NCBI GenBank assembly: GCA_938009755.1
Contig: CALLIL010000054.1
Location: forward strand, 1-47,906
Reading direction: 5' to 3'
DNA length: 47,906 bases
From: an uncultured Marinomonas sp.
GTDB lineage: Bacteria > Pseudomonadota > Gammaproteobacteria > Pseudomonadales > Marinomonadaceae
Below the pieces are notes generated by a model. The model ran no database searches and had not been told where the DNA came from. It saw nothing but the letters and a program-made list of their open reading frames with translations. Of this stretch, positions 1 to 47,906 are shown piece by piece (within the stretch, counting starts at the first letter, position 1; each line of letters starts with the position of its first letter). Made by a program: the position numbers and the translations under genes.

Positions 1-132
1 CTTTTCTAAACGAAAATAAACACACTTCTATTTCTGAACTGTCATCAAATCGGCTGCTTTTATAGATTAAAAAAACTCACCGATAAAAAGACATATAACC
101 AAAAATTATTAGCTTATTCCAAACAAAGGCTT

Positions 133-156
133 TAATATTAGATTATTCTAAAGTTA
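133..156. promoter_or_regulatory. Imperfect palindrome upstream of the MBL/SulP operon (candidate ArsR-type operator)
   Basis: A perfect inverted repeat TTAGA-TTAT-TCTAA lies at 138-151. Outer arms TAA (133-135) and TTA (154-156) extend it to 24 bp with two mismatches per arm. It ends 16 bp before the ATG of the metallo-hydrolase gene. Blh-type persulfide dioxygenase genes are often controlled by ArsR-family sulfide sensors (BigR/SqrR) that bind AT-rich dyads, so an operator is plausible. No such regulator is encoded within this window; binding is inferred only. Confidence 0.45.
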
Positions 157-172
157 ATAACAGGTAAACACC

Positions 173-1051
173 ATGACACCCAATGACATCACACCAGAAG
201 TCATTTCGTTTTTCGACAATGACTCCAATACATTTTCTTATGTCGTAAAGGACCCAAATTCTTCCAGCTGTGCCATTATTGATAGCGTAATGGATTTCGA
301 CTACGCCTCTGGCAGTACGTTTTATAGGAGTGCTGACAAAATCATCGACTATGTGGAAACCAATAATTTAAAAGTCGAATGGCTGATTGAAACCCATGTG
401 CATGCAGATCACCTGTCTGCTGCGCCGTATCTACAAGCGAAGCTAGGCGGAAAAATTGGCATTGGCCAAGACATTAAGACAGTGCAAGACACCTTTGGTA
501 AAGTCTTCAATGAAGGCGATGCTTTCAAACAAGACGGCTCTCAATTCGATTACCTATTCTCGGATGGAGAGCACTATAAAGTAGGCGAAATGACCTGCTC
601 AGCCATGCACACGCCAGGTCATACGCCAGCCTGCTTTACGCATATTTTAGGCGATGCGGTTTTTGTCGGTGATACCTTGTTCATGCCAGATGCGGGAACG
701 GCTCGTGCGGATTTCCCCGGTGGGGATGCAGGCGTCTTATTTGATTCCGTTCAAAAAATACTGGCCTTGCCTGATGACCACCGCATTTTCATGTGCCATG
801 ACTACGCGCCAAACGGCCGTGAATTGAAAAATGAAACGACGGTTAAAGCACAGCGAGAAGAAAACATTCATGTGGGAAATGGCACCAGTCGCTCTGCGTT
901 TATCAACTTGCGTGAAACACGAGACAAAACCCTCGCCATGCCTCGTCTTATTTTGCCTTCATTGCAAATTAATATGCGGGCAGGACACATGCCAGAAGCT
1001 GACACAAACGGCTTGTCTTACTTAAAGGTTCCACTCAATGCCTTTAAATAA
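173..1051 (+). CDS. MBL-fold persulfide dioxygenase-like hydrolase (Blh/ETHE1 type)
   Basis: A 292-residue metallo-beta-lactamase-fold protein. The metal motif HVHADH is at residues 75-80, with further likely metal ligands in HTPGHTP, in the VGDTLF segment and in the MCHDY segment. No signal peptide is seen, so a cytoplasmic enzyme is expected. The N-terminal pattern (a SYVV-DP start, then an AIIDSVMDFD segment) is that of the Blh/ETHE1 group, which oxidises glutathione persulfide to sulfite. The gene overlaps the downstream SulP transporter by 14 nt, so the two are translationally coupled. The product of sulfur oxidation is an oxyanion, which makes a paired exporter reasonable. No rhodanese domain or quinone reductase gene is present here. 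A different MBL hydrolase activity cannot be excluded from sequence alone. Confidence 0.8.
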   Translation: MTPNDITPEVISFFDNDSNTFSYVVKDPNSSSCAIIDSVMDFDYASGSTFYRSADKIIDYVETNNLKVEWLIETHVHADHLSAAPYLQAKLGGKIGIGQDIKTVQDTFGKVFNEGDAFKQDGSQFDYLFSDGEHYKVGEMTCSAMHTPGHTPACFTHILGDAVFVGDTLFMPDAGTARADFPGGDAGVLFDSVQKILALPDDHRIFMCHDYAPNGRELKNETTVKAQREENIHVGNGTSRSAFINLRETRDKTLAMPRLILPSLQINMRAGHMPEADTNGLSYLKVPLNAFK

Positions 1052-2768
1052 ATCGACAACAATCAAGCGTTTATTGCCCGCCACTCTTTGGATCAAGCAG
1101 TATAACCGCGAACAATTCAGCCAAGACGCCATGGCCGCTTTTATTGTGACTATGTTGCTGATTCCACAGTCTTTGGCTTACGCCATGTTGGCTGGCGTGC
1201 CACCAGAAGTCGGTTTGTATTCCAGTATTTTACCCCTTGTGTTGTATGCCATGTTTGGCACCAGCTCGTCTTTGTCGGTTGGCCCTGTTGCGGTGGCATC
1301 CTTGATGACAGCCACCTCTTTGGCAACCATTGCCGAACAAGGAACCGAAAGTTACTTAACAGGCGCGATCACGCTCTCTTTATTGTCTGGAGTCATGTTG
1401 GTGATGATGGGCGTGATGAAGTTAGGCATGATTACCAACTTTCTATCGCATTCTGTCATATCAGGTTTTATTTCGGCGTCGGGTATTTTGATTGCATTAA
1501 GCCAGTTGAAGCACATTTTTGGTATTCAAGGCCATGGCGATAATTTAGTTGAACAAGTATTGAGCATGCTGGAAAGCATTGAAGCCTTTAATCCAATTAC
1601 TTTTGTTGTCGGCGTGTCTGTTGTTGCCTTTTTATTGTTAGCGCGTCTTTATGCGAAAGCGTTTTTTCTTCTATTAAACGTACCTGAACGCCATGCAACC
1701 TCCTTGGCGAAAACCGCGCCCATTGTTGGTGTGTTATCCAGTTTAGGCATGGCTTATGGTTTGAATCTAGAAGCGCAAGGCGTTGCCGTTACCGGCCACA
1801 TTCCAGCAGGCTTACCGCATCTGAGCTTAGCCCTGCCTTCTATGGAGTTGATCAAGAGCTTGGCGTTACCTGCGTTGATGATTTCCATTATTGGTTATGT
1901 GGAGTCCATTTCCGTGGGAAAAACGCTGGGTGCAAAACGCCGAGAAAAAGTCCAACCCAATCAGGAGTTAATCGGCTTAGGCGCGGCAAACATTGCTTCT
2001 GGCGTATCAGGCGGTTTCCCTGTAACAGGCGGATTTTCTCGCTCTGTGGTGAACTTTGACGCTGGTGCAGTGACGCAGTTGGCTGGCATCATGACCGCCG
2101 TCGGCATTATGATCGCCTCACTTGTGTTGACGCCTGTGTTGTATTTTCTACCGAAAGCGACGTTAGCGGCGACCATCATTGTCGCCGTCACAAGCTTGAT
2201 TGATTTCTCTATTTTGAAGAAGACATGGGCGTTTTCTAGAAGTGATTTTTCGGCAGTGCTTGCGACGGTCTTAATCACATTATTGTTTGGTGTAGAAGTG
2301 GGCGTGGCGTCAGGCGTTGGCTTGTCGATTGTGTTGCATTTATCTCACACTTCTCGGCCTCATGTGGCGGAAATTGGTTTAATCGAAGGCACAGAACACT
2401 TTCGCAATGTGAAACGTTTCGATGTAAAAACCGTCGAACATTTACTGAGTTTGCGACCAGACGAAAGCCTATTTTTTGCGAACGCCAGTTTCCTTGAAGA
2501 TTACATTCTCGATAGCATCAACCAGCGTCCAGCCATTACCGATGTTGTCATCCAATGCAGCGCCGTCAACGAAATTGATTTCAGCGCATTAGAAATGCTG
2601 GAAGCCTTAAACAACCAACTTAAAGAACAGAACATCAGGCTGTCATTGTCGGAAGTAAAAGGCCCAGTGATGGATCATTTGGCGTGCTGCGGATTCTTAC
2701 AGCACTTAAATGGAAAGGTGTATTTGACGCAATTCCAAGCCTTTAATGCACTAAGCCAATCCGCCTAG
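1038..2768 (+). CDS. SulP (SLC26-type) anion transporter with STAS domain
   Basis: A 576-residue inner-membrane protein. The first 40 or so residues are cytoplasmic, followed by the SulP membrane domain with the typical AAFIVTMLLIPQSLAYAMLAG start and a long run of hydrophobic segments to about residue 430. A C-terminal STAS domain covers about residues 450-570. The family carries sulfate, bicarbonate or other anions. Its start codon lies inside the upstream persulfide-dioxygenase-like gene (14-nt overlap), which suggests it moves sulfite or sulfate linked to that enzyme; this is inference. Length is normal for bacterial SulP proteins. The gene faces the aspartate-dehydrogenase-like gene across a short interval holding a hairpin. 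Confidence 0.88.
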   Translation: MPLNKSTTIKRLLPATLWIKQYNREQFSQDAMAAFIVTMLLIPQSLAYAMLAGVPPEVGLYSSILPLVLYAMFGTSSSLSVGPVAVASLMTATSLATIAEQGTESYLTGAITLSLLSGVMLVMMGVMKLGMITNFLSHSVISGFISASGILIALSQLKHIFGIQGHGDNLVEQVLSMLESIEAFNPITFVVGVSVVAFLLLARLYAKAFFLLLNVPERHATSLAKTAPIVGVLSSLGMAYGLNLEAQGVAVTGHIPAGLPHLSLALPSMELIKSLALPALMISIIGYVESISVGKTLGAKRREKVQPNQELIGLGAANIASGVSGGFPVTGGFSRSVVNFDAGAVTQLAGIMTAVGIMIASLVLTPVLYFLPKATLAATIIVAVTSLIDFSILKKTWAFSRSDFSAVLATVLITLLFGVEVGVASGVGLSIVLHLSHTSRPHVAEIGLIEGTEHFRNVKRFDVKTVEHLLSLRPDESLFFANASFLEDYILDSINQRPAITDVVIQCSAVNEIDFSALEMLEALNNQLKEQNIRLSLSEVKGPVMDHLACCGFLQHLNGKVYLTQFQAFNALSQSA

Positions 2769-2772
2769 CCAA

Positions 2773-2800
2773 GGCTCTTAGTGACACAGCACTAAGCGCC
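2773..2800. terminator. Hairpin between convergent sulP and aspartate dehydrogenase-like gene
   Basis: Arms CTTAGTG (2777-2783) and CACTAAG (2790-2796) with a 6-nt loop, extended by GGC/GCC after one mismatch. It overlaps the stop codon of the minus-strand gene ending at 2792. There is no strong T-run on either side, so a shared terminator is only a moderate call. Confidence 0.4.
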
Positions 2801-3625
2801 ATAACACACTGAAGACGTTAGGTTTTTTAGTGCTTTTACTATGGTAAGCGGCACGTCCGCGCTGGTGCTCGGAGTGGTAGAAGGCACACCTTGCCAACGC
2901 GTTTGCAAACGGCCAACATCGCTATCAAATTCAATATCGGTGAACATCACAGGCGCAATTGGGTCTGCAATTAACTTCACTTTGGTGGCATCCAAACCAA
3001 CCGTTGCCAATGCCAGCATGGCACTGATGTTACTGCTTTTCGGGAACAAACTGGCGGATTCTCGCGCGGTTCCTTCAAAGAAGCAGGTTGGCTCTGTAAT
3101 GGATTCAAGATCCACAAATTGCTCCGCTGGCGTGCCTTTCCATGAGTTCACAGGCTTAGTTTGTGCAATCGATACGTCATTGACCTTTGACAGTGATGCC
3201 GCTGACATCCAATCCACCGCAGGTAACGCGCCAGAGGACAATAATAGCCTCGCGCCAGATTGCTCCGCCGTATCAATAAACTGCTTTAATATGTCGTCAT
3301 TGGTAAAAAGCCCAATACTCGACACCACCAAATCCATGCCTTTTTCTAAAATCTTCACGCCATATTGCGCAAGCGTTTCTTGCCCTGCGGCTTCAATCAC
3401 TATGTCTGGTTGAGCGGCAAAAAACGCCTCGCTGCTGTCGGTTATTAAGGATTGAAAATGCTCTGATTTGTCAGCGTTTATGGTCAGGTATTTTGCTTTG
3501 TCTCTGCACAGTAAAGCGACTATTTCAGTGTTTCCGCCTTCGCCTTTTTCAACGCTATTTGCAACGTATTGGCCAATGGCACCTAAGCCAATAATGCCCA
3601 CTTTCAATTTTTTTTTCGATTTCAT
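2792..3625 (-). CDS. Aspartate dehydrogenase-like protein (DUF108 / NadX family)
   Basis: A 277-residue protein from the ATG at 3625, which has AAGGA five bases upstream; an in-frame GTG at 3646 is less likely. The N-terminus carries a Rossmann nucleotide-binding motif GLGAIG. The C-terminal half matches the aspartate dehydrogenase domain (WKGTPAEQ, FFEGTARESA, NISAMLALATVGLD, ADP). Family members interconvert L-aspartate and iminosuccinate/oxaloacetate with NAD(P). In the segment that usually reads N-x-H-E/H after the ADP motif, this protein has M-F-T-D, so the expected catalytic His appears to be Thr. It is the last gene of a TRAP transporter operon (78 nt after dctM), which suggests a catabolic role on an imported amino or dicarboxylic acid. 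Activity on aspartate is uncertain. Confidence 0.75.
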   Translation of the reverse strand: MKSKKKLKVGIIGLGAIGQYVANSVEKGEGGNTEIVALLCRDKAKYLTINADKSEHFQSLITDSSEAFFAAQPDIVIEAAGQETLAQYGVKILEKGMDLVVSSIGLFTNDDILKQFIDTAEQSGARLLLSSGALPAVDWMSAASLSKVNDVSIAQTKPVNSWKGTPAEQFVDLESITEPTCFFEGTARESASLFPKSSNISAMLALATVGLDATKVKLIADPIAPVMFTDIEFDSDVGRLQTRWQGVPSTTPSTSADVPLTIVKALKNLTSSVCYGA

Positions 3626-3703
3626 TTTAATCCTTGGCTGCGCCACATACTAAGCGCGATATATCGTTAAGTGCTTGTCATTACAGAGGTATTTAATGAG
3701 TCG

Positions 3704-4978
3704 TTAAAACATCACACTCGGCAGCGCCAAACTGAACCATGGCACATAAGTGATGATCATCAGACCAATCAGCATGATAATGAGGAATGGGATACAACCT
3801 CTGAATACTTCAAACAATCCCATTCTTGAAATAGTGACCGCGACAAAAAGGTTAAGACCAACAGGTGGCGTAATCATGCCAACCGAGTAGTTAACCAGAT
3901 TGATAATCCCGAAATGCACAGGATCAATGCCCACTTCTGACGCAATAGGTGTCATCAAAGGCGCGAGTACGATGATCGCGGACGCACTGTCCAAGAAGAA
4001 GCCAGCCACCAGCATGATCACATTCAACAAGGCCGTAATCACGAAAGAGGAGTCACTCAAAGACAGAACAGAATTGGCAAGCAATGACGGCATGCCAATC
4101 ATGGTTAACAACCAAGCAAAAGCGGAAGCGCCTGCCGTGATCAACAACAAAGAACCTGACGTTAAGCCTGTGTTCTGTAGAATTTCCCACAGGTCTTTCG
4201 CGCTCACTTGTTTATAAATCACCATACCAACGAACAAGCCATAAACACACGCGACCGCAGCGGATTCCGTTGCCGTGAAAATACCGCTGTAAATTCCGCC
4301 CAACAAGATCACTGGCAAACCCAAGCCCCAAGCAGAGCCTTTAAAGGCTTCAAACACTTGAGCCAATGTCGGGAATGGTGCTCTAGGAAACGCTTTTCTT
4401 TTTGAATACAAGGTGCAATACGCGATCAACAAACCGCCTAACAACAAGGCTGGAAGAATCCCAGCGGCGAACAATTGACCAATACTGGTCGATGTAACAG
4501 AACCATAAATGATCAGAGCGATGCTTGGCGGCACAATCGGACCTAAGGTGCCAGCGGTTGTCAGCAAACCTATGGCAAAGCGCTTGCTGTAACCCGCTTC
4601 AACCAACGCTGGAAACATGATGCTGCCAATCGCAACCACAGTCGCAGGACTGGAACCAGAAATGGAACCAAAGAATAAGCAAGACAGCACCGCCGCCGAT
4701 GCCAAACCACCTGGCGCCCAGCCAATCAGCACTTGAGCCAGTTTAATTAATCGAGTGGATAAGCCGCCAACCCGCATCAACTCGGCAGCCAATATGAAAA
4801 ATGGGATGGCCATTAATGAGAAATTATTGATGCCTGAAAACATTCTCATCGGCACAATTGTTGGGTTCATTGAGCCTGTTAATTCCATCGCTCCAATGAC
4901 GGAAAACGCCAAAGAACCATAAATCGGTAAGCCTAATAACAGCAATATTAAAAACAGCGGAAGAAGTAGCGTTGCCAT
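3704..4978 (-). CDS. dctM: TRAP transporter large permease DctM
   Basis: A 424-residue membrane protein of the DctM family, the ion-coupled transport subunit of tripartite TRAP importers. It has about a dozen hydrophobic segments and typical motifs such as the GSISGSSPATVVAIGSI stretch near residue 100 and GTLGPIVPPS near 145. The start ATG at 4978 follows AGAGACG. It lies 22 nt downstream of dctQ. The binding protein and small permease are both present, so the system is complete. The substrate is not evident; C4-dicarboxylates, other organic acids and amino-acid derivatives are all carried by this family. Confidence 0.93.
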   Translation of the reverse strand: MATLLLPLFLILLLLGLPIYGSLAFSVIGAMELTGSMNPTIVPMRMFSGINNFSLMAIPFFILAAELMRVGGLSTRLIKLAQVLIGWAPGGLASAAVLSCLFFGSISGSSPATVVAIGSIMFPALVEAGYSKRFAIGLLTTAGTLGPIVPPSIALIIYGSVTSTSIGQLFAAGILPALLLGGLLIAYCTLYSKRKAFPRAPFPTLAQVFEAFKGSAWGLGLPVILLGGIYSGIFTATESAAVACVYGLFVGMVIYKQVSAKDLWEILQNTGLTSGSLLLITAGASAFAWLLTMIGMPSLLANSVLSLSDSSFVITALLNVIMLVAGFFLDSASAIIVLAPLMTPIASEVGIDPVHFGIINLVNYSVGMITPPVGLNLFVAVTISRMGLFEVFRGCIPFLIIMLIGLMIITYVPWFSLALPSVMF

Positions 4979-5000
4979 GTAAACGTCTCTGTATTAAAAG

Positions 5001-5513
5001 TTAATGACTATTGTCGTTGTGCGTTTCTGTGGTGTTGTGCGTCGACTTTCCAAACACAGAAAACATAATGCCGGCGTATCGAATCAGCTGAAAAAACGCC
5101 GTAACAGGGATAAAAGCATAAATAAAAGCAACAGGAATTCTTAACGCTGGTGACAACTGACCACGAGCCAATGTGCCTGAAAATAAAACGCCGCCGTAAT
5201 AAAGCAAAGTCAGGGCGAAGACAGTGCCAATGACCGCAGACATAAAAACGAAGGATTTAATAAAAGATTTCGGAAGAGCGGACTTCAAAATATCAACCGT
5301 AATATGGCTGCCCTTTCTGATCCCCAAACTTGTCGAAAGAAAGCTCATGCAAATAATAAGGTATAAAATCGCCTCTTCTGCCCAAAAGATAGAATCGTTT
5401 AGCGCATAGCGAAAAAACACTTGAGTAAAGGTAAGAAGCGACGCCACGGCTAAAATACTGGCAATCAGGAAACCTTCTACTTTATCTAAGTGTTGATTGA
5501 GTTTTTCGAACAT
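5001..5513 (-). CDS. dctQ: TRAP transporter small permease DctQ
   Basis: A 170-residue protein with four hydrophobic segments (about residues 15-35, 45-65, 88-110 and 130-150), the normal topology of DctQ. The conserved WAEEAILYL segment near residue 45 is characteristic of the family. It pairs with DctM in the inner membrane. The start at 5513 has AAGAGAT seven bases upstream. It is separated from dctP by 80 nt that contain a strong hairpin. Confidence 0.92.
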   Translation of the reverse strand: MFEKLNQHLDKVEGFLIASILAVASLLTFTQVFFRYALNDSIFWAEEAILYLIICMSFLSTSLGIRKGSHITVDILKSALPKSFIKSFVFMSAVIGTVFALTLLYYGGVLFSGTLARGQLSPALRIPVAFIYAFIPVTAFFQLIRYAGIMFSVFGKSTHNTTETHNDNSH

Positions 5514-5549
5514 TCACATCTCTTTTCTGTGGTTGTATTAAAAGGAATG

Positions 5550-5579
5550 AAGGCGCTCAACGTAAGCATTGAGCGCCTT
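5550..5579 (-). terminator. Intra-operon hairpin between dctP and dctQ
   Basis: A perfect 11-bp stem AAGGCGCTCAA (5550-5560) / TTGAGCGCCTT (5569-5579) with an 8-nt loop. It sits just after the dctP stop codon. Read on the minus strand it is followed by CATTCCTTTTAA, a weak U-run. It probably ends or stabilises part of the transcripts so that more binding protein than permease is made, as is usual for TRAP and ABC operons. Confidence 0.6.
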
Positions 5580-5593
5580 TATCATTGCGATGA

Positions 5594-6571
5594 CTAGTTG
5601 TTAATTTCTTGGTAAACAAGGTCTAACAAATCAGACGTCACTGTTTGACGGAACGCTTCGTGAACTGGCTTACTTGCTTCGATAAACGCGTCCATTTGCG
5701 CTTTAGACAAGGTCGTTACTTGCGTGTATTTCTTAATGTTATCTAAGGCAGACGCTTCTAGCTCATCCGTCAATTTACGAGACAAATCACGAGCATTATC
5801 AAACGCATTTGTCATCACAATTTGAAGGTCTTCTGGAAGCGAATCCCACGCTTGTTTGTTCACAATCGTCGCATAACCGTGGTAAGCATTTGACGTTAGC
5901 GTCATGTACTTTTGCACTTCGTAAAACTTCTTACTGGTGATGTTTGCGATTGGATTTTCTTGCCCTTCAATAACGCTTTGCTGAAGGCCGTTATACACTT
6001 CTGTGTACGCCATCGCTGTTGGGTTTGCATCAAAGTTACGGTAAGTGCTTAACAAGATCGGAGACTGCATGGTGCGCATTTTAAGACCTTTAAGATCTTT
6101 AGGTTCATCAATAGGACGAACATTATTCGTCATATGACGGAAGCCAGCGCCCCAAAAGTTCACCGCGTGCATGCCATGACCTTCTAATGTGTCTAGGATT
6201 TTACGACCTGCTGGGCCATCCAACACTTTCATCATGATTTCTTTTGATGGCAACAAGAACGGAAGATCCAAAATCTGTACACGAGGCTCAAAGTTACCCA
6301 GTGTTGCTGTCGGTGGCATCGCGATTTGAACAAAGTTCATTTGCAATTGCTCAATGATTTCCACATCGCCGCCTAGCTTTGCCGCCGATTGAACATTGAT
6401 ATTAATACGACCATCAGACTTCTCTTCCACTTCCTTCGCGAAAGCAAGCGCTGCTTGGCCATTTGGCGTTTCATCGATTAATACATGAGCAAAGGTAAAG
6501 TTATAGTCAGCTGCTAATGCGGATGCACTCATGAACAGTCCGAGCGCTGCGATCAAAGGTTTTTTCATCAT
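5594..6571 (-). CDS. dctP: TRAP transporter substrate-binding protein DctP
   Basis: A 325-residue periplasmic binding protein. Residues 1-20 form a Sec signal peptide (lysines, hydrophobic core, ASALAA cleavage region). The mature part carries DctP family motifs: FAHV near the start, a GLKMRT segment near residue 165 containing the substrate-carboxylate arginine, and GLQQSVIEGQENP near 205. It captures the ligand and delivers it to DctQM. Two consecutive ATGs open the gene, with TAGG upstream. It is the first gene of the operon and divergent from the LysR gene at 6951. The ligand cannot be read from the sequence; the downstream aspartate-dehydrogenase-like gene hints at an amino acid or dicarboxylate. 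Confidence 0.92.
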   Translation of the reverse strand: MMKKPLIAALGLFMSASALAADYNFTFAHVLIDETPNGQAALAFAKEVEEKSDGRININVQSAAKLGGDVEIIEQLQMNFVQIAMPPTATLGNFEPRVQILDLPFLLPSKEIMMKVLDGPAGRKILDTLEGHGMHAVNFWGAGFRHMTNNVRPIDEPKDLKGLKMRTMQSPILLSTYRNFDANPTAMAYTEVYNGLQQSVIEGQENPIANITSKKFYEVQKYMTLTSNAYHGYATIVNKQAWDSLPEDLQIVMTNAFDNARDLSRKLTDELEASALDNIKKYTQVTTLSKAQMDAFIEASKPVHEAFRQTVTSDLLDLVYQEINN

Positions 6572-6664
6572 AATGTGCCTACTGGTTTGGGTTGTTTTTT
6601 AAATTCTGAGGTAAAAATTAGGCTTATGCCGCTACAAAGGCAATAGCATTTTGCTTACAAGCAC

Positions 6665-6680
6665 TGTAAATATTTTTACA
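6665..6680. promoter_or_regulatory. 16-bp perfect dyad upstream of dctP
   Basis: TGTAAA-TATT-TTTACA is a perfect inverted repeat centred about 100 bp upstream of the dctP start, in the 379-bp divergent interval shared with the LysR gene. Position and form fit a binding site for that regulator, but this is inferred. Confidence 0.45.
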
Positions 6681-6872
6681 ATGGCACCTATATTTGATAT
6701 TTTCTACGGGACAAAATGACTTTATAAACCAACGAATAATGCACCAAATTGATGCGCTAAAGACTGCCAACGCCCTTATATTGGTCATTACTGACGTTTA
6801 GACGAATTATGAATGACTTTTTATATTGAAAGAAAAATTACAGATAAAGCATTTTGACTCAATCATCATGTC

Positions 6873-6907
6873 GTCATAACTCGTGACTAACATAATGATT
6901 TTATGAC
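6873..6907. promoter_or_regulatory. Dyads upstream of the LysR gene
   Basis: Two nested inverted repeats: GTCATAA (6873-6879) with TTATGAC (6901-6907), and CATAA-N5-TTATG (6891-6905). They lie 44-78 bp before the regulator's start, a typical place for LysR autoregulation. The rest of the 6572-6950 interval is AT-rich with no gene visible. Confidence 0.4.
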
Positions 6908-6950
6908 AGAAAAGCACATTCGCTAACGATCATAAAAAAGGACAAACAAC

Positions 6951-7856
6951 GTGAGTGAGAACCCAGATTTATTAGCCATTAACTGGAATGATCTAAAATA
7001 CTTTTTAGCACTATGGCGGTACAAAAGGCTCTCTTTAGCTGCAAGCAAAATCGGTTGTACTCATGTCACCATTGCCAACCGAGTGGAACAACTTGAAAAA
7101 GCCATAGGCACAAAACTCTTTATTCAAAACAGCAAAGGCTTCTATTTAACCGCAGCAGGCGAAAACCTGATCCCTTACGCGGAGAAATGCGAACGAACCT
7201 TGCGATTGGCAAATGAGAACTACAGAAACGTACAAGAAATCCGCTCGAAAATTCGGATTGGCGTCACGGAAGGCTTTAGTAATTACTTCCTTTCTAGCCG
7301 ACTGCCAGCTTGGGTGAAAGGCAAAGACATCGATGTAGAACTTATATCCTTGGCGGGCAGCACCTTTATCAGCAGTGGCGAAGTGGATATCAGCATCACC
7401 ATCGGGCCTCAAAAAGGCGCTAACATCATTCAGAAGAAGCTCACCGACTACACACTGGGACTCTTCTCAACGAAAGACTACCTTCAAGAACACGACCCAA
7501 TCGAAAAAAAATCCGACTTAATCAACCACCACTTTATCGGCTACATTGAAGGTCAGGTATTTTCGGATTTATTAAAGTACCAAGACGAAGTCTCACCTAA
7601 CCTCAACTTCATCTACCAATCCACCACCATACACACTCAACGTAAAGCAGTGAACACAGGCTTAGGCATCGGCATTTTACCGCGCTTCGTCGCCTACGGA
7701 GACCAAAACCTTCGACCTGTTCTGCCTGACTTTTTATTGCATCGAGAACTGTGGATCTCCACCAGCAAAGACCTCCACAAATTCAAAGACCTAAAACTTG
7801 CTTGGGATTTTATATTGAACGCCTGCGCAGACGAAAGGTATCGGTTTATAGAGTAG
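6951..7856 (+). CDS. LysR-family transcriptional regulator (probable TRAP operon regulator)
   Basis: A 301-residue LTTR. The winged helix-turn-helix covers about residues 10-70 (LSLAASKIGCTHVTIANRVEQLEKAIGTKLF read in segments), followed by a linker helix and a two-lobed effector domain to the C-terminus. The start is a GTG at 6951 with AAAAAGGAC eight bases upstream. It is divergent from dctPQM and the aspartate-dehydrogenase-like gene, so it probably controls them in response to the imported ligand or a product. Dyads at both ends of the intergenic region support this. It is followed by an unrelated AT-rich accessory segment. Confidence 0.88.
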   Translation: MSENPDLLAINWNDLKYFLALWRYKRLSLAASKIGCTHVTIANRVEQLEKAIGTKLFIQNSKGFYLTAAGENLIPYAEKCERTLRLANENYRNVQEIRSKIRIGVTEGFSNYFLSSRLPAWVKGKDIDVELISLAGSTFISSGEVDISITIGPQKGANIIQKKLTDYTLGLFSTKDYLQEHDPIEKKSDLINHHFIGYIEGQVFSDLLKYQDEVSPNLNFIYQSTTIHTQRKAVNTGLGIGILPRFVAYGDQNLRPVLPDFLLHRELWISTSKDLHKFKDLKLAWDFILNACADERYRFIE

Positions 7857-7874
7857 GATATTCAGGAAGGCTAA

Positions 7875-8264
7875 ATGAATAATATTGGAAACGGCCAAGT
7901 GGATTTCACTGACACAAAAAGCGGTAAAAATCGCTCTATTCCAATCAATGAGAGCTTATTCAAACAACTTGAAGAGCATATGAGAAATCATGGTAGGTTC
8001 TTTGACTGTATTAAGTCTTTTCGAAAATATCTCAAAACAACCAGTATAAAATTACCTCAAGGGCAGTCATCTCATGTTCTTAGACATAGCTTTGCAAGCC
8101 ATTTCATGATGAACGGTGGAAACATACTGACATTACAAAAAATTCTTGGTCATTCAACTATCCTAATGACAATGAGGTATGCTCATCTGGCTCCCGAACA
8201 CTTACAAGAAGCATTAACATTCAACCCTCTATATAATGATAATATTAACGAAGGTCGAAAGTAA
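7875..8264 (+). pseudogene. 5'-truncated tyrosine recombinase / phage-type integrase
   Basis: The 129 residues match only the C-terminal catalytic half of tyrosine recombinases. Visible are TKSGKNRSIPI (beta-hairpin lysine), HVLRHSFASHF (H-x-x-R box), LGHSTILMTMRYAHL (second His and the nucleophilic Tyr) and a helical tail. The N-terminal core-binding domain and the first catalytic Arg are missing, and an in-frame stop lies directly upstream at 7872-7874, so this is a remnant rather than a working integrase. It overlaps the convergent PIN gene by 20 nt. Low GC and position 1.1 kb from a tRNA gene fit decay of an integrated element. Confidence 0.75.
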
Positions 8265-9225
8265 TGATACCTAAACTTCCAAATTCAATAGGGTCTAAAA
8301 AATCTATACATGAATTATCTTTAACACAAAAAGATAAGCTAAGATTTAAATCTACTAAAGTCTCAGCCTCAAAAATGTAGTCTATTTCTGAGTATTCAAC
8401 ACTAAACTTAGCCGTTACATCAATAGAAACATCCATATATGGTTCATCAATCGAAATCAATGAGTGATCTCCATAAGACAAATCTATACATTCAGCTTGT
8501 AAAATATCATAGATACTATGTGAAGCTTGAAATGAACAATGGTTCGGGATGTTATCAATAATATATGCCTCAAGGTCATTCCAGCGTTTTAGAACCAAAT
8601 CGTTATAGAACTCCATTGTATAACCAATAGATTCTAAAGACTTTTCGTAGAATTCTCTTAAGCTACTATAATGAATTAAATTTTCTTCTTGGGCACAAAA
8701 ACCAACAGGATCGCCATCATTACTTACTACAGATATCTCAATATTTCGTTCTCGACTAAAATCGCGCAATGCTAAAAGAGTGAAAGCATCGGGAAACTCA
8801 TTCTTCTTTTTCCCCATAATACTGAAAGGTGACTGTTCTTGAAAATATAAGGAAAAAACCTCTCTAGAACTTACATCCTCAACACTAATAACCTCTGCAT
8901 GACATGAATCTAAAAAGTCTTCAAAATTTTTTTTAAGGAGGTTATAAACATGTTCAGCAGAGTAGCTTTCTTTTTGAAGCTCAGCACCTACGCCCTCAGG
9001 ATCAACATTGTTAAACTTCTTGCAGAGCTTTTGCGCATCATTAGCTAATTCACTTGCTCGCCTGCGTAAATGCTTGTGAACTTCATCAACAACAACATCA
9101 GTAAGTAACAACTCTATAGAAAGATTTTCAGCAAGAGCTTTTAGCTGCTTTAGATCCCTACTGTTGAAGTTGTAATGATTTGAATCAAAAACTTCTGTGT
9201 CTAAAAAAACTCTAGGTCTTAACAT
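8245..9225 (-). CDS. DUF4935 PIN-like ribonuclease-domain protein
   Basis: A 326-residue protein whose first 180 residues form a PIN-like nuclease domain. Candidate acidic metal ligands are D9 (VFLDTEVF), E48 (VVVDEV), D146 (FPDAF) and D170/D172 (SNDGD). The pattern matches the DUF4935 group often found in accessory and defence-type loci. Residues 180-326 are not recognised and look beta-rich. No antitoxin-like partner is adjacent on the same strand. The gene is clearly more AT-rich than its neighbours, which suggests horizontal acquisition. The convergent neighbour is a truncated integrase. Cleavage of RNA is plausible from the family, but no target can be named. Confidence 0.7.
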   Translation of the reverse strand: MLRPRVFLDTEVFDSNHYNFNSRDLKQLKALAENLSIELLLTDVVVDEVHKHLRRRASELANDAQKLCKKFNNVDPEGVGAELQKESYSAEHVYNLLKKNFEDFLDSCHAEVISVEDVSSREVFSLYFQEQSPFSIMGKKKNEFPDAFTLLALRDFSRERNIEISVVSNDGDPVGFCAQEENLIHYSSLREFYEKSLESIGYTMEFYNDLVLKRWNDLEAYIIDNIPNHCSFQASHSIYDILQAECIDLSYGDHSLISIDEPYMDVSIDVTAKFSVEYSEIDYIFEAETLVDLNLSLSFCVKDNSCIDFLDPIEFGSLGIITFDLR

Positions 9226-9375
9226 TTTGCATCCATTACAAAAAAAGCTTACAGAGCATTTTAGACATAATTAATAAATATACAAATTACGTGGGCATTT
9301 TGTAGTCAAGGATTAAGAAATGAAAAATTTATTTTTAAAATATACTTATAATTCAATAACATAGGGGAGTAAAAA

Positions 9376-9452
9376 TGGCACGCCCGAGAGGATTCGAACC
9401 TCCGGCCTTCGCCTCCGGAGGGCGACGCTCTATCCAGCTGAGCTACGGGCGC
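9376..9452 (-). tRNA. tRNA-Arg (anticodon CCG)
   Basis: On the minus strand a 77-nt cloverleaf including encoded CCA can be folded. The acceptor is GCGCCCG/CGGGCGT, the D arm GCTC/GAGC, the anticodon stem TCGCC/GGCGA with loop CTCCGGA (anticodon CCG, reading CGG), and the T arm GGAGG/CCTCT with loop TTCGAAT (one G-T pair). The first acceptor pair is G-U rather than G-C. The accessory segment lies on the 3' side of the gene, the usual side for tRNA-integrated elements. Confidence 0.95.
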
Positions 9453-9660
9453 ATTGATGATTGGTGGCTGTGTGATGTTAGCCGGAACCAATTTGGTGGT
9501 GCGTATTCTAAAGGAAATCCTTGAGGTTTCCAGTGCTTAATAACAGAAACCTGAGATTCGCTGAATTTTATCTGAAAGTCCTGCGTTTACCTAACTGGTG
9601 AAGTAGTGGATAATTTCGAATAATTCTTACATTAGGTTTGCCATAAGGAACCTTTATCAC

Positions 9661-9993
9661 ATGTTTTCCATTCCTTTTTTTCGCACATTGTCGTCTGTGC
9701 TGTTTGCTCTCGTTATTATCAGTGGCAGTACAGTTGCCTTGGCGGAAGAGCGATCTGGCGACCGAGTTTTCAATTCTTATTGCATCGCTTGCCATATCAA
9801 TGGTGTGGCGAATGCGCCAAAAATTGGCAGTGCAGCAGACTGGTTACCGCATGTAGAGAAAGGAATGGATGCGATGATGCGCAGCGCGATTAATGGCGTA
9901 GGCGCCATGCCACCACGCGGTATGTGCAGTAATTGCAGTGATACCGAAATACAAAGCGCCATTCAATACATGATAGACAAGAGTAAAGAATAA
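9661..9993 (+). CDS. Periplasmic c-type cytochrome (c5 family)
   Basis: A 110-residue protein with a Sec signal peptide (residues 1-28, ending AEE) and one haem-attachment site CIACH near residue 41. The axial Met is in GVGAMPPRGMCSNC, where the two extra cysteines (a short disulfide) are typical of cytochrome c5. It carries electrons in the periplasm, probably to a terminal oxidase. It is transcribed convergently with rep (8-nt gap). It starts at an ATG preceded by AAGGAACC about 10 bases upstream. Confidence 0.9.
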   Translation: MFSIPFFRTLSSVLFALVIISGSTVALAEERSGDRVFNSYCIACHINGVANAPKIGSAADWLPHVEKGMDAMMRSAINGVGAMPPRGMCSNCSDTEIQSAIQYMIDKSKE

Positions 9994-10001
9994 TTTTCAG
10001 A

Positions 10002-12050
10002 TCAATCGTTTAGCATCGCTTTAAGAGCAGACAAAGACGCTTGGCCTCGTTCTTTTTTGACGTTCTCTGCTTCATCACCTCGACCTTCCCAAACAAGATC
10101 TTCTTCTGGCAATTCATCTAGGAATCGACTCGGCAGACAATCAATTTCTTCACCGTATTGGCGTCGTTTTGCGGCCATGGTGATACACAATGTTCGCTTC
10201 GCTCGGGTTATGCCAACGTAAGCCAAGCGGCGTTCTTCTTCTATGTCGTCGTTTTCAATACTGTTTCTATGAGGCAGTAATTCTTCTTCGCAACCGATGA
10301 GAAAAACGTGTGGGTATTCAAGACCTTTGGACGCATGAAGCGTAAGCAACTGCACTTTATCTTCGTCTTCTTCCTCTTCTTGACGCTCTAACATATCAAT
10401 CAACAGAAGCTTGCTGATGGCTTGATCCAACCCTGCGGTTTCGTCTTCTTCCCATGCAGATTCCATCATGCGTTGGATCGAGTCTAATAAGAAACGTACG
10501 TTTTCAATACGACGCTCAGCGGCTTTGGTGGATGAGCTCTGTTCTTGAATCCAGCCGTAATAATCCATGTCATAAATCATCTGCTCAATCACAGGCACAG
10601 GCGAGGCACCTTCGAGACGTTTTCGTAACGTCGTCATCCACTTTTCAAAGTCCTGTAGACTTTTCAAGGATCGACCAGTCACGCTCTCTTCTATGTCTTT
10701 GTAACCACAGGCCTCAAACAAGCTGACGTTTCGATCCGTTGCCACATTACCAACTTTTTCCAGTGTCGCTGGGCCAATTTCTCGACGAGGTAAATTCACC
10801 ACGCGTAGAAACGCGTTGTCGTCTGACGGGTTCACCAGAAGGCGCAAATACCCCATTAAGTCTTTAATTTCTGCTCGAGAGAAAAACGACGTGCCGCCGT
10901 TCATTTTGTAAGGAATACGATACGCCTGAAGCTTAATTTCCAACAAGCGAGCTTGGTGATTACCACGGTACAAAATAGCGAAGTCACGATAAGGAATATC
11001 GTAGCGTAAATGTCGAGATTGTATTTCTGCAGCGACACGTTCAGACTCAGCGTCTTCATTGCGTGTCACCATAACTCGGATTGGATCACCAATACCAAGG
11101 TCACTCCACAAGGCCTTGTCGTATACGTGTGGATTGTTAGCGATCAAGGTGTTCGCGGCTTTCAAAATGGTTTTAGTGGAGCGATAATTTTGCTCCAACT
11201 TAACCAATTTAAGATTAGGGTAATCCACAGAAAGTCGCTCTAAGTTTTCTGGTCGCGCGCCACGCCACGCGTAAATGGATTGGTCATCGTCCCCTACCAA
11301 GGTAAAACAACGACGATAGCCAGCGAGCAAGCGAATCAGTTCATATTGGCTGCCGTTGGTGTCTTGGCACTCGTCCACCAGTAAATAACGTACTTTCTTC
11401 TGCCAGCGATCGCGTAATTCTTCATCGGCCATCAACAAGCTCACAGGCAAAAGTATCAAGTCATCAAAATCCACCGCGTTATAAGCGCGCAGATATCGCT
11501 GATATTGCGCATACACTTGAGCAGCTAGCAGATATTCTTCTGTGTCCGCGTTAGTCATGGCTTCTGACGGCGTTGTAAGGTCGTTTTTCCAATTTGAAAT
11601 GGTATTTTGGCAATACGCCGCAGAGTCCGTTTGACCGTTAAACTCTTTGTCTAGAATTTCTTTGACCAAGCCAAGCGAGTCTTGAGAATCAAATAAAGTA
11701 AACCCTTCTTTTAAACCCGCACGGCGGTATTCACGACGTAAAATACGCAGCCCCAAATTATGGAAAGTAGAAATACTCAAACCACGGCTTTCAGGTTTAG
11801 ACAGAATGCTCACGACACGCTCTTTCATCTCACGCGCCGCTTTATTGGTAAAGGTAACAGCAATAATACTGTTCGCTTTAAAACCACAAGTTTGAATCAG
11901 ATAAGCAATTTTTGTGGTAATTACACTGGTTTTTCCTGAGCCTGCACCAGCCAACACAAGTAAAGGGCCATCAATCTGCTTAACCGCGTCTAATTGACGT
12001 TCGTTTAAGCCTCGAAGGCGTTGGGCAATAGACGGCAGAGGTTCGCTCAT
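10002..12050 (-). CDS. rep: ATP-dependent DNA helicase Rep
   Basis: A 682-residue superfamily 1A helicase, close to the E. coli Rep length of 673. Motif I is GAGSGKT (residues 35-41), motif Ia AVTFTNKAAREMKERV, motif II VDECQDTN, motif III GDDDQSIYAWRGA, motif IV QNYRST, motif V LLTLHASKGLEY and motif VI AYVGITRAK. The ISNWKND segment distinguishes Rep from UvrD. It translocates 3' to 5' and helps replication forks pass protein blocks. The N-terminus has about 15 residues more than E. coli Rep. It faces the cytochrome c5 gene tail to tail. Confidence 0.95.
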   Translation of the reverse strand: MSEPLPSIAQRLRGLNERQLDAVKQIDGPLLVLAGAGSGKTSVITTKIAYLIQTCGFKANSIIAVTFTNKAAREMKERVVSILSKPESRGLSISTFHNLGLRILRREYRRAGLKEGFTLFDSQDSLGLVKEILDKEFNGQTDSAAYCQNTISNWKNDLTTPSEAMTNADTEEYLLAAQVYAQYQRYLRAYNAVDFDDLILLPVSLLMADEELRDRWQKKVRYLLVDECQDTNGSQYELIRLLAGYRRCFTLVGDDDQSIYAWRGARPENLERLSVDYPNLKLVKLEQNYRSTKTILKAANTLIANNPHVYDKALWSDLGIGDPIRVMVTRNEDAESERVAAEIQSRHLRYDIPYRDFAILYRGNHQARLLEIKLQAYRIPYKMNGGTSFFSRAEIKDLMGYLRLLVNPSDDNAFLRVVNLPRREIGPATLEKVGNVATDRNVSLFEACGYKDIEESVTGRSLKSLQDFEKWMTTLRKRLEGASPVPVIEQMIYDMDYYGWIQEQSSSTKAAERRIENVRFLLDSIQRMMESAWEEDETAGLDQAISKLLLIDMLERQEEEEDEDKVQLLTLHASKGLEYPHVFLIGCEEELLPHRNSIENDDIEEERRLAYVGITRAKRTLCITMAAKRRQYGEEIDCLPSRFLDELPEEDLVWEGRGDEAENVKKERGQASLSALKAMLND

Positions 12051-12154
12051 AGGAAAACTTCACTCACAAAAAATAGTGGAAAACAGGGCTCAGTGTACCT
12101 GAGATTTGGGAGCGTCGCACGGTTCAGCAAACAGAGTGACAAGTACCTATCGTT

Positions 12155-12190
12155 AAAAATAAAAAGAGATGCTCAAATAGCATCCCTTTT
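12155..12190 (-). terminator. Rho-independent terminator after the BASS transporter gene
   Basis: On the minus strand a stem AAAAG-GATGCT / AGCATC-CTTTT (one mismatch, 5-nt loop, 12162-12190) is followed by a T-rich run at 12155-12161. It begins about 20 bp after the stop codon at 12211. Confidence 0.75.
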
Positions 12191-12210
12191 GGACTTTTCA
12201 AGCAAAGCGT

Positions 12211-13128
12211 TTAGCCTTCGCTGTTTTTTTGAATCGGTCGACGGCTCCAATAACTGGACAATAAAGAGCCTGATATATTATGCCAAACACTGAAAATAGT
12301 GCCCGGCAAAGCGGACATAGGCGTAAAGAACTTCACCGCCAGCGCCGCCGCTAAACCAGAGTTTTGCAAGCCAACTTCAAAGGCAATCGTTCGACATATT
12401 TTCGCATCGAAACCAAGTAAGTAAGTCACCCAATATCCAAGCGTCAAGCCAATCGCATTATGCAAAATAACCGCAGCAGCGACGATCAAACCCACCTCAA
12501 CCAATTTAGAAGCACTTAGCGCCACAACAATGGCAATAATCAACACAATGGCAAACATAGAGATATACGGAAATACTGGCTCTATTTTTTGAACAAACGC
12601 CGAAAAGAAAGTATTAATGACAACGCCAATGGCAACGGGCAACAACACAATTTTCAACAAGCTCATCAACATAGAAGCCACAGGAACATCCACACTGGTT
12701 CCTATCATCAAAGACACAAGCAAAGGCGTCAGTAACACGCCAATCAAGGTTGAAATGGCGGTCATTGAAATCGATAAAGCGGTATCGCCTTTCGCTAAGT
12801 AGCACATAATATTTGACGATGTACCGCCAGCAACACTGCCCACCAACAACATACCAACGGTTAATTCCGTATCAAAACCAAACACCATTGCGATAGCAAA
12901 GGCGGTCACCGGCATCACTAAAAACTGCAATAAAACGCCGACACCTAAGGCTTTTGAGCTTTTTAAGACTTGTTTAAAGTCGGTTGGCTTTAGTGTCAGC
13001 CCCATCGCCAACATAATAATCATAAGCAAAGGAACAATCTGAGACTTTAGTCCGACAAAAAACGCGGGCTGGAAAAAGGCAAGTACTGAAAGCAATATTG
13101 CCCAAAGCGGGAAAAGCTGGATAACCAT
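12211..13128 (-). CDS. Bile acid:sodium symporter family (BASS) transporter
   Basis: A 305-residue inner-membrane protein with about ten hydrophobic segments. Motifs fit the BASS/SBF family: MIIMLAMGLTLKPTDF near residue 40, VGSVAGGTSSNIMCYLAKGD near 105 and FEVGLQNSGLAAALA near 250. Bacterial members carry sulfonates, keto acids or other organic anions with sodium; the substrate here is unknown. The ATG at 13128 was chosen because GGAG lies six bases upstream; a GTG 24 nt earlier has no ribosome site. A terminator follows. A MITE lies about 190 bp upstream of the start. Confidence 0.87.
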   Translation of the reverse strand: MVIQLFPLWAILLSVLAFFQPAFFVGLKSQIVPLLMIIMLAMGLTLKPTDFKQVLKSSKALGVGVLLQFLVMPVTAFAIAMVFGFDTELTVGMLLVGSVAGGTSSNIMCYLAKGDTALSISMTAISTLIGVLLTPLLVSLMIGTSVDVPVASMLMSLLKIVLLPVAIGVVINTFFSAFVQKIEPVFPYISMFAIVLIIAIVVALSASKLVEVGLIVAAAVILHNAIGLTLGYWVTYLLGFDAKICRTIAFEVGLQNSGLAAALAVKFFTPMSALPGTIFSVWHNISGSLLSSYWSRRPIQKNSEG

Positions 13129-13318
13129 GAAACACTCCAAGTATTCATTCACATTGTTCTCGATTCAGACGAAAAAAGTCGAATCCCTTCAAAATGTGAA
13201 TCATCAATTAATCATTACGAGTCCATTATATTGCCCTGTAATAAATTCTTTTTCGGATAGGTAAAAAGACGTATTAGAGTTAAGCCGTTAACGGAGTAAT
13301 GAAAACGGCTTATACTAA

Positions 13319-13582
13319 GGAAGATGCGAATAAGTCTTCTGAGCGTCAGTCTTATCAGAGAAACGGTTTATCAAAGCAAAAGTGAGTAGGAATGTTAATA
13401 CCTTTCAATCACTCTTAACACAAAGAAACCGTTTCCCTGAAAAACCCGAAGGGCGTGGGCTAAACGCTTTTTATTCTTTGTTAAGCTTCTTGCCAATATG
13501 TTCAATATTGGACGGCGAAGCTTGCCTCGAAAAATAAAGGTTTATCCACACGCTGAAGCCAGAGGACTTGTTCGTACCTTCC
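13319..13582 (+). mobile_element. IS5-type MITE, long copy (264 bp), downstream of comM
   Basis: Ends are terminal inverted repeats, GGAAGATGCGAATAAGTC on the left and the complement of GGAAGGTACGAACAAGTC on the right. A 4-bp direct repeat CTAA flanks the element (13315-13318 and 13583-13586). The termini resemble those of the IS5 group, which duplicates YTAR targets. No ORF is present. Internally there is a hairpin CCAATAT-GTTCA-ATATTGG nested in AAGCTTC/GAAGCTT. Apart from a 65-bp extra segment at 13365-13429 it is about 97% identical (6 substitutions) to the inverted copy at 15188-15386. Confidence 0.85.
13356..13439. repeat. Interrupted central palindrome in the long MITE copy
   Basis: Arms CAGAGAAACGGTTT (13356-13369) and AAACCGTTTCCCTG (13426-13439) pair with one mismatch and enclose a 56-nt loop. 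In the short MITE copy the same place holds a compact palindrome CAGAGAAACCGTTTCTCTG (read on its minus strand) with no loop. So the two copies differ exactly at this dyad, either by insertion here or by palindrome-mediated deletion there. Confidence 0.75.
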
Positions 13583-13633
13583 CTAAATAAATGGTGGCTG
13601 GATTATAAAGAAATATTCACAAATTTAAACGCC

Positions 13634-15145
13634 TTAAGACGAGACTGCCATAGACAAGGTTTTTTCCATTTTCCGATAGCTCAATGATTCCATTAAATGC
13701 GCTCTTGTCACGGGAGAGTCATTTAAATCCGCCAAGGTTAAAGCCACTTTTAACACTCTATGATAAGCACGAGCGGACAGTTTTAAGGTTTCTAACGCTT
13801 GCTGCATAAAGTGTTTATCCTCGTCGCTCAAGGCACAGATACTTTCCAACTGCCGCCCGCTCAATAAGGCGTTTTGTACGCCTTGTCGCTCCCGTTGTCT
13901 TGCAACCGCGCGTTCCACTCTTTCACGAACGCTGGCGCTGCACTCCCCTTCTTCTTGAGCGTTGACCAAAATGGTTGAAGGCAATGGCGGCACTTCCACA
14001 TGCAAATCAATTCGATCAAGAAAAGGCGCGGACAGTTTCTTTAAGTACTTTTGGCTGGCGCTGGATTGGTAATAGTCTTGTCCGCCATTGTAAGCTTCAT
14101 TGCTCGCGTTCATCGCGGCAACTAATTGAAACCGCGCGGGGAAGGTGACTTGACCTCGTGCTCTGGAAATATGCACTTCGCCATTTTCCAAAGGCTCTCT
14201 TAACACTTCCAAGACTTTACGATCAAACTCTGGCAATTCATCCAAAAATAGAACACCGCAATGGGACAAAGAAGCTTCACCCGGTTTTGGTATGGAACCG
14301 CCTCCAACAAGCGCCGCAGCAGAACAAGAATGGTGCGGCGATCGAAAAGGACGCTCGGACCAGAACCAATCTAAGCCCATTTTTCGTCCTGCCACAGATT
14401 GAACCGACGCAACGGCTAAGGCTTCTTGCTCTGTCATCGCTGGCATAATACTTGGCAGACGTGACGCCAACATGGTTTTGCCCGTTCCCGCTGGGCCAAT
14501 AAACAAGAGATTATGACCGCCAGCCGCCGCGACTTCTAGGGCTCGCCTTGCTTGATATTGCCCCTTCACATCGCGCATGTCTTTATGATCCAAAGGTAAC
14601 GTCGCAACGGGCTTTAGTTCGCAGTTGGGCAATGAAGACTGTTTTAATAAATGCGCCGTTACTTGAGTTAAGTGGTTGGCAAACACTGCATTGCTCTCAA
14701 CCAACGCAGCTTCTTGCTGATTATCCTCAGGTAAAATAAGCTGTCGGTTCGCCGTATGACACGCAATGGCGGAAGGCAGCAAGCCAGGAATACCTCGAAT
14801 ATCGCCAGACAACGCCAGTTCGCCGATAAACTCCACATCACCTAAATTCATCTCACCAAGCTGACCAGACGCGAGCAGCACACTGATGGCAATCGCCAGG
14901 TCATAACGTCCGCCTTCTTTAGGAAGATCCGCGGGGGCAAGGTTGATCGTCACTCTTCGAGTGGGAAATTCAAAATGACTGTTGATAATAGCGCTACGAA
15001 CACGATCTTTTGCTTCGCGTACGGCCGCTTCAGGCAAGCCAACGATGTTTAAAGAAGGTAGCCCGTTTGAAATGTGCGTTTCAACGGTGACTAATGGGGA
15101 AGATACGCCCACTCGGGCGCGGCTATATATTGTGGCTAAACTCAT
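13634..15145 (-). CDS. comM: ComM/YifB family Mg-chelatase-like AAA+ ATPase
   Basis: A 503-residue protein with an N-terminal Lon-protease-like fold domain (about residues 1-180, beginning MSLATIYSRARVG). A Mg-chelatase AAA+ module follows, with Walker A GPAGTGKT near residue 220 and Walker B GVLFLDELPEF near 300. The C-terminal Mg-chelatase domain covers the last 100 or so residues. ComM is a hexameric branch-migration helicase that extends heteroduplex during natural transformation. The ATG at 15145 has AAGGAG five bases upstream; the longer in-frame reading is not preferred. The gene is intact, although comM is a known insertion target for genomic islands in other bacteria. It lies exactly between two inverted MITE copies, with about 40 bp between the start and the nearer element. 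Confidence 0.93.
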   Translation of the reverse strand: MSLATIYSRARVGVSSPLVTVETHISNGLPSLNIVGLPEAAVREAKDRVRSAIINSHFEFPTRRVTINLAPADLPKEGGRYDLAIAISVLLASGQLGEMNLGDVEFIGELALSGDIRGIPGLLPSAIACHTANRQLILPEDNQQEAALVESNAVFANHLTQVTAHLLKQSSLPNCELKPVATLPLDHKDMRDVKGQYQARRALEVAAAGGHNLLFIGPAGTGKTMLASRLPSIMPAMTEQEALAVASVQSVAGRKMGLDWFWSERPFRSPHHSCSAAALVGGGSIPKPGEASLSHCGVLFLDELPEFDRKVLEVLREPLENGEVHISRARGQVTFPARFQLVAAMNASNEAYNGGQDYYQSSASQKYLKKLSAPFLDRIDLHVEVPPLPSTILVNAQEEGECSASVRERVERAVARQRERQGVQNALLSGRQLESICALSDEDKHFMQQALETLKLSARAYHRVLKVALTLADLNDSPVTRAHLMESLSYRKMEKTLSMAVSS

Positions 15146-15187
15146 GATCACTCCTTGATCTCGTTTGTTCACTTCGTACTATGTTAA

Positions 15188-15386
15188 GGAAGGTACGAAC
15201 AAGTCCACTGGCTTCAGCGTGTGGATAAACCTTTATTTTTCGAGGCAAGCTTCACCGTCCAATATTGAACATATTGGCAAGAAGCTTAACAAAGAATAAA
15301 AAGCGTTTAGCCCACGCTCTTCGGGTCTTTCAGAGAAACGGTTTCTCTGATAAGACTGACGCTCAGAAGACTTATTCGTATCTTCC
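15188..15386 (-). mobile_element. IS5-type MITE, short copy (199 bp), between ubiK and comM
   Basis: An inverted copy of the element at 13319-13582. Termini GGAAGGTACGAACAAGTC (plus strand) and GGAAGATACGAATAAGTC (minus strand) match at 16 of 18 positions. Direct repeats TTAA flank it (15184-15187 and 15387-15390), agreeing with the YTAR target rule of IS5-group elements. It holds the same internal hairpins and no coding sequence. It separates ubiK from comM, so any native read-through or promoter for comM must cross or lie inside it. Confidence 0.85.
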
Positions 15387-15426
15387 TTAAGGCAAGCATC
15401 CTGCTCGCCTTTTGTTTTTCATAAAG

Positions 15427-15666
15427 TTAACGCTTTTCTTCGATTTCTGCCAAACGCGTTTCTAATGCAGCCAGCTTTTCTCGATATTTTGCCAACATGG
15501 CTTCTTGCACTTCAAACTCTTCTCGTGTGACCAAATCCATTTTACTCAACGTATTACGAGCCACCTCATGCAACTGCGCCTGAATTTCTTCTTTTGGTAA
15601 TTTGCCTAAGGTTTCAGCAGCTTGCTCTAACCCTGTTCCAAACTGTTTAATAAATTGATCAATCAT
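15427..15666 (-). CDS. ubiK: Ubiquinone biosynthesis accessory factor UbiK (YqiC/BMFP family)
   Basis: A small 79-residue protein. The N-terminal half (MIDQFIKQFGTGLEQAAETL) is amphipathic helix and the C-terminal half (LVTREEFEVQEAML to the end) a coiled coil, as in the YqiC family that trimerises and aids aerobic ubiquinone synthesis with UbiJ. The start at 15666 is chosen because the family begins at this Met; the upstream in-frame extension to 15747 is not family-like. Family members commonly neighbour glnK-amtB and comM, as here. A MITE lies 36 bp after its stop. Confidence 0.88.
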   Translation of the reverse strand: MIDQFIKQFGTGLEQAAETLGKLPKEEIQAQLHEVARNTLSKMDLVTREEFEVQEAMLAKYREKLAALETRLAEIEEKR

Positions 15667-15976
15667 GTGTTTCACTTTAAATCGAAATGCGGATGTTATA
15701 ACCCATAGTATAGAGCGCGATAAACGGAACAAACAAGGCACCATCAATAAGATTCATAGTCCAAAGCGCAATTTATCGCACCCACTGCTACTCTGTGCAT
15801 GCATAAGAGCAGACCCAAGTTAATAAAAGCATTCCCGATCAGTGCACAAAAAACAACCAACAGAACCCTTTATAAAAGCAAATCAGCAGGTTTCTCTTCT
15901 TCGTTTTGTTAAAAGCGGATTTTTTCTAGCTTAAGCAACAAGATAGAAAAGAATAGCGGTGCCATTGCGATCAAGC

Positions 15977-16037
15977 GCACCAATAATTGCGTATTAAATT
16001 GGTGCAAAATCAATCTAGAGCAAATAGCGCGCACCAA
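15977..16037 (+). promoter_or_regulatory. Candidate NtrC enhancer half-sites upstream of glnK
   Basis: Three copies of the NtrC-type half-site: GCACCAA at 15977-15983, its complement TTGGTGC at 15999-16005, and GCACCAA at 16031-16037. They lie about 90-160 bp upstream of a sigma-54 promoter, the usual enhancer distance. The spacing does not give a standard full dyad, so the exact sites are uncertain. Outside these sites and the promoter, the interval 15667-16195 shows nothing else recognisable. Confidence 0.55.
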
Positions 16038-16122
16038 AATCAAGCAAAGAAACACAACCTTTTTAATTACCAAATACTGTCATATTCCTTACACAAAGCG
16101 CTCTATAAGGAACGCCGAATAA

Positions 16123-16138
16123 TGGCACGTATATTGAA
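16123..16138 (+). promoter_or_regulatory. Sigma-54 (-24/-12) promoter of glnK-amtB
   Basis: TGGCACG-TATA-TTGAA matches the consensus TGGCACG-N4-TTGCW at all but one position, with correct GG to G spacing. Transcription would start about 12 bp downstream, roughly 50 nt before the glnK ATG. Nitrogen-limited control through NtrC is expected for this operon. Confidence 0.8.
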
Positions 16139-16174
16139 TAAAGTTCCCTACCTGCGATATGACTATAATATTGA

Positions 16175-16534
<360 letters not shown>

Positions 16535-16572
16535 TACTGCTCTAACAATACAAGCCTTTAGGGGGGCGAAAC

Positions 16573-17838
16573 ATGCAAGATCAAATTTTTCACTTACAAT
16601 ATGCCATGGACACTTTTTACTTCCTAGTGTGTGGCGCACTGGTTATGTGGATGGCAGCCGGATTTGCCATGTTAGAAGCGGGTTTAGTACGCTCTAAAAA
16701 CACAACTGAAATTTTAACTAAGAACGTGGCTTTGTTTGCCATTTCTTGCATCATGTACATGATTTGCGGTTATTCAATCATGTACGGTGGTGACATTTTC
16801 CTAAGCACTATCGCTGATGTAGACGTTGAATCTACTCTAGCTGATTACGCTGCCCGCGGTGATTTCGAAGGTGGCTCTATCTACTCAGGCGCTTCTGACT
16901 TCTTCTTCCAAGTGGTATTCGTTGCAACAGCAATGTCTATCGTATCTGGTGCGGTTGCTGAGCGTATGAAGCTTTGGGCTTTCCTAGCGTTCGCTGTCGT
17001 TATGACTGGTTTCATTTACCCAATGGAAGGTAACTGGACTTGGGGTGGCGGTTCTGTATTCGGCATGTTCAGCCTTGGCGACCTTGGTTTCCTTGACTTT
17101 GCAGGTTCTGGTATCGTTCACATGGCAGGTGCTGCAGCAGCATTGGCTGGTGTAATCATCCTTGGCGCTCGTAAAGGTAAATACGGCCCGAACGGTGAAG
17201 TACGTGCGATTCCTGGCGCAAACCTTCCTCTTGCTACATTAGGTACATTGATCCTTTGGATGGGTTGGTTCGGTTTCAACGGTGGTTCTGTTCTAAAACT
17301 AGGTGACATCGCGAGTGCAAATGCGGTTGCTATGGTTTTCTTGAACACAAACACAGCGGCAGCGGGTGGCGCAATTGGCGCACTAATCCTTGCTCGCATT
17401 CTGTTTGGTAAAGCTGACCTTACAATGCTTCTAAACGGCGCATTGGCTGGTTTGGTTGCCATCACAGCAGGTCCAGATTCACCTACAGCTCTTGGCGCGA
17501 CATTGATCGGTCTAGTTGGTGGTTTAATCGTTGTTGTTTCTATCTTGACTCTAGACAAACTAAAAATCGACGATCCAGTGGGCGCAATCTCTGTTCACGG
17601 TGTGGTTGGTCTTTGGGGCTTGCTAGCGGTTCCTCTAACAAACGGTGATGCAACATTCGGCGCTCAAATCGCTGGTGCAATTACTATCTTCGTTTGGGTA
17701 TTCGTAACAAGCTTAATCGTTTGGTCTATCATCAAAGCGGTTATCGGTGTTCGCGTTACGGAAGAAGAAGAATACGAAGGTGTTGACCTTTCTGAATGTG
17801 GTATGGAAGCATACCCAGAATTCAATAAAGCAAAATAA
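16573..17838 (+). CDS. amtB: Ammonium transporter AmtB
   Basis: A 421-residue Amt/Rh-family channel with about eleven membrane helices. The twin pore histidines lie in GSGIVHMAGAAAAL (near residue 182) and GAISVHGVVGLWG (near 345). It conducts ammonium across the inner membrane and is gated by GlnK, the gene just upstream. No cleavable signal peptide is obvious. The ATG has a G-rich ribosome site (GGGGGGCG). A strong terminator follows. Codon use in this gene is visibly different from its neighbours (rich in GGT, GCT, GTT), suggesting high expression. Confidence 0.95.
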   Translation: MQDQIFHLQYAMDTFYFLVCGALVMWMAAGFAMLEAGLVRSKNTTEILTKNVALFAISCIMYMICGYSIMYGGDIFLSTIADVDVESTLADYAARGDFEGGSIYSGASDFFFQVVFVATAMSIVSGAVAERMKLWAFLAFAVVMTGFIYPMEGNWTWGGGSVFGMFSLGDLGFLDFAGSGIVHMAGAAAALAGVIILGARKGKYGPNGEVRAIPGANLPLATLGTLILWMGWFGFNGGSVLKLGDIASANAVAMVFLNTNTAAAGGAIGALILARILFGKADLTMLLNGALAGLVAITAGPDSPTALGATLIGLVGGLIVVVSILTLDKLKIDDPVGAISVHGVVGLWGLLAVPLTNGDATFGAQIAGAITIFVWVFVTSLIVWSIIKAVIGVRVTEEEEYEGVDLSECGMEAYPEFNKAK

Positions 17839-17904
17839 TACCCGCTTCTGTATTGTCTAAGCTCATGCTTAAACACGGAATACTATAAAGCTCGTATTAC
17901 ACAT

Positions 17905-17936
17905 AAAACCCTCGCTTCGGCGGGGGTTTTCTTTTT
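17905..17936 (+). terminator. Rho-independent terminator of glnK-amtB
   Basis: Stem AAAACCCTCGC (17905-17915) and GCGGGGGTTTT (17920-17930) around a TTCG tetraloop, with one G-T pair, followed by CTTTTT. It starts 66 bp after the amtB stop. Confidence 0.92.
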
Positions 17937-18057
17937 CCGCTATTTAAATCAAATTTAACGCCCTCATTCTATTAAGACGCGGTATTATCATTCTTTGTCA
18001 CGACATCTTCCGGTTCGCAGCTCTACAAGACAGCACGAACAACAAAACGAGGCCTCC

Positions 18058-19581
18058 ATGCTAGAAGACTTACATTTAAAAATTCGTAACTTAACTAACA
18101 GTGATTATGAGCAAGTTAAAATCCTCATGGATAAGGTGTATCACGATATTGGCGGCTCATGGCCTAAACACACTATTCACCAATTGATAAAAGATTTCCC
18201 TGAAGGGCAAATTTGTTTAGAAGACCACGGTAAGATTGTCGGTATCGCACTCTCGGTTCAAGCCAGCTATCAACGTTTCAGTAACCCACACACTTACGAC
18301 GACTTGGTTGACCAAAAAGAAAACATCCTCAACGACCCTAAAGGCGACGCCATGTATGGCTTGGACGCTTTGATCGCGCCAGAGTATCGCGGTTATCGTT
18401 TAGGCCGTCGTTTATACGAAGCCCGTAAAGAGTTATGTCGTCAGCATAATTTCCGAGCCATTTTGGCAGGCGGTCGAATCCCAAGCTATCACCAACACGC
18501 ACACGACCACACGCCAGCGGAATATCTAGAAGCGGTTCGAGAGAAAAAAATCTACGACCCAATTTTGACCTTTCAGTTGTCGAACGATTTCCAAGTGACT
18601 CGCTTGCTCAAGCGTTATTTACCTGAAGATGAAAAGTCCCAAGGCTACGCAACCTTGCTGGAATGGAAAAACATCTTTTATGAGCCAGAAACAAGCGTCA
18701 TTCAATCTCGTAAAACCCAAGTTCGAGTCGGTGCCGTTCAATGGCAAATGCGCGAAGTCGAAAGTGCCGATGAACTCTTGAAACAGGTGGAATACTTCAT
18801 CGATGCGGTGTCCAATTACAAAAGCGACTTCGCCGTTTTCCCTGAATTTTTCAATGCGCCTTTGATTGGTTTAAGTCCAGACCAAAGTAACCAAACCGAA
18901 GCCATTCGCTTCTTAGCCAGCTTTACTGAGCGCTTTAAAAATGAAATTTCTCAGTTAGCCGTCAGTTACAACATCAACGTCATTACAGGCTCCATGCCGA
19001 TCATCGAAGACGAAGTAGTCTATAACATCAGTTACTTATGTCGACGGGATGGCACCGTAGAAGAACAAAAGAAAATTCACATCACACCGCACGAGCGCCG
19101 AGACTGGGTCATTCAAGGTGGTAATGACTTAAAAGTTTTTGACACTGATGCGGGTCGTGTTGGTATTTTGATTTGTTACGATGTGGAATTCCCAGAACTT
19201 GGTCGTTTATTGGCAGAACAAGACATGGATATTTTGTTCGTTCCGTTTTGGACAGATACTAAGAATGGTTATTTACGAGTCCGCAATTGCGCCCAAGCCC
19301 GCGCCATTGAAAACGAATGCTACGTAGTGATTTGTGGTAGCTGCGGCAACTTACCTCAAGTTGAAAACTTGGACATTCAGTACTCTCAAAGTTCTGTATT
19401 CTCGCCTTCTGATTTCTCTTATCCGCACGATGCTGTGATGGCAGAAACCACACCAAACACTGAGATGATCATGTTCTCGGATTTGGATCTGGATAAACTG
19501 AAATTTACGCGCAGCGAAGGCTCAGTAAACAACCTGAAAGACCGCCGCTTGGATCTGTACTCAGTTAACTGGAAAAAATAG
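18058..19581 (+). CDS. Fused GNAT acetyltransferase / carbon-nitrogen hydrolase
   Basis: A 507-residue two-domain protein. Residues 1-210 or so form a GNAT N-acetyltransferase domain with the acetyl-CoA motif around YRGYRLGRRLYEARKEL. Residues 220-507 form a nitrilase-superfamily hydrolase with the catalytic triad Glu (VFPEFFNAP), Lys (EQKKIHITPHE) and Cys (ILICYDVEFPEL). Such fusions are widespread but their substrate is unknown; an amide or N-acyl compound handled by both domains is likely. The ATG at 18058 has GAGG five bases upstream; the 21 residues before it are not family-like and would need a TTG start. It lies 11 nt upstream of radA, so they may be co-transcribed. No signal peptide. 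Confidence 0.9.
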   Translation: MLEDLHLKIRNLTNSDYEQVKILMDKVYHDIGGSWPKHTIHQLIKDFPEGQICLEDHGKIVGIALSVQASYQRFSNPHTYDDLVDQKENILNDPKGDAMYGLDALIAPEYRGYRLGRRLYEARKELCRQHNFRAILAGGRIPSYHQHAHDHTPAEYLEAVREKKIYDPILTFQLSNDFQVTRLLKRYLPEDEKSQGYATLLEWKNIFYEPETSVIQSRKTQVRVGAVQWQMREVESADELLKQVEYFIDAVSNYKSDFAVFPEFFNAPLIGLSPDQSNQTEAIRFLASFTERFKNEISQLAVSYNINVITGSMPIIEDEVVYNISYLCRRDGTVEEQKKIHITPHERRDWVIQGGNDLKVFDTDAGRVGILICYDVEFPELGRLLAEQDMDILFVPFWTDTKNGYLRVRNCAQARAIENECYVVICGSCGNLPQVENLDIQYSQSSVFSPSDFSYPHDAVMAETTPNTEMIMFSDLDLDKLKFTRSEGSVNNLKDRRLDLYSVNWKK

Positions 19582-19592
19582 AAGAGAAAATC

Positions 19593-20981
19593 ATGGCCAA
19601 AGCAAAAACTGCCTTTGTATGTAATGAATGTGGCGCTGACTACGCAAAATGGCAAGGTCAATGCCAAGCCTGTAAAGCGTGGAATTCCTTATCTGAAATT
19701 CGCCTAACATCGGGGAAAACGTCTGCTCGCGTTGCGGCAAGCGAAGACCCAAGATACAAAGGTTATGCTGGCGCAACCACAGGCATTCAAAATTTATCCG
19801 ATGTGGATTTAGGCGATGTGCCGCGCTTCAGTTCTGGCGCCAGTGAATTCGACCGAGTGCTTGGTGGTGGCTTGGTGCCCGGTGGCGTCGTCTTAATTGG
19901 CGGACATCCAGGCGCGGGGAAAAGTACCTTGCTGTTGCAAACCATGTGTTGGTTAGCTGAGCAACAAAGCGCTTTGTATGTCACGGGTGAGGAATCCTTA
20001 CAACAAGTAGCAATGCGCGCTCAACGCTTAGGCTTGCCTACGCAAAACTTAAAAATGCTATCCGAAACCAATGTGGAAGCCATTTTAAACACCGCTCAAC
20101 AACTTAAACCGAAAGTCATGGTAATTGACTCAATTCAAGTGATGCACTTGGACGGTATCGAGTCTGCACCCGGTAGCGTTTCCCAAGTTCGTGAAAGCGC
20201 CGCCGTACTGACGCGTTTCGCCAAGCAAACACAAACCGCGGTTCTGTTAGTTGGTCACGTTACAAAAGACGGTTCATTGGCCGGCCCAAAAGTGTTGGAA
20301 CACATGGTCGATTGCTCGGTGTTACTGGAAGGCTCAGAAGACTCTCGATTTCGTACCCTTCGCGGCATGAAGAACCGCTTTGGTGCGATAAACGAGTTGG
20401 GTGTCTTTGCCATGCTTGAAAACGGTTTAAAAGAAGTCAAAAACCCAAGCTCTATCTTTTTAAATCGCAGCAATCATCCTGCCGCTGGCAGTCTGGTTAT
20501 GGTGGTTTGGGAAGGCACTCGCCCACTTTTGGTGGAGCTGCAAGCTTTAGTGGATGATTCCGCTCTGGGCAACCCAAGACGCGTGACGGTTGGCTTTGAT
20601 CACAACCGCCTAGCTATGTTATTGGCCGTTTTAAACAAACATGGCGGTTTGATGACTTCTGATCAAGACGTGTATTTAAACGTTGTTGGCGGCGTTAAAG
20701 TTCTAGAAACCAGTGCTGACCTTGCGGCAATTTCTGCGGTGGTCTCTAGCTTCCGCAACCAAGTATTGCCTCACGACTTAGTTGTTTTAGGCGAAGTGGG
20801 TTTATCTGGTGAAATCCGCCCAGTTCCTTCAGGACAAGAACGCATAAGCGAAGCCGCAAAGCATGGCTTTACTCGCGCGGTTGTGCCGAAATCGAATTGC
20901 CCGAAAAAGCCCATTGAAGGCATGAAAGTGATTGGAGTGGAACGCTTATCAGAAGCATTGGAAGCAATTTTCGAACACTAA
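19593..20981 (+). CDS. radA: DNA repair/recombination protein RadA
   Basis: A 462-residue protein with the full RadA plan. The N-terminal C4 zinc finger is CNECGADYAKWQGQCQAC (residues 10-27). The RecA-like ATPase has Walker A GGHPGAGKST near residue 100 and the RadA-specific KNRFGAINELGVF motif near 255. A C-terminal Lon-protease-like domain lacks protease function. RadA helps RecA-dependent branch migration in repair and transformation. It starts at an ATG with AGAAGAG upstream, 11 nt after the GNAT-nitrilase gene. Confidence 0.96.
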   Translation: MAKAKTAFVCNECGADYAKWQGQCQACKAWNSLSEIRLTSGKTSARVAASEDPRYKGYAGATTGIQNLSDVDLGDVPRFSSGASEFDRVLGGGLVPGGVVLIGGHPGAGKSTLLLQTMCWLAEQQSALYVTGEESLQQVAMRAQRLGLPTQNLKMLSETNVEAILNTAQQLKPKVMVIDSIQVMHLDGIESAPGSVSQVRESAAVLTRFAKQTQTAVLLVGHVTKDGSLAGPKVLEHMVDCSVLLEGSEDSRFRTLRGMKNRFGAINELGVFAMLENGLKEVKNPSSIFLNRSNHPAAGSLVMVVWEGTRPLLVELQALVDDSALGNPRRVTVGFDHNRLAMLLAVLNKHGGLMTSDQDVYLNVVGGVKVLETSADLAAISAVVSSFRNQVLPHDLVVLGEVGLSGEIRPVPSGQERISEAAKHGFTRAVVPKSNCPKKPIEGMKVIGVERLSEALEAIFEH

Positions 20982-21000
20982 CTCACTTTGTCAAAACTTG

Positions 21001-21297
21001 CTAATGCTCGTTGTAAGGGTTTGATAGCGTAAAGAGGTCCGTCATAGGTTCGTCTTCCATCCCATAAGGCAAAGCCTTGTGGGAATCCGCTTCCAATCGG
21101 TCTTGGCGAGCCTTGATTAAACGCATACGTCGCTGTTTGCAGAGATCCAACACATGGAAACGCGCTTCGTTCGACAAGTTAAACCATTGAAAGCGTTCTT
21201 CTCGACTGCGCAAACAACCTTTGCAAAAACCTTTCTTACTGTTTTCACAGACACCAACACAAGGGTTGTCTATGGTAAACAGTTCTATCTGTTCCAT
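21001..21297 (-). CDS. DUF1289 cysteine-cluster protein
   Basis: A 98-residue protein with the DUF1289 pattern: NPCVGVCENSKKGFCKGCLRS near residues 11-31, four cysteines that probably bind Zn or Fe-S, followed by REERFQW and LDLCKQRR. The function of the family is not established. The C-terminal 35 residues are a poorly conserved tail. The ribosome site GGGAGG precedes the ATG. It is convergent with radA (19 nt apart) and lies 24 nt downstream of the lipoprotein gene on the same strand, so the two probably share a transcript. Confidence 0.85.
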   Translation of the reverse strand: MEQIELFTIDNPCVGVCENSKKGFCKGCLRSREERFQWFNLSNEARFHVLDLCKQRRMRLIKARQDRLEADSHKALPYGMEDEPMTDLFTLSNPYNEH

Positions 21298-21321
21298 TTT
21301 TCCTCCCTCGATAGCGTCTCA

Positions 21322-21921
21322 TTATTTAGTCGCAAGTTGATAATCGTACACTTCTTCTGGTGACAAAAAGTACACTCTGTCTGCTGGCGCAGCGTCTAGA
21401 GAAAACCAATAGAAACGCTCGGGAACGCCCATTCTCAAATAAAAATTCACATAGGTCGCGTGTATCGGGTCCGCCACATCTATACTGGTTGCTTGCATCT
21501 CAGTGCCGTCAGACCAAGCATGAATCCCGACGCCAGCACCAGCGCCAATGCTTCGTTCAACACCGCCTAAAAACAAATCCACGCCGCCAGACAAGACTAA
21601 GCCTGTCGGAGCAATCCGCGTATTGATACCAAGGCGTCGAATCAATAAAGCGCCTTCCATTGTCGCTTGCTGATCAATAGCACCAGGAACGTCTACCAAG
21701 ACAATTTCGTTTATGTTTGGACTGGCTTTAATCAGTTCAGTCAGCCGCATCACTAAAGTACTGTCTAACACGCCAGATAAGTAAGCCGTATCATTTTCCA
21801 CTTCAATGAGTAATTCATTACTCACTGTATCATCCTGAGCAGGCGACACGGCGCAACCCGATAAAAGCAATATCAGGGATAAATAACTTATAACTGTAAA
21901 ACGAGCCTGTTTGGTATCCAT
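21322..21921 (-). CDS. Putative lipoprotein with ClpP/crotonase-like fold (COG3904-like)
   Basis: About 199 residues. A lipoprotein signal ends in the lipobox LLSGC near residue 24, so the protein should be lipid-anchored in the envelope. The remaining part resembles ClpP-fold periplasmic proteins: a NEIVLVDVPGAIDQQATMEGALLIRRLG stretch, then APTGLVLSGGVDLFLGGVERSIGAGAGVGIHAW. The usual nucleophile-oxyanion region (a small-residue A-S-A-like motif before the FLGG segment) reads LSGGV here, so catalytic competence is doubtful. The start ATG at 21921 was preferred over a TTG 15 nt upstream. Function unknown. Confidence 0.6.
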   Translation of the reverse strand: MDTKQARFTVISYLSLILLLSGCAVSPAQDDTVSNELLIEVENDTAYLSGVLDSTLVMRLTELIKASPNINEIVLVDVPGAIDQQATMEGALLIRRLGINTRIAPTGLVLSGGVDLFLGGVERSIGAGAGVGIHAWSDGTEMQATSIDVADPIHATYVNFYLRMGVPERFYWFSLDAAPADRVYFLSPEEVYDYQLATK

Positions 21922-22165
21922 ACACAACACCCACAATATTCATGACATCTTTACATTTAATAATAGTAGGGTAAAAAACCACCAATGCCTATGACGTTGT
22001 TTTTATATCATGCATTTATTTGCATTACGAAGACGTCATCAAGCAAATAAAAAAATGGCCACTTACCAACAAAGGTAAGCAGCCAACAAAACATTTCTCG
22101 CTATTAAACAGTAGAAATGCCTGGGAAAATGAGAAAAGATTCAGCCATCGCCAAATCGTTCACAT

Positions 22166-23656
22166 TTACGAAGGGAAAGAGAAGCTCTTTCCTTCTCGCA
22201 CGCCAGCCGACGGCCAACGTTGCGTAATGGTTTTGCGTTTCGTGTAAAAACGCACAGCGTCTGGGCCATAAGCGTGTAAATCACCGAACAAAGAGCGCTT
22301 CCAACCACCAAAACTGTGATACGCCACAGGCACCGGCAACGGCACATTAATGCCTACCATTCCGACCTCAATGTGATCTGAGAAATAGCGCGCCGCTTCA
22401 CCGTCTCGGGTAAAGATACACGTTCCGTTGCCATATTCGTGATCATTGATGAGCGCCATCGCTTCTTCCATCGTCTCCACACGAACCACTTGCAACACAG
22501 GGCCAAAGATTTCCTGCTGGTAGCTTTCCATGTCTTTAGTAACGCCATCAATCAAGGTAGCGCCCACAAAGAAGCCATTTTCATAACCTGCAACACTTGG
22601 GTTTCGACCATCAACCACCACTGTCGCCCCTTGGGATTCAGCACTGTCGATAAAGCCAACCACTTTGTCTTTATGTTCTTTTGTAATAACTGGCCCAAAG
22701 TCGTTCGTTTTATCAGAGCATTCGCCCACTTTTAGTGGCTTCATTGCTTCTGACATTTTGCTAATCAAGACATCACCCGCTTCTTTGCCAACAGCAACTG
22801 CAACGGAAAGCGCCATACAACGCTCGCCAGATGACCCAAACGCAGCCCCCAATAATTGACTAACCACGTTGTCCATATCCGCGTCTGGCATCACGATCGC
22901 ATGGTTTTTCGCACCACCCAATGCCTGACAACGTTTACCGTTGGCACTGGCTTTACTGTAAATGTATTCCGCAATTGGCGTGGAACCCACAAAGCTCACC
23001 GCTTTCACGCGTTGATCTTCTAACAAGGTATCGACCGCTTCTTTATCGCCATTTACTACGTTAAATACGCCCGGCGGTAAACCTGCTTCATGCAACAATT
23101 CCGCAATGAACAATGCGGTACTTGGGTCACGTTCTGAAGGTTTCAATACAAAAGTGTTGCCACAGACAATCGCCATTGGAAACATCCATAAAGGCACCAT
23201 GGCAGGAAAGTTAAATGGCGTAATACCCGCTACAACGCCAAGCGGTTGGAACTCGCTCCAAGAATCGATGTTTGGCCCAACATTTTTACTGTATTCACCT
23301 TTTAATAACTCTGGCGCACCGCAAGCGTATTCCACGTTTTCAATGCCACGCTGCAATTCGCCCGCAGCGTCATGACAAATTTTCCCATGCTCCGCGCCAA
23401 TCAACTCGCAAATTTTATCCGCGTGCTTTTCCAATAACGCTTTGTAATTAAACATCACGCGAGCACGTTTCATTGCCGGTGTATTTCGCCACGCTGGGTA
23501 AGCTTCTTGCGCAACCGCAATGGCTTCTTCCACAGTGCTTTTGGAAGCAATAGCTACTTGTTTACTTACCTGACCTGTTGCAGGGTTAAAAACATCTTGA
23601 GTTCTTACGGATTCTGTAGACGCGACACCGCCGATGATATGACCAATGATTTCCAT
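22166..23656 (-). CDS. mmsA: CoA-acylating methylmalonate-semialdehyde dehydrogenase
   Basis: A 496-residue aldehyde dehydrogenase of the MmsA/IolA type. Motifs: GITPFNFPAMVPLWMFP near residue 140, the NAD-binding SFVGSTPIAEYIY near 222 and the catalytic Cys in GSSGERCMALS near 282. It converts methylmalonate or malonate semialdehyde to propionyl- or acetyl-CoA in valine, beta-alanine or inositol breakdown. No other genes of those pathways are adjacent. The ATG has GGAG five bases upstream. An 8-bp perfect hairpin GGAAAGAG-AAG-CTCTTTCC covers its last codons (22174-22192). It is divergent from a LysR gene, with a strong dyad between. Confidence 0.92.
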   Translation of the reverse strand: MEIIGHIIGGVASTESVRTQDVFNPATGQVSKQVAIASKSTVEEAIAVAQEAYPAWRNTPAMKRARVMFNYKALLEKHADKICELIGAEHGKICHDAAGELQRGIENVEYACGAPELLKGEYSKNVGPNIDSWSEFQPLGVVAGITPFNFPAMVPLWMFPMAIVCGNTFVLKPSERDPSTALFIAELLHEAGLPPGVFNVVNGDKEAVDTLLEDQRVKAVSFVGSTPIAEYIYSKASANGKRCQALGGAKNHAIVMPDADMDNVVSQLLGAAFGSSGERCMALSVAVAVGKEAGDVLISKMSEAMKPLKVGECSDKTNDFGPVITKEHKDKVVGFIDSAESQGATVVVDGRNPSVAGYENGFFVGATLIDGVTKDMESYQQEIFGPVLQVVRVETMEEAMALINDHEYGNGTCIFTRDGEAARYFSDHIEVGMVGINVPLPVPVAYHSFGGWKRSLFGDLHAYGPDAVRFYTKRKTITQRWPSAGVREGKSFSFPS

Positions 23657-23702
23657 GAATGCTCCAATATAAAGTCTGTATTGACACCACTATGCCAATA
23701 AG

Positions 23703-23729
23703 AATAGATTATAAAAAGACGAATCTATT
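23703..23729. promoter_or_regulatory. LysR-type T-N11-A operator at the mmsA promoter
   Basis: AATAGATT (23703-23710) and AATCTATT (23722-23729) form a perfect 8-bp inverted repeat with an 11-bp spacer, ideal for a LysR-family dimer. It lies 47 bp upstream of the mmsA start and 75 bp from the divergent LysR gene. Confidence 0.65.
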
Positions 23730-23745
23730 AACGCTTAGTTAATTA

Positions 23746-23759
23746 TTTAGTTAACTAAA
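23746..23759. promoter_or_regulatory. 14-bp perfect palindrome upstream of the LysR gene
   Basis: TTTAGTTAACTAAA is a perfect palindrome, preceded by another half copy TTAGTTAA at 23735-23742. It lies 45 bp before the LysR start and could be an autoregulatory site or overlap the -35/-10 region. Confidence 0.45.
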
Positions 23760-23803
23760 ATATACTTTTTCACCATAGACAAAACCTTATATAAGAGGCG
23801 TAA

Positions 23804-24712
23804 ATGAATAAGTTTCAAAGTCAGGTCAGCGATGCCGATTTGCGTATCCTACGCATTTTTAGAACCGTGGTGGAATGCGGAGGATTTTCCGCCGCCGAAG
23901 TGGAGTTAAACATTAGCCGAGCGGCCATCAGCATCGCCATCTCAGATTTAGAAACCCGCCTTGGCTTTCGCCTTTGTCAGCGTGGGCGGTCTGGTTTTTC
24001 TCTGACTAATGAAGGCAGCCAAGTCTACGACCACACATTGCAATTGCTGTCTTCTATTGAAGATTTCAGAACCCATATCAATGCGCTTCATCAGCACTTA
24101 AAAGGGGAATTAAACATTGGCATCACCGACAACTTAGTCACCCTTCCTCATACGCGCATAACAAGAGCGTTAGCTGGACTGAAAGATCAAGGACCTCAAG
24201 TGACGGTTAACATTCGGATGATTCCACCAAACGATGTGGAGCGAGGCGTATTAGATGGCGGCTTACATATCGGCATCGTTCCTGACTTAAAAATTCTCAG
24301 CGGCTTAGATTATCATCACCTATATGAAGAAGAATCCAAACTCTATTGCAGCGATACGCACCCTTTGTTTGCCATTGACGACAAAAAGATCACCAAAGCA
24401 AAATTAAAAGACTACGATGCCGTCTTGCCAGCTTACGCACAAACCCCAGAAATAAAGGCGCAACATCAACCTTTAACCGCCAGTGCCACCGCAACAGACC
24501 GTGAAGGAATTGCCTTTCTTATTTTAACTGGTCGTTATATTGGTTTTCTGCCTGATCATGTGGCTGAAAGATGGGTCCGTGACGGCCGTATGCGCGCCAT
24601 TCAACCAAACCAATACCATTATATTACTCAGTTTTCAGCCATTACTCGCAAAGGCGCTCGATCCAATTTGGTATTAGAAACCTTTTTGAAAGAACTTGAA
24701 AAAACACAATAG
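23804..24712 (+). CDS. LysR-family regulator (probable mmsA regulator)
   Basis: A 302-residue LTTR with the winged helix-turn-helix at about residues 12-70 (FSAAEVELNISRAAISIAIS) and a C-terminal effector-binding domain. It is divergent from mmsA across 147 bp containing a T-N11-A dyad, so it most likely controls mmsA. The start has AGAGG about six bases upstream. The co-inducer is unknown. Confidence 0.87.
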   Translation: MNKFQSQVSDADLRILRIFRTVVECGGFSAAEVELNISRAAISIAISDLETRLGFRLCQRGRSGFSLTNEGSQVYDHTLQLLSSIEDFRTHINALHQHLKGELNIGITDNLVTLPHTRITRALAGLKDQGPQVTVNIRMIPPNDVERGVLDGGLHIGIVPDLKILSGLDYHHLYEEESKLYCSDTHPLFAIDDKKITKAKLKDYDAVLPAYAQTPEIKAQHQPLTASATATDREGIAFLILTGRYIGFLPDHVAERWVRDGRMRAIQPNQYHYITQFSAITRKGARSNLVLETFLKELEKTQ

Positions 24713-24889
24713 TATTCAGCAAGCGCTAAAAAGCAGATTATTCCGTTGGAAATGAATAAATCGTCTAATATTTAGAAAGATATATCTTATTGGGAATATC
24801 TTTAATATATATTTAAAAATTCATATCCTAAGACAAGAGATATAAAATATATTCATCTTATTATTTCCATTTTATTGACGGAGACTGCA

Positions 24890-26002
24890 ATGAACCGCGT
24901 AAAGCGCATCAATATGTTAGCCGGCGTAACCATCGCCACCGCTTTATTTGTATCTGGCTGCTCATCAAATGATGATGAAGTCGTTACCGAGAAAAACATC
25001 ATTCGCCCAGTCAAATTGATTACGATTGATTCAACAGACTCTGTCAACATTCGCCGTTTCCCTGCGGAGTTAAAAGCCAGCGAAGAAGCAGATCTTGCTT
25101 TTCGTGTTGGCGGCCAGTTAATGAAAATACACGTTGTTGCGGGCCAGCGCGTGAAAAAAGGCGAATTATTGGCAGAACTTGATCCAGCAGACTTCCAACT
25201 TCAAGTGGAATTAGCTCAAGCAAATCAAAGCCTAGCGGATGCGCAATTTGAACGTATTCAAGCCATTTTCAAGCAAAATGCCACAACGCAAGATCAATAT
25301 GACACGAGCAAAGCCACATTAGATCAAGCCAACAATGCGTTGCAATCAGCAAAAAACCAACTGAAATACACCAAAGTATATGCGCCTTTCTCTGGGGTGA
25401 TTTCTTCTGTAGAAACGGATAATTTTCAGTATGTTTCTGCGACGCAAACACTGATGCACATTCAAAACATCGACAAGCTTGATGTGGAGTTTCAAGCGCC
25501 AGAAAGTCTGGTCGCAAGTTTCAAAGAGGTGCCAGATAATTACCGCCCAACGGTTATTCTAGATGTGGCTCCTGAAGAGCCATTATCAGCGGTTTATAAA
25601 GAGCACAATACATCACCAAACCAAATGTCGATGGCTTATGACGTTACCATGCACTTAATTCGTAACAACAAGTCGGGGAAAACCTTGCTGCCAGGCATGA
25701 CGGCAAACGTAGACATTGACCTAAATAAATTACTGGGTAAATCTCAGCACTTTGTTGTTCCAGTCGATGCCGTACTTCGCCATGAAAATATTAATACGGG
25801 AAAAGCTGAAAGCGTTGTTTGGGTCTTTAACCCAACAATGGGTGTCGTACAAACTCGCAAAGTAGAATTAGGCGTACTGGAAGGCAATAAAATCGAAATC
25901 AAATCTGGTCTCAACGTTGGAGATCAAATTGTCGCAGCCGGTGTTAGTAGCTTAACAGAGGGCTTACAAGTTCGCCCTTGGACACGTGAGCGAGGCTTAT
26001 AA
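24890..26002 (+). CDS. RND efflux membrane fusion protein (lipoprotein)
   Basis: A 370-residue periplasmic adaptor. A lipoprotein signal ends at FVSGC (about residue 25). The chain then shows the MFP layout: a beta-barrel start, a lipoyl half (GQLMKIHVVAGQRVKKGELLAELD), a coiled-coil hairpin rich in Gln/Ala (residues 95-150), the second lipoyl half (YTKVYAPFSGVISSV), and a C-terminal membrane-proximal domain. It links an inner-membrane RND pump to an outer-membrane channel. The ATG at 24890 follows ACGGAG; a TTG 15 nt earlier is not needed. It overlaps the pump gene by 1 nt (TAATG). No outer-membrane factor is encoded nearby. Confidence 0.93.
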   Translation: MNRVKRINMLAGVTIATALFVSGCSSNDDEVVTEKNIIRPVKLITIDSTDSVNIRRFPAELKASEEADLAFRVGGQLMKIHVVAGQRVKKGELLAELDPADFQLQVELAQANQSLADAQFERIQAIFKQNATTQDQYDTSKATLDQANNALQSAKNQLKYTKVYAPFSGVISSVETDNFQYVSATQTLMHIQNIDKLDVEFQAPESLVASFKEVPDNYRPTVILDVAPEEPLSAVYKEHNTSPNQMSMAYDVTMHLIRNNKSGKTLLPGMTANVDIDLNKLLGKSQHFVVPVDAVLRHENINTGKAESVVWVFNPTMGVVQTRKVELGVLEGNKIEIKSGLNVGDQIVAAGVSSLTEGLQVRPWTRERGL

Positions 26003-29000
26003 TGGATATCGCGGCTTATTTTATAAAACGTAAAGTCACCAGTTGGATGGTGACATTGATCCTATTGATTGGCGGCATTATTGCCTTTACTAACCTTGGT
26101 CAACTTGAAGATCCTGAATTTACCATCAAAGATGCACTGGTCATTACTTATTACCCAGGGGCCTCTCCTGAACAGGTAGAAGAAGAAGTCACCTATCCGA
26201 TTGAGTTGGCTCTGCAAAACTTGCCTTATGTGGACAAAATCACGTCTACCTCAAAAGCAGGTTACTCCAAAATTCAGCTCACCATCAAAGACACATATCG
26301 TTCCCAGCAGCTAAAACAAATCTGGGACGAAGTACGTAAAACGATCCAAGATCTTTCAGGCACCTTTTCAACTGGTGTCGGCACGCCTTACGTTTTCGAC
26401 GATTTTGGTGATGTGTATGGTGTCATGCTCGCGGTTAACGGCGAAGGTTATCCTTATAAAGACTTAGAAAACTATGTTGACCTGATCAAGCGCGAACTTG
26501 TATTGGTTGACGGTGTTGCCAAAGTGTCCGTTGCTGCAGAACAAAGTGAGCAAGTGACCATTGAGATTTCTCGTTCTAGATTAGCCAATGTTGGTATCGC
26601 TCCGAGTGAATTAACCACCTTGTTAGCGAACCAAAACAATGTCTCAAATGCGGGCCGAGTGAAAGTGGGCAGCGAATACATTCGCATTAGCCCTACGGGT
26701 GAATTCAAAGACATTTCTGAGTTAGAAAACCTCATTGTCGGCACACCTGTGGCGGGTAATTTAATTCGTTTAAAAGACATCGCCACAGTAAAGCGTGAAT
26801 ACGTTGAGCCAAAAACACACTTGGTTAACTTTAATGGTCATCAATCTTTATTATTAGGCATTTCCTTCTCCAAAGGTGTCAATGTCGTTAAAGTCGGTGA
26901 AGTTTTAGAAAAACGTATCGAAGAGCTGCAATACCAGCAACCTGTTGGCTTAAACATGGAGCCGATTTACTTTCAATCGAAAGAAGTCGATCGCTCTGTT
27001 TCAGACTTCTTGGTGAACTTAGCCGCCGCCGTTGGTATCGTTATTCTGGTTCTTTTGGTGTTCATGGGCGTTCGTTCCGGTATCTTGATTGGTCTTGTGT
27101 TGTTATTGACCATTCTTGGCACCTTCATTGTCATGGATTACATGAGCATTAATTTACAACGAATCTCTCTGGGTGGACTCATCATTGCTCTGGGTATGCT
27201 GGTAGACAATGCCATCGTTGTCACAGAAGGTGTGCTCATCGGTATGCAACGAGGCATGTCAAAAGTCCAAGCAGCCAGCGCTGTCGTCAAACAAACAAAA
27301 TGGCCTTTATTAGGTGCCACTATTATTGCCATTACGGCCTTCGCACCTATTGGCTTATCGCCAGACTCCGTTGGTGAATTTGTAGGTTCTTTGTTTTATG
27401 TGTTGTTGATCTCTCTTTTATTAAGTTGGATCACGGCCATTACCCTAACGCCTTTCTTTTGTGATTTATTTTTCAAAGAAACCGTTGAACATGCTCAAAA
27501 TGAGGCTGGCGAAGACGTATCAAATACCGAACAAGTAGACCCTTACAAAGGCTTTATTTTTGTAGGCTACAAGTGGTTATTAGACAAAGCCATGCATTAC
27601 CGCTGGGTGTCTGTCGCACTATTAGTTGGCTGTTTATTGACTTCTGGCTGGGCTTTCCAGTTTGTAAAACAAGCTTTTTTCCCGCCTTCTACCACGCCAA
27701 TGTTCTACATGGACATTCAAATGCCAGAAGGTACTCACATAGATGAAACCTATGCAAAAGTCACAGAAATTGAAGCAGAGTTACTGGCTGATGACCGTAT
27801 TGAGTTTGTGACGTCAACAACTGGACAAGGCGCTTTACGTTTCATGCTGACTTACACAGCGGAACAAACGAACACAAGCTACGCTCAGTTTATTGTCCGT
27901 ACGAAAACAGAAGAAGGTATTCCTAACCTGCTAAGAGATCTTTATTACAAAATGCAGGAAGAATACCCTGAACTTGAAGTGAAGCTACAACGTTTACAAT
28001 TAGGACCTTCTACAGGTTCCAAAATTGAAGCCCGTATCAGTGGCCCAGATCCAAAACTGTTACGCCAATTCAGCGCTCAAATACAAACTATTTATCGTGA
28101 AGACGGTGGTTTAGAAAGTATCAAGGACAACTGGCGTCAACCCGTAAAAGTGCTTCGTCCTATCTTTAATGATGCCCAAGCAAGACGTTTAGGTATCAGC
28201 AAAACAGACTTAGATGAGGTGTTGCTCACCAACTTTACAGGCTCGCAAATTGGTTCGTATCGTGATGGTTCAGATTTATTGCCTATCGTGCGTACTGCAC
28301 CTGAAAGTGAACGTGTTTCAATCGACCAGATTCGTGACTTGCAAATTTATAGTCCGTCGACAGGCTCGTACGTTACGCTGTCTACCTTGGTGTCAGGGTT
28401 CGAAACGGTTTGGGAAGACCCAATCATTGAACGTCGTGATCGTAAACGTACAATCACTGTAATGGCCGATCCTAAAATATTAGGAGATGAAACCGCAGAC
28501 GCTGTCTTTAAACGTATTCGTGGGCCAGTAGAAGCGATTGAATTACCGCCAGGTTATGATCTTGAATGGGGTGGCGAATACGAAAGCAGTACAGATGCAC
28601 AGGCGAACATCTTTGGCGCTTTGCCAATGGGCTATCTGTTTATGTTTATCATTACCATATTGCTGTTTAACTCTGTTCGAGTACCGTTAACCATTTGGTT
28701 CTGTGTGCCTTTGGCCTTGATCGGTGTGTCCACAGGGCTGCTTGTGATGAACTCTGCCTTTAGCTTCATGGCACTGCTAGGCTTCCTAAGTTTATCTGGC
28801 ATGACAGTGAAAAACGGTATCGTACTGGCCGATCAGATCAACTACGAATTGGAACAAGGCACGGAAAAATACGAAGCCATTTTCAATTCCGCCGTGAGTC
28901 GTGTTCGTCCAGTTTGTATGGCAGCCATCACTACAATCTTAGGGATGATACCTTTACTCTTTGATGCTTTCTTTGAAGGCATGGCGGTGGTGATCTCGTT

Positions 29001-29100
29001 TGGTTTGGGTTTCTCAACCGTTCTGACCTTGATCGCTGTTCCAGTATTTTACGCCCTGCTATTCCGCGTTAAATACCGCCCACACAGTGAATTTGATTAG
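26002..29100 (+). CDS. RND-family efflux pump, inner-membrane subunit
   Basis: A 1032-residue proton-driven pump with two repeats of one helix, a large periplasmic loop and six helices. Family segments include DPEFTIKDALVITYYPGASPEQVEEEVT near residue 36, the TM4 proton-relay segment LGMLVDNAIVV (Asp402) and the TM10 lysine in SGMTVKNGIVLADQ. Where AcrB has two adjacent aspartates, this protein has Asp-Asn, as in several AcrB relatives. The start overlaps the adaptor stop codon (TAATG). Substrates are unknown. A LysR gene follows 96 nt downstream on the same strand. Confidence 0.94.
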   Translation: MDIAAYFIKRKVTSWMVTLILLIGGIIAFTNLGQLEDPEFTIKDALVITYYPGASPEQVEEEVTYPIELALQNLPYVDKITSTSKAGYSKIQLTIKDTYRSQQLKQIWDEVRKTIQDLSGTFSTGVGTPYVFDDFGDVYGVMLAVNGEGYPYKDLENYVDLIKRELVLVDGVAKVSVAAEQSEQVTIEISRSRLANVGIAPSELTTLLANQNNVSNAGRVKVGSEYIRISPTGEFKDISELENLIVGTPVAGNLIRLKDIATVKREYVEPKTHLVNFNGHQSLLLGISFSKGVNVVKVGEVLEKRIEELQYQQPVGLNMEPIYFQSKEVDRSVSDFLVNLAAAVGIVILVLLVFMGVRSGILIGLVLLLTILGTFIVMDYMSINLQRISLGGLIIALGMLVDNAIVVTEGVLIGMQRGMSKVQAASAVVKQTKWPLLGATIIAITAFAPIGLSPDSVGEFVGSLFYVLLISLLLSWITAITLTPFFCDLFFKETVEHAQNEAGEDVSNTEQVDPYKGFIFVGYKWLLDKAMHYRWVSVALLVGCLLTSGWAFQFVKQAFFPPSTTPMFYMDIQMPEGTHIDETYAKVTEIEAELLADDRIEFVTSTTGQGALRFMLTYTAEQTNTSYAQFIVRTKTEEGIPNLLRDLYYKMQEEYPELEVKLQRLQLGPSTGSKIEARISGPDPKLLRQFSAQIQTIYREDGGLESIKDNWRQPVKVLRPIFNDAQARRLGISKTDLDEVLLTNFTGSQIGSYRDGSDLLPIVRTAPESERVSIDQIRDLQIYSPSTGSYVTLSTLVSGFETVWEDPIIERRDRKRTITVMADPKILGDETADAVFKRIRGPVEAIELPPGYDLEWGGEYESSTDAQANIFGALPMGYLFMFIITILLFNSVRVPLTIWFCVPLALIGVSTGLLVMNSAFSFMALLGFLSLSGMTVKNGIVLADQINYELEQGTEKYEAIFNSAVSRVRPVCMAAITTILGMIPLLFDAFFEGMAVVISFGLGFSTVLTLIAVPVFYALLFRVKYRPHSEFD

Positions 29101-29196
29101 TCAAAATCACTGGCGCAATAAGCCTTGTCGCCCTTACATTTAAACAGTAAGTGCGCAAGGCGATTGCCTCATCATTTCCACCCTATCGAGAACTGT

Positions 29197-30204
29197 ATGC
29201 AATTAGACGATATCTTAAAACTCGACATTAAGCTTCTTGTTGCTTTCACCACTATCATGGAAGAAGGCAGTGTTTCTCGTGCGGCAGAAAAGCTAGGTGT
29301 GACTCAGCCAGCTCTTAGTAAAAGCCTACAAAGATTGAGAGAGCTGTTTGATGATTCCTTGTTTACTCGCCAAGCTTACGGTTTAACACCAACAGCCAGA
29401 GCAAGCGAGCTGCACGGACATATCCAACCGATATTGAGCTCTTTATCTAAATTAATGACACCAAATACATTAGATATCGCGAACCTGAGCAGAAAATTTA
29501 AACTGCGCGTAGATGAAAGTGACCTTGAGAACTTTATCGAACCATTATTGGCGTCATTACAATACGAAGCACCAAGGCTTCAGTTATCCATTACGTCATG
29601 GGGCGACACGCAGTTTGATCAATTAACGTCTGGTAATGTGGATTTAGGTATTAGAAGAGTCAATGATACACCCAGTAATATTCGCAGTAAGTTAGTCGGT
29701 TATATGGAAGCTTGCATTGTCATCAGTGAAGCTCACCCTCTTTTCAATAAAGAATCTGCCACATTAAAAGAATTGCTAGAACACCGCTTTGTCACTCATC
29801 ATTTAGGGCATAACCAAAGCAGCACTTTTACAAAAGCACAACTGAAGCTAAAACAGCAGGGCTATCAACTTGAACCATCGTTAGAAACAGACAGCCTCAT
29901 GGCGGCCATGCAGGCGGTAAAACGTGGTATGGCGCTGGTTGCATCACGTTCTATTGGTGAGCTTTTCATTAAGCTCATGTCGTCGAAAACATCTTCAAGC
30001 GAGCAATGTGGCGTATTGAACTTCCATCCTGTGAAGATTTTACCGATTCCAAATGAGGTGATTGAAGTAGACGAATACAGCGGTAGTCACCCTATTCATA
30101 TTTTCTGGCACGAACGCTTCAATAATGACCTAGCTCATCGTTGGTTAAGAGAAAAAATCATCCTATTGATGAGAGAGTCTCCTTGGATGCATCCACCCGC
30201 TTAG
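29197..30204 (+). CDS. LysR-family regulator downstream of the RND pump
   Basis: A 335-residue LTTR. The DNA-binding part (residues 1-75) reads LDIKLLVAFTTIMEEGSVSRAAEKLGVTQPALSKSLQRLRELFDD in segments, close to the NodD/LeuO-like branch. The ATG at 29197 begins the family-like sequence; 24 further in-frame residues upstream are not typical. It is co-oriented with, and 96 nt after, the efflux pump gene, so it may regulate it, but LysR regulators more often sit divergently, so the link is weak. Confidence 0.83.
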   Translation: MQLDDILKLDIKLLVAFTTIMEEGSVSRAAEKLGVTQPALSKSLQRLRELFDDSLFTRQAYGLTPTARASELHGHIQPILSSLSKLMTPNTLDIANLSRKFKLRVDESDLENFIEPLLASLQYEAPRLQLSITSWGDTQFDQLTSGNVDLGIRRVNDTPSNIRSKLVGYMEACIVISEAHPLFNKESATLKELLEHRFVTHHLGHNQSSTFTKAQLKLKQQGYQLEPSLETDSLMAAMQAVKRGMALVASRSIGELFIKLMSSKTSSSEQCGVLNFHPVKILPIPNEVIEVDEYSGSHPIHIFWHERFNNDLAHRWLREKIILLMRESPWMHPPA

Positions 30205-30230
30205 TATGGATTTGACTCTAATTTTCTAGA

Positions 30231-30452
30231 CTAATCCACGTTTTGTTCGGCTCTGATCCATTCAAAACGTGGGATACTTTCACCATTAATTTCGACCGTT
30301 TCCTTAAACATGCTTAATGGTCTTGCCCACCAGCCGAATTCCCCATACAAGGCTTGATAAATCACCAAACTCTCTTCGGTTTCACTGTGTTTTGCCACAC
30401 GCTCAACCCAATACTCCGCGCCTTTATAGTGTTTATAAACGCCAACTTTCAT
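30231..30452 (-). CDS. DUF1653 small protein
   Basis: A 73-residue protein with the DUF1653 signature: YKHYKGAEYWVERVAKHSET near the start, then VIYQALYGEFGWWARPLSMFKETV and a final PRF-W segment. Function is not established for the family. It is convergent with the LysR gene (26 nt apart) and divergent from the ast operon. Confidence 0.85.
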   Translation of the reverse strand: MKVGVYKHYKGAEYWVERVAKHSETEESLVIYQALYGEFGWWARPLSMFKETVEINGESIPRFEWIRAEQNVD

Positions 30453-30619
30453 TTTTAACCTCTCTTACTCATTCAATCAATTCAAACATTCTTACTAGTA
30501 AGCGCTATAAAACACGCTATATTTTAAAAACCGTGTCGCAAATTCGAAACTTTCAACCTTACCTTGCTTTGGCAAGTCAGCAATAATAAATACTTACTCG
30601 AGCTATTATTGGATTCATT

Positions 30620-31633
30620 ATGTACCTTGTTCGTCCGGCAGACTTTGCAGACCTTCCCGCATTAGAGCGATTGGCTCAACAAGCTGGTATTGGCATCACA
30701 AACTTTCCAGCCAACCGTGAGCGACTTAATGACAAGATCGCGTCTTCTCGACGCTCTTTTCAAACCGACGTCGTGCAACCGGGAGACGAATCCTACTTGT
30801 TTGTTCTTGTGGATACTAGCAAAGACGACATCGTTGGCTGCTGTGGTATTGACGCCATGGTAGGAACCGATGCGCCTTTTTACAGCTATCGCATTGACGA
30901 AGTGGTACACGCCTCACCACAATTGCAAATTCACAATCGAATTCCAGCGCTTTTTCTCTGTCATGACTACAGTGGCACCAGTCGTTTAATGGCTTTGGTG
31001 GTCGACAAAGCCCATCAAAATACAACAGCCATGTCATTGTTATCCAAAGCCCGCTTGTTGTTTATTGCCCATTATCCTGAGCGTTTCACCAAACGCCTTT
31101 TTGCCGAACTTCGAGGCGAAAGCGACAAACACGGCTATTCTGCTTTTTGGGACTCTCTTGGTAAGCACTTTTTTTCCATGGACTTTCAAAAAGCCGACTA
31201 TCTTTCAGGTATCAGTAATAAACATTTTATCGCCGACTTAATGCCGCGTTACCCAATTTATGTGCCTACACTGCCTGAAAGTGCGCAAGAAGCCATTGGC
31301 GTCATTCATGAGAAATCGAGTAAAAGTGCCGATATTTTATTAGACGAAGGGTTTGAGTTTCGTGGTTATGTAGACATTTTTGATGCTGGTCCAACCATCG
31401 AAGCACGAACGGAAAGCTTAAAAACCATTACTCGACAAGAGATCGGAAAAGCCCTTACCGTTCCGGACGCCAGTAAAGGCGATATGCACATTATTTCTGC
31501 GGGTCATTTAGAACATTTTAGAGTCACAGCAGCACCAGCAGAACAACAAGTTACAGGTTTAGGATTAGAAGTAGAAACGCAAGAAAGGCTATCAATTTCT
31601 GCAGGACACCAAATTCAGTGGGCGAAGCTATAA
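30620..31633 (+). CDS. astA: Arginine N-succinyltransferase subunit 1 (AruF/AstA type)
   Basis: A 337-residue AstA-family acyltransferase with the N-terminal MYLVRPADFADLPALERLAQQAG, the FAELRGESDKHG-SAFWDSLGKHFFSMDF segment near residue 165 and the FIADLMPRYPIYV segment near 205. It succinylates arginine (and ornithine) using succinyl-CoA, the first step of the arginine succinyltransferase pathway. A second paralogue follows 94 nt downstream, as in Pseudomonas where AruF and AruG form a heteromer. First gene of astA-astA-astD-astB; astC and astE are not in the window. Ribosome site is weak (GGA). Confidence 0.93.
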   Translation: MYLVRPADFADLPALERLAQQAGIGITNFPANRERLNDKIASSRRSFQTDVVQPGDESYLFVLVDTSKDDIVGCCGIDAMVGTDAPFYSYRIDEVVHASPQLQIHNRIPALFLCHDYSGTSRLMALVVDKAHQNTTAMSLLSKARLLFIAHYPERFTKRLFAELRGESDKHGYSAFWDSLGKHFFSMDFQKADYLSGISNKHFIADLMPRYPIYVPTLPESAQEAIGVIHEKSSKSADILLDEGFEFRGYVDIFDAGPTIEARTESLKTITRQEIGKALTVPDASKGDMHIISAGHLEHFRVTAAPAEQQVTGLGLEVETQERLSISAGHQIQWAKL

Positions 31634-31727
31634 CAGCGCGCCAACATAGCACCAAAAAAGTAAAACAACATACATTCTAACGTCGTCTTTCCAATACGAC
31701 TTATCGAATACAAGAGGACAACACCCC

Positions 31728-32777
31728 ATGATGGTCATTCGCCCTATTCATCAAAATGACTTAGCAGCGTTACATCGGCTAGCCGAAAAAACTGGCACAG
31801 GCTTTACCTCTTTAACACCAAACGAGAAAAGTCTTAAAGCGAAAATCGACATTTCAGTGGCGTCTTTTGAAAAAGAAAACATTACCAAGCCCCATGATGA
31901 AAACTATTTAATGGTGCTCGAAGACACGACCACAGGCGACATTGTCGGCACCTGCGGCATTCTTGCCACAGTCGGCTTAGACGAACCGTTTTACAGCTAT
32001 CACCTTGGTACCATCACGCACGCGTCTCGTGAATTGGGTGTTCATAACGCCATTCCTACCTTGATTTTGAACAATGATTTCACCGGCTTTAGTGAAATAT
32101 GCACCTTATTTTTGGAAGAGGAATACCGCCATTCAAAAAATGGCCAGCTACTTTCTAAATCGCGCTTCATGTTTATGGCGCAATTTCCTGAGCGCTTCAC
32201 AGAAAAAGTTTTTGCAGAAATGCGCGGTGTTTGTGATGAAAATGGCATGTCACCTTTGTGGGAAAGCCTTGGTCGCCACTTTTTCTCCATCGATTTCAAA
32301 AAAGCCGACGAACTCACCTCACTCGGCAGCAAACAATTTATCGCTGAATTGATGCCAAACAACCCTGTTTACGTGAACCTCTTACCGAAAGAAGCCCGCG
32401 ACGTTCTTGGTGAGGTTCATGACAATACAAAGCCAGCGCGTCGATTATTAGAACAAGAAGGTTTCCGCTATGAGAACTATGTGGACATTTTTGATGGCGG
32501 CCCAAGTTTAGAAGCCAGAGTTCAAGACATTCGAGCAGTCCGTGATAGTCGCTTATGCCTTGCCAACATTGGCCAACCTAAAGGTGCCGTAGGTCAAAAT
32601 GAGCAAGGACACTATTACCTAGTGTCCAATGCAAAAGTAACCAATTTCCGCTGCATCTTGATTCAACGCTCAATACAACCTGGCAGCGCCATGACACTCA
32701 CACAAGAAGAAGCTGACAATTTGTGCGTAACTAATAAAGAACCTGTGCGCATTGTTGAATTGTCCCCTAACGCGTAA
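31728..32777 (+). CDS. astA: Arginine N-succinyltransferase subunit 2 (AruG/AstA type)
   Basis: A 349-residue paralogue of the preceding protein, with the same landmarks: MVIRPIHQNDLAALHRLAEKTGTGF, the LSKSRFMFMAQFPERF segment, FAEMRGVCDENG and FIAELMPNNPVYV. Together the two probably form one heteromeric enzyme. AAGAGGA lies about ten bases before the first of two ATGs. Product: N2-succinylarginine. The next gene, astD, starts 45 nt downstream. Confidence 0.93.
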   Translation: MMVIRPIHQNDLAALHRLAEKTGTGFTSLTPNEKSLKAKIDISVASFEKENITKPHDENYLMVLEDTTTGDIVGTCGILATVGLDEPFYSYHLGTITHASRELGVHNAIPTLILNNDFTGFSEICTLFLEEEYRHSKNGQLLSKSRFMFMAQFPERFTEKVFAEMRGVCDENGMSPLWESLGRHFFSIDFKKADELTSLGSKQFIAELMPNNPVYVNLLPKEARDVLGEVHDNTKPARRLLEQEGFRYENYVDIFDGGPSLEARVQDIRAVRDSRLCLANIGQPKGAVGQNEQGHYYLVSNAKVTNFRCILIQRSIQPGSAMTLTQEEADNLCVTNKEPVRIVELSPNA

Positions 32778-32810
32778 ATCATTATTGGCATTCATAAATA
32801 CGAACGCTAA

Positions 32811-34295
<1,485 letters not shown>

Positions 34296-34301
34296 TTTGA
34301 A

Positions 34302-34341
34302 AGCACTTAATAGCACTTAACAGCACTTAACAGCACTTAAT
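34302..34341 (+). repeat. Tandem decamer array between astD and astB (4 copies)
   Basis: Four head-to-tail copies of AGCACTTAAY (T, C, C, T at the last position) fill most of the 66-bp astD-astB gap, ending 20 bp before the astB start. The perfect periodicity suggests a slippage-prone tract whose copy number could vary and change intercistronic spacing. Confidence 0.95.
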
Positions 34342-34361
34342 AAAAAAACAGAGAATCAAAG

Positions 34362-35708
34362 ATGAACAAAGCGACAGAAGCCAATTTCGATGGTTTAGTG
34401 GGACCCACTCACAATTACAGCGGCCTTTCATTTGGTAATGTCGCGTCAGTAAACAACTCAGCGCGCCCATCAAACCCAAAAGCCGCCGCCAAACAAGGCT
34501 TAATTAAAATGAAAGCCTTGGCCGACATGGGATTTGTGCAAGGCGTGTTAGCGCCCCATGAGCGCCCGCACATTCCAACGCTGCGTAAACTTGGTTTCAC
34601 AGGTTCCGACGCTAAAGTGCTCGAACAAGTGGCAAAACAGTCCCCTAAACTTTTGGCCTCTGTGAGTTCTGCCTCGTGTATGTGGACGGCCAACGCGGCT
34701 ACCGTTTCGCCAAGCGGCGACACCAAAGACGGTCGCGTACATTTCACGCCAGCGAACTTAATCAATAAATTTCACCGCTCTATTGAACACGAAACCACAG
34801 GTGCGATTTTACAAGCCACGTTTAAAGACGACGCGCATTTTGCTCATCATAATGCTTTGCCAAACGTCGATCACTTTGGCGATGAAGGCGCGGCAAATCA
34901 CACACGTTTTTGCGATCAATATGGCGAACGAGGCATAGAATTCTTTGTCTATGGTATGGAAGCCTTTAATCAAAGTGCGCCACGCCCAAGCAAGTTTCCT
35001 GCGCGTCACACATTGGAAGCGTCTCAAGCGGTCGCCCGTGCACATGGTTTAGTGGATAACCATGTAGTTTATGCACAACAAAACCCTGCAGTAATCGATG
35101 CGGGCGTTTTCCACAACGATGTGATTGCCGTTGGCAATCGCAACGCGCACTTTTACCATCAAGACGCTTTCCTTGATACGGCAAAAATGAAGCAAGATTT
35201 ACTCACCGCTTGGGGCGACAGAGCCTCGCCATTCCATTTAATTGAAGTACCAAGCAACCGAATATCCATTGAAGATTGTGTGCAATCTTATCTCTTCAAT
35301 AGTCAATTATTGAGCCGTGGCGACAGCAACATGGTGCTTGTGGTGCCAGAAGAATGTGAAAACAACCAAAGCGTTTGGCGTTACTTAAAGGAATTGGTGG
35401 AAGGCCCTTCACCGATCAATGAGATCAAAATGTTTGATCTCAAACAAAGCATGAGCAACGGCGGCGGCCCAGCTTGCCTTCGATTACGAGTGGCGTTAAC
35501 CGAAGCAGAGCAGCAAGCGGTTAACCCTTTCACATTAATGAATGACGCGCTATTTGAGCAGCTAACAAATTGGGTGGATAAACATTACCGAGACGAGCTG
35601 CACGAAGCCGACCTCGCCGACCCTCAACTCTTGATGGAAAGTCACACCGCATTGGATGAATTGACGCAGATATTGAAACTAGGCAGCGTGTACGAATTTC
35701 AACGATAA
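34362..35708 (+). CDS. astB: N-succinylarginine dihydrolase
   Basis: A 448-residue guanidine-modifying enzyme (AstB). The N-terminal [21 protein letters not shown], the [17 protein letters not shown] segment near residue 105, the HNDVIAVGN region near 250 and the catalytic Cys in [13 protein letters not shown] near 370 are family hallmarks. It removes two ammonia and CO2 from succinylarginine to give succinylornithine. Length matches E. coli AstB (447). Last gene of the operon here; a hairpin follows. Confidence 0.96.
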
Positions 35709-35745
35709 ACCCAACGGTTCCTTTATATCGCCTAAAAGCACGAAA

Positions 35746-35779
35746 CACGGCCTACATTGATTGTCTTTTGTAGGCCGTG
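35746..35779. terminator. Hairpin between convergent astB and iclR genes
   Basis: Perfect 11-bp stem CACGGCCTACA (35746-35756) / TGTAGGCCGTG (35769-35779) with a 12-nt loop. It sits between the stops of two convergent genes and can act on either strand; the following T-runs are weak. Confidence 0.6.
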
Positions 35780-35791
35780 ATTGGTTTAGTA

Positions 35792-36553
35792 TTAAACAAT
35801 TCTTGATGACAGCTGTCTTGCGGCTTTGATCAATTTCTTCGAAAAATCCCGCGTGTCTTGATCGGTTAAAAAGTCGCGATTAATGCCCGTGCTGATTGCT
35901 GCAATGGGTTCATTTCTTACGTTTAGAATCGGCGCTGCAATACAACTTATATCTTGCTCAACTTCCCCTTGACTCACGGCGTATCCCAAGCGATTTGCGC
36001 GCTCTAAATCCTCTTCGATTTTTGACAATAAACAGGAAAAATCCCTGTCACTTTCCGCTTGCCTTGCAAAATAGTTCTGTTGCCATTTTTCATCCAACAT
36101 AGACAGAATGGCTTTTCCACCAGCGGATGAATATAACGGCATGGTTTGCCCAACGTACAGGTTAACAGTACTGCTTGATGAAGGCTCCACCTTTGACACG
36201 ACAACCATGGTATCACCGATCGGTACACTCAAAAAAATGGGCTGATGTAGCTCATTTTTCAAAATGACAGCAATGGGATGAAAAAAGGGAATAATGCTCT
36301 GTTTACTGTACACAGTGGATGCGACTTGAAAAACCTTCGAACCAATACTGTAGGACTTTTTACGACTGGTGTTCAGTGCCACCATTTGATGATCCAACAA
36401 AGCATTGATAATTCGATGACAACTGGCGGAAGGCAACCCAGTGTGGTCGCAAATTTCAGTTAAGGTTAACGGATAACCAGAGCTCGCCAATAAATCAATA
36501 ATTAGCACCGCGCCATCCACAGCGGGTGCTTTTGATTTCTCTTGCTTTATCAT
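35792..36553 (-). CDS. IclR-family transcriptional regulator
   Basis: A 253-residue regulator with the N-terminal winged helix (ALLIIDLLASSGYPLTLTEICDHTGLPSASCHRIINAL-type, about residues 12-70) and the C-terminal IclR effector domain, including GGKAILSMLDE near residue 145 and ISCIAAPILN near 205. The ATG at 36553 has AAGAGA upstream; an ATG 30 nt earlier lies inside an operator-like palindrome and has no ribosome site. It is divergent from a three-gene catabolic operon, and both promoters carry the same TTCATATATGAA core, so it probably represses both. Confidence 0.88.
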   Translation of the reverse strand: MIKQEKSKAPAVDGAVLIIDLLASSGYPLTLTEICDHTGLPSASCHRIINALLDHQMVALNTSRKKSYSIGSKVFQVASTVYSKQSIIPFFHPIAVILKNELHQPIFLSVPIGDTMVVVSKVEPSSSSTVNLYVGQTMPLYSSAGGKAILSMLDEKWQQNYFARQAESDRDFSCLLSKIEEDLERANRLGYAVSQGEVEQDISCIAAPILNVRNEPIAAISTGINRDFLTDQDTRDFSKKLIKAARQLSSRIV

Positions 36554-36575
36554 ATTAGTCTCTTTGTTTTTCTCG

Positions 36576-36593
36576 TTTTTCATATATGAAAAA
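36576..36593. promoter_or_regulatory. 18-bp perfect palindrome at the iclR promoter (operator 1)
   Basis: TTTTTCATATATGAAAAA is a perfect palindrome 22 bp upstream of the iclR start, well placed for autorepression. The same core is found again near the divergent operon. Confidence 0.7.
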
Positions 36594-36827
36594 ATAGCAC
36601 TAAATACTGGTCTTTAATCCACATCTTTGTCTTTTCTCGATGTATCTGAAAAAAATCGACATCCAGATCAATAAATTATTCACTTAATAAAAAAGACGCC
36701 AACCCCTTGGTGTCAAAGCTATTCCTGTATTTTTCACCAGAGTATCGAAGAGTTAATGAGCCATTTCCAATAAAACCCAACACTTCAAAGATAAAAAATA
36801 TCATTTGAAAACAAATAGATAAATACA

Positions 36828-36847
36828 TTTATTCATATATGAAAAAA
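36828..36847. promoter_or_regulatory. Matching palindrome upstream of the catabolic operon (operator 2)
   Basis: The 12-bp core TTCATATATGAA (36832-36843) is identical to that of operator 1, and the arms extend to 20 bp with one mismatch. It ends about 100 bp before the aldehyde dehydrogenase start. The rest of the 396-bp interval (36554-36949) is AT-rich with no gene visible. Confidence 0.7.
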
Positions 36848-36949
36848 ATTTTCTACATATAAAAGCCATTTTGACTCCTCTATTTTGAGCTCCTATCATG
36901 ATGTTATTCCATACTGCAGTCATCTCATTCATAACAGAAGGTAACTTCC

Positions 36950-38374
36950 ATGCGCATTGATAAGAACTTCATAAATAATGCTTTCTCCAGCTCTGCGGAC
37001 AACACGAGCATTCCTGTGTACAGCCCAGTAACTGGAGCGCTTATTTCTCAAGTGTCTTCTGCTTCAACAGACGAAGCATTAGCGGCGGTAGACAGTGCCG
37101 CAGCAGCGCAAAAAACATGGCGTAAGCTAACCAGCATTGAACGTGCTGGTTACATGCACAAGCTGGCAGACGCCTTAATGGCACGTAAAGACGCTATCGG
37201 TGAAGCCCTTGCGAATGAATCAGGTAAAAGCTTGGAAGATGCCACAAACGAAGCCACTTATGCGGCCGATATCACACGTTATCATGCAGAATGGGCACGT
37301 CGTATTGAAGGTGAAATCATCCCAAGTGATACACCAAATGAAAATCTATTGCTGCAACGCGAGCCAATCGGTGTTGTCGCATGCCTTATTCCTTTTAACT
37401 ACCCTGTCTATACGCTATTGCGCAAAATCGCGCCCGCTTTGATTACTGGCAACGCGGTAGTGGTTCGCCCAAGTAACAACACACCAAACTCAGCCTTTGA
37501 AATTGCCAAAGCAATTCAAGACGCTGGCATTCCTGCAGGTATCGTAAACATCTTAACCATGGATCACGCCACAGCGGAAAGTGTTTGTACGCATCCTAAA
37601 GTCGGCATGATAACGCTAACTGGCAGTGTTGGCGCAGGTCGTAAAGTCTTGGAATACTCTCAAGTGAATATTGCCAAATCGTCTCTTGAACTGGGCGGTA
37701 AATCCCCTGCCATCATCGAAGCCGATGCGGATCTAGAAAAAGCCGCACAAGACATCGTTGGTTCAAAAACCACCAACTGTGGTCAGCTTTGTACCGCCAT
37801 TGAACGCGTTTATGTTAATGAAGCAATTTACGACCAATTTGTTGATTTGCTTCGTACCAAAATGAAAGAACGTCAATTTGGTGATCGTGCGGTAAACCCA
37901 AGTTTCATGGGCCCATTAATCAATGAGAATGCCCGCATCAACATTCACCAAATGGTGGAACGTGCCATTGATGATGGCGCAACACTAGAACTAGGCGGTT
38001 ACGTTCCTGAAGGCGCGGGGTATTTTTACCCACCAACTTTATTAACGAATTGCCGCCAAGACATGGAAATCGTCCAAGAAGAAATCTTCGGCCCCGTTTT
38101 ACCTGTTTTGAAATACAGCAACATTGATGAAGCACTAGAGTTAGCCAACGACCACCAGTTTGGTCTTGCGTCTGTTGTCTACACTGAAAACTACCGTACC
38201 GCCATGACAGTAGCCAACAACATAGAAGCAGGCGAAGTCTACATTAACCGCACACCTTCTGATCCATACCAAGGTTATCACGCGGGTTGGAAACGTTCTG
38301 GTCTAGGTGGTGATGACGGCAAACACGGCATGTTGGATTACACCCAAACACGCTTGGTTGTATTGAACTACTAA
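36950..38374 (+). CDS. NAD(P)-dependent aldehyde dehydrogenase
   Basis: A 474-residue ALDH with CLIPFNYPVYTLLRKIAPAL near residue 143, TLTGSVGAGRKVL near 223, catalytic Glu in SLELGGKSPAII and catalytic Cys in NCGQLCTAIERV near 280. It resembles lactaldehyde/sugar-aldehyde dehydrogenases (AldA type) more than betaine or fatty aldehyde enzymes, but the substrate cannot be set. First gene of an operon with an enolase-superfamily enzyme (46 nt downstream) and a GMC oxidoreductase. Controlled probably by the divergent IclR. Confidence 0.9.
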   Translation: MRIDKNFINNAFSSSADNTSIPVYSPVTGALISQVSSASTDEALAAVDSAAAAQKTWRKLTSIERAGYMHKLADALMARKDAIGEALANESGKSLEDATNEATYAADITRYHAEWARRIEGEIIPSDTPNENLLLQREPIGVVACLIPFNYPVYTLLRKIAPALITGNAVVVRPSNNTPNSAFEIAKAIQDAGIPAGIVNILTMDHATAESVCTHPKVGMITLTGSVGAGRKVLEYSQVNIAKSSLELGGKSPAIIEADADLEKAAQDIVGSKTTNCGQLCTAIERVYVNEAIYDQFVDLLRTKMKERQFGDRAVNPSFMGPLINENARINIHQMVERAIDDGATLELGGYVPEGAGYFYPPTLLTNCRQDMEIVQEEIFGPVLPVLKYSNIDEALELANDHQFGLASVVYTENYRTAMTVANNIEAGEVYINRTPSDPYQGYHAGWKRSGLGGDDGKHGMLDYTQTRLVVLNY

Positions 38375-38420
38375 ACATTAAAAACCAAACATACGTGCCG
38401 AATTTTAAAAGGACCTCCAC

Positions 38421-39659
38421 ATGAAAATAACCTCCTGCGAAACGCACATTGTCGCCACACCTCCTCCTCATGTTGGCGGAATGTACTGGATATTCGTACG
38501 CTTAAAAACCGCTTGCGGCATCGAAGGCGTGGGCGAAATTTACGCTGCAACCTTTCACCCAGAAGTGGTTAAAAAAGCCGTTGAAGACGTGTTCGACCGT
38601 TACCTAAAAGGCTATGACCCTCACCATGTAGAACGCTTTTTCCGTGAAACTTATTCCAGTGGTTTCACTCAACGACCAGACCTTACCATGATGGGCATCG
38701 TCAGTGGTTTAGAAATGGCTTGCTGGGACATTATTGGTAAAGCGGCAAACAAGCCTGTGTACGAATTGATCGGCGGTAAAGTGCACGATAAGTTACGTTG
38801 CTACACTTACCTTTATCCTTTAGACCGTGACGGCAGCTACAACTACGACAACGTTGAGTTAGCCGTAGAAGCGGCCATCATCGCCAAAGAGCAAGGTTTT
38901 ACAGCGGTAAAGTTTGACCCAGCAGGCCCATATTCTGCGTATTCAGGTCAAATGATTTCTTTGGAAGCCATGGACAAGTCTGCCACCTTCTGTCGTCGAA
39001 TTCGCGAAGTCGTTGGCAACAGTTGTGATCTATTGTTCGGTACTCACGGACAAATGACACCAGCGTCTGCGATTCGTTTAGCAAACTACTTAGAGCCTTT
39101 TGACCCAATGTGGTACGAAGAGCCCGTACCGCCAGGACAAAGTGAAGCCATGGCACGCGTTGCGTCTAAAACAACCATCCCAGTTGCGACAGGCGAGCGC
39201 TTAACCACAAAATACGAATTCCACGATGTCTTGAAGCACGGCGCTGCGTCCATTTTGCAAATGAACCTTGGTCGCATTGGCGGTATTTTGGAAGGCAAAA
39301 AAATCGCTGGCATCGCAGAAGCCTATTACGCACAAATTGCCCCTCATTTATACAATGGGCCAATTGGCGCCGCGGCAAGTATTCAGCTTGCAACCGCCAC
39401 GCCTAACTTCTTGATTCAAGAAAGTATCGGAACATGGGACGGTTTCCATGCCGACGTTCTGCAAGAAAAGATCGAATGGCGCGATGGCTATATTATTCCA
39501 TCTAAAAAACCAGGCTTAGGCGTCGAATTAAACATGGAAGTGGTAAAAGCCTGCTCACCCTATAAAGGCCAAACATTGCATTTGTCCATGGACCCAAAAC
39601 CATACGATGTGAAAGACGAATCGTCTACGGATTGGAAAACCATCCCCGCTGCGAAGTAG
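38421..39659 (+). CDS. Mandelate racemase/muconate lactonizing (enolase superfamily) enzyme
   Basis: A 412-residue enolase-superfamily protein: N-terminal capping domain to about residue 125, then the TIM barrel. Visible barrel motifs are AVKFDPAGPY near residue 160 (a Lys on strand 2), GTHGQMTPASAIRLA near 212, the metal-ligand Glu in WYEEPVPP near 235, ATGERLTTKYEF near 260 and a His in APHLYNGPIGAAAS near 310. Enzymes of this type dehydrate sugar acids or open sugar lactones. Flanked by an aldehyde dehydrogenase and a GMC oxidoreductase, it probably acts on the acid formed by oxidising an alcohol or aldose. Exact substrate unknown. AAGGACC precedes the ATG. Confidence 0.88.
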   Translation: MKITSCETHIVATPPPHVGGMYWIFVRLKTACGIEGVGEIYAATFHPEVVKKAVEDVFDRYLKGYDPHHVERFFRETYSSGFTQRPDLTMMGIVSGLEMACWDIIGKAANKPVYELIGGKVHDKLRCYTYLYPLDRDGSYNYDNVELAVEAAIIAKEQGFTAVKFDPAGPYSAYSGQMISLEAMDKSATFCRRIREVVGNSCDLLFGTHGQMTPASAIRLANYLEPFDPMWYEEPVPPGQSEAMARVASKTTIPVATGERLTTKYEFHDVLKHGAASILQMNLGRIGGILEGKKIAGIAEAYYAQIAPHLYNGPIGAAASIQLATATPNFLIQESIGTWDGFHADVLQEKIEWRDGYIIPSKKPGLGVELNMEVVKACSPYKGQTLHLSMDPKPYDVKDESSTDWKTIPAAK

Positions 39660-39709
39660 CTGAACCTGAGTAACGGTAAAAAAGCCTTGGCTTTATAGAG
39701 GAAAAGACA

Positions 39710-41326
39710 GTGGAATACGATTTCATTATTGTGGGCGCTGGGTCGGCAGGTTGCATTGTCGCCAATCGACTTAGCGAGTCTGGACAACATTCTGTTTTAT
39801 TGATCGAAGCGGGTGGCAAAGACGCCTCGCCTTGGATCAAACTTCCTGTCGGGTTTGCCAAAACCTATTACAACCCGACATACAATTATATGTATTACAG
39901 TGAAGAAGAAGCAGAATTGGCTGGGCGCAAACTGTACGCTCCTCGAGGCAAGGTGCAAGGCGGCTCTGGCTCCATTAACGCAATGATTTACGTACGTGGC
40001 CAAGCCGCTGACTTTGATGATTGGGCTGCCGCTGGCAACGAAGGTTGGTCTTACAAAGACGTTTTGCCTTACTTTAAAAAGCTTGAGCAACACCCAGCTG
40101 GCGATACGGAATATCATGCTAGCAATGGCATGATGGGTATTTTCCCAATGAAAGACGACGCGCATCCTATTTGTACGGATTACCTCAAAGCAGCGGAAGA
40201 ACTCGGTTACCCATTGAATGACGATTTTAATGGCGAGCATTTCGAAGGCGCTGGTATTTACGAAGCCAACATTAAAAATGGCCAACGTGATTCCAGTAAC
40301 ACCGCCTACTTGAAACCCGCACTGTCCCGTTCGAATCTGGATTTAAAACTCGTCAGCATGGTTGAGAAAGTCCTGCTCGATGAAAACAACAACGCAACTG
40401 GTGTGCAAGTCATTCATCAAGGCGGTATGGAGGTTTACCATGCAAAACGCGAAGTGATCTTATGCGCCGGTGCAGTAGACTCCCCGAAATTACTGCAACT
40501 GTCTGGCATTGGCGACACAGAACTCTTACAGAAACACGACATAGAAGTGAATCATCACTTACCTGCGGTTGGAAAAAATCTGCAAGACCATTTGTGTGTC
40601 AGCTATTATTATCGTGCCAACATCAAAACGCTAAACGATGAATTCTCCTCCTATTGGTCACAGGCCAAAGCCTTGGGGCAATATGTCATCAACCGCACTG
40701 GCCCTCTTTCCATGAGTGTGAATCAGGCGGGTGGATTTTTAAAAGGCGCAGATGACGAGCCATTGGCCAACATTCAGCTTTACTTCAATCCGATGTCTTA
40801 TCGCATTCCCAATGACCCAAAAGCCAACATGAAACCTGATCCTTACTCTGGCTTTCTAGTGGCTTTTAACGCTTGTCGTCCGACCAGTCGCGGCACCATT
40901 GAAATCGCCTCCAATAATCCAATGGATGCGGCATTGATTAAGCCAAACTACTTGTCTACCGAAGAAGATTATAAAGAAGTGCTGCAAGGCAGCCGTTTGA
41001 TCAGAAAATTGATGGACACTGAAGCGCTGCAAGCGGTCACCGAAGAAGAAGTGATTCCGGGCAAAGACGCCGTATACGACGACGACACCATGATGACATA
41101 TTACCGTGAAAACGCAGGATCGATTTATCACCTATGTGGCTCTTGTGCCATGGGCCCCAGCGCGAAAGACTCTGTGGTAGACAGCCGATTAAAAGTACAC
41201 GGAATACGTAACCTGAGAGTAATCGATGCCTCTGTTTTCCCAAACATCACGTCTGGCAATGTGAATGCGCCAACCATGATGGTCGCCGAAAAAGGCTCAG
41301 AAATGATTCAAATGGACCACAATTAA
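39710..41326 (+). CDS. GMC-family FAD-dependent alcohol dehydrogenase
   Basis: A 538-residue glucose-methanol-choline oxidoreductase. The FAD motif is DFIIVGAGSAGCIVANRLSE at residues 4-23, the GMC signatures are GKVQGGSGSINAMIYVRG near 80 and GAVDSPKLLQLSGIGD near 255, and the active-site His is in GSIYHLCGSCAMG near 470. It oxidises a primary alcohol, possibly the first step before the aldehyde dehydrogenase of the same operon. It starts at a GTG with AGAGG eight bases upstream. Choline as substrate is possible but the betaine genes are absent. A strong terminator follows. Confidence 0.91.
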   Translation: MEYDFIIVGAGSAGCIVANRLSESGQHSVLLIEAGGKDASPWIKLPVGFAKTYYNPTYNYMYYSEEEAELAGRKLYAPRGKVQGGSGSINAMIYVRGQAADFDDWAAAGNEGWSYKDVLPYFKKLEQHPAGDTEYHASNGMMGIFPMKDDAHPICTDYLKAAEELGYPLNDDFNGEHFEGAGIYEANIKNGQRDSSNTAYLKPALSRSNLDLKLVSMVEKVLLDENNNATGVQVIHQGGMEVYHAKREVILCAGAVDSPKLLQLSGIGDTELLQKHDIEVNHHLPAVGKNLQDHLCVSYYYRANIKTLNDEFSSYWSQAKALGQYVINRTGPLSMSVNQAGGFLKGADDEPLANIQLYFNPMSYRIPNDPKANMKPDPYSGFLVAFNACRPTSRGTIEIASNNPMDAALIKPNYLSTEEDYKEVLQGSRLIRKLMDTEALQAVTEEEVIPGKDAVYDDDTMMTYYRENAGSIYHLCGSCAMGPSAKDSVVDSRLKVHGIRNLRVIDASVFPNITSGNVNAPTMMVAEKGSEMIQMDHN

Positions 41327-41354
41327 CGGTAATTATTGCCAATTCGTGAACCAT

Positions 41355-41390
41355 AAAAAAGGCTCTATTGTTAACAATAGAGCCTTTTTA
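41355..41390. terminator. Bidirectional Rho-independent terminator after the GMC gene
   Basis: Perfect 15-bp stem AAAAAGGCTCTATTG / CAATAGAGCCTTTTT with a TTAA loop (41356-41389). Both strands end in T-runs, so it can serve the GMC operon and the convergent DUF1904 gene. Confidence 0.93.
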
Positions 41391-41415
41391 CGTATTGAAT
41401 CAGGCAAAAATACGT

Positions 41416-41748
41416 TTAAAAATGTTCGCCGTTTTCGTAATAGTCTTTGCCTTGTATATCATGAAAAACCACGCCAATGTCTTGTCCGCTGTCGATTAAT
41501 GGGCGAATCAAGTCTTCCACCAATAACGCGATTTTACGTTTCACCTCTTCACCGCGTTCAAACCATAAAACCTCAAAGAAAGGGTACGCTGGCGATGCGC
41601 CACCAATTGTCAGGTAAGTCACCGCTTGATATTCCAATGTAAATTGCGCCGTCGGCGTGTCGGTAATCTCAGCCATGCTTTCAACCAAAATATCCGCCAC
41701 AGACTCAAGCACATCAATAGATAACCCACGAACACGTATATGAGGCAT
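41416..41748 (-). CDS. DUF1904 (tautomerase-like) protein
   Basis: A 110-residue protein beginning MPHIRVRGLS, with VTYLTIGGASPAYPFFEVLWFERG in the middle and VFHDIQGKDYYENGEHF at the end. This matches DUF1904, a family with a tautomerase/MIF-like fold whose members start with a Pro after Met. No activity is established. AAGGAAGG precedes the ATG. It is preceded on the same strand by the DUF2914 gene 56 nt away. Confidence 0.82.
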   Translation of the reverse strand: MPHIRVRGLSIDVLESVADILVESMAEITDTPTAQFTLEYQAVTYLTIGGASPAYPFFEVLWFERGEEVKRKIALLVEDLIRPLIDSGQDIGVVFHDIQGKDYYENGEHF

Positions 41749-41804
41749 TTACCTTCCTTAATGAATTAAGACCTTATGAGAGATTTTGAAGCATGCCTTA
41801 TTTT

Positions 41805-42212
41805 TTAAAAGACATCTACATAATCAAAAGAATGGCTTTCAATCACTTGCCCATCACGCAATATATCCACGCTCCATTTGCCATCAAAACCTGGCATTAA
41901 GCGCTTACTTGACCAGACTCGCCAACGATCTCCGCCGACATCAAAAGCCACATCCGCCATGTATTCCCCATCCAATTTCCATTGGTGTGTTATTCGACTA
42001 TTGGACATTTCTCGTAAGTCGGTAAAAAAATACACTCGCTGAACTCGATCGTACTCGACCTGTACAACGGGGCCAATATTGTCGACGGGTTCTCTATCGA
42101 TCACGTCTGTAGAAAACTGAGCGCGGGCAACGCGACTTTCAGCCAAGGCAGACACAACGATAAAAAATGACAGCGCACTGGTAAAAATGATCTTTGCTAA
42201 TGCATGCCACAT
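41805..42212 (-). CDS. DUF2914 exported protein
   Basis: A 135-residue protein with a signal peptide (residues 1-24, ending ALAES). The mature part carries the DUF2914 pattern: VYFFTDLREMSNSRITHQWKLDG, then RWRVWSSKRLMPGFDGKWSVDILRDGQVI. The family is predicted to have a beta-sandwich in the periplasm; function unknown. AAGGA lies nine bases before the ATG. Confidence 0.8.
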   Translation of the reverse strand: MWHALAKIIFTSALSFFIVVSALAESRVARAQFSTDVIDREPVDNIGPVVQVEYDRVQRVYFFTDLREMSNSRITHQWKLDGEYMADVAFDVGGDRWRVWSSKRLMPGFDGKWSVDILRDGQVIESHSFDYVDVF

Positions 42213-42338
42213 AATGAAATCCTTCCCTTTATTTAAGTTAAACGATCATCTGAAGACACATCAAATCACCGCGTTTTAGACGATAATTTTGATTGAATAT
42301 ATATTGATCAATTTAACTTAAAACCGCGTAAGGAGAGT

Positions 42339-42370
42339 GAGAGCGTTTGCACCATTTTGCAAACACTCTC
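42339..42370. terminator. Hairpin in the interval downstream of gpt
   Basis: Stem GAGAG-GTTTGCA / TGCAAAC-CTCTC with one mismatch and a 6-nt loop. It lies 85 bp past the gpt stop on the minus strand. No T-run follows, so it may be an mRNA-protecting hairpin rather than a terminator. Confidence 0.45.
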
Positions 42371-42454
42371 ATTGTATTTCGTCAATATTGAGTAATTATT
42401 GGCTTTGGGAAAGAAAGTTGAGGGTGCAACACAGAGCCGCGCCTGTGAATCGAC

Positions 42455-42952
42455 TTAATTACCTTGACGGTTCGCCAGCGGCGTAGAAAAGGTATATTCC
42501 ATGTCCCAAGGAAAGCGAATCCACGTGTCTTGGCTCACTTCCGTCACAAAAGTATCCACTAAAGGCTTGCCAGCTGGCTTCGCATAAATCGTCGCGAAGT
42601 GCGCTTTTGGCAACATTTCACGCACTTTCTGTGCGGTACGACCTGTGTCGACCAAATCATCAATTAAGATAAAGCCTTCGCCATCACCTTCCACACCTTT
42701 CAACACATTCAGCTCACCTTGTTCCATGGCGCCCTGACCTTCTTCGCTGTCTTTGTAGCTGACAATGCAAATGGTGTCGATCAAACGGATGTCCATTTCA
42801 CGGCATAAAATGGCAGCAGGAACCAAGCCTCCACGAGTAATCGCAATAATGCCTTTCCAAGGACCTTGTTCCAGCAAACGCCAAGACAAAGCACGTGCAT
42901 TACGGTGTAACTCTTCCCATGACACTGGGAAATCTTTTGAATAAGGGGTCAT
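42455..42952 (-). CDS. gpt: Xanthine-guanine phosphoribosyltransferase
   Basis: A 165-residue type I phosphoribosyltransferase. The PRPP loop is [17 protein letters not shown] near residue 95, the [29 protein letters not shown] segment lies near 40, and [10 protein letters not shown] is at the C-terminal end. It salvages xanthine and guanine. Length matches E. coli Gpt (152) with a short extension. It follows cobU by 30 nt on the same strand, though the pathways are unrelated. Confidence 0.93.
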
Positions 42953-42982
42953 CGAAGTTCCTACGATTTGAGTGGTCAGTTT

Positions 42983-43501
42983 TTAAGGTTGCGATTTTAA
43001 CGGCATAGGCAGCCCTGCCGCAACTAAAGTTACCTGATTGGTCAGTTTTGCTAACGCTTGGTTCATTTCGCCCGCTTCATCGGCAAAGCGACGCGCCAAA
43101 GCATTCATCGGCATAATGCCCAAACCCACTTCACTGGAGACCAATACGAGATCGCCTTGGAAGTTTTCCACAGCATTCAATAACGCGGCTTTTTCTTCGG
43201 CCAATCGAACCTCGTCTTCTAAACACAGCAAGTTTGTCAGCCACAAGGTGAAGCATTCAACGATCACCGCTTGCTCAGGATCATTCAAAGAGTCTAACAC
43301 CGCCGCCAGCGCCAAAGGCTCTTCAATCACTTGCCATTCGCTTGGGCGATTGCCTTTGTGCAAACGAACACGCTCTGCCATGTCGTCATCCCACACTTGA
43401 GACGTCGCCACATAACACACGGCCTTACCAGACAAAGCCACTTGCTCCTGAGCAAACGCACTTTTGCCACTGCGAACACCGCCAAGAACCAAATGCTTCA
43501 T
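42983..43501 (-). CDS. cobU: Adenosylcobinamide kinase / guanylyltransferase (CobU/CobP)
   Basis: A 172-residue bifunctional enzyme with the P-loop GGVRSGKS at residues 5-12, CYVATSQVWDDDMAERVRLHKGNRPSEWQVIEEP following, VECFTLWLTNLL near residue 95 and VSSEVGLGIMP near 122. It phosphorylates adenosylcobinamide and adds GMP in cobalamin nucleotide-loop assembly. Its ATG overlaps the stop of cobC by 4 nt (ATGA), so the two are coupled. Confidence 0.95.
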   Translation of the reverse strand: MKHLVLGGVRSGKSAFAQEQVALSGKAVCYVATSQVWDDDMAERVRLHKGNRPSEWQVIEEPLALAAVLDSLNDPEQAVIVECFTLWLTNLLCLEDEVRLAEEKAALLNAVENFQGDLVLVSSEVGLGIMPMNALARRFADEAGEMNQALAKLTNQVTLVAAGLPMPLKSQP

Positions 43502-44622
43502 GACAATACTCCTCTTGTGAATCCCGCACTTTGCGTGTGCCCTACGGTGCCTTTTAGCAAGCGAATCAACGCTTTATCTAACACATCGATTTCCGTCATA
43601 GCAGGCAAGGCCACACGAATCCAACCTTCTCCTAAACGCGTATGAATGCCTACCGAATGCAACATACCAAACACTTGCTCTGCATAAGATTGGTCGCTTA
43701 GAAACCAAGTCATAAATAAGTCATTCACAAAACGGTCTTGGGAATCAAAAATCGTGTTGAACTTAGGCACCACACGCTCAATAAACACCGCTTGGCGCTG
43801 CGCCAACGACGACGAAGCCTTGGCTTGCCATACACGATCTGCTAACGCCAAGCTCACCAAATGCAAACTCGGTGTCGCCACAGGCCAAGGGCCCAATACA
43901 TTTTGGAAAAGGCTTTGCCAGTGTGGCGCACAAAACACAAAACCGACTCGTGCGCCCGCCAAACCAAAGAACTTACCAACCGACCTCAGCACAAACACCG
44001 CCTCGCTTAAACTGGCTTCTGGTTTCCACCTCAAAACACTTCGTTCAGGTTGCGAATCAATAAAGGCTTCGTCGATTACCAAGCTCGTGCCTTTCTGCTC
44101 TGCATAAGCAAGCACGCTCAACAATTCGTCATCACTTGCCCACTCACTGGTTGGATTATTAGGTTGAATAACCACCGCAACCGCCCATTCTTGCTCAAGC
44201 AATTCTGAGAATTGATCATAATGCACCAATTCAAAACCCCATTTTTGCCAAGCGAACGCGTGTTCTTGATAACCCACTCGCGGCACCATAACCACACCAT
44301 TTTTGAGGCGGCGGCTCTCTTTTATCAACAAGGGTAAGGCTTCAATAATGTGCTGAGAACCCGCGCCAACCGCATTAGGTCGTCGACCATAATAGGCTTC
44401 TGCGGTATTGAGTAACGCCATTTGGTCAGGCAACGTCATCCAACATTCTGGCTCGATGGCAGGAATCGGCCAAGGTTCACGGTTACAAGCGGAAGACAAA
44501 TCCAACCAATGCAAAGCGTCATCGCCCACCTTGCGTTGCCAATAGGCTAAATCGCCGCCGTGTTTTGGCGGTTGTTCACTCAAACGCGTGGTTAATTGAT
44601 CAGAGGTTAAAACAGAAGACAT
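43498..44622 (-). CDS. cobC: Threonine-phosphate decarboxylase / aminotransferase-fold CobC (CobD)
   Basis: A 374-residue PLP enzyme of the class I/II aminotransferase fold. Motifs: HGGDLAYWQ at the start (matching CobC-type proteins), VIQPNNPTSEWA near residue 155, VIDEAFID near 180 and the PLP Lys in RSVGKFFGLAGARVGF near 215. It makes (R)-1-aminopropan-2-ol phosphate for the cobalamin side chain. The ATG at 44622 was chosen; a GTG at 44637 is possible. Either start overlaps the end of cbiB. Confidence 0.88.
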   Translation of the reverse strand: MSSVLTSDQLTTRLSEQPPKHGGDLAYWQRKVGDDALHWLDLSSACNREPWPIPAIEPECWMTLPDQMALLNTAEAYYGRRPNAVGAGSQHIIEALPLLIKESRRLKNGVVMVPRVGYQEHAFAWQKWGFELVHYDQFSELLEQEWAVAVVIQPNNPTSEWASDDELLSVLAYAEQKGTSLVIDEAFIDSQPERSVLRWKPEASLSEAVFVLRSVGKFFGLAGARVGFVFCAPHWQSLFQNVLGPWPVATPSLHLVSLALADRVWQAKASSSLAQRQAVFIERVVPKFNTIFDSQDRFVNDLFMTWFLSDQSYAEQVFGMLHSVGIHTRLGEGWIRVALPAMTEIDVLDKALIRLLKGTVGHTQSAGFTRGVLS

Positions 44623-45581
44623 ATCACCAAACTCCACAAATACACGCTTTTATCCACCAGCAAAACAGCGGATTTTAAATCTTGAACAGAAGGCGTTTGG
44701 CTTTTTCCCGTATTTAGATTTTCCACGCCAAGGACAGGACGTGTTTCTATTTTCCCAAAATACGGTGCTTCACCACCTAATTGAATACCCAATGCGCCTG
44801 CGCCCGCCGCCATAACTGGGCCCGCGTTTGGGCTTTTCCAACGCACTTCAGGTTGGCGTGCACTCTCTATTGCGTCTCGCCAACGGCCGCAAGCGCCATA
44901 GGTATACACCACCAAACGCGCAGGAAGATAATTCAATACGTCATCAAATCGCGCCGCAAACCAACCAAAGTGCAATAAGTCTTCGGTTTTATAACCCCAC
45001 ATGGCGTCGAGTGTGTTCGCCAATCGATATACTAAAACACCGGGCGCACCGAGAATTAGAAACCAAAAAATAGGCGCAAAAATCGCATCGCTGCCGTTTT
45101 CCAACACAGACTCAATGCCCGCCTTTGCCACGTCGGATTCACTCAAATTATCTGTATCTCGGCTGACAATTCGACTGACCGCAGAACGCGCCTGATCAAC
45201 ATTGCCTTGCTCTAATGGCTCAAAAATCGCTAACGCGTGTTCACGCAAACTTTGCCAACCAATCGCAAAATACAACACCACCACAGACAACACATGATCG
45301 AGCCAATTAGGTAACAACCAAAACAACACCAATAACACCACTAACCAAGGCACAACCGCCAACAGCCACGCCAATACGCCCGCGCTACGCTGCTGTTTCG
45401 AGTCGTATTCCAAAGGCAATTTCGTATAGGTTCGACAAAAATCCACCCAACGGCCAAACCAAATCAAAGGATGCCAACTTTTCGGCTCACCCAAGAGTCG
45501 ATCAAGCAATAACGCCGACAGCAAAATAACGCTCGTGGTGGAAAAAACAGCAGAGACACTGTCTAAATTAGCAAGGATCAT
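44607..45581 (-). CDS. cbiB: Adenosylcobinamide-phosphate synthase (CbiB)
   Basis: About 324 residues with five or so hydrophobic segments. Motifs DRLLGEPKSWHPLIWFGRWVDF near residue 25, SRIVSRDTDNLSESDVAKAGIESVLENGSDAIFAPIFWF near 145 and the NAGPVMAAGAGALG region near 265 are those of CbiB/CobD. It attaches aminopropanol (phosphate) to adenosylcobyric acid. The ATG at 45581 is a better start than a GTG at 45602. First gene of the minus-strand cobalamin operon, divergent from cobQ. Confidence 0.92.
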   Translation of the reverse strand: MILANLDSVSAVFSTTSVILLSALLLDRLLGEPKSWHPLIWFGRWVDFCRTYTKLPLEYDSKQQRSAGVLAWLLAVVPWLVVLLVLFWLLPNWLDHVLSVVVLYFAIGWQSLREHALAIFEPLEQGNVDQARSAVSRIVSRDTDNLSESDVAKAGIESVLENGSDAIFAPIFWFLILGAPGVLVYRLANTLDAMWGYKTEDLLHFGWFAARFDDVLNYLPARLVVYTYGACGRWRDAIESARQPEVRWKSPNAGPVMAAGAGALGIQLGGEAPYFGKIETRPVLGVENLNTGKSQTPSVQDLKSAVLLVDKSVYLWSLVICLLF

Positions 45582-45667
45582 AAATATTGGTCTTTTTTTC
45601 ACTTAACAAGACAAGAAGGTAAGGTAGAATTCTATCACCTTATTGATTCAAAACGTGATGATACTAA

Positions 45668-47149
45668 ATGCCCGCTTTCAGTTTAATGGTTCAAGGCACA
45701 ACCTCAGATGCCGGAAAAAGTACGCTAGTCACCGCCTTGTGCCGTTTACTCGTTCGACGCAACATCAAGGTCGCGCCGTTTAAACCTCAAAACATGGCGC
45801 TCAACAGCGCCGTGACAGACGACGGAAACGAGATTGGCCGAGCTCAAGCCGTGCAAGCCCAAGCCGCAGGATTAGCGCCTCACGTAGACATGAACCCCAT
45901 TCTTCTAAAGCCCAATACAGACACGGGCGCGCAGGTTATCATCCAAGGCAAAGCCATCGGCAACATGAACGCCGTGGGTTATCACGAATACAAAAGCATC
46001 GCCAAAGACGCCGCGCTGGCGTCTTATGATCGTCTAGCAACGCAATATCAAGCGGTTCTAATCGAAGGCGCTGGCAGCCCAGCGGAAATCAACCTTCGTG
46101 CCCGCGACATCGCCAACATGGGTTTTGCTGAAAGCGTGGATTGCCCTGTTATCATCATTGCCGACATCGATAAAGGCGGCGTGTTTGCGCACCTTGTTGG
46201 CACCTTTGAATTGCTCAGCCAAAGCGAACAAGATCGCGTCATTGGCTTTGTCATTAATCGTTTTCGTGGCGACATTAGCTTATTGCAATCCGGCTTAGAT
46301 TGGCTCGAAGAACGCACTGGAAAACCTGTACTTGGCGTGTTGCCTTACCTCACAGGGTTTCATCTTGAATCTGAAGACGCGGTGACAAAAAGCCCTTTAA
46401 AAGAAGGCGTTTCAACCAAACTCAATGTGGTGATTCCCGTCATGCCTCGCACCAGCAACCACACAGACTGGGACGCCTTACGCCTTCACCCAGACGTTCA
46501 AGTCACCTTGGTTGGCGCAAACCAACCTCTTCCACCCGCAGATCTGGTGATTTTACCCGGCAGCAAAAGCGTACAAAGTGACCTCGCGTTTTTACGCGAA
46601 CAAGGCTGGGAAGAATATTTGAACAAACACCTGAGATACGGCGGAAAAGTCATCGGCATTTGTGGTGGATTCCAAATGCTCGGCGAAACCTTATTAGACC
46701 CACTGGGATTGGAAAACAAAACCGCTAACACCAACGCCAAAGGCTTCGGCTTCATTTCTATGGAAACGGAATTAAAAGAAGAGAAACAACTCAGCCAACG
46801 CCAAGGAACACTCAATATCATTGCGCAGAATTGCCAAGTCACTGGCTATGAAATCCACTCTGGCGTTTCGATATTCTCCGCGCCACACACACCTTTCTCG
46901 ACATTGGAAAACGGCGAACAAGAAGGCTTCCTCTCAAACGATAACAACATCATCGGCACCTATTTACACGGCGTATTCGACCACCCAGAAGCCCTTAGCG
47001 CATTACTCAACTGGGCTGGTGTCAAACAAGCCGAAGCCTTCGACTACCAACAACTGCGTGAAAACGAAATCAACCGCCTCGCCGACAGCGTAGAACAACA
47101 CATGAAAATCGACGAACTGATAGAAGAATGCAAAAGGTTTCAGTTATAA
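45668..47149 (+). CDS. cobQ: Cobyric acid synthase (CobQ/CbiP)
   Basis: A 493-residue glutamine-dependent amidase. The N-terminal ATPase has [12 protein letters not shown] (residues 8-19) and [12 protein letters not shown] (38-49). [17 protein letters not shown] lies near 165 and the C-terminal class I glutamine amidotransferase has the nucleophile in [11 protein letters not shown] near 330 and the His in [14 protein letters not shown]. It amidates four side chains of adenosylcobyrinic acid diamide. The interval to cbiB (45582-45667) is too short for a cobalamin riboswitch, and none is seen. Confidence 0.96.
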
Positions 47150-47150
47150 A

Positions 47151-47310
47151 ACGAACATCACCACGTATATTCCGACAAAAACACCACATCACCCTAACAA
47201 TGTCGAAATAAATTTCGACCTACAAATACAAAACGAACATCACTACGTAGGTCGGAATTCATTCCGACAAAAACACCACACCATCCTAACAATGTCGAAA
47301 TAAATTTCAT
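47151..47310. repeat. Tandemly duplicated REPIN downstream of the RAYT gene
   Basis: Two direct repeats of about 80 bp start at 47151 and 47230 (each AAAACGAACATCAC...). Each contains a plus-strand REP followed by a minus-strand REP. The intact copies are GTAG (47247-47250) plus hairpin GTCGGAATT-C-ATTCCGAC (47251-47268), and on the other strand GTAG plus GTCGAAAT/ATTTCGAC (47202-47223). The outer two are degraded: the first plus-strand REP has lost its 5' arm, and the last minus-strand REP ends in ATTCGG. Confidence 0.8.
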
Positions 47311-47321
47311 TCGGCATTCCA

Positions 47322-47774
47322 TTATAAAAATACTGAATCCCAATATGGATAATCCCTCACACTCCCAACTAACCCTCTTCTTTTGGGATTATTTAATATA
47401 TATCTGGCAATTGCTTTTCGATCATCCTCTGACCTTAACGCCCTTTCATAAAAAGCAGGTTGCCAAAGCCTTCCTGCTCTATTGCTCTGCTTATTCACTA
47501 AAAACGCACTGCTTCCTTTTAACGACTGTACAATTTTGGACAAATCTGAGCCCGATGAAGAAAGACGAAGAAGACCATGAAAATGATCAGGCATTAAAAC
47601 CCAAGTAGACCACTCACAACCATGCATTTGCTCATTAATTTGAATTTGCCGACAAAATACGCATGCTAAAGAGAAATCACTAAAGAAATCTCTTTTATCT
47701 ACCGTATTGAACGTAACAAAATATTCTCCGTTGGGTTGAGAATATCTATGTTTCCTTAAGTCATTCCATGACAT
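47322..47774 (-). CDS. REP-associated tyrosine transposase (RAYT, Y1 family)
   Basis: A 150-residue protein of the IS200/RAYT branch of Y1 HUH enzymes. It has the histidine pair in MPDHFHGLL near residue 63, YFVTFNTVDKRDFF near 18, and a helix with the likely catalytic Tyr around WQPAFYERALRSEDD near 115. Family length is normal. RAYTs are single-copy, host-fixed nucleases that bind and cleave REP hairpins beginning with a GTAG-type tetranucleotide. Such REPs flank this gene on both sides. The ATG at 47774 has GGGG six bases upstream; the longer in-frame reading would start inside a REP. Confidence 0.9.
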   Translation of the reverse strand: MSWNDLRKHRYSQPNGEYFVTFNTVDKRDFFSDFSLACVFCRQIQINEQMHGCEWSTWVLMPDHFHGLLRLSSSGSDLSKIVQSLKGSSAFLVNKQSNRAGRLWQPAFYERALRSEDDRKAIARYILNNPKRRGLVGSVRDYPYWDSVFL

Positions 47775-47799
47775 ATTTTTCCCCTTTTTGATCCATATT

Positions 47800-47849
47800 G
47801 TCGATTTGAAAATCGACCTACAACCACGTAGGTCGGAATTAATTCCGAC
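47800..47849. repeat. Inverted REP pair upstream of the RAYT gene
   Basis: A minus-strand REP (GTAG plus GTCGATTT-TC-AAATCGAC, 47799-47820) and a plus-strand REP (GTAG at 47828-47831 plus GTCGGAATT/AATTCCGAC, 47832-47849) face away from each other across 7 bp. The first is 25 bp upstream of the RAYT start codon. Same tetranucleotide and arms as the REPs on the far side of the gene. The last 57 bp of the window hold nothing else recognised. Confidence 0.8.
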
Positions 47850-47906
47850 ACATACCACAAATGCAGGAAGAATGGCTGTAATTACTCCAAAATAAATCTA
47901 AATCCT

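Follow-up and report, generated by a model that had tools for sequence, protein, structure and literature searches.

Target duplications of IS5 follow YTAR, according to the passages of PMC10359306 that deal with target sites. Non-autonomous relatives of such elements have been described in archaea, where the IS5-family MITEs treated in the relevant part of PMC3852290 are short, lack a transposase, occur in several to many copies and resemble their autonomous partners mostly at the ends, over less than about 20 nt, a limited resemblance that the same part presents as usual. Mobile insertion cassettes and an Aeromonas MITE with 4-bp direct repeats and 17-bp ends, as portrayed in the pages of PMC5444012 that concern them, are likewise non-autonomous, have inverted ends and lie near a gene. 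The transformation gene comM is also met by mobile DNA: AbaR islands interrupt it in Acinetobacter, and in two Acinetobacter baumannii strains covered in the pertinent part of PMC7508600, restoration of the interrupted gene raised transformation about 300- and 1000-fold.

Here we describe a locus of an uncultured Marinomonas sp. at which a mobile element is again found at comM. It lies in a window of 47,906 nucleotides, the whole stretch of DNA that was analysed, from a genome (G000) of 2.52 Mb in 122 contigs that is 77.9% complete. Unlike the AbaR insertions as PMC7508600 depicts them, the elements in Marinomonas are intergenic and leave comM intact. They differ from the archaeal MITEs featured in PMC3852290 in sequence and in host, the Marinomonas family spanning many species of one genus, and from the mobile insertion cassettes outlined in PMC5444012 in that comM appears to be no passenger, the two copies representing separate insertions around a gene that sits beside its usual neighbour. 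We consider it very probable that one non-autonomous MITE of the IS5 group, mobilised in trans, was inserted twice beside comM.

Two inverted copies of one element flank an intact comM gene

The comM/yifB gene (13634–15145, reverse strand), which encodes an Mg-chelatase-like AAA ATPase, is an uninterrupted frame of 503 aa that scores above the cut-offs of both TIGR00368 and PRK09862. Downstream of it lies the left copy of the element (13319–13582, reverse strand), 264 bp in length, with its GGAAGGTACGAACAAGTC end towards comM and with the target duplication CTAA on its outer side (13315–13318) and on its comM side (13583–13586). Upstream of comM lies the right copy (15188–15386, forward strand), 199 bp in length and bordered by the duplication TTAA on its comM side (15184–15187) and on its outer side (15387–15390). 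The two copies are inverted relative to each other and, when aligned, are identical at 193 of 199 shared positions, the other six being substitutions; the right copy is without one internal 65-bp block, located between two inverted stretches. A sequence-only reading of this DNA had described an intact comM between two near-identical, inverted, non-coding elements, each with 18-bp terminal repeats and a 4-bp duplication (CTAA, TTAA), and had pointed out that a mobile element thus precedes a transformation gene. That description proved correct to the base in its coordinates and in the count of six substitutions over 199 bp. A distance of 42 bp, in which the duplication is counted, separates the right copy from the comM start codon.

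The 18-bp ends form imperfect inverted repeats, in which 15 of 18 positions pair in the left copy and 16 of 18 in the right. A degenerate pattern of these ends, allowing up to three mismatches, matched the window at exactly the four ends, with 0.14 matches expected, a weak test of chance since the pattern was derived from the same four ends. The stronger case against chance comes from further copies elsewhere in the genome and the genus.

The element belongs to a family dispersed in Marinomonas

A search for such copies, as the sequence-only reading had recommended, was productive. With the right copy as query against 56 genomes, matches were obtained in 22 of the 35 genomes of the same genus (its own included) and in none of the 21 from other genera; the genus set used later comprised 48 genomes, 13 of which were outside this search. 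In G000 at least 10 pieces matched, spread over 7 places, of which 5 had both ends. Because such per-genome match counts appear to be lower bounds, the end pattern served to gauge copy number; in the complete genome G013 it had 84 matches with up to two mismatches, versus 0 for the reversed control. With up to three mismatches, G000 had 17 matches versus 15 for the control, so that only near-exact sites are informative there.

We studied 40 copies with both ends, two from the window, three from the rest of G000, 20 from G013, 14 from G020 and one from G033; truncated copies are under-counted in this set, because its members were chosen by recognisable ends. A script had located 84 end pairs. 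Of these, 32 were dropped because they used an internal look-alike of the end, situated 88 bp away from the true one, and a further 12 mostly as alternative pairings of kept copies or as chance pairs. Those 12 also included three short elements of G013 and G033 (112 bp, flanked by TTAC/TTGT; 139 bp, TAAA/TAAA; 63 bp, TTAT/TTAA); two short elements of G000 (106 and 93 bp) were retained. Identical 4-bp flanks border 20 of the 40 copies (8 TTAA, 8 CTAG, 4 CTAA), or 18 of 38 when the window copies are left aside, against a background of 0.5%; they are absent from the remaining 20. With up to one mismatch allowed, the flanks agree in 32 of 40 copies. YTAR is present on at least one side in 39 of 40, the background for YTAR at one position being 1.7%; both backgrounds were taken from random positions in the same loci.

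Copy length clusters at 262–264 bp (26 of 40 copies), 264 bp being commonest (14 of 40), which makes the left copy a standard member of the family and the right one a derivative by internal deletion. Compared with called frames of at least 70 aa, no copy was flagged as lying entirely within one, and 6 of 40 overlapped one in part; the orientation of the 40 copies relative to neighbouring genes followed no clear pattern. An Rfam search of positions 12900–15800 yielded no family at its gathering score, and the left copy had no match at E values up to 1e-5 among 72,556 plasmid and 50,697 phage records. By eye, two sites in G013 (C1, 294539–294592 and 3563405–3563455) have MITE end pairs 51–54 bp apart, possibly minimal remnants. 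One G013 copy (L167, 2476–2519) carries its outer end plus TTAA in tandem, 26 bp apart.

Copies from different species are close to each other. Identity of the right copy reaches 94.5% with the 14 copies of G020, averaging 92.7%, and 91.0% with those of G013. The corresponding maxima for the left copy are 92.4% and 90.2%; G000 has a third full-length copy, for which identity with G020 copies reaches only 90.5%. The comM DNA is 74% identical to that of both G020 and G013, and uvrD 79% and 78%, respectively; uvrD was used in place of a comparison stretch of the window (36950–41326) that had no match in G020 and matches of about 100 bp in G013 and G002. Since the copies are thus more alike between species than comM and uvrD, their sequences suggest recent activity of the MITE or its transfer between species, as gauged by a thin yardstick of two genes. 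In a tree of 48 copies the two window copies are sisters (support 0.92), the pair being without firm placement among the G020 copies. Their sister relation suggests a local hop as their origin or, alternatively, homogenisation by gene conversion.

Our literature searches on Marinomonas MITEs, Marinomonas IS5 transposases and IS5-MITE duplications, made by title in a limited library, turned up no earlier report. As far as this literature goes, the family is new and the kind of element is known. The present analysis puts on record a family of IS5-group MITEs dispersed in Marinomonas; otherwise, a genus-wide MITE inserted twice beside comM is ordinary genome wear.

Relation to IS5-group elements

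The copies combine matching terminal repeats, 4-bp YTAR duplications, dispersal and the lack of a transposase gene, features of an IS5-group MITE, and at 264 and 199 bp they are too short to encode transposases of 323–326 aa such as those of the Marinomonas loci L145 and L150. In the genus, DUF772 transposases (PF05598) are present in 37 of 48 genomes. Among 30 such loci that we fetched, 20 have a pair of MITE-like ends 700–2200 bp apart, in 16 of them at 1145–1190 bp; identical 4-bp flanks border five of these 20 pairs and conform to YTAR in four of the five. At least one end within 1–4 mismatches of the degenerate pattern was found in 21 of the 30 loci, and six had no MITE-like end within four mismatches. 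In three loci (L148, L149 and L150), one end is identical to GGAAGATGCGAATAAGTC, the outer end of the left copy in the window. The transposase of L150 scores 351.5 bits with NF033581 (IS5 family; cut-off 140) and is 73–75% identical to plasmid-borne IS5/ISKpn26 and Marinobacter transposases among the matches listed.

Like IS5, ISKpn26 and the Marinomonas elements of L145 and L148–L150, the MITE has 18-bp ends of the GGAA...-type and, where intact, 4-bp YTAR duplications. It differs from them in having no transposase gene, in measuring 264 bp rather than about 1.17 kb and in an interior that is unrelated beyond short stretches. The assignment to the IS5 group made by the sequence-only reading is thus borne out by the ends, the YTAR duplications, the many copies and the occurrence in the genus of IS5-group elements with the same or similar ends. 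That reading had also suggested a search for a full IS5-family element with the same termini. Several IS5-group elements of the genus do end in the same 18 bp or in similar ones, but none has the interior of the MITE. Stretches of at most 23 bp are the only interior matches between the MITE and the 30 fetched loci, and on this measure the fetched elements were rejected as its parent. No PF05598/NF033581 transposase was detected in G000, a 78%-complete draft, or in the many-copy genomes G013 and G020.

The element was presumably mobilised in trans by a transposase of the IS5 group. Such a transposase would recognise ends of the GGAAGRTRCGAAYAAGTC type and would have inserted the element beside comM at two YTAR sites. 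The right copy has lost its internal 65 bp, either before or after it was inserted.

comM retains its ancestral neighbour and orientation in the genus

According to the sequence-only reading, the arrangement could allow comM to move as a unit or to flip by recombination. The closest relatives of the comM product are from Marinomonas, with 92–94% protein identity for most of the top matches. In the window, the upstream neighbour of comM is a BMFP-family gene (PF04380; 15427–15747, reverse strand), as it is in relatives, and this arrangement of the two genes, in both order and orientation, recurs in 23 of 23 Marinomonas loci (in one of which, L084, comM was matched in part only). The MITE had no match at E values up to 0.01 in these 23 loci. 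An empty site at base level was sought in the relatives and none was obtained, the non-coding flanks being too diverged.

A single gene bracketed by two inverted copies does resemble a composite or mobile-insertion-cassette-like unit, in which the two MITEs would have carried comM as a passenger, and cassettes of this sort exist (in the portion of PMC5444012 devoted to them). A carried unit would, however, share one duplication between its outer ends, whereas in the window a separate matched duplication borders each copy, and the outer flanks are CTAA on one side and TTAA on the other. We therefore do not regard comM as a carried unit, and the conserved position beside the BMFP-family gene likewise contradicts the proposal that it moved as one; the passenger reading retains next to no probability.

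The copies could also serve as an invertible switch, if homologous recombination between them turned comM on and off by flipping it. Besides the overall identity of their shared positions, they have an identical run of up to 63 bp, enough in principle for RecA, and their sister placement in the tree is something that gene conversion could produce too. However, comM was seen in one orientation only, in the window as in the 23 relatives, which lack the repeats, and a flip would separate the gene from its upstream region. On balance we find such a switch highly improbable, and we retain two separate insertions of the MITE beside a comM gene that stayed in place.

The right copy separates comM from its former upstream region

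The most likely functional effect is a local one: the right copy parts the comM ribosome-binding site from its former upstream sequence, which may alter comM expression. We compared the region with 47 comM leaders fetched from genomes of the genus, in 46 of which (all except L252) the start motif was found. A fuzzy sequence motif located a TIGR02450/DUF2389-like frame upstream of comM, on the other strand, in 41 of the 46 leaders; the protein of L212 was confirmed against TIGR02450 and PF09493. This gene is absent from the window, as judged by comparing positions 15391–15426 with the relatives, and had no match in the rest of the incomplete G000; the same query matched G027, G013 and, away from the comM locus, G020. 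Because the TTAA pair around the right copy is intact, the insertion itself seems not to have removed the gene.

Between the divergent TIGR02450-like frame and comM, 38 of the 46 leaders (L206–L251) contain a TACG-N16-[AG]GAT motif set in a palindrome. The distance from TACG to [AG]GAT is 20 bases in 37 of these and 21 in the other; as rows were accepted for any distance of 14–26, the spacing of 20 is a result. All 38 leaders with the motif carry the TIGR02450-like frame, three have the frame without the motif and five have neither. Around the motif core, 207 of 266 cells were pairable, compared with 92–130 in a slid control and, with shuffled arms, a mean of 171 and a maximum of 190 in 2000 trials, controls that leave some sequence relatedness in; some rows pair poorly. 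The motif may serve the TIGR02450 gene as a promoter, the comM leader as a hairpin, or both; in its TACG-N16-GGAT form, it might be a CsrA-type hairpin or an ECF-type promoter of the divergent gene. In many of these leaders (L206–L251), the comM ribosome-binding site, GATCA-AGGAG-TGATC, is itself a short palindrome, which could sequester it.

Just beyond the right MITE, and overlapping its outer duplication by two bases, the window has a hairpin, AAGGCGAGC-AGGAT-GCTTGCCTT (15389–15411, reverse strand), with a 9-bp stem, the loop AGGAT and no TACG at the corresponding distance. Judging from its position, loop and stem, this hairpin is probably the counterpart of the palindrome in the relatives, now parted from the comM ribosome-binding site.

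The right copy could thereby alter comM expression in a way that matters, through a terminator, a promoter or disruption of the leader. Its end 42 bp before the start codon, the likely counterpart beyond it of the palindrome found upstream in many relatives, a terminator-like site inside it on the comM strand (15322–15298) and the folding energy of this region's RNA on the comM strand (−110.1 kcal/mol, z −8.4) are in keeping with an effect. However, palindromic elements fold strongly whatever they do, a promoter-like site was not found inside the right copy, and in positions 13100–15500 neither terminator-like sites (2 versus 3.1 in shuffles) nor promoter-like sites (4 versus 3.1) stood above the shuffled sequences. 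We regard a consequential effect on expression as a tentative proposal, somewhat more apt to be wrong than right. Such an effect would matter in view of the increases of about 300- and 1000-fold in Acinetobacter noted in the excerpt of PMC7508600 cited above, although comM is intact here, and the locus offers a ready means of testing if transformation is affected by a MITE that precedes comM. A more elaborate scheme, in which the MITE between the conserved hairpin and the ribosome-binding site rewires control of the comM leader while the inverted copies exchange or invert comM, giving strain-level switching of transformation, seems to us very unlikely.

Apparently interrupted comM genes in other Marinomonas

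That comM is a site for islands is already known from AbaR, as the part of PMC7508600 concerned with these islands reports. In three of the 48 Marinomonas genomes (loci L253–L258; G011:C9, G065:C9 and G019:C23), comM matches fall into two parts about 22–33 kb apart, as if the gene were interrupted by an island. Inspected by eye, the junctions have apparent 5-bp duplications, with TGTAAG-type ends in two cases. In the G011 island, a TnsA-like frame (PF08722, PF08721) lies next to a frame that has weak Mu/rve-type hits, and from these predicted products the island looks Tn7-like.
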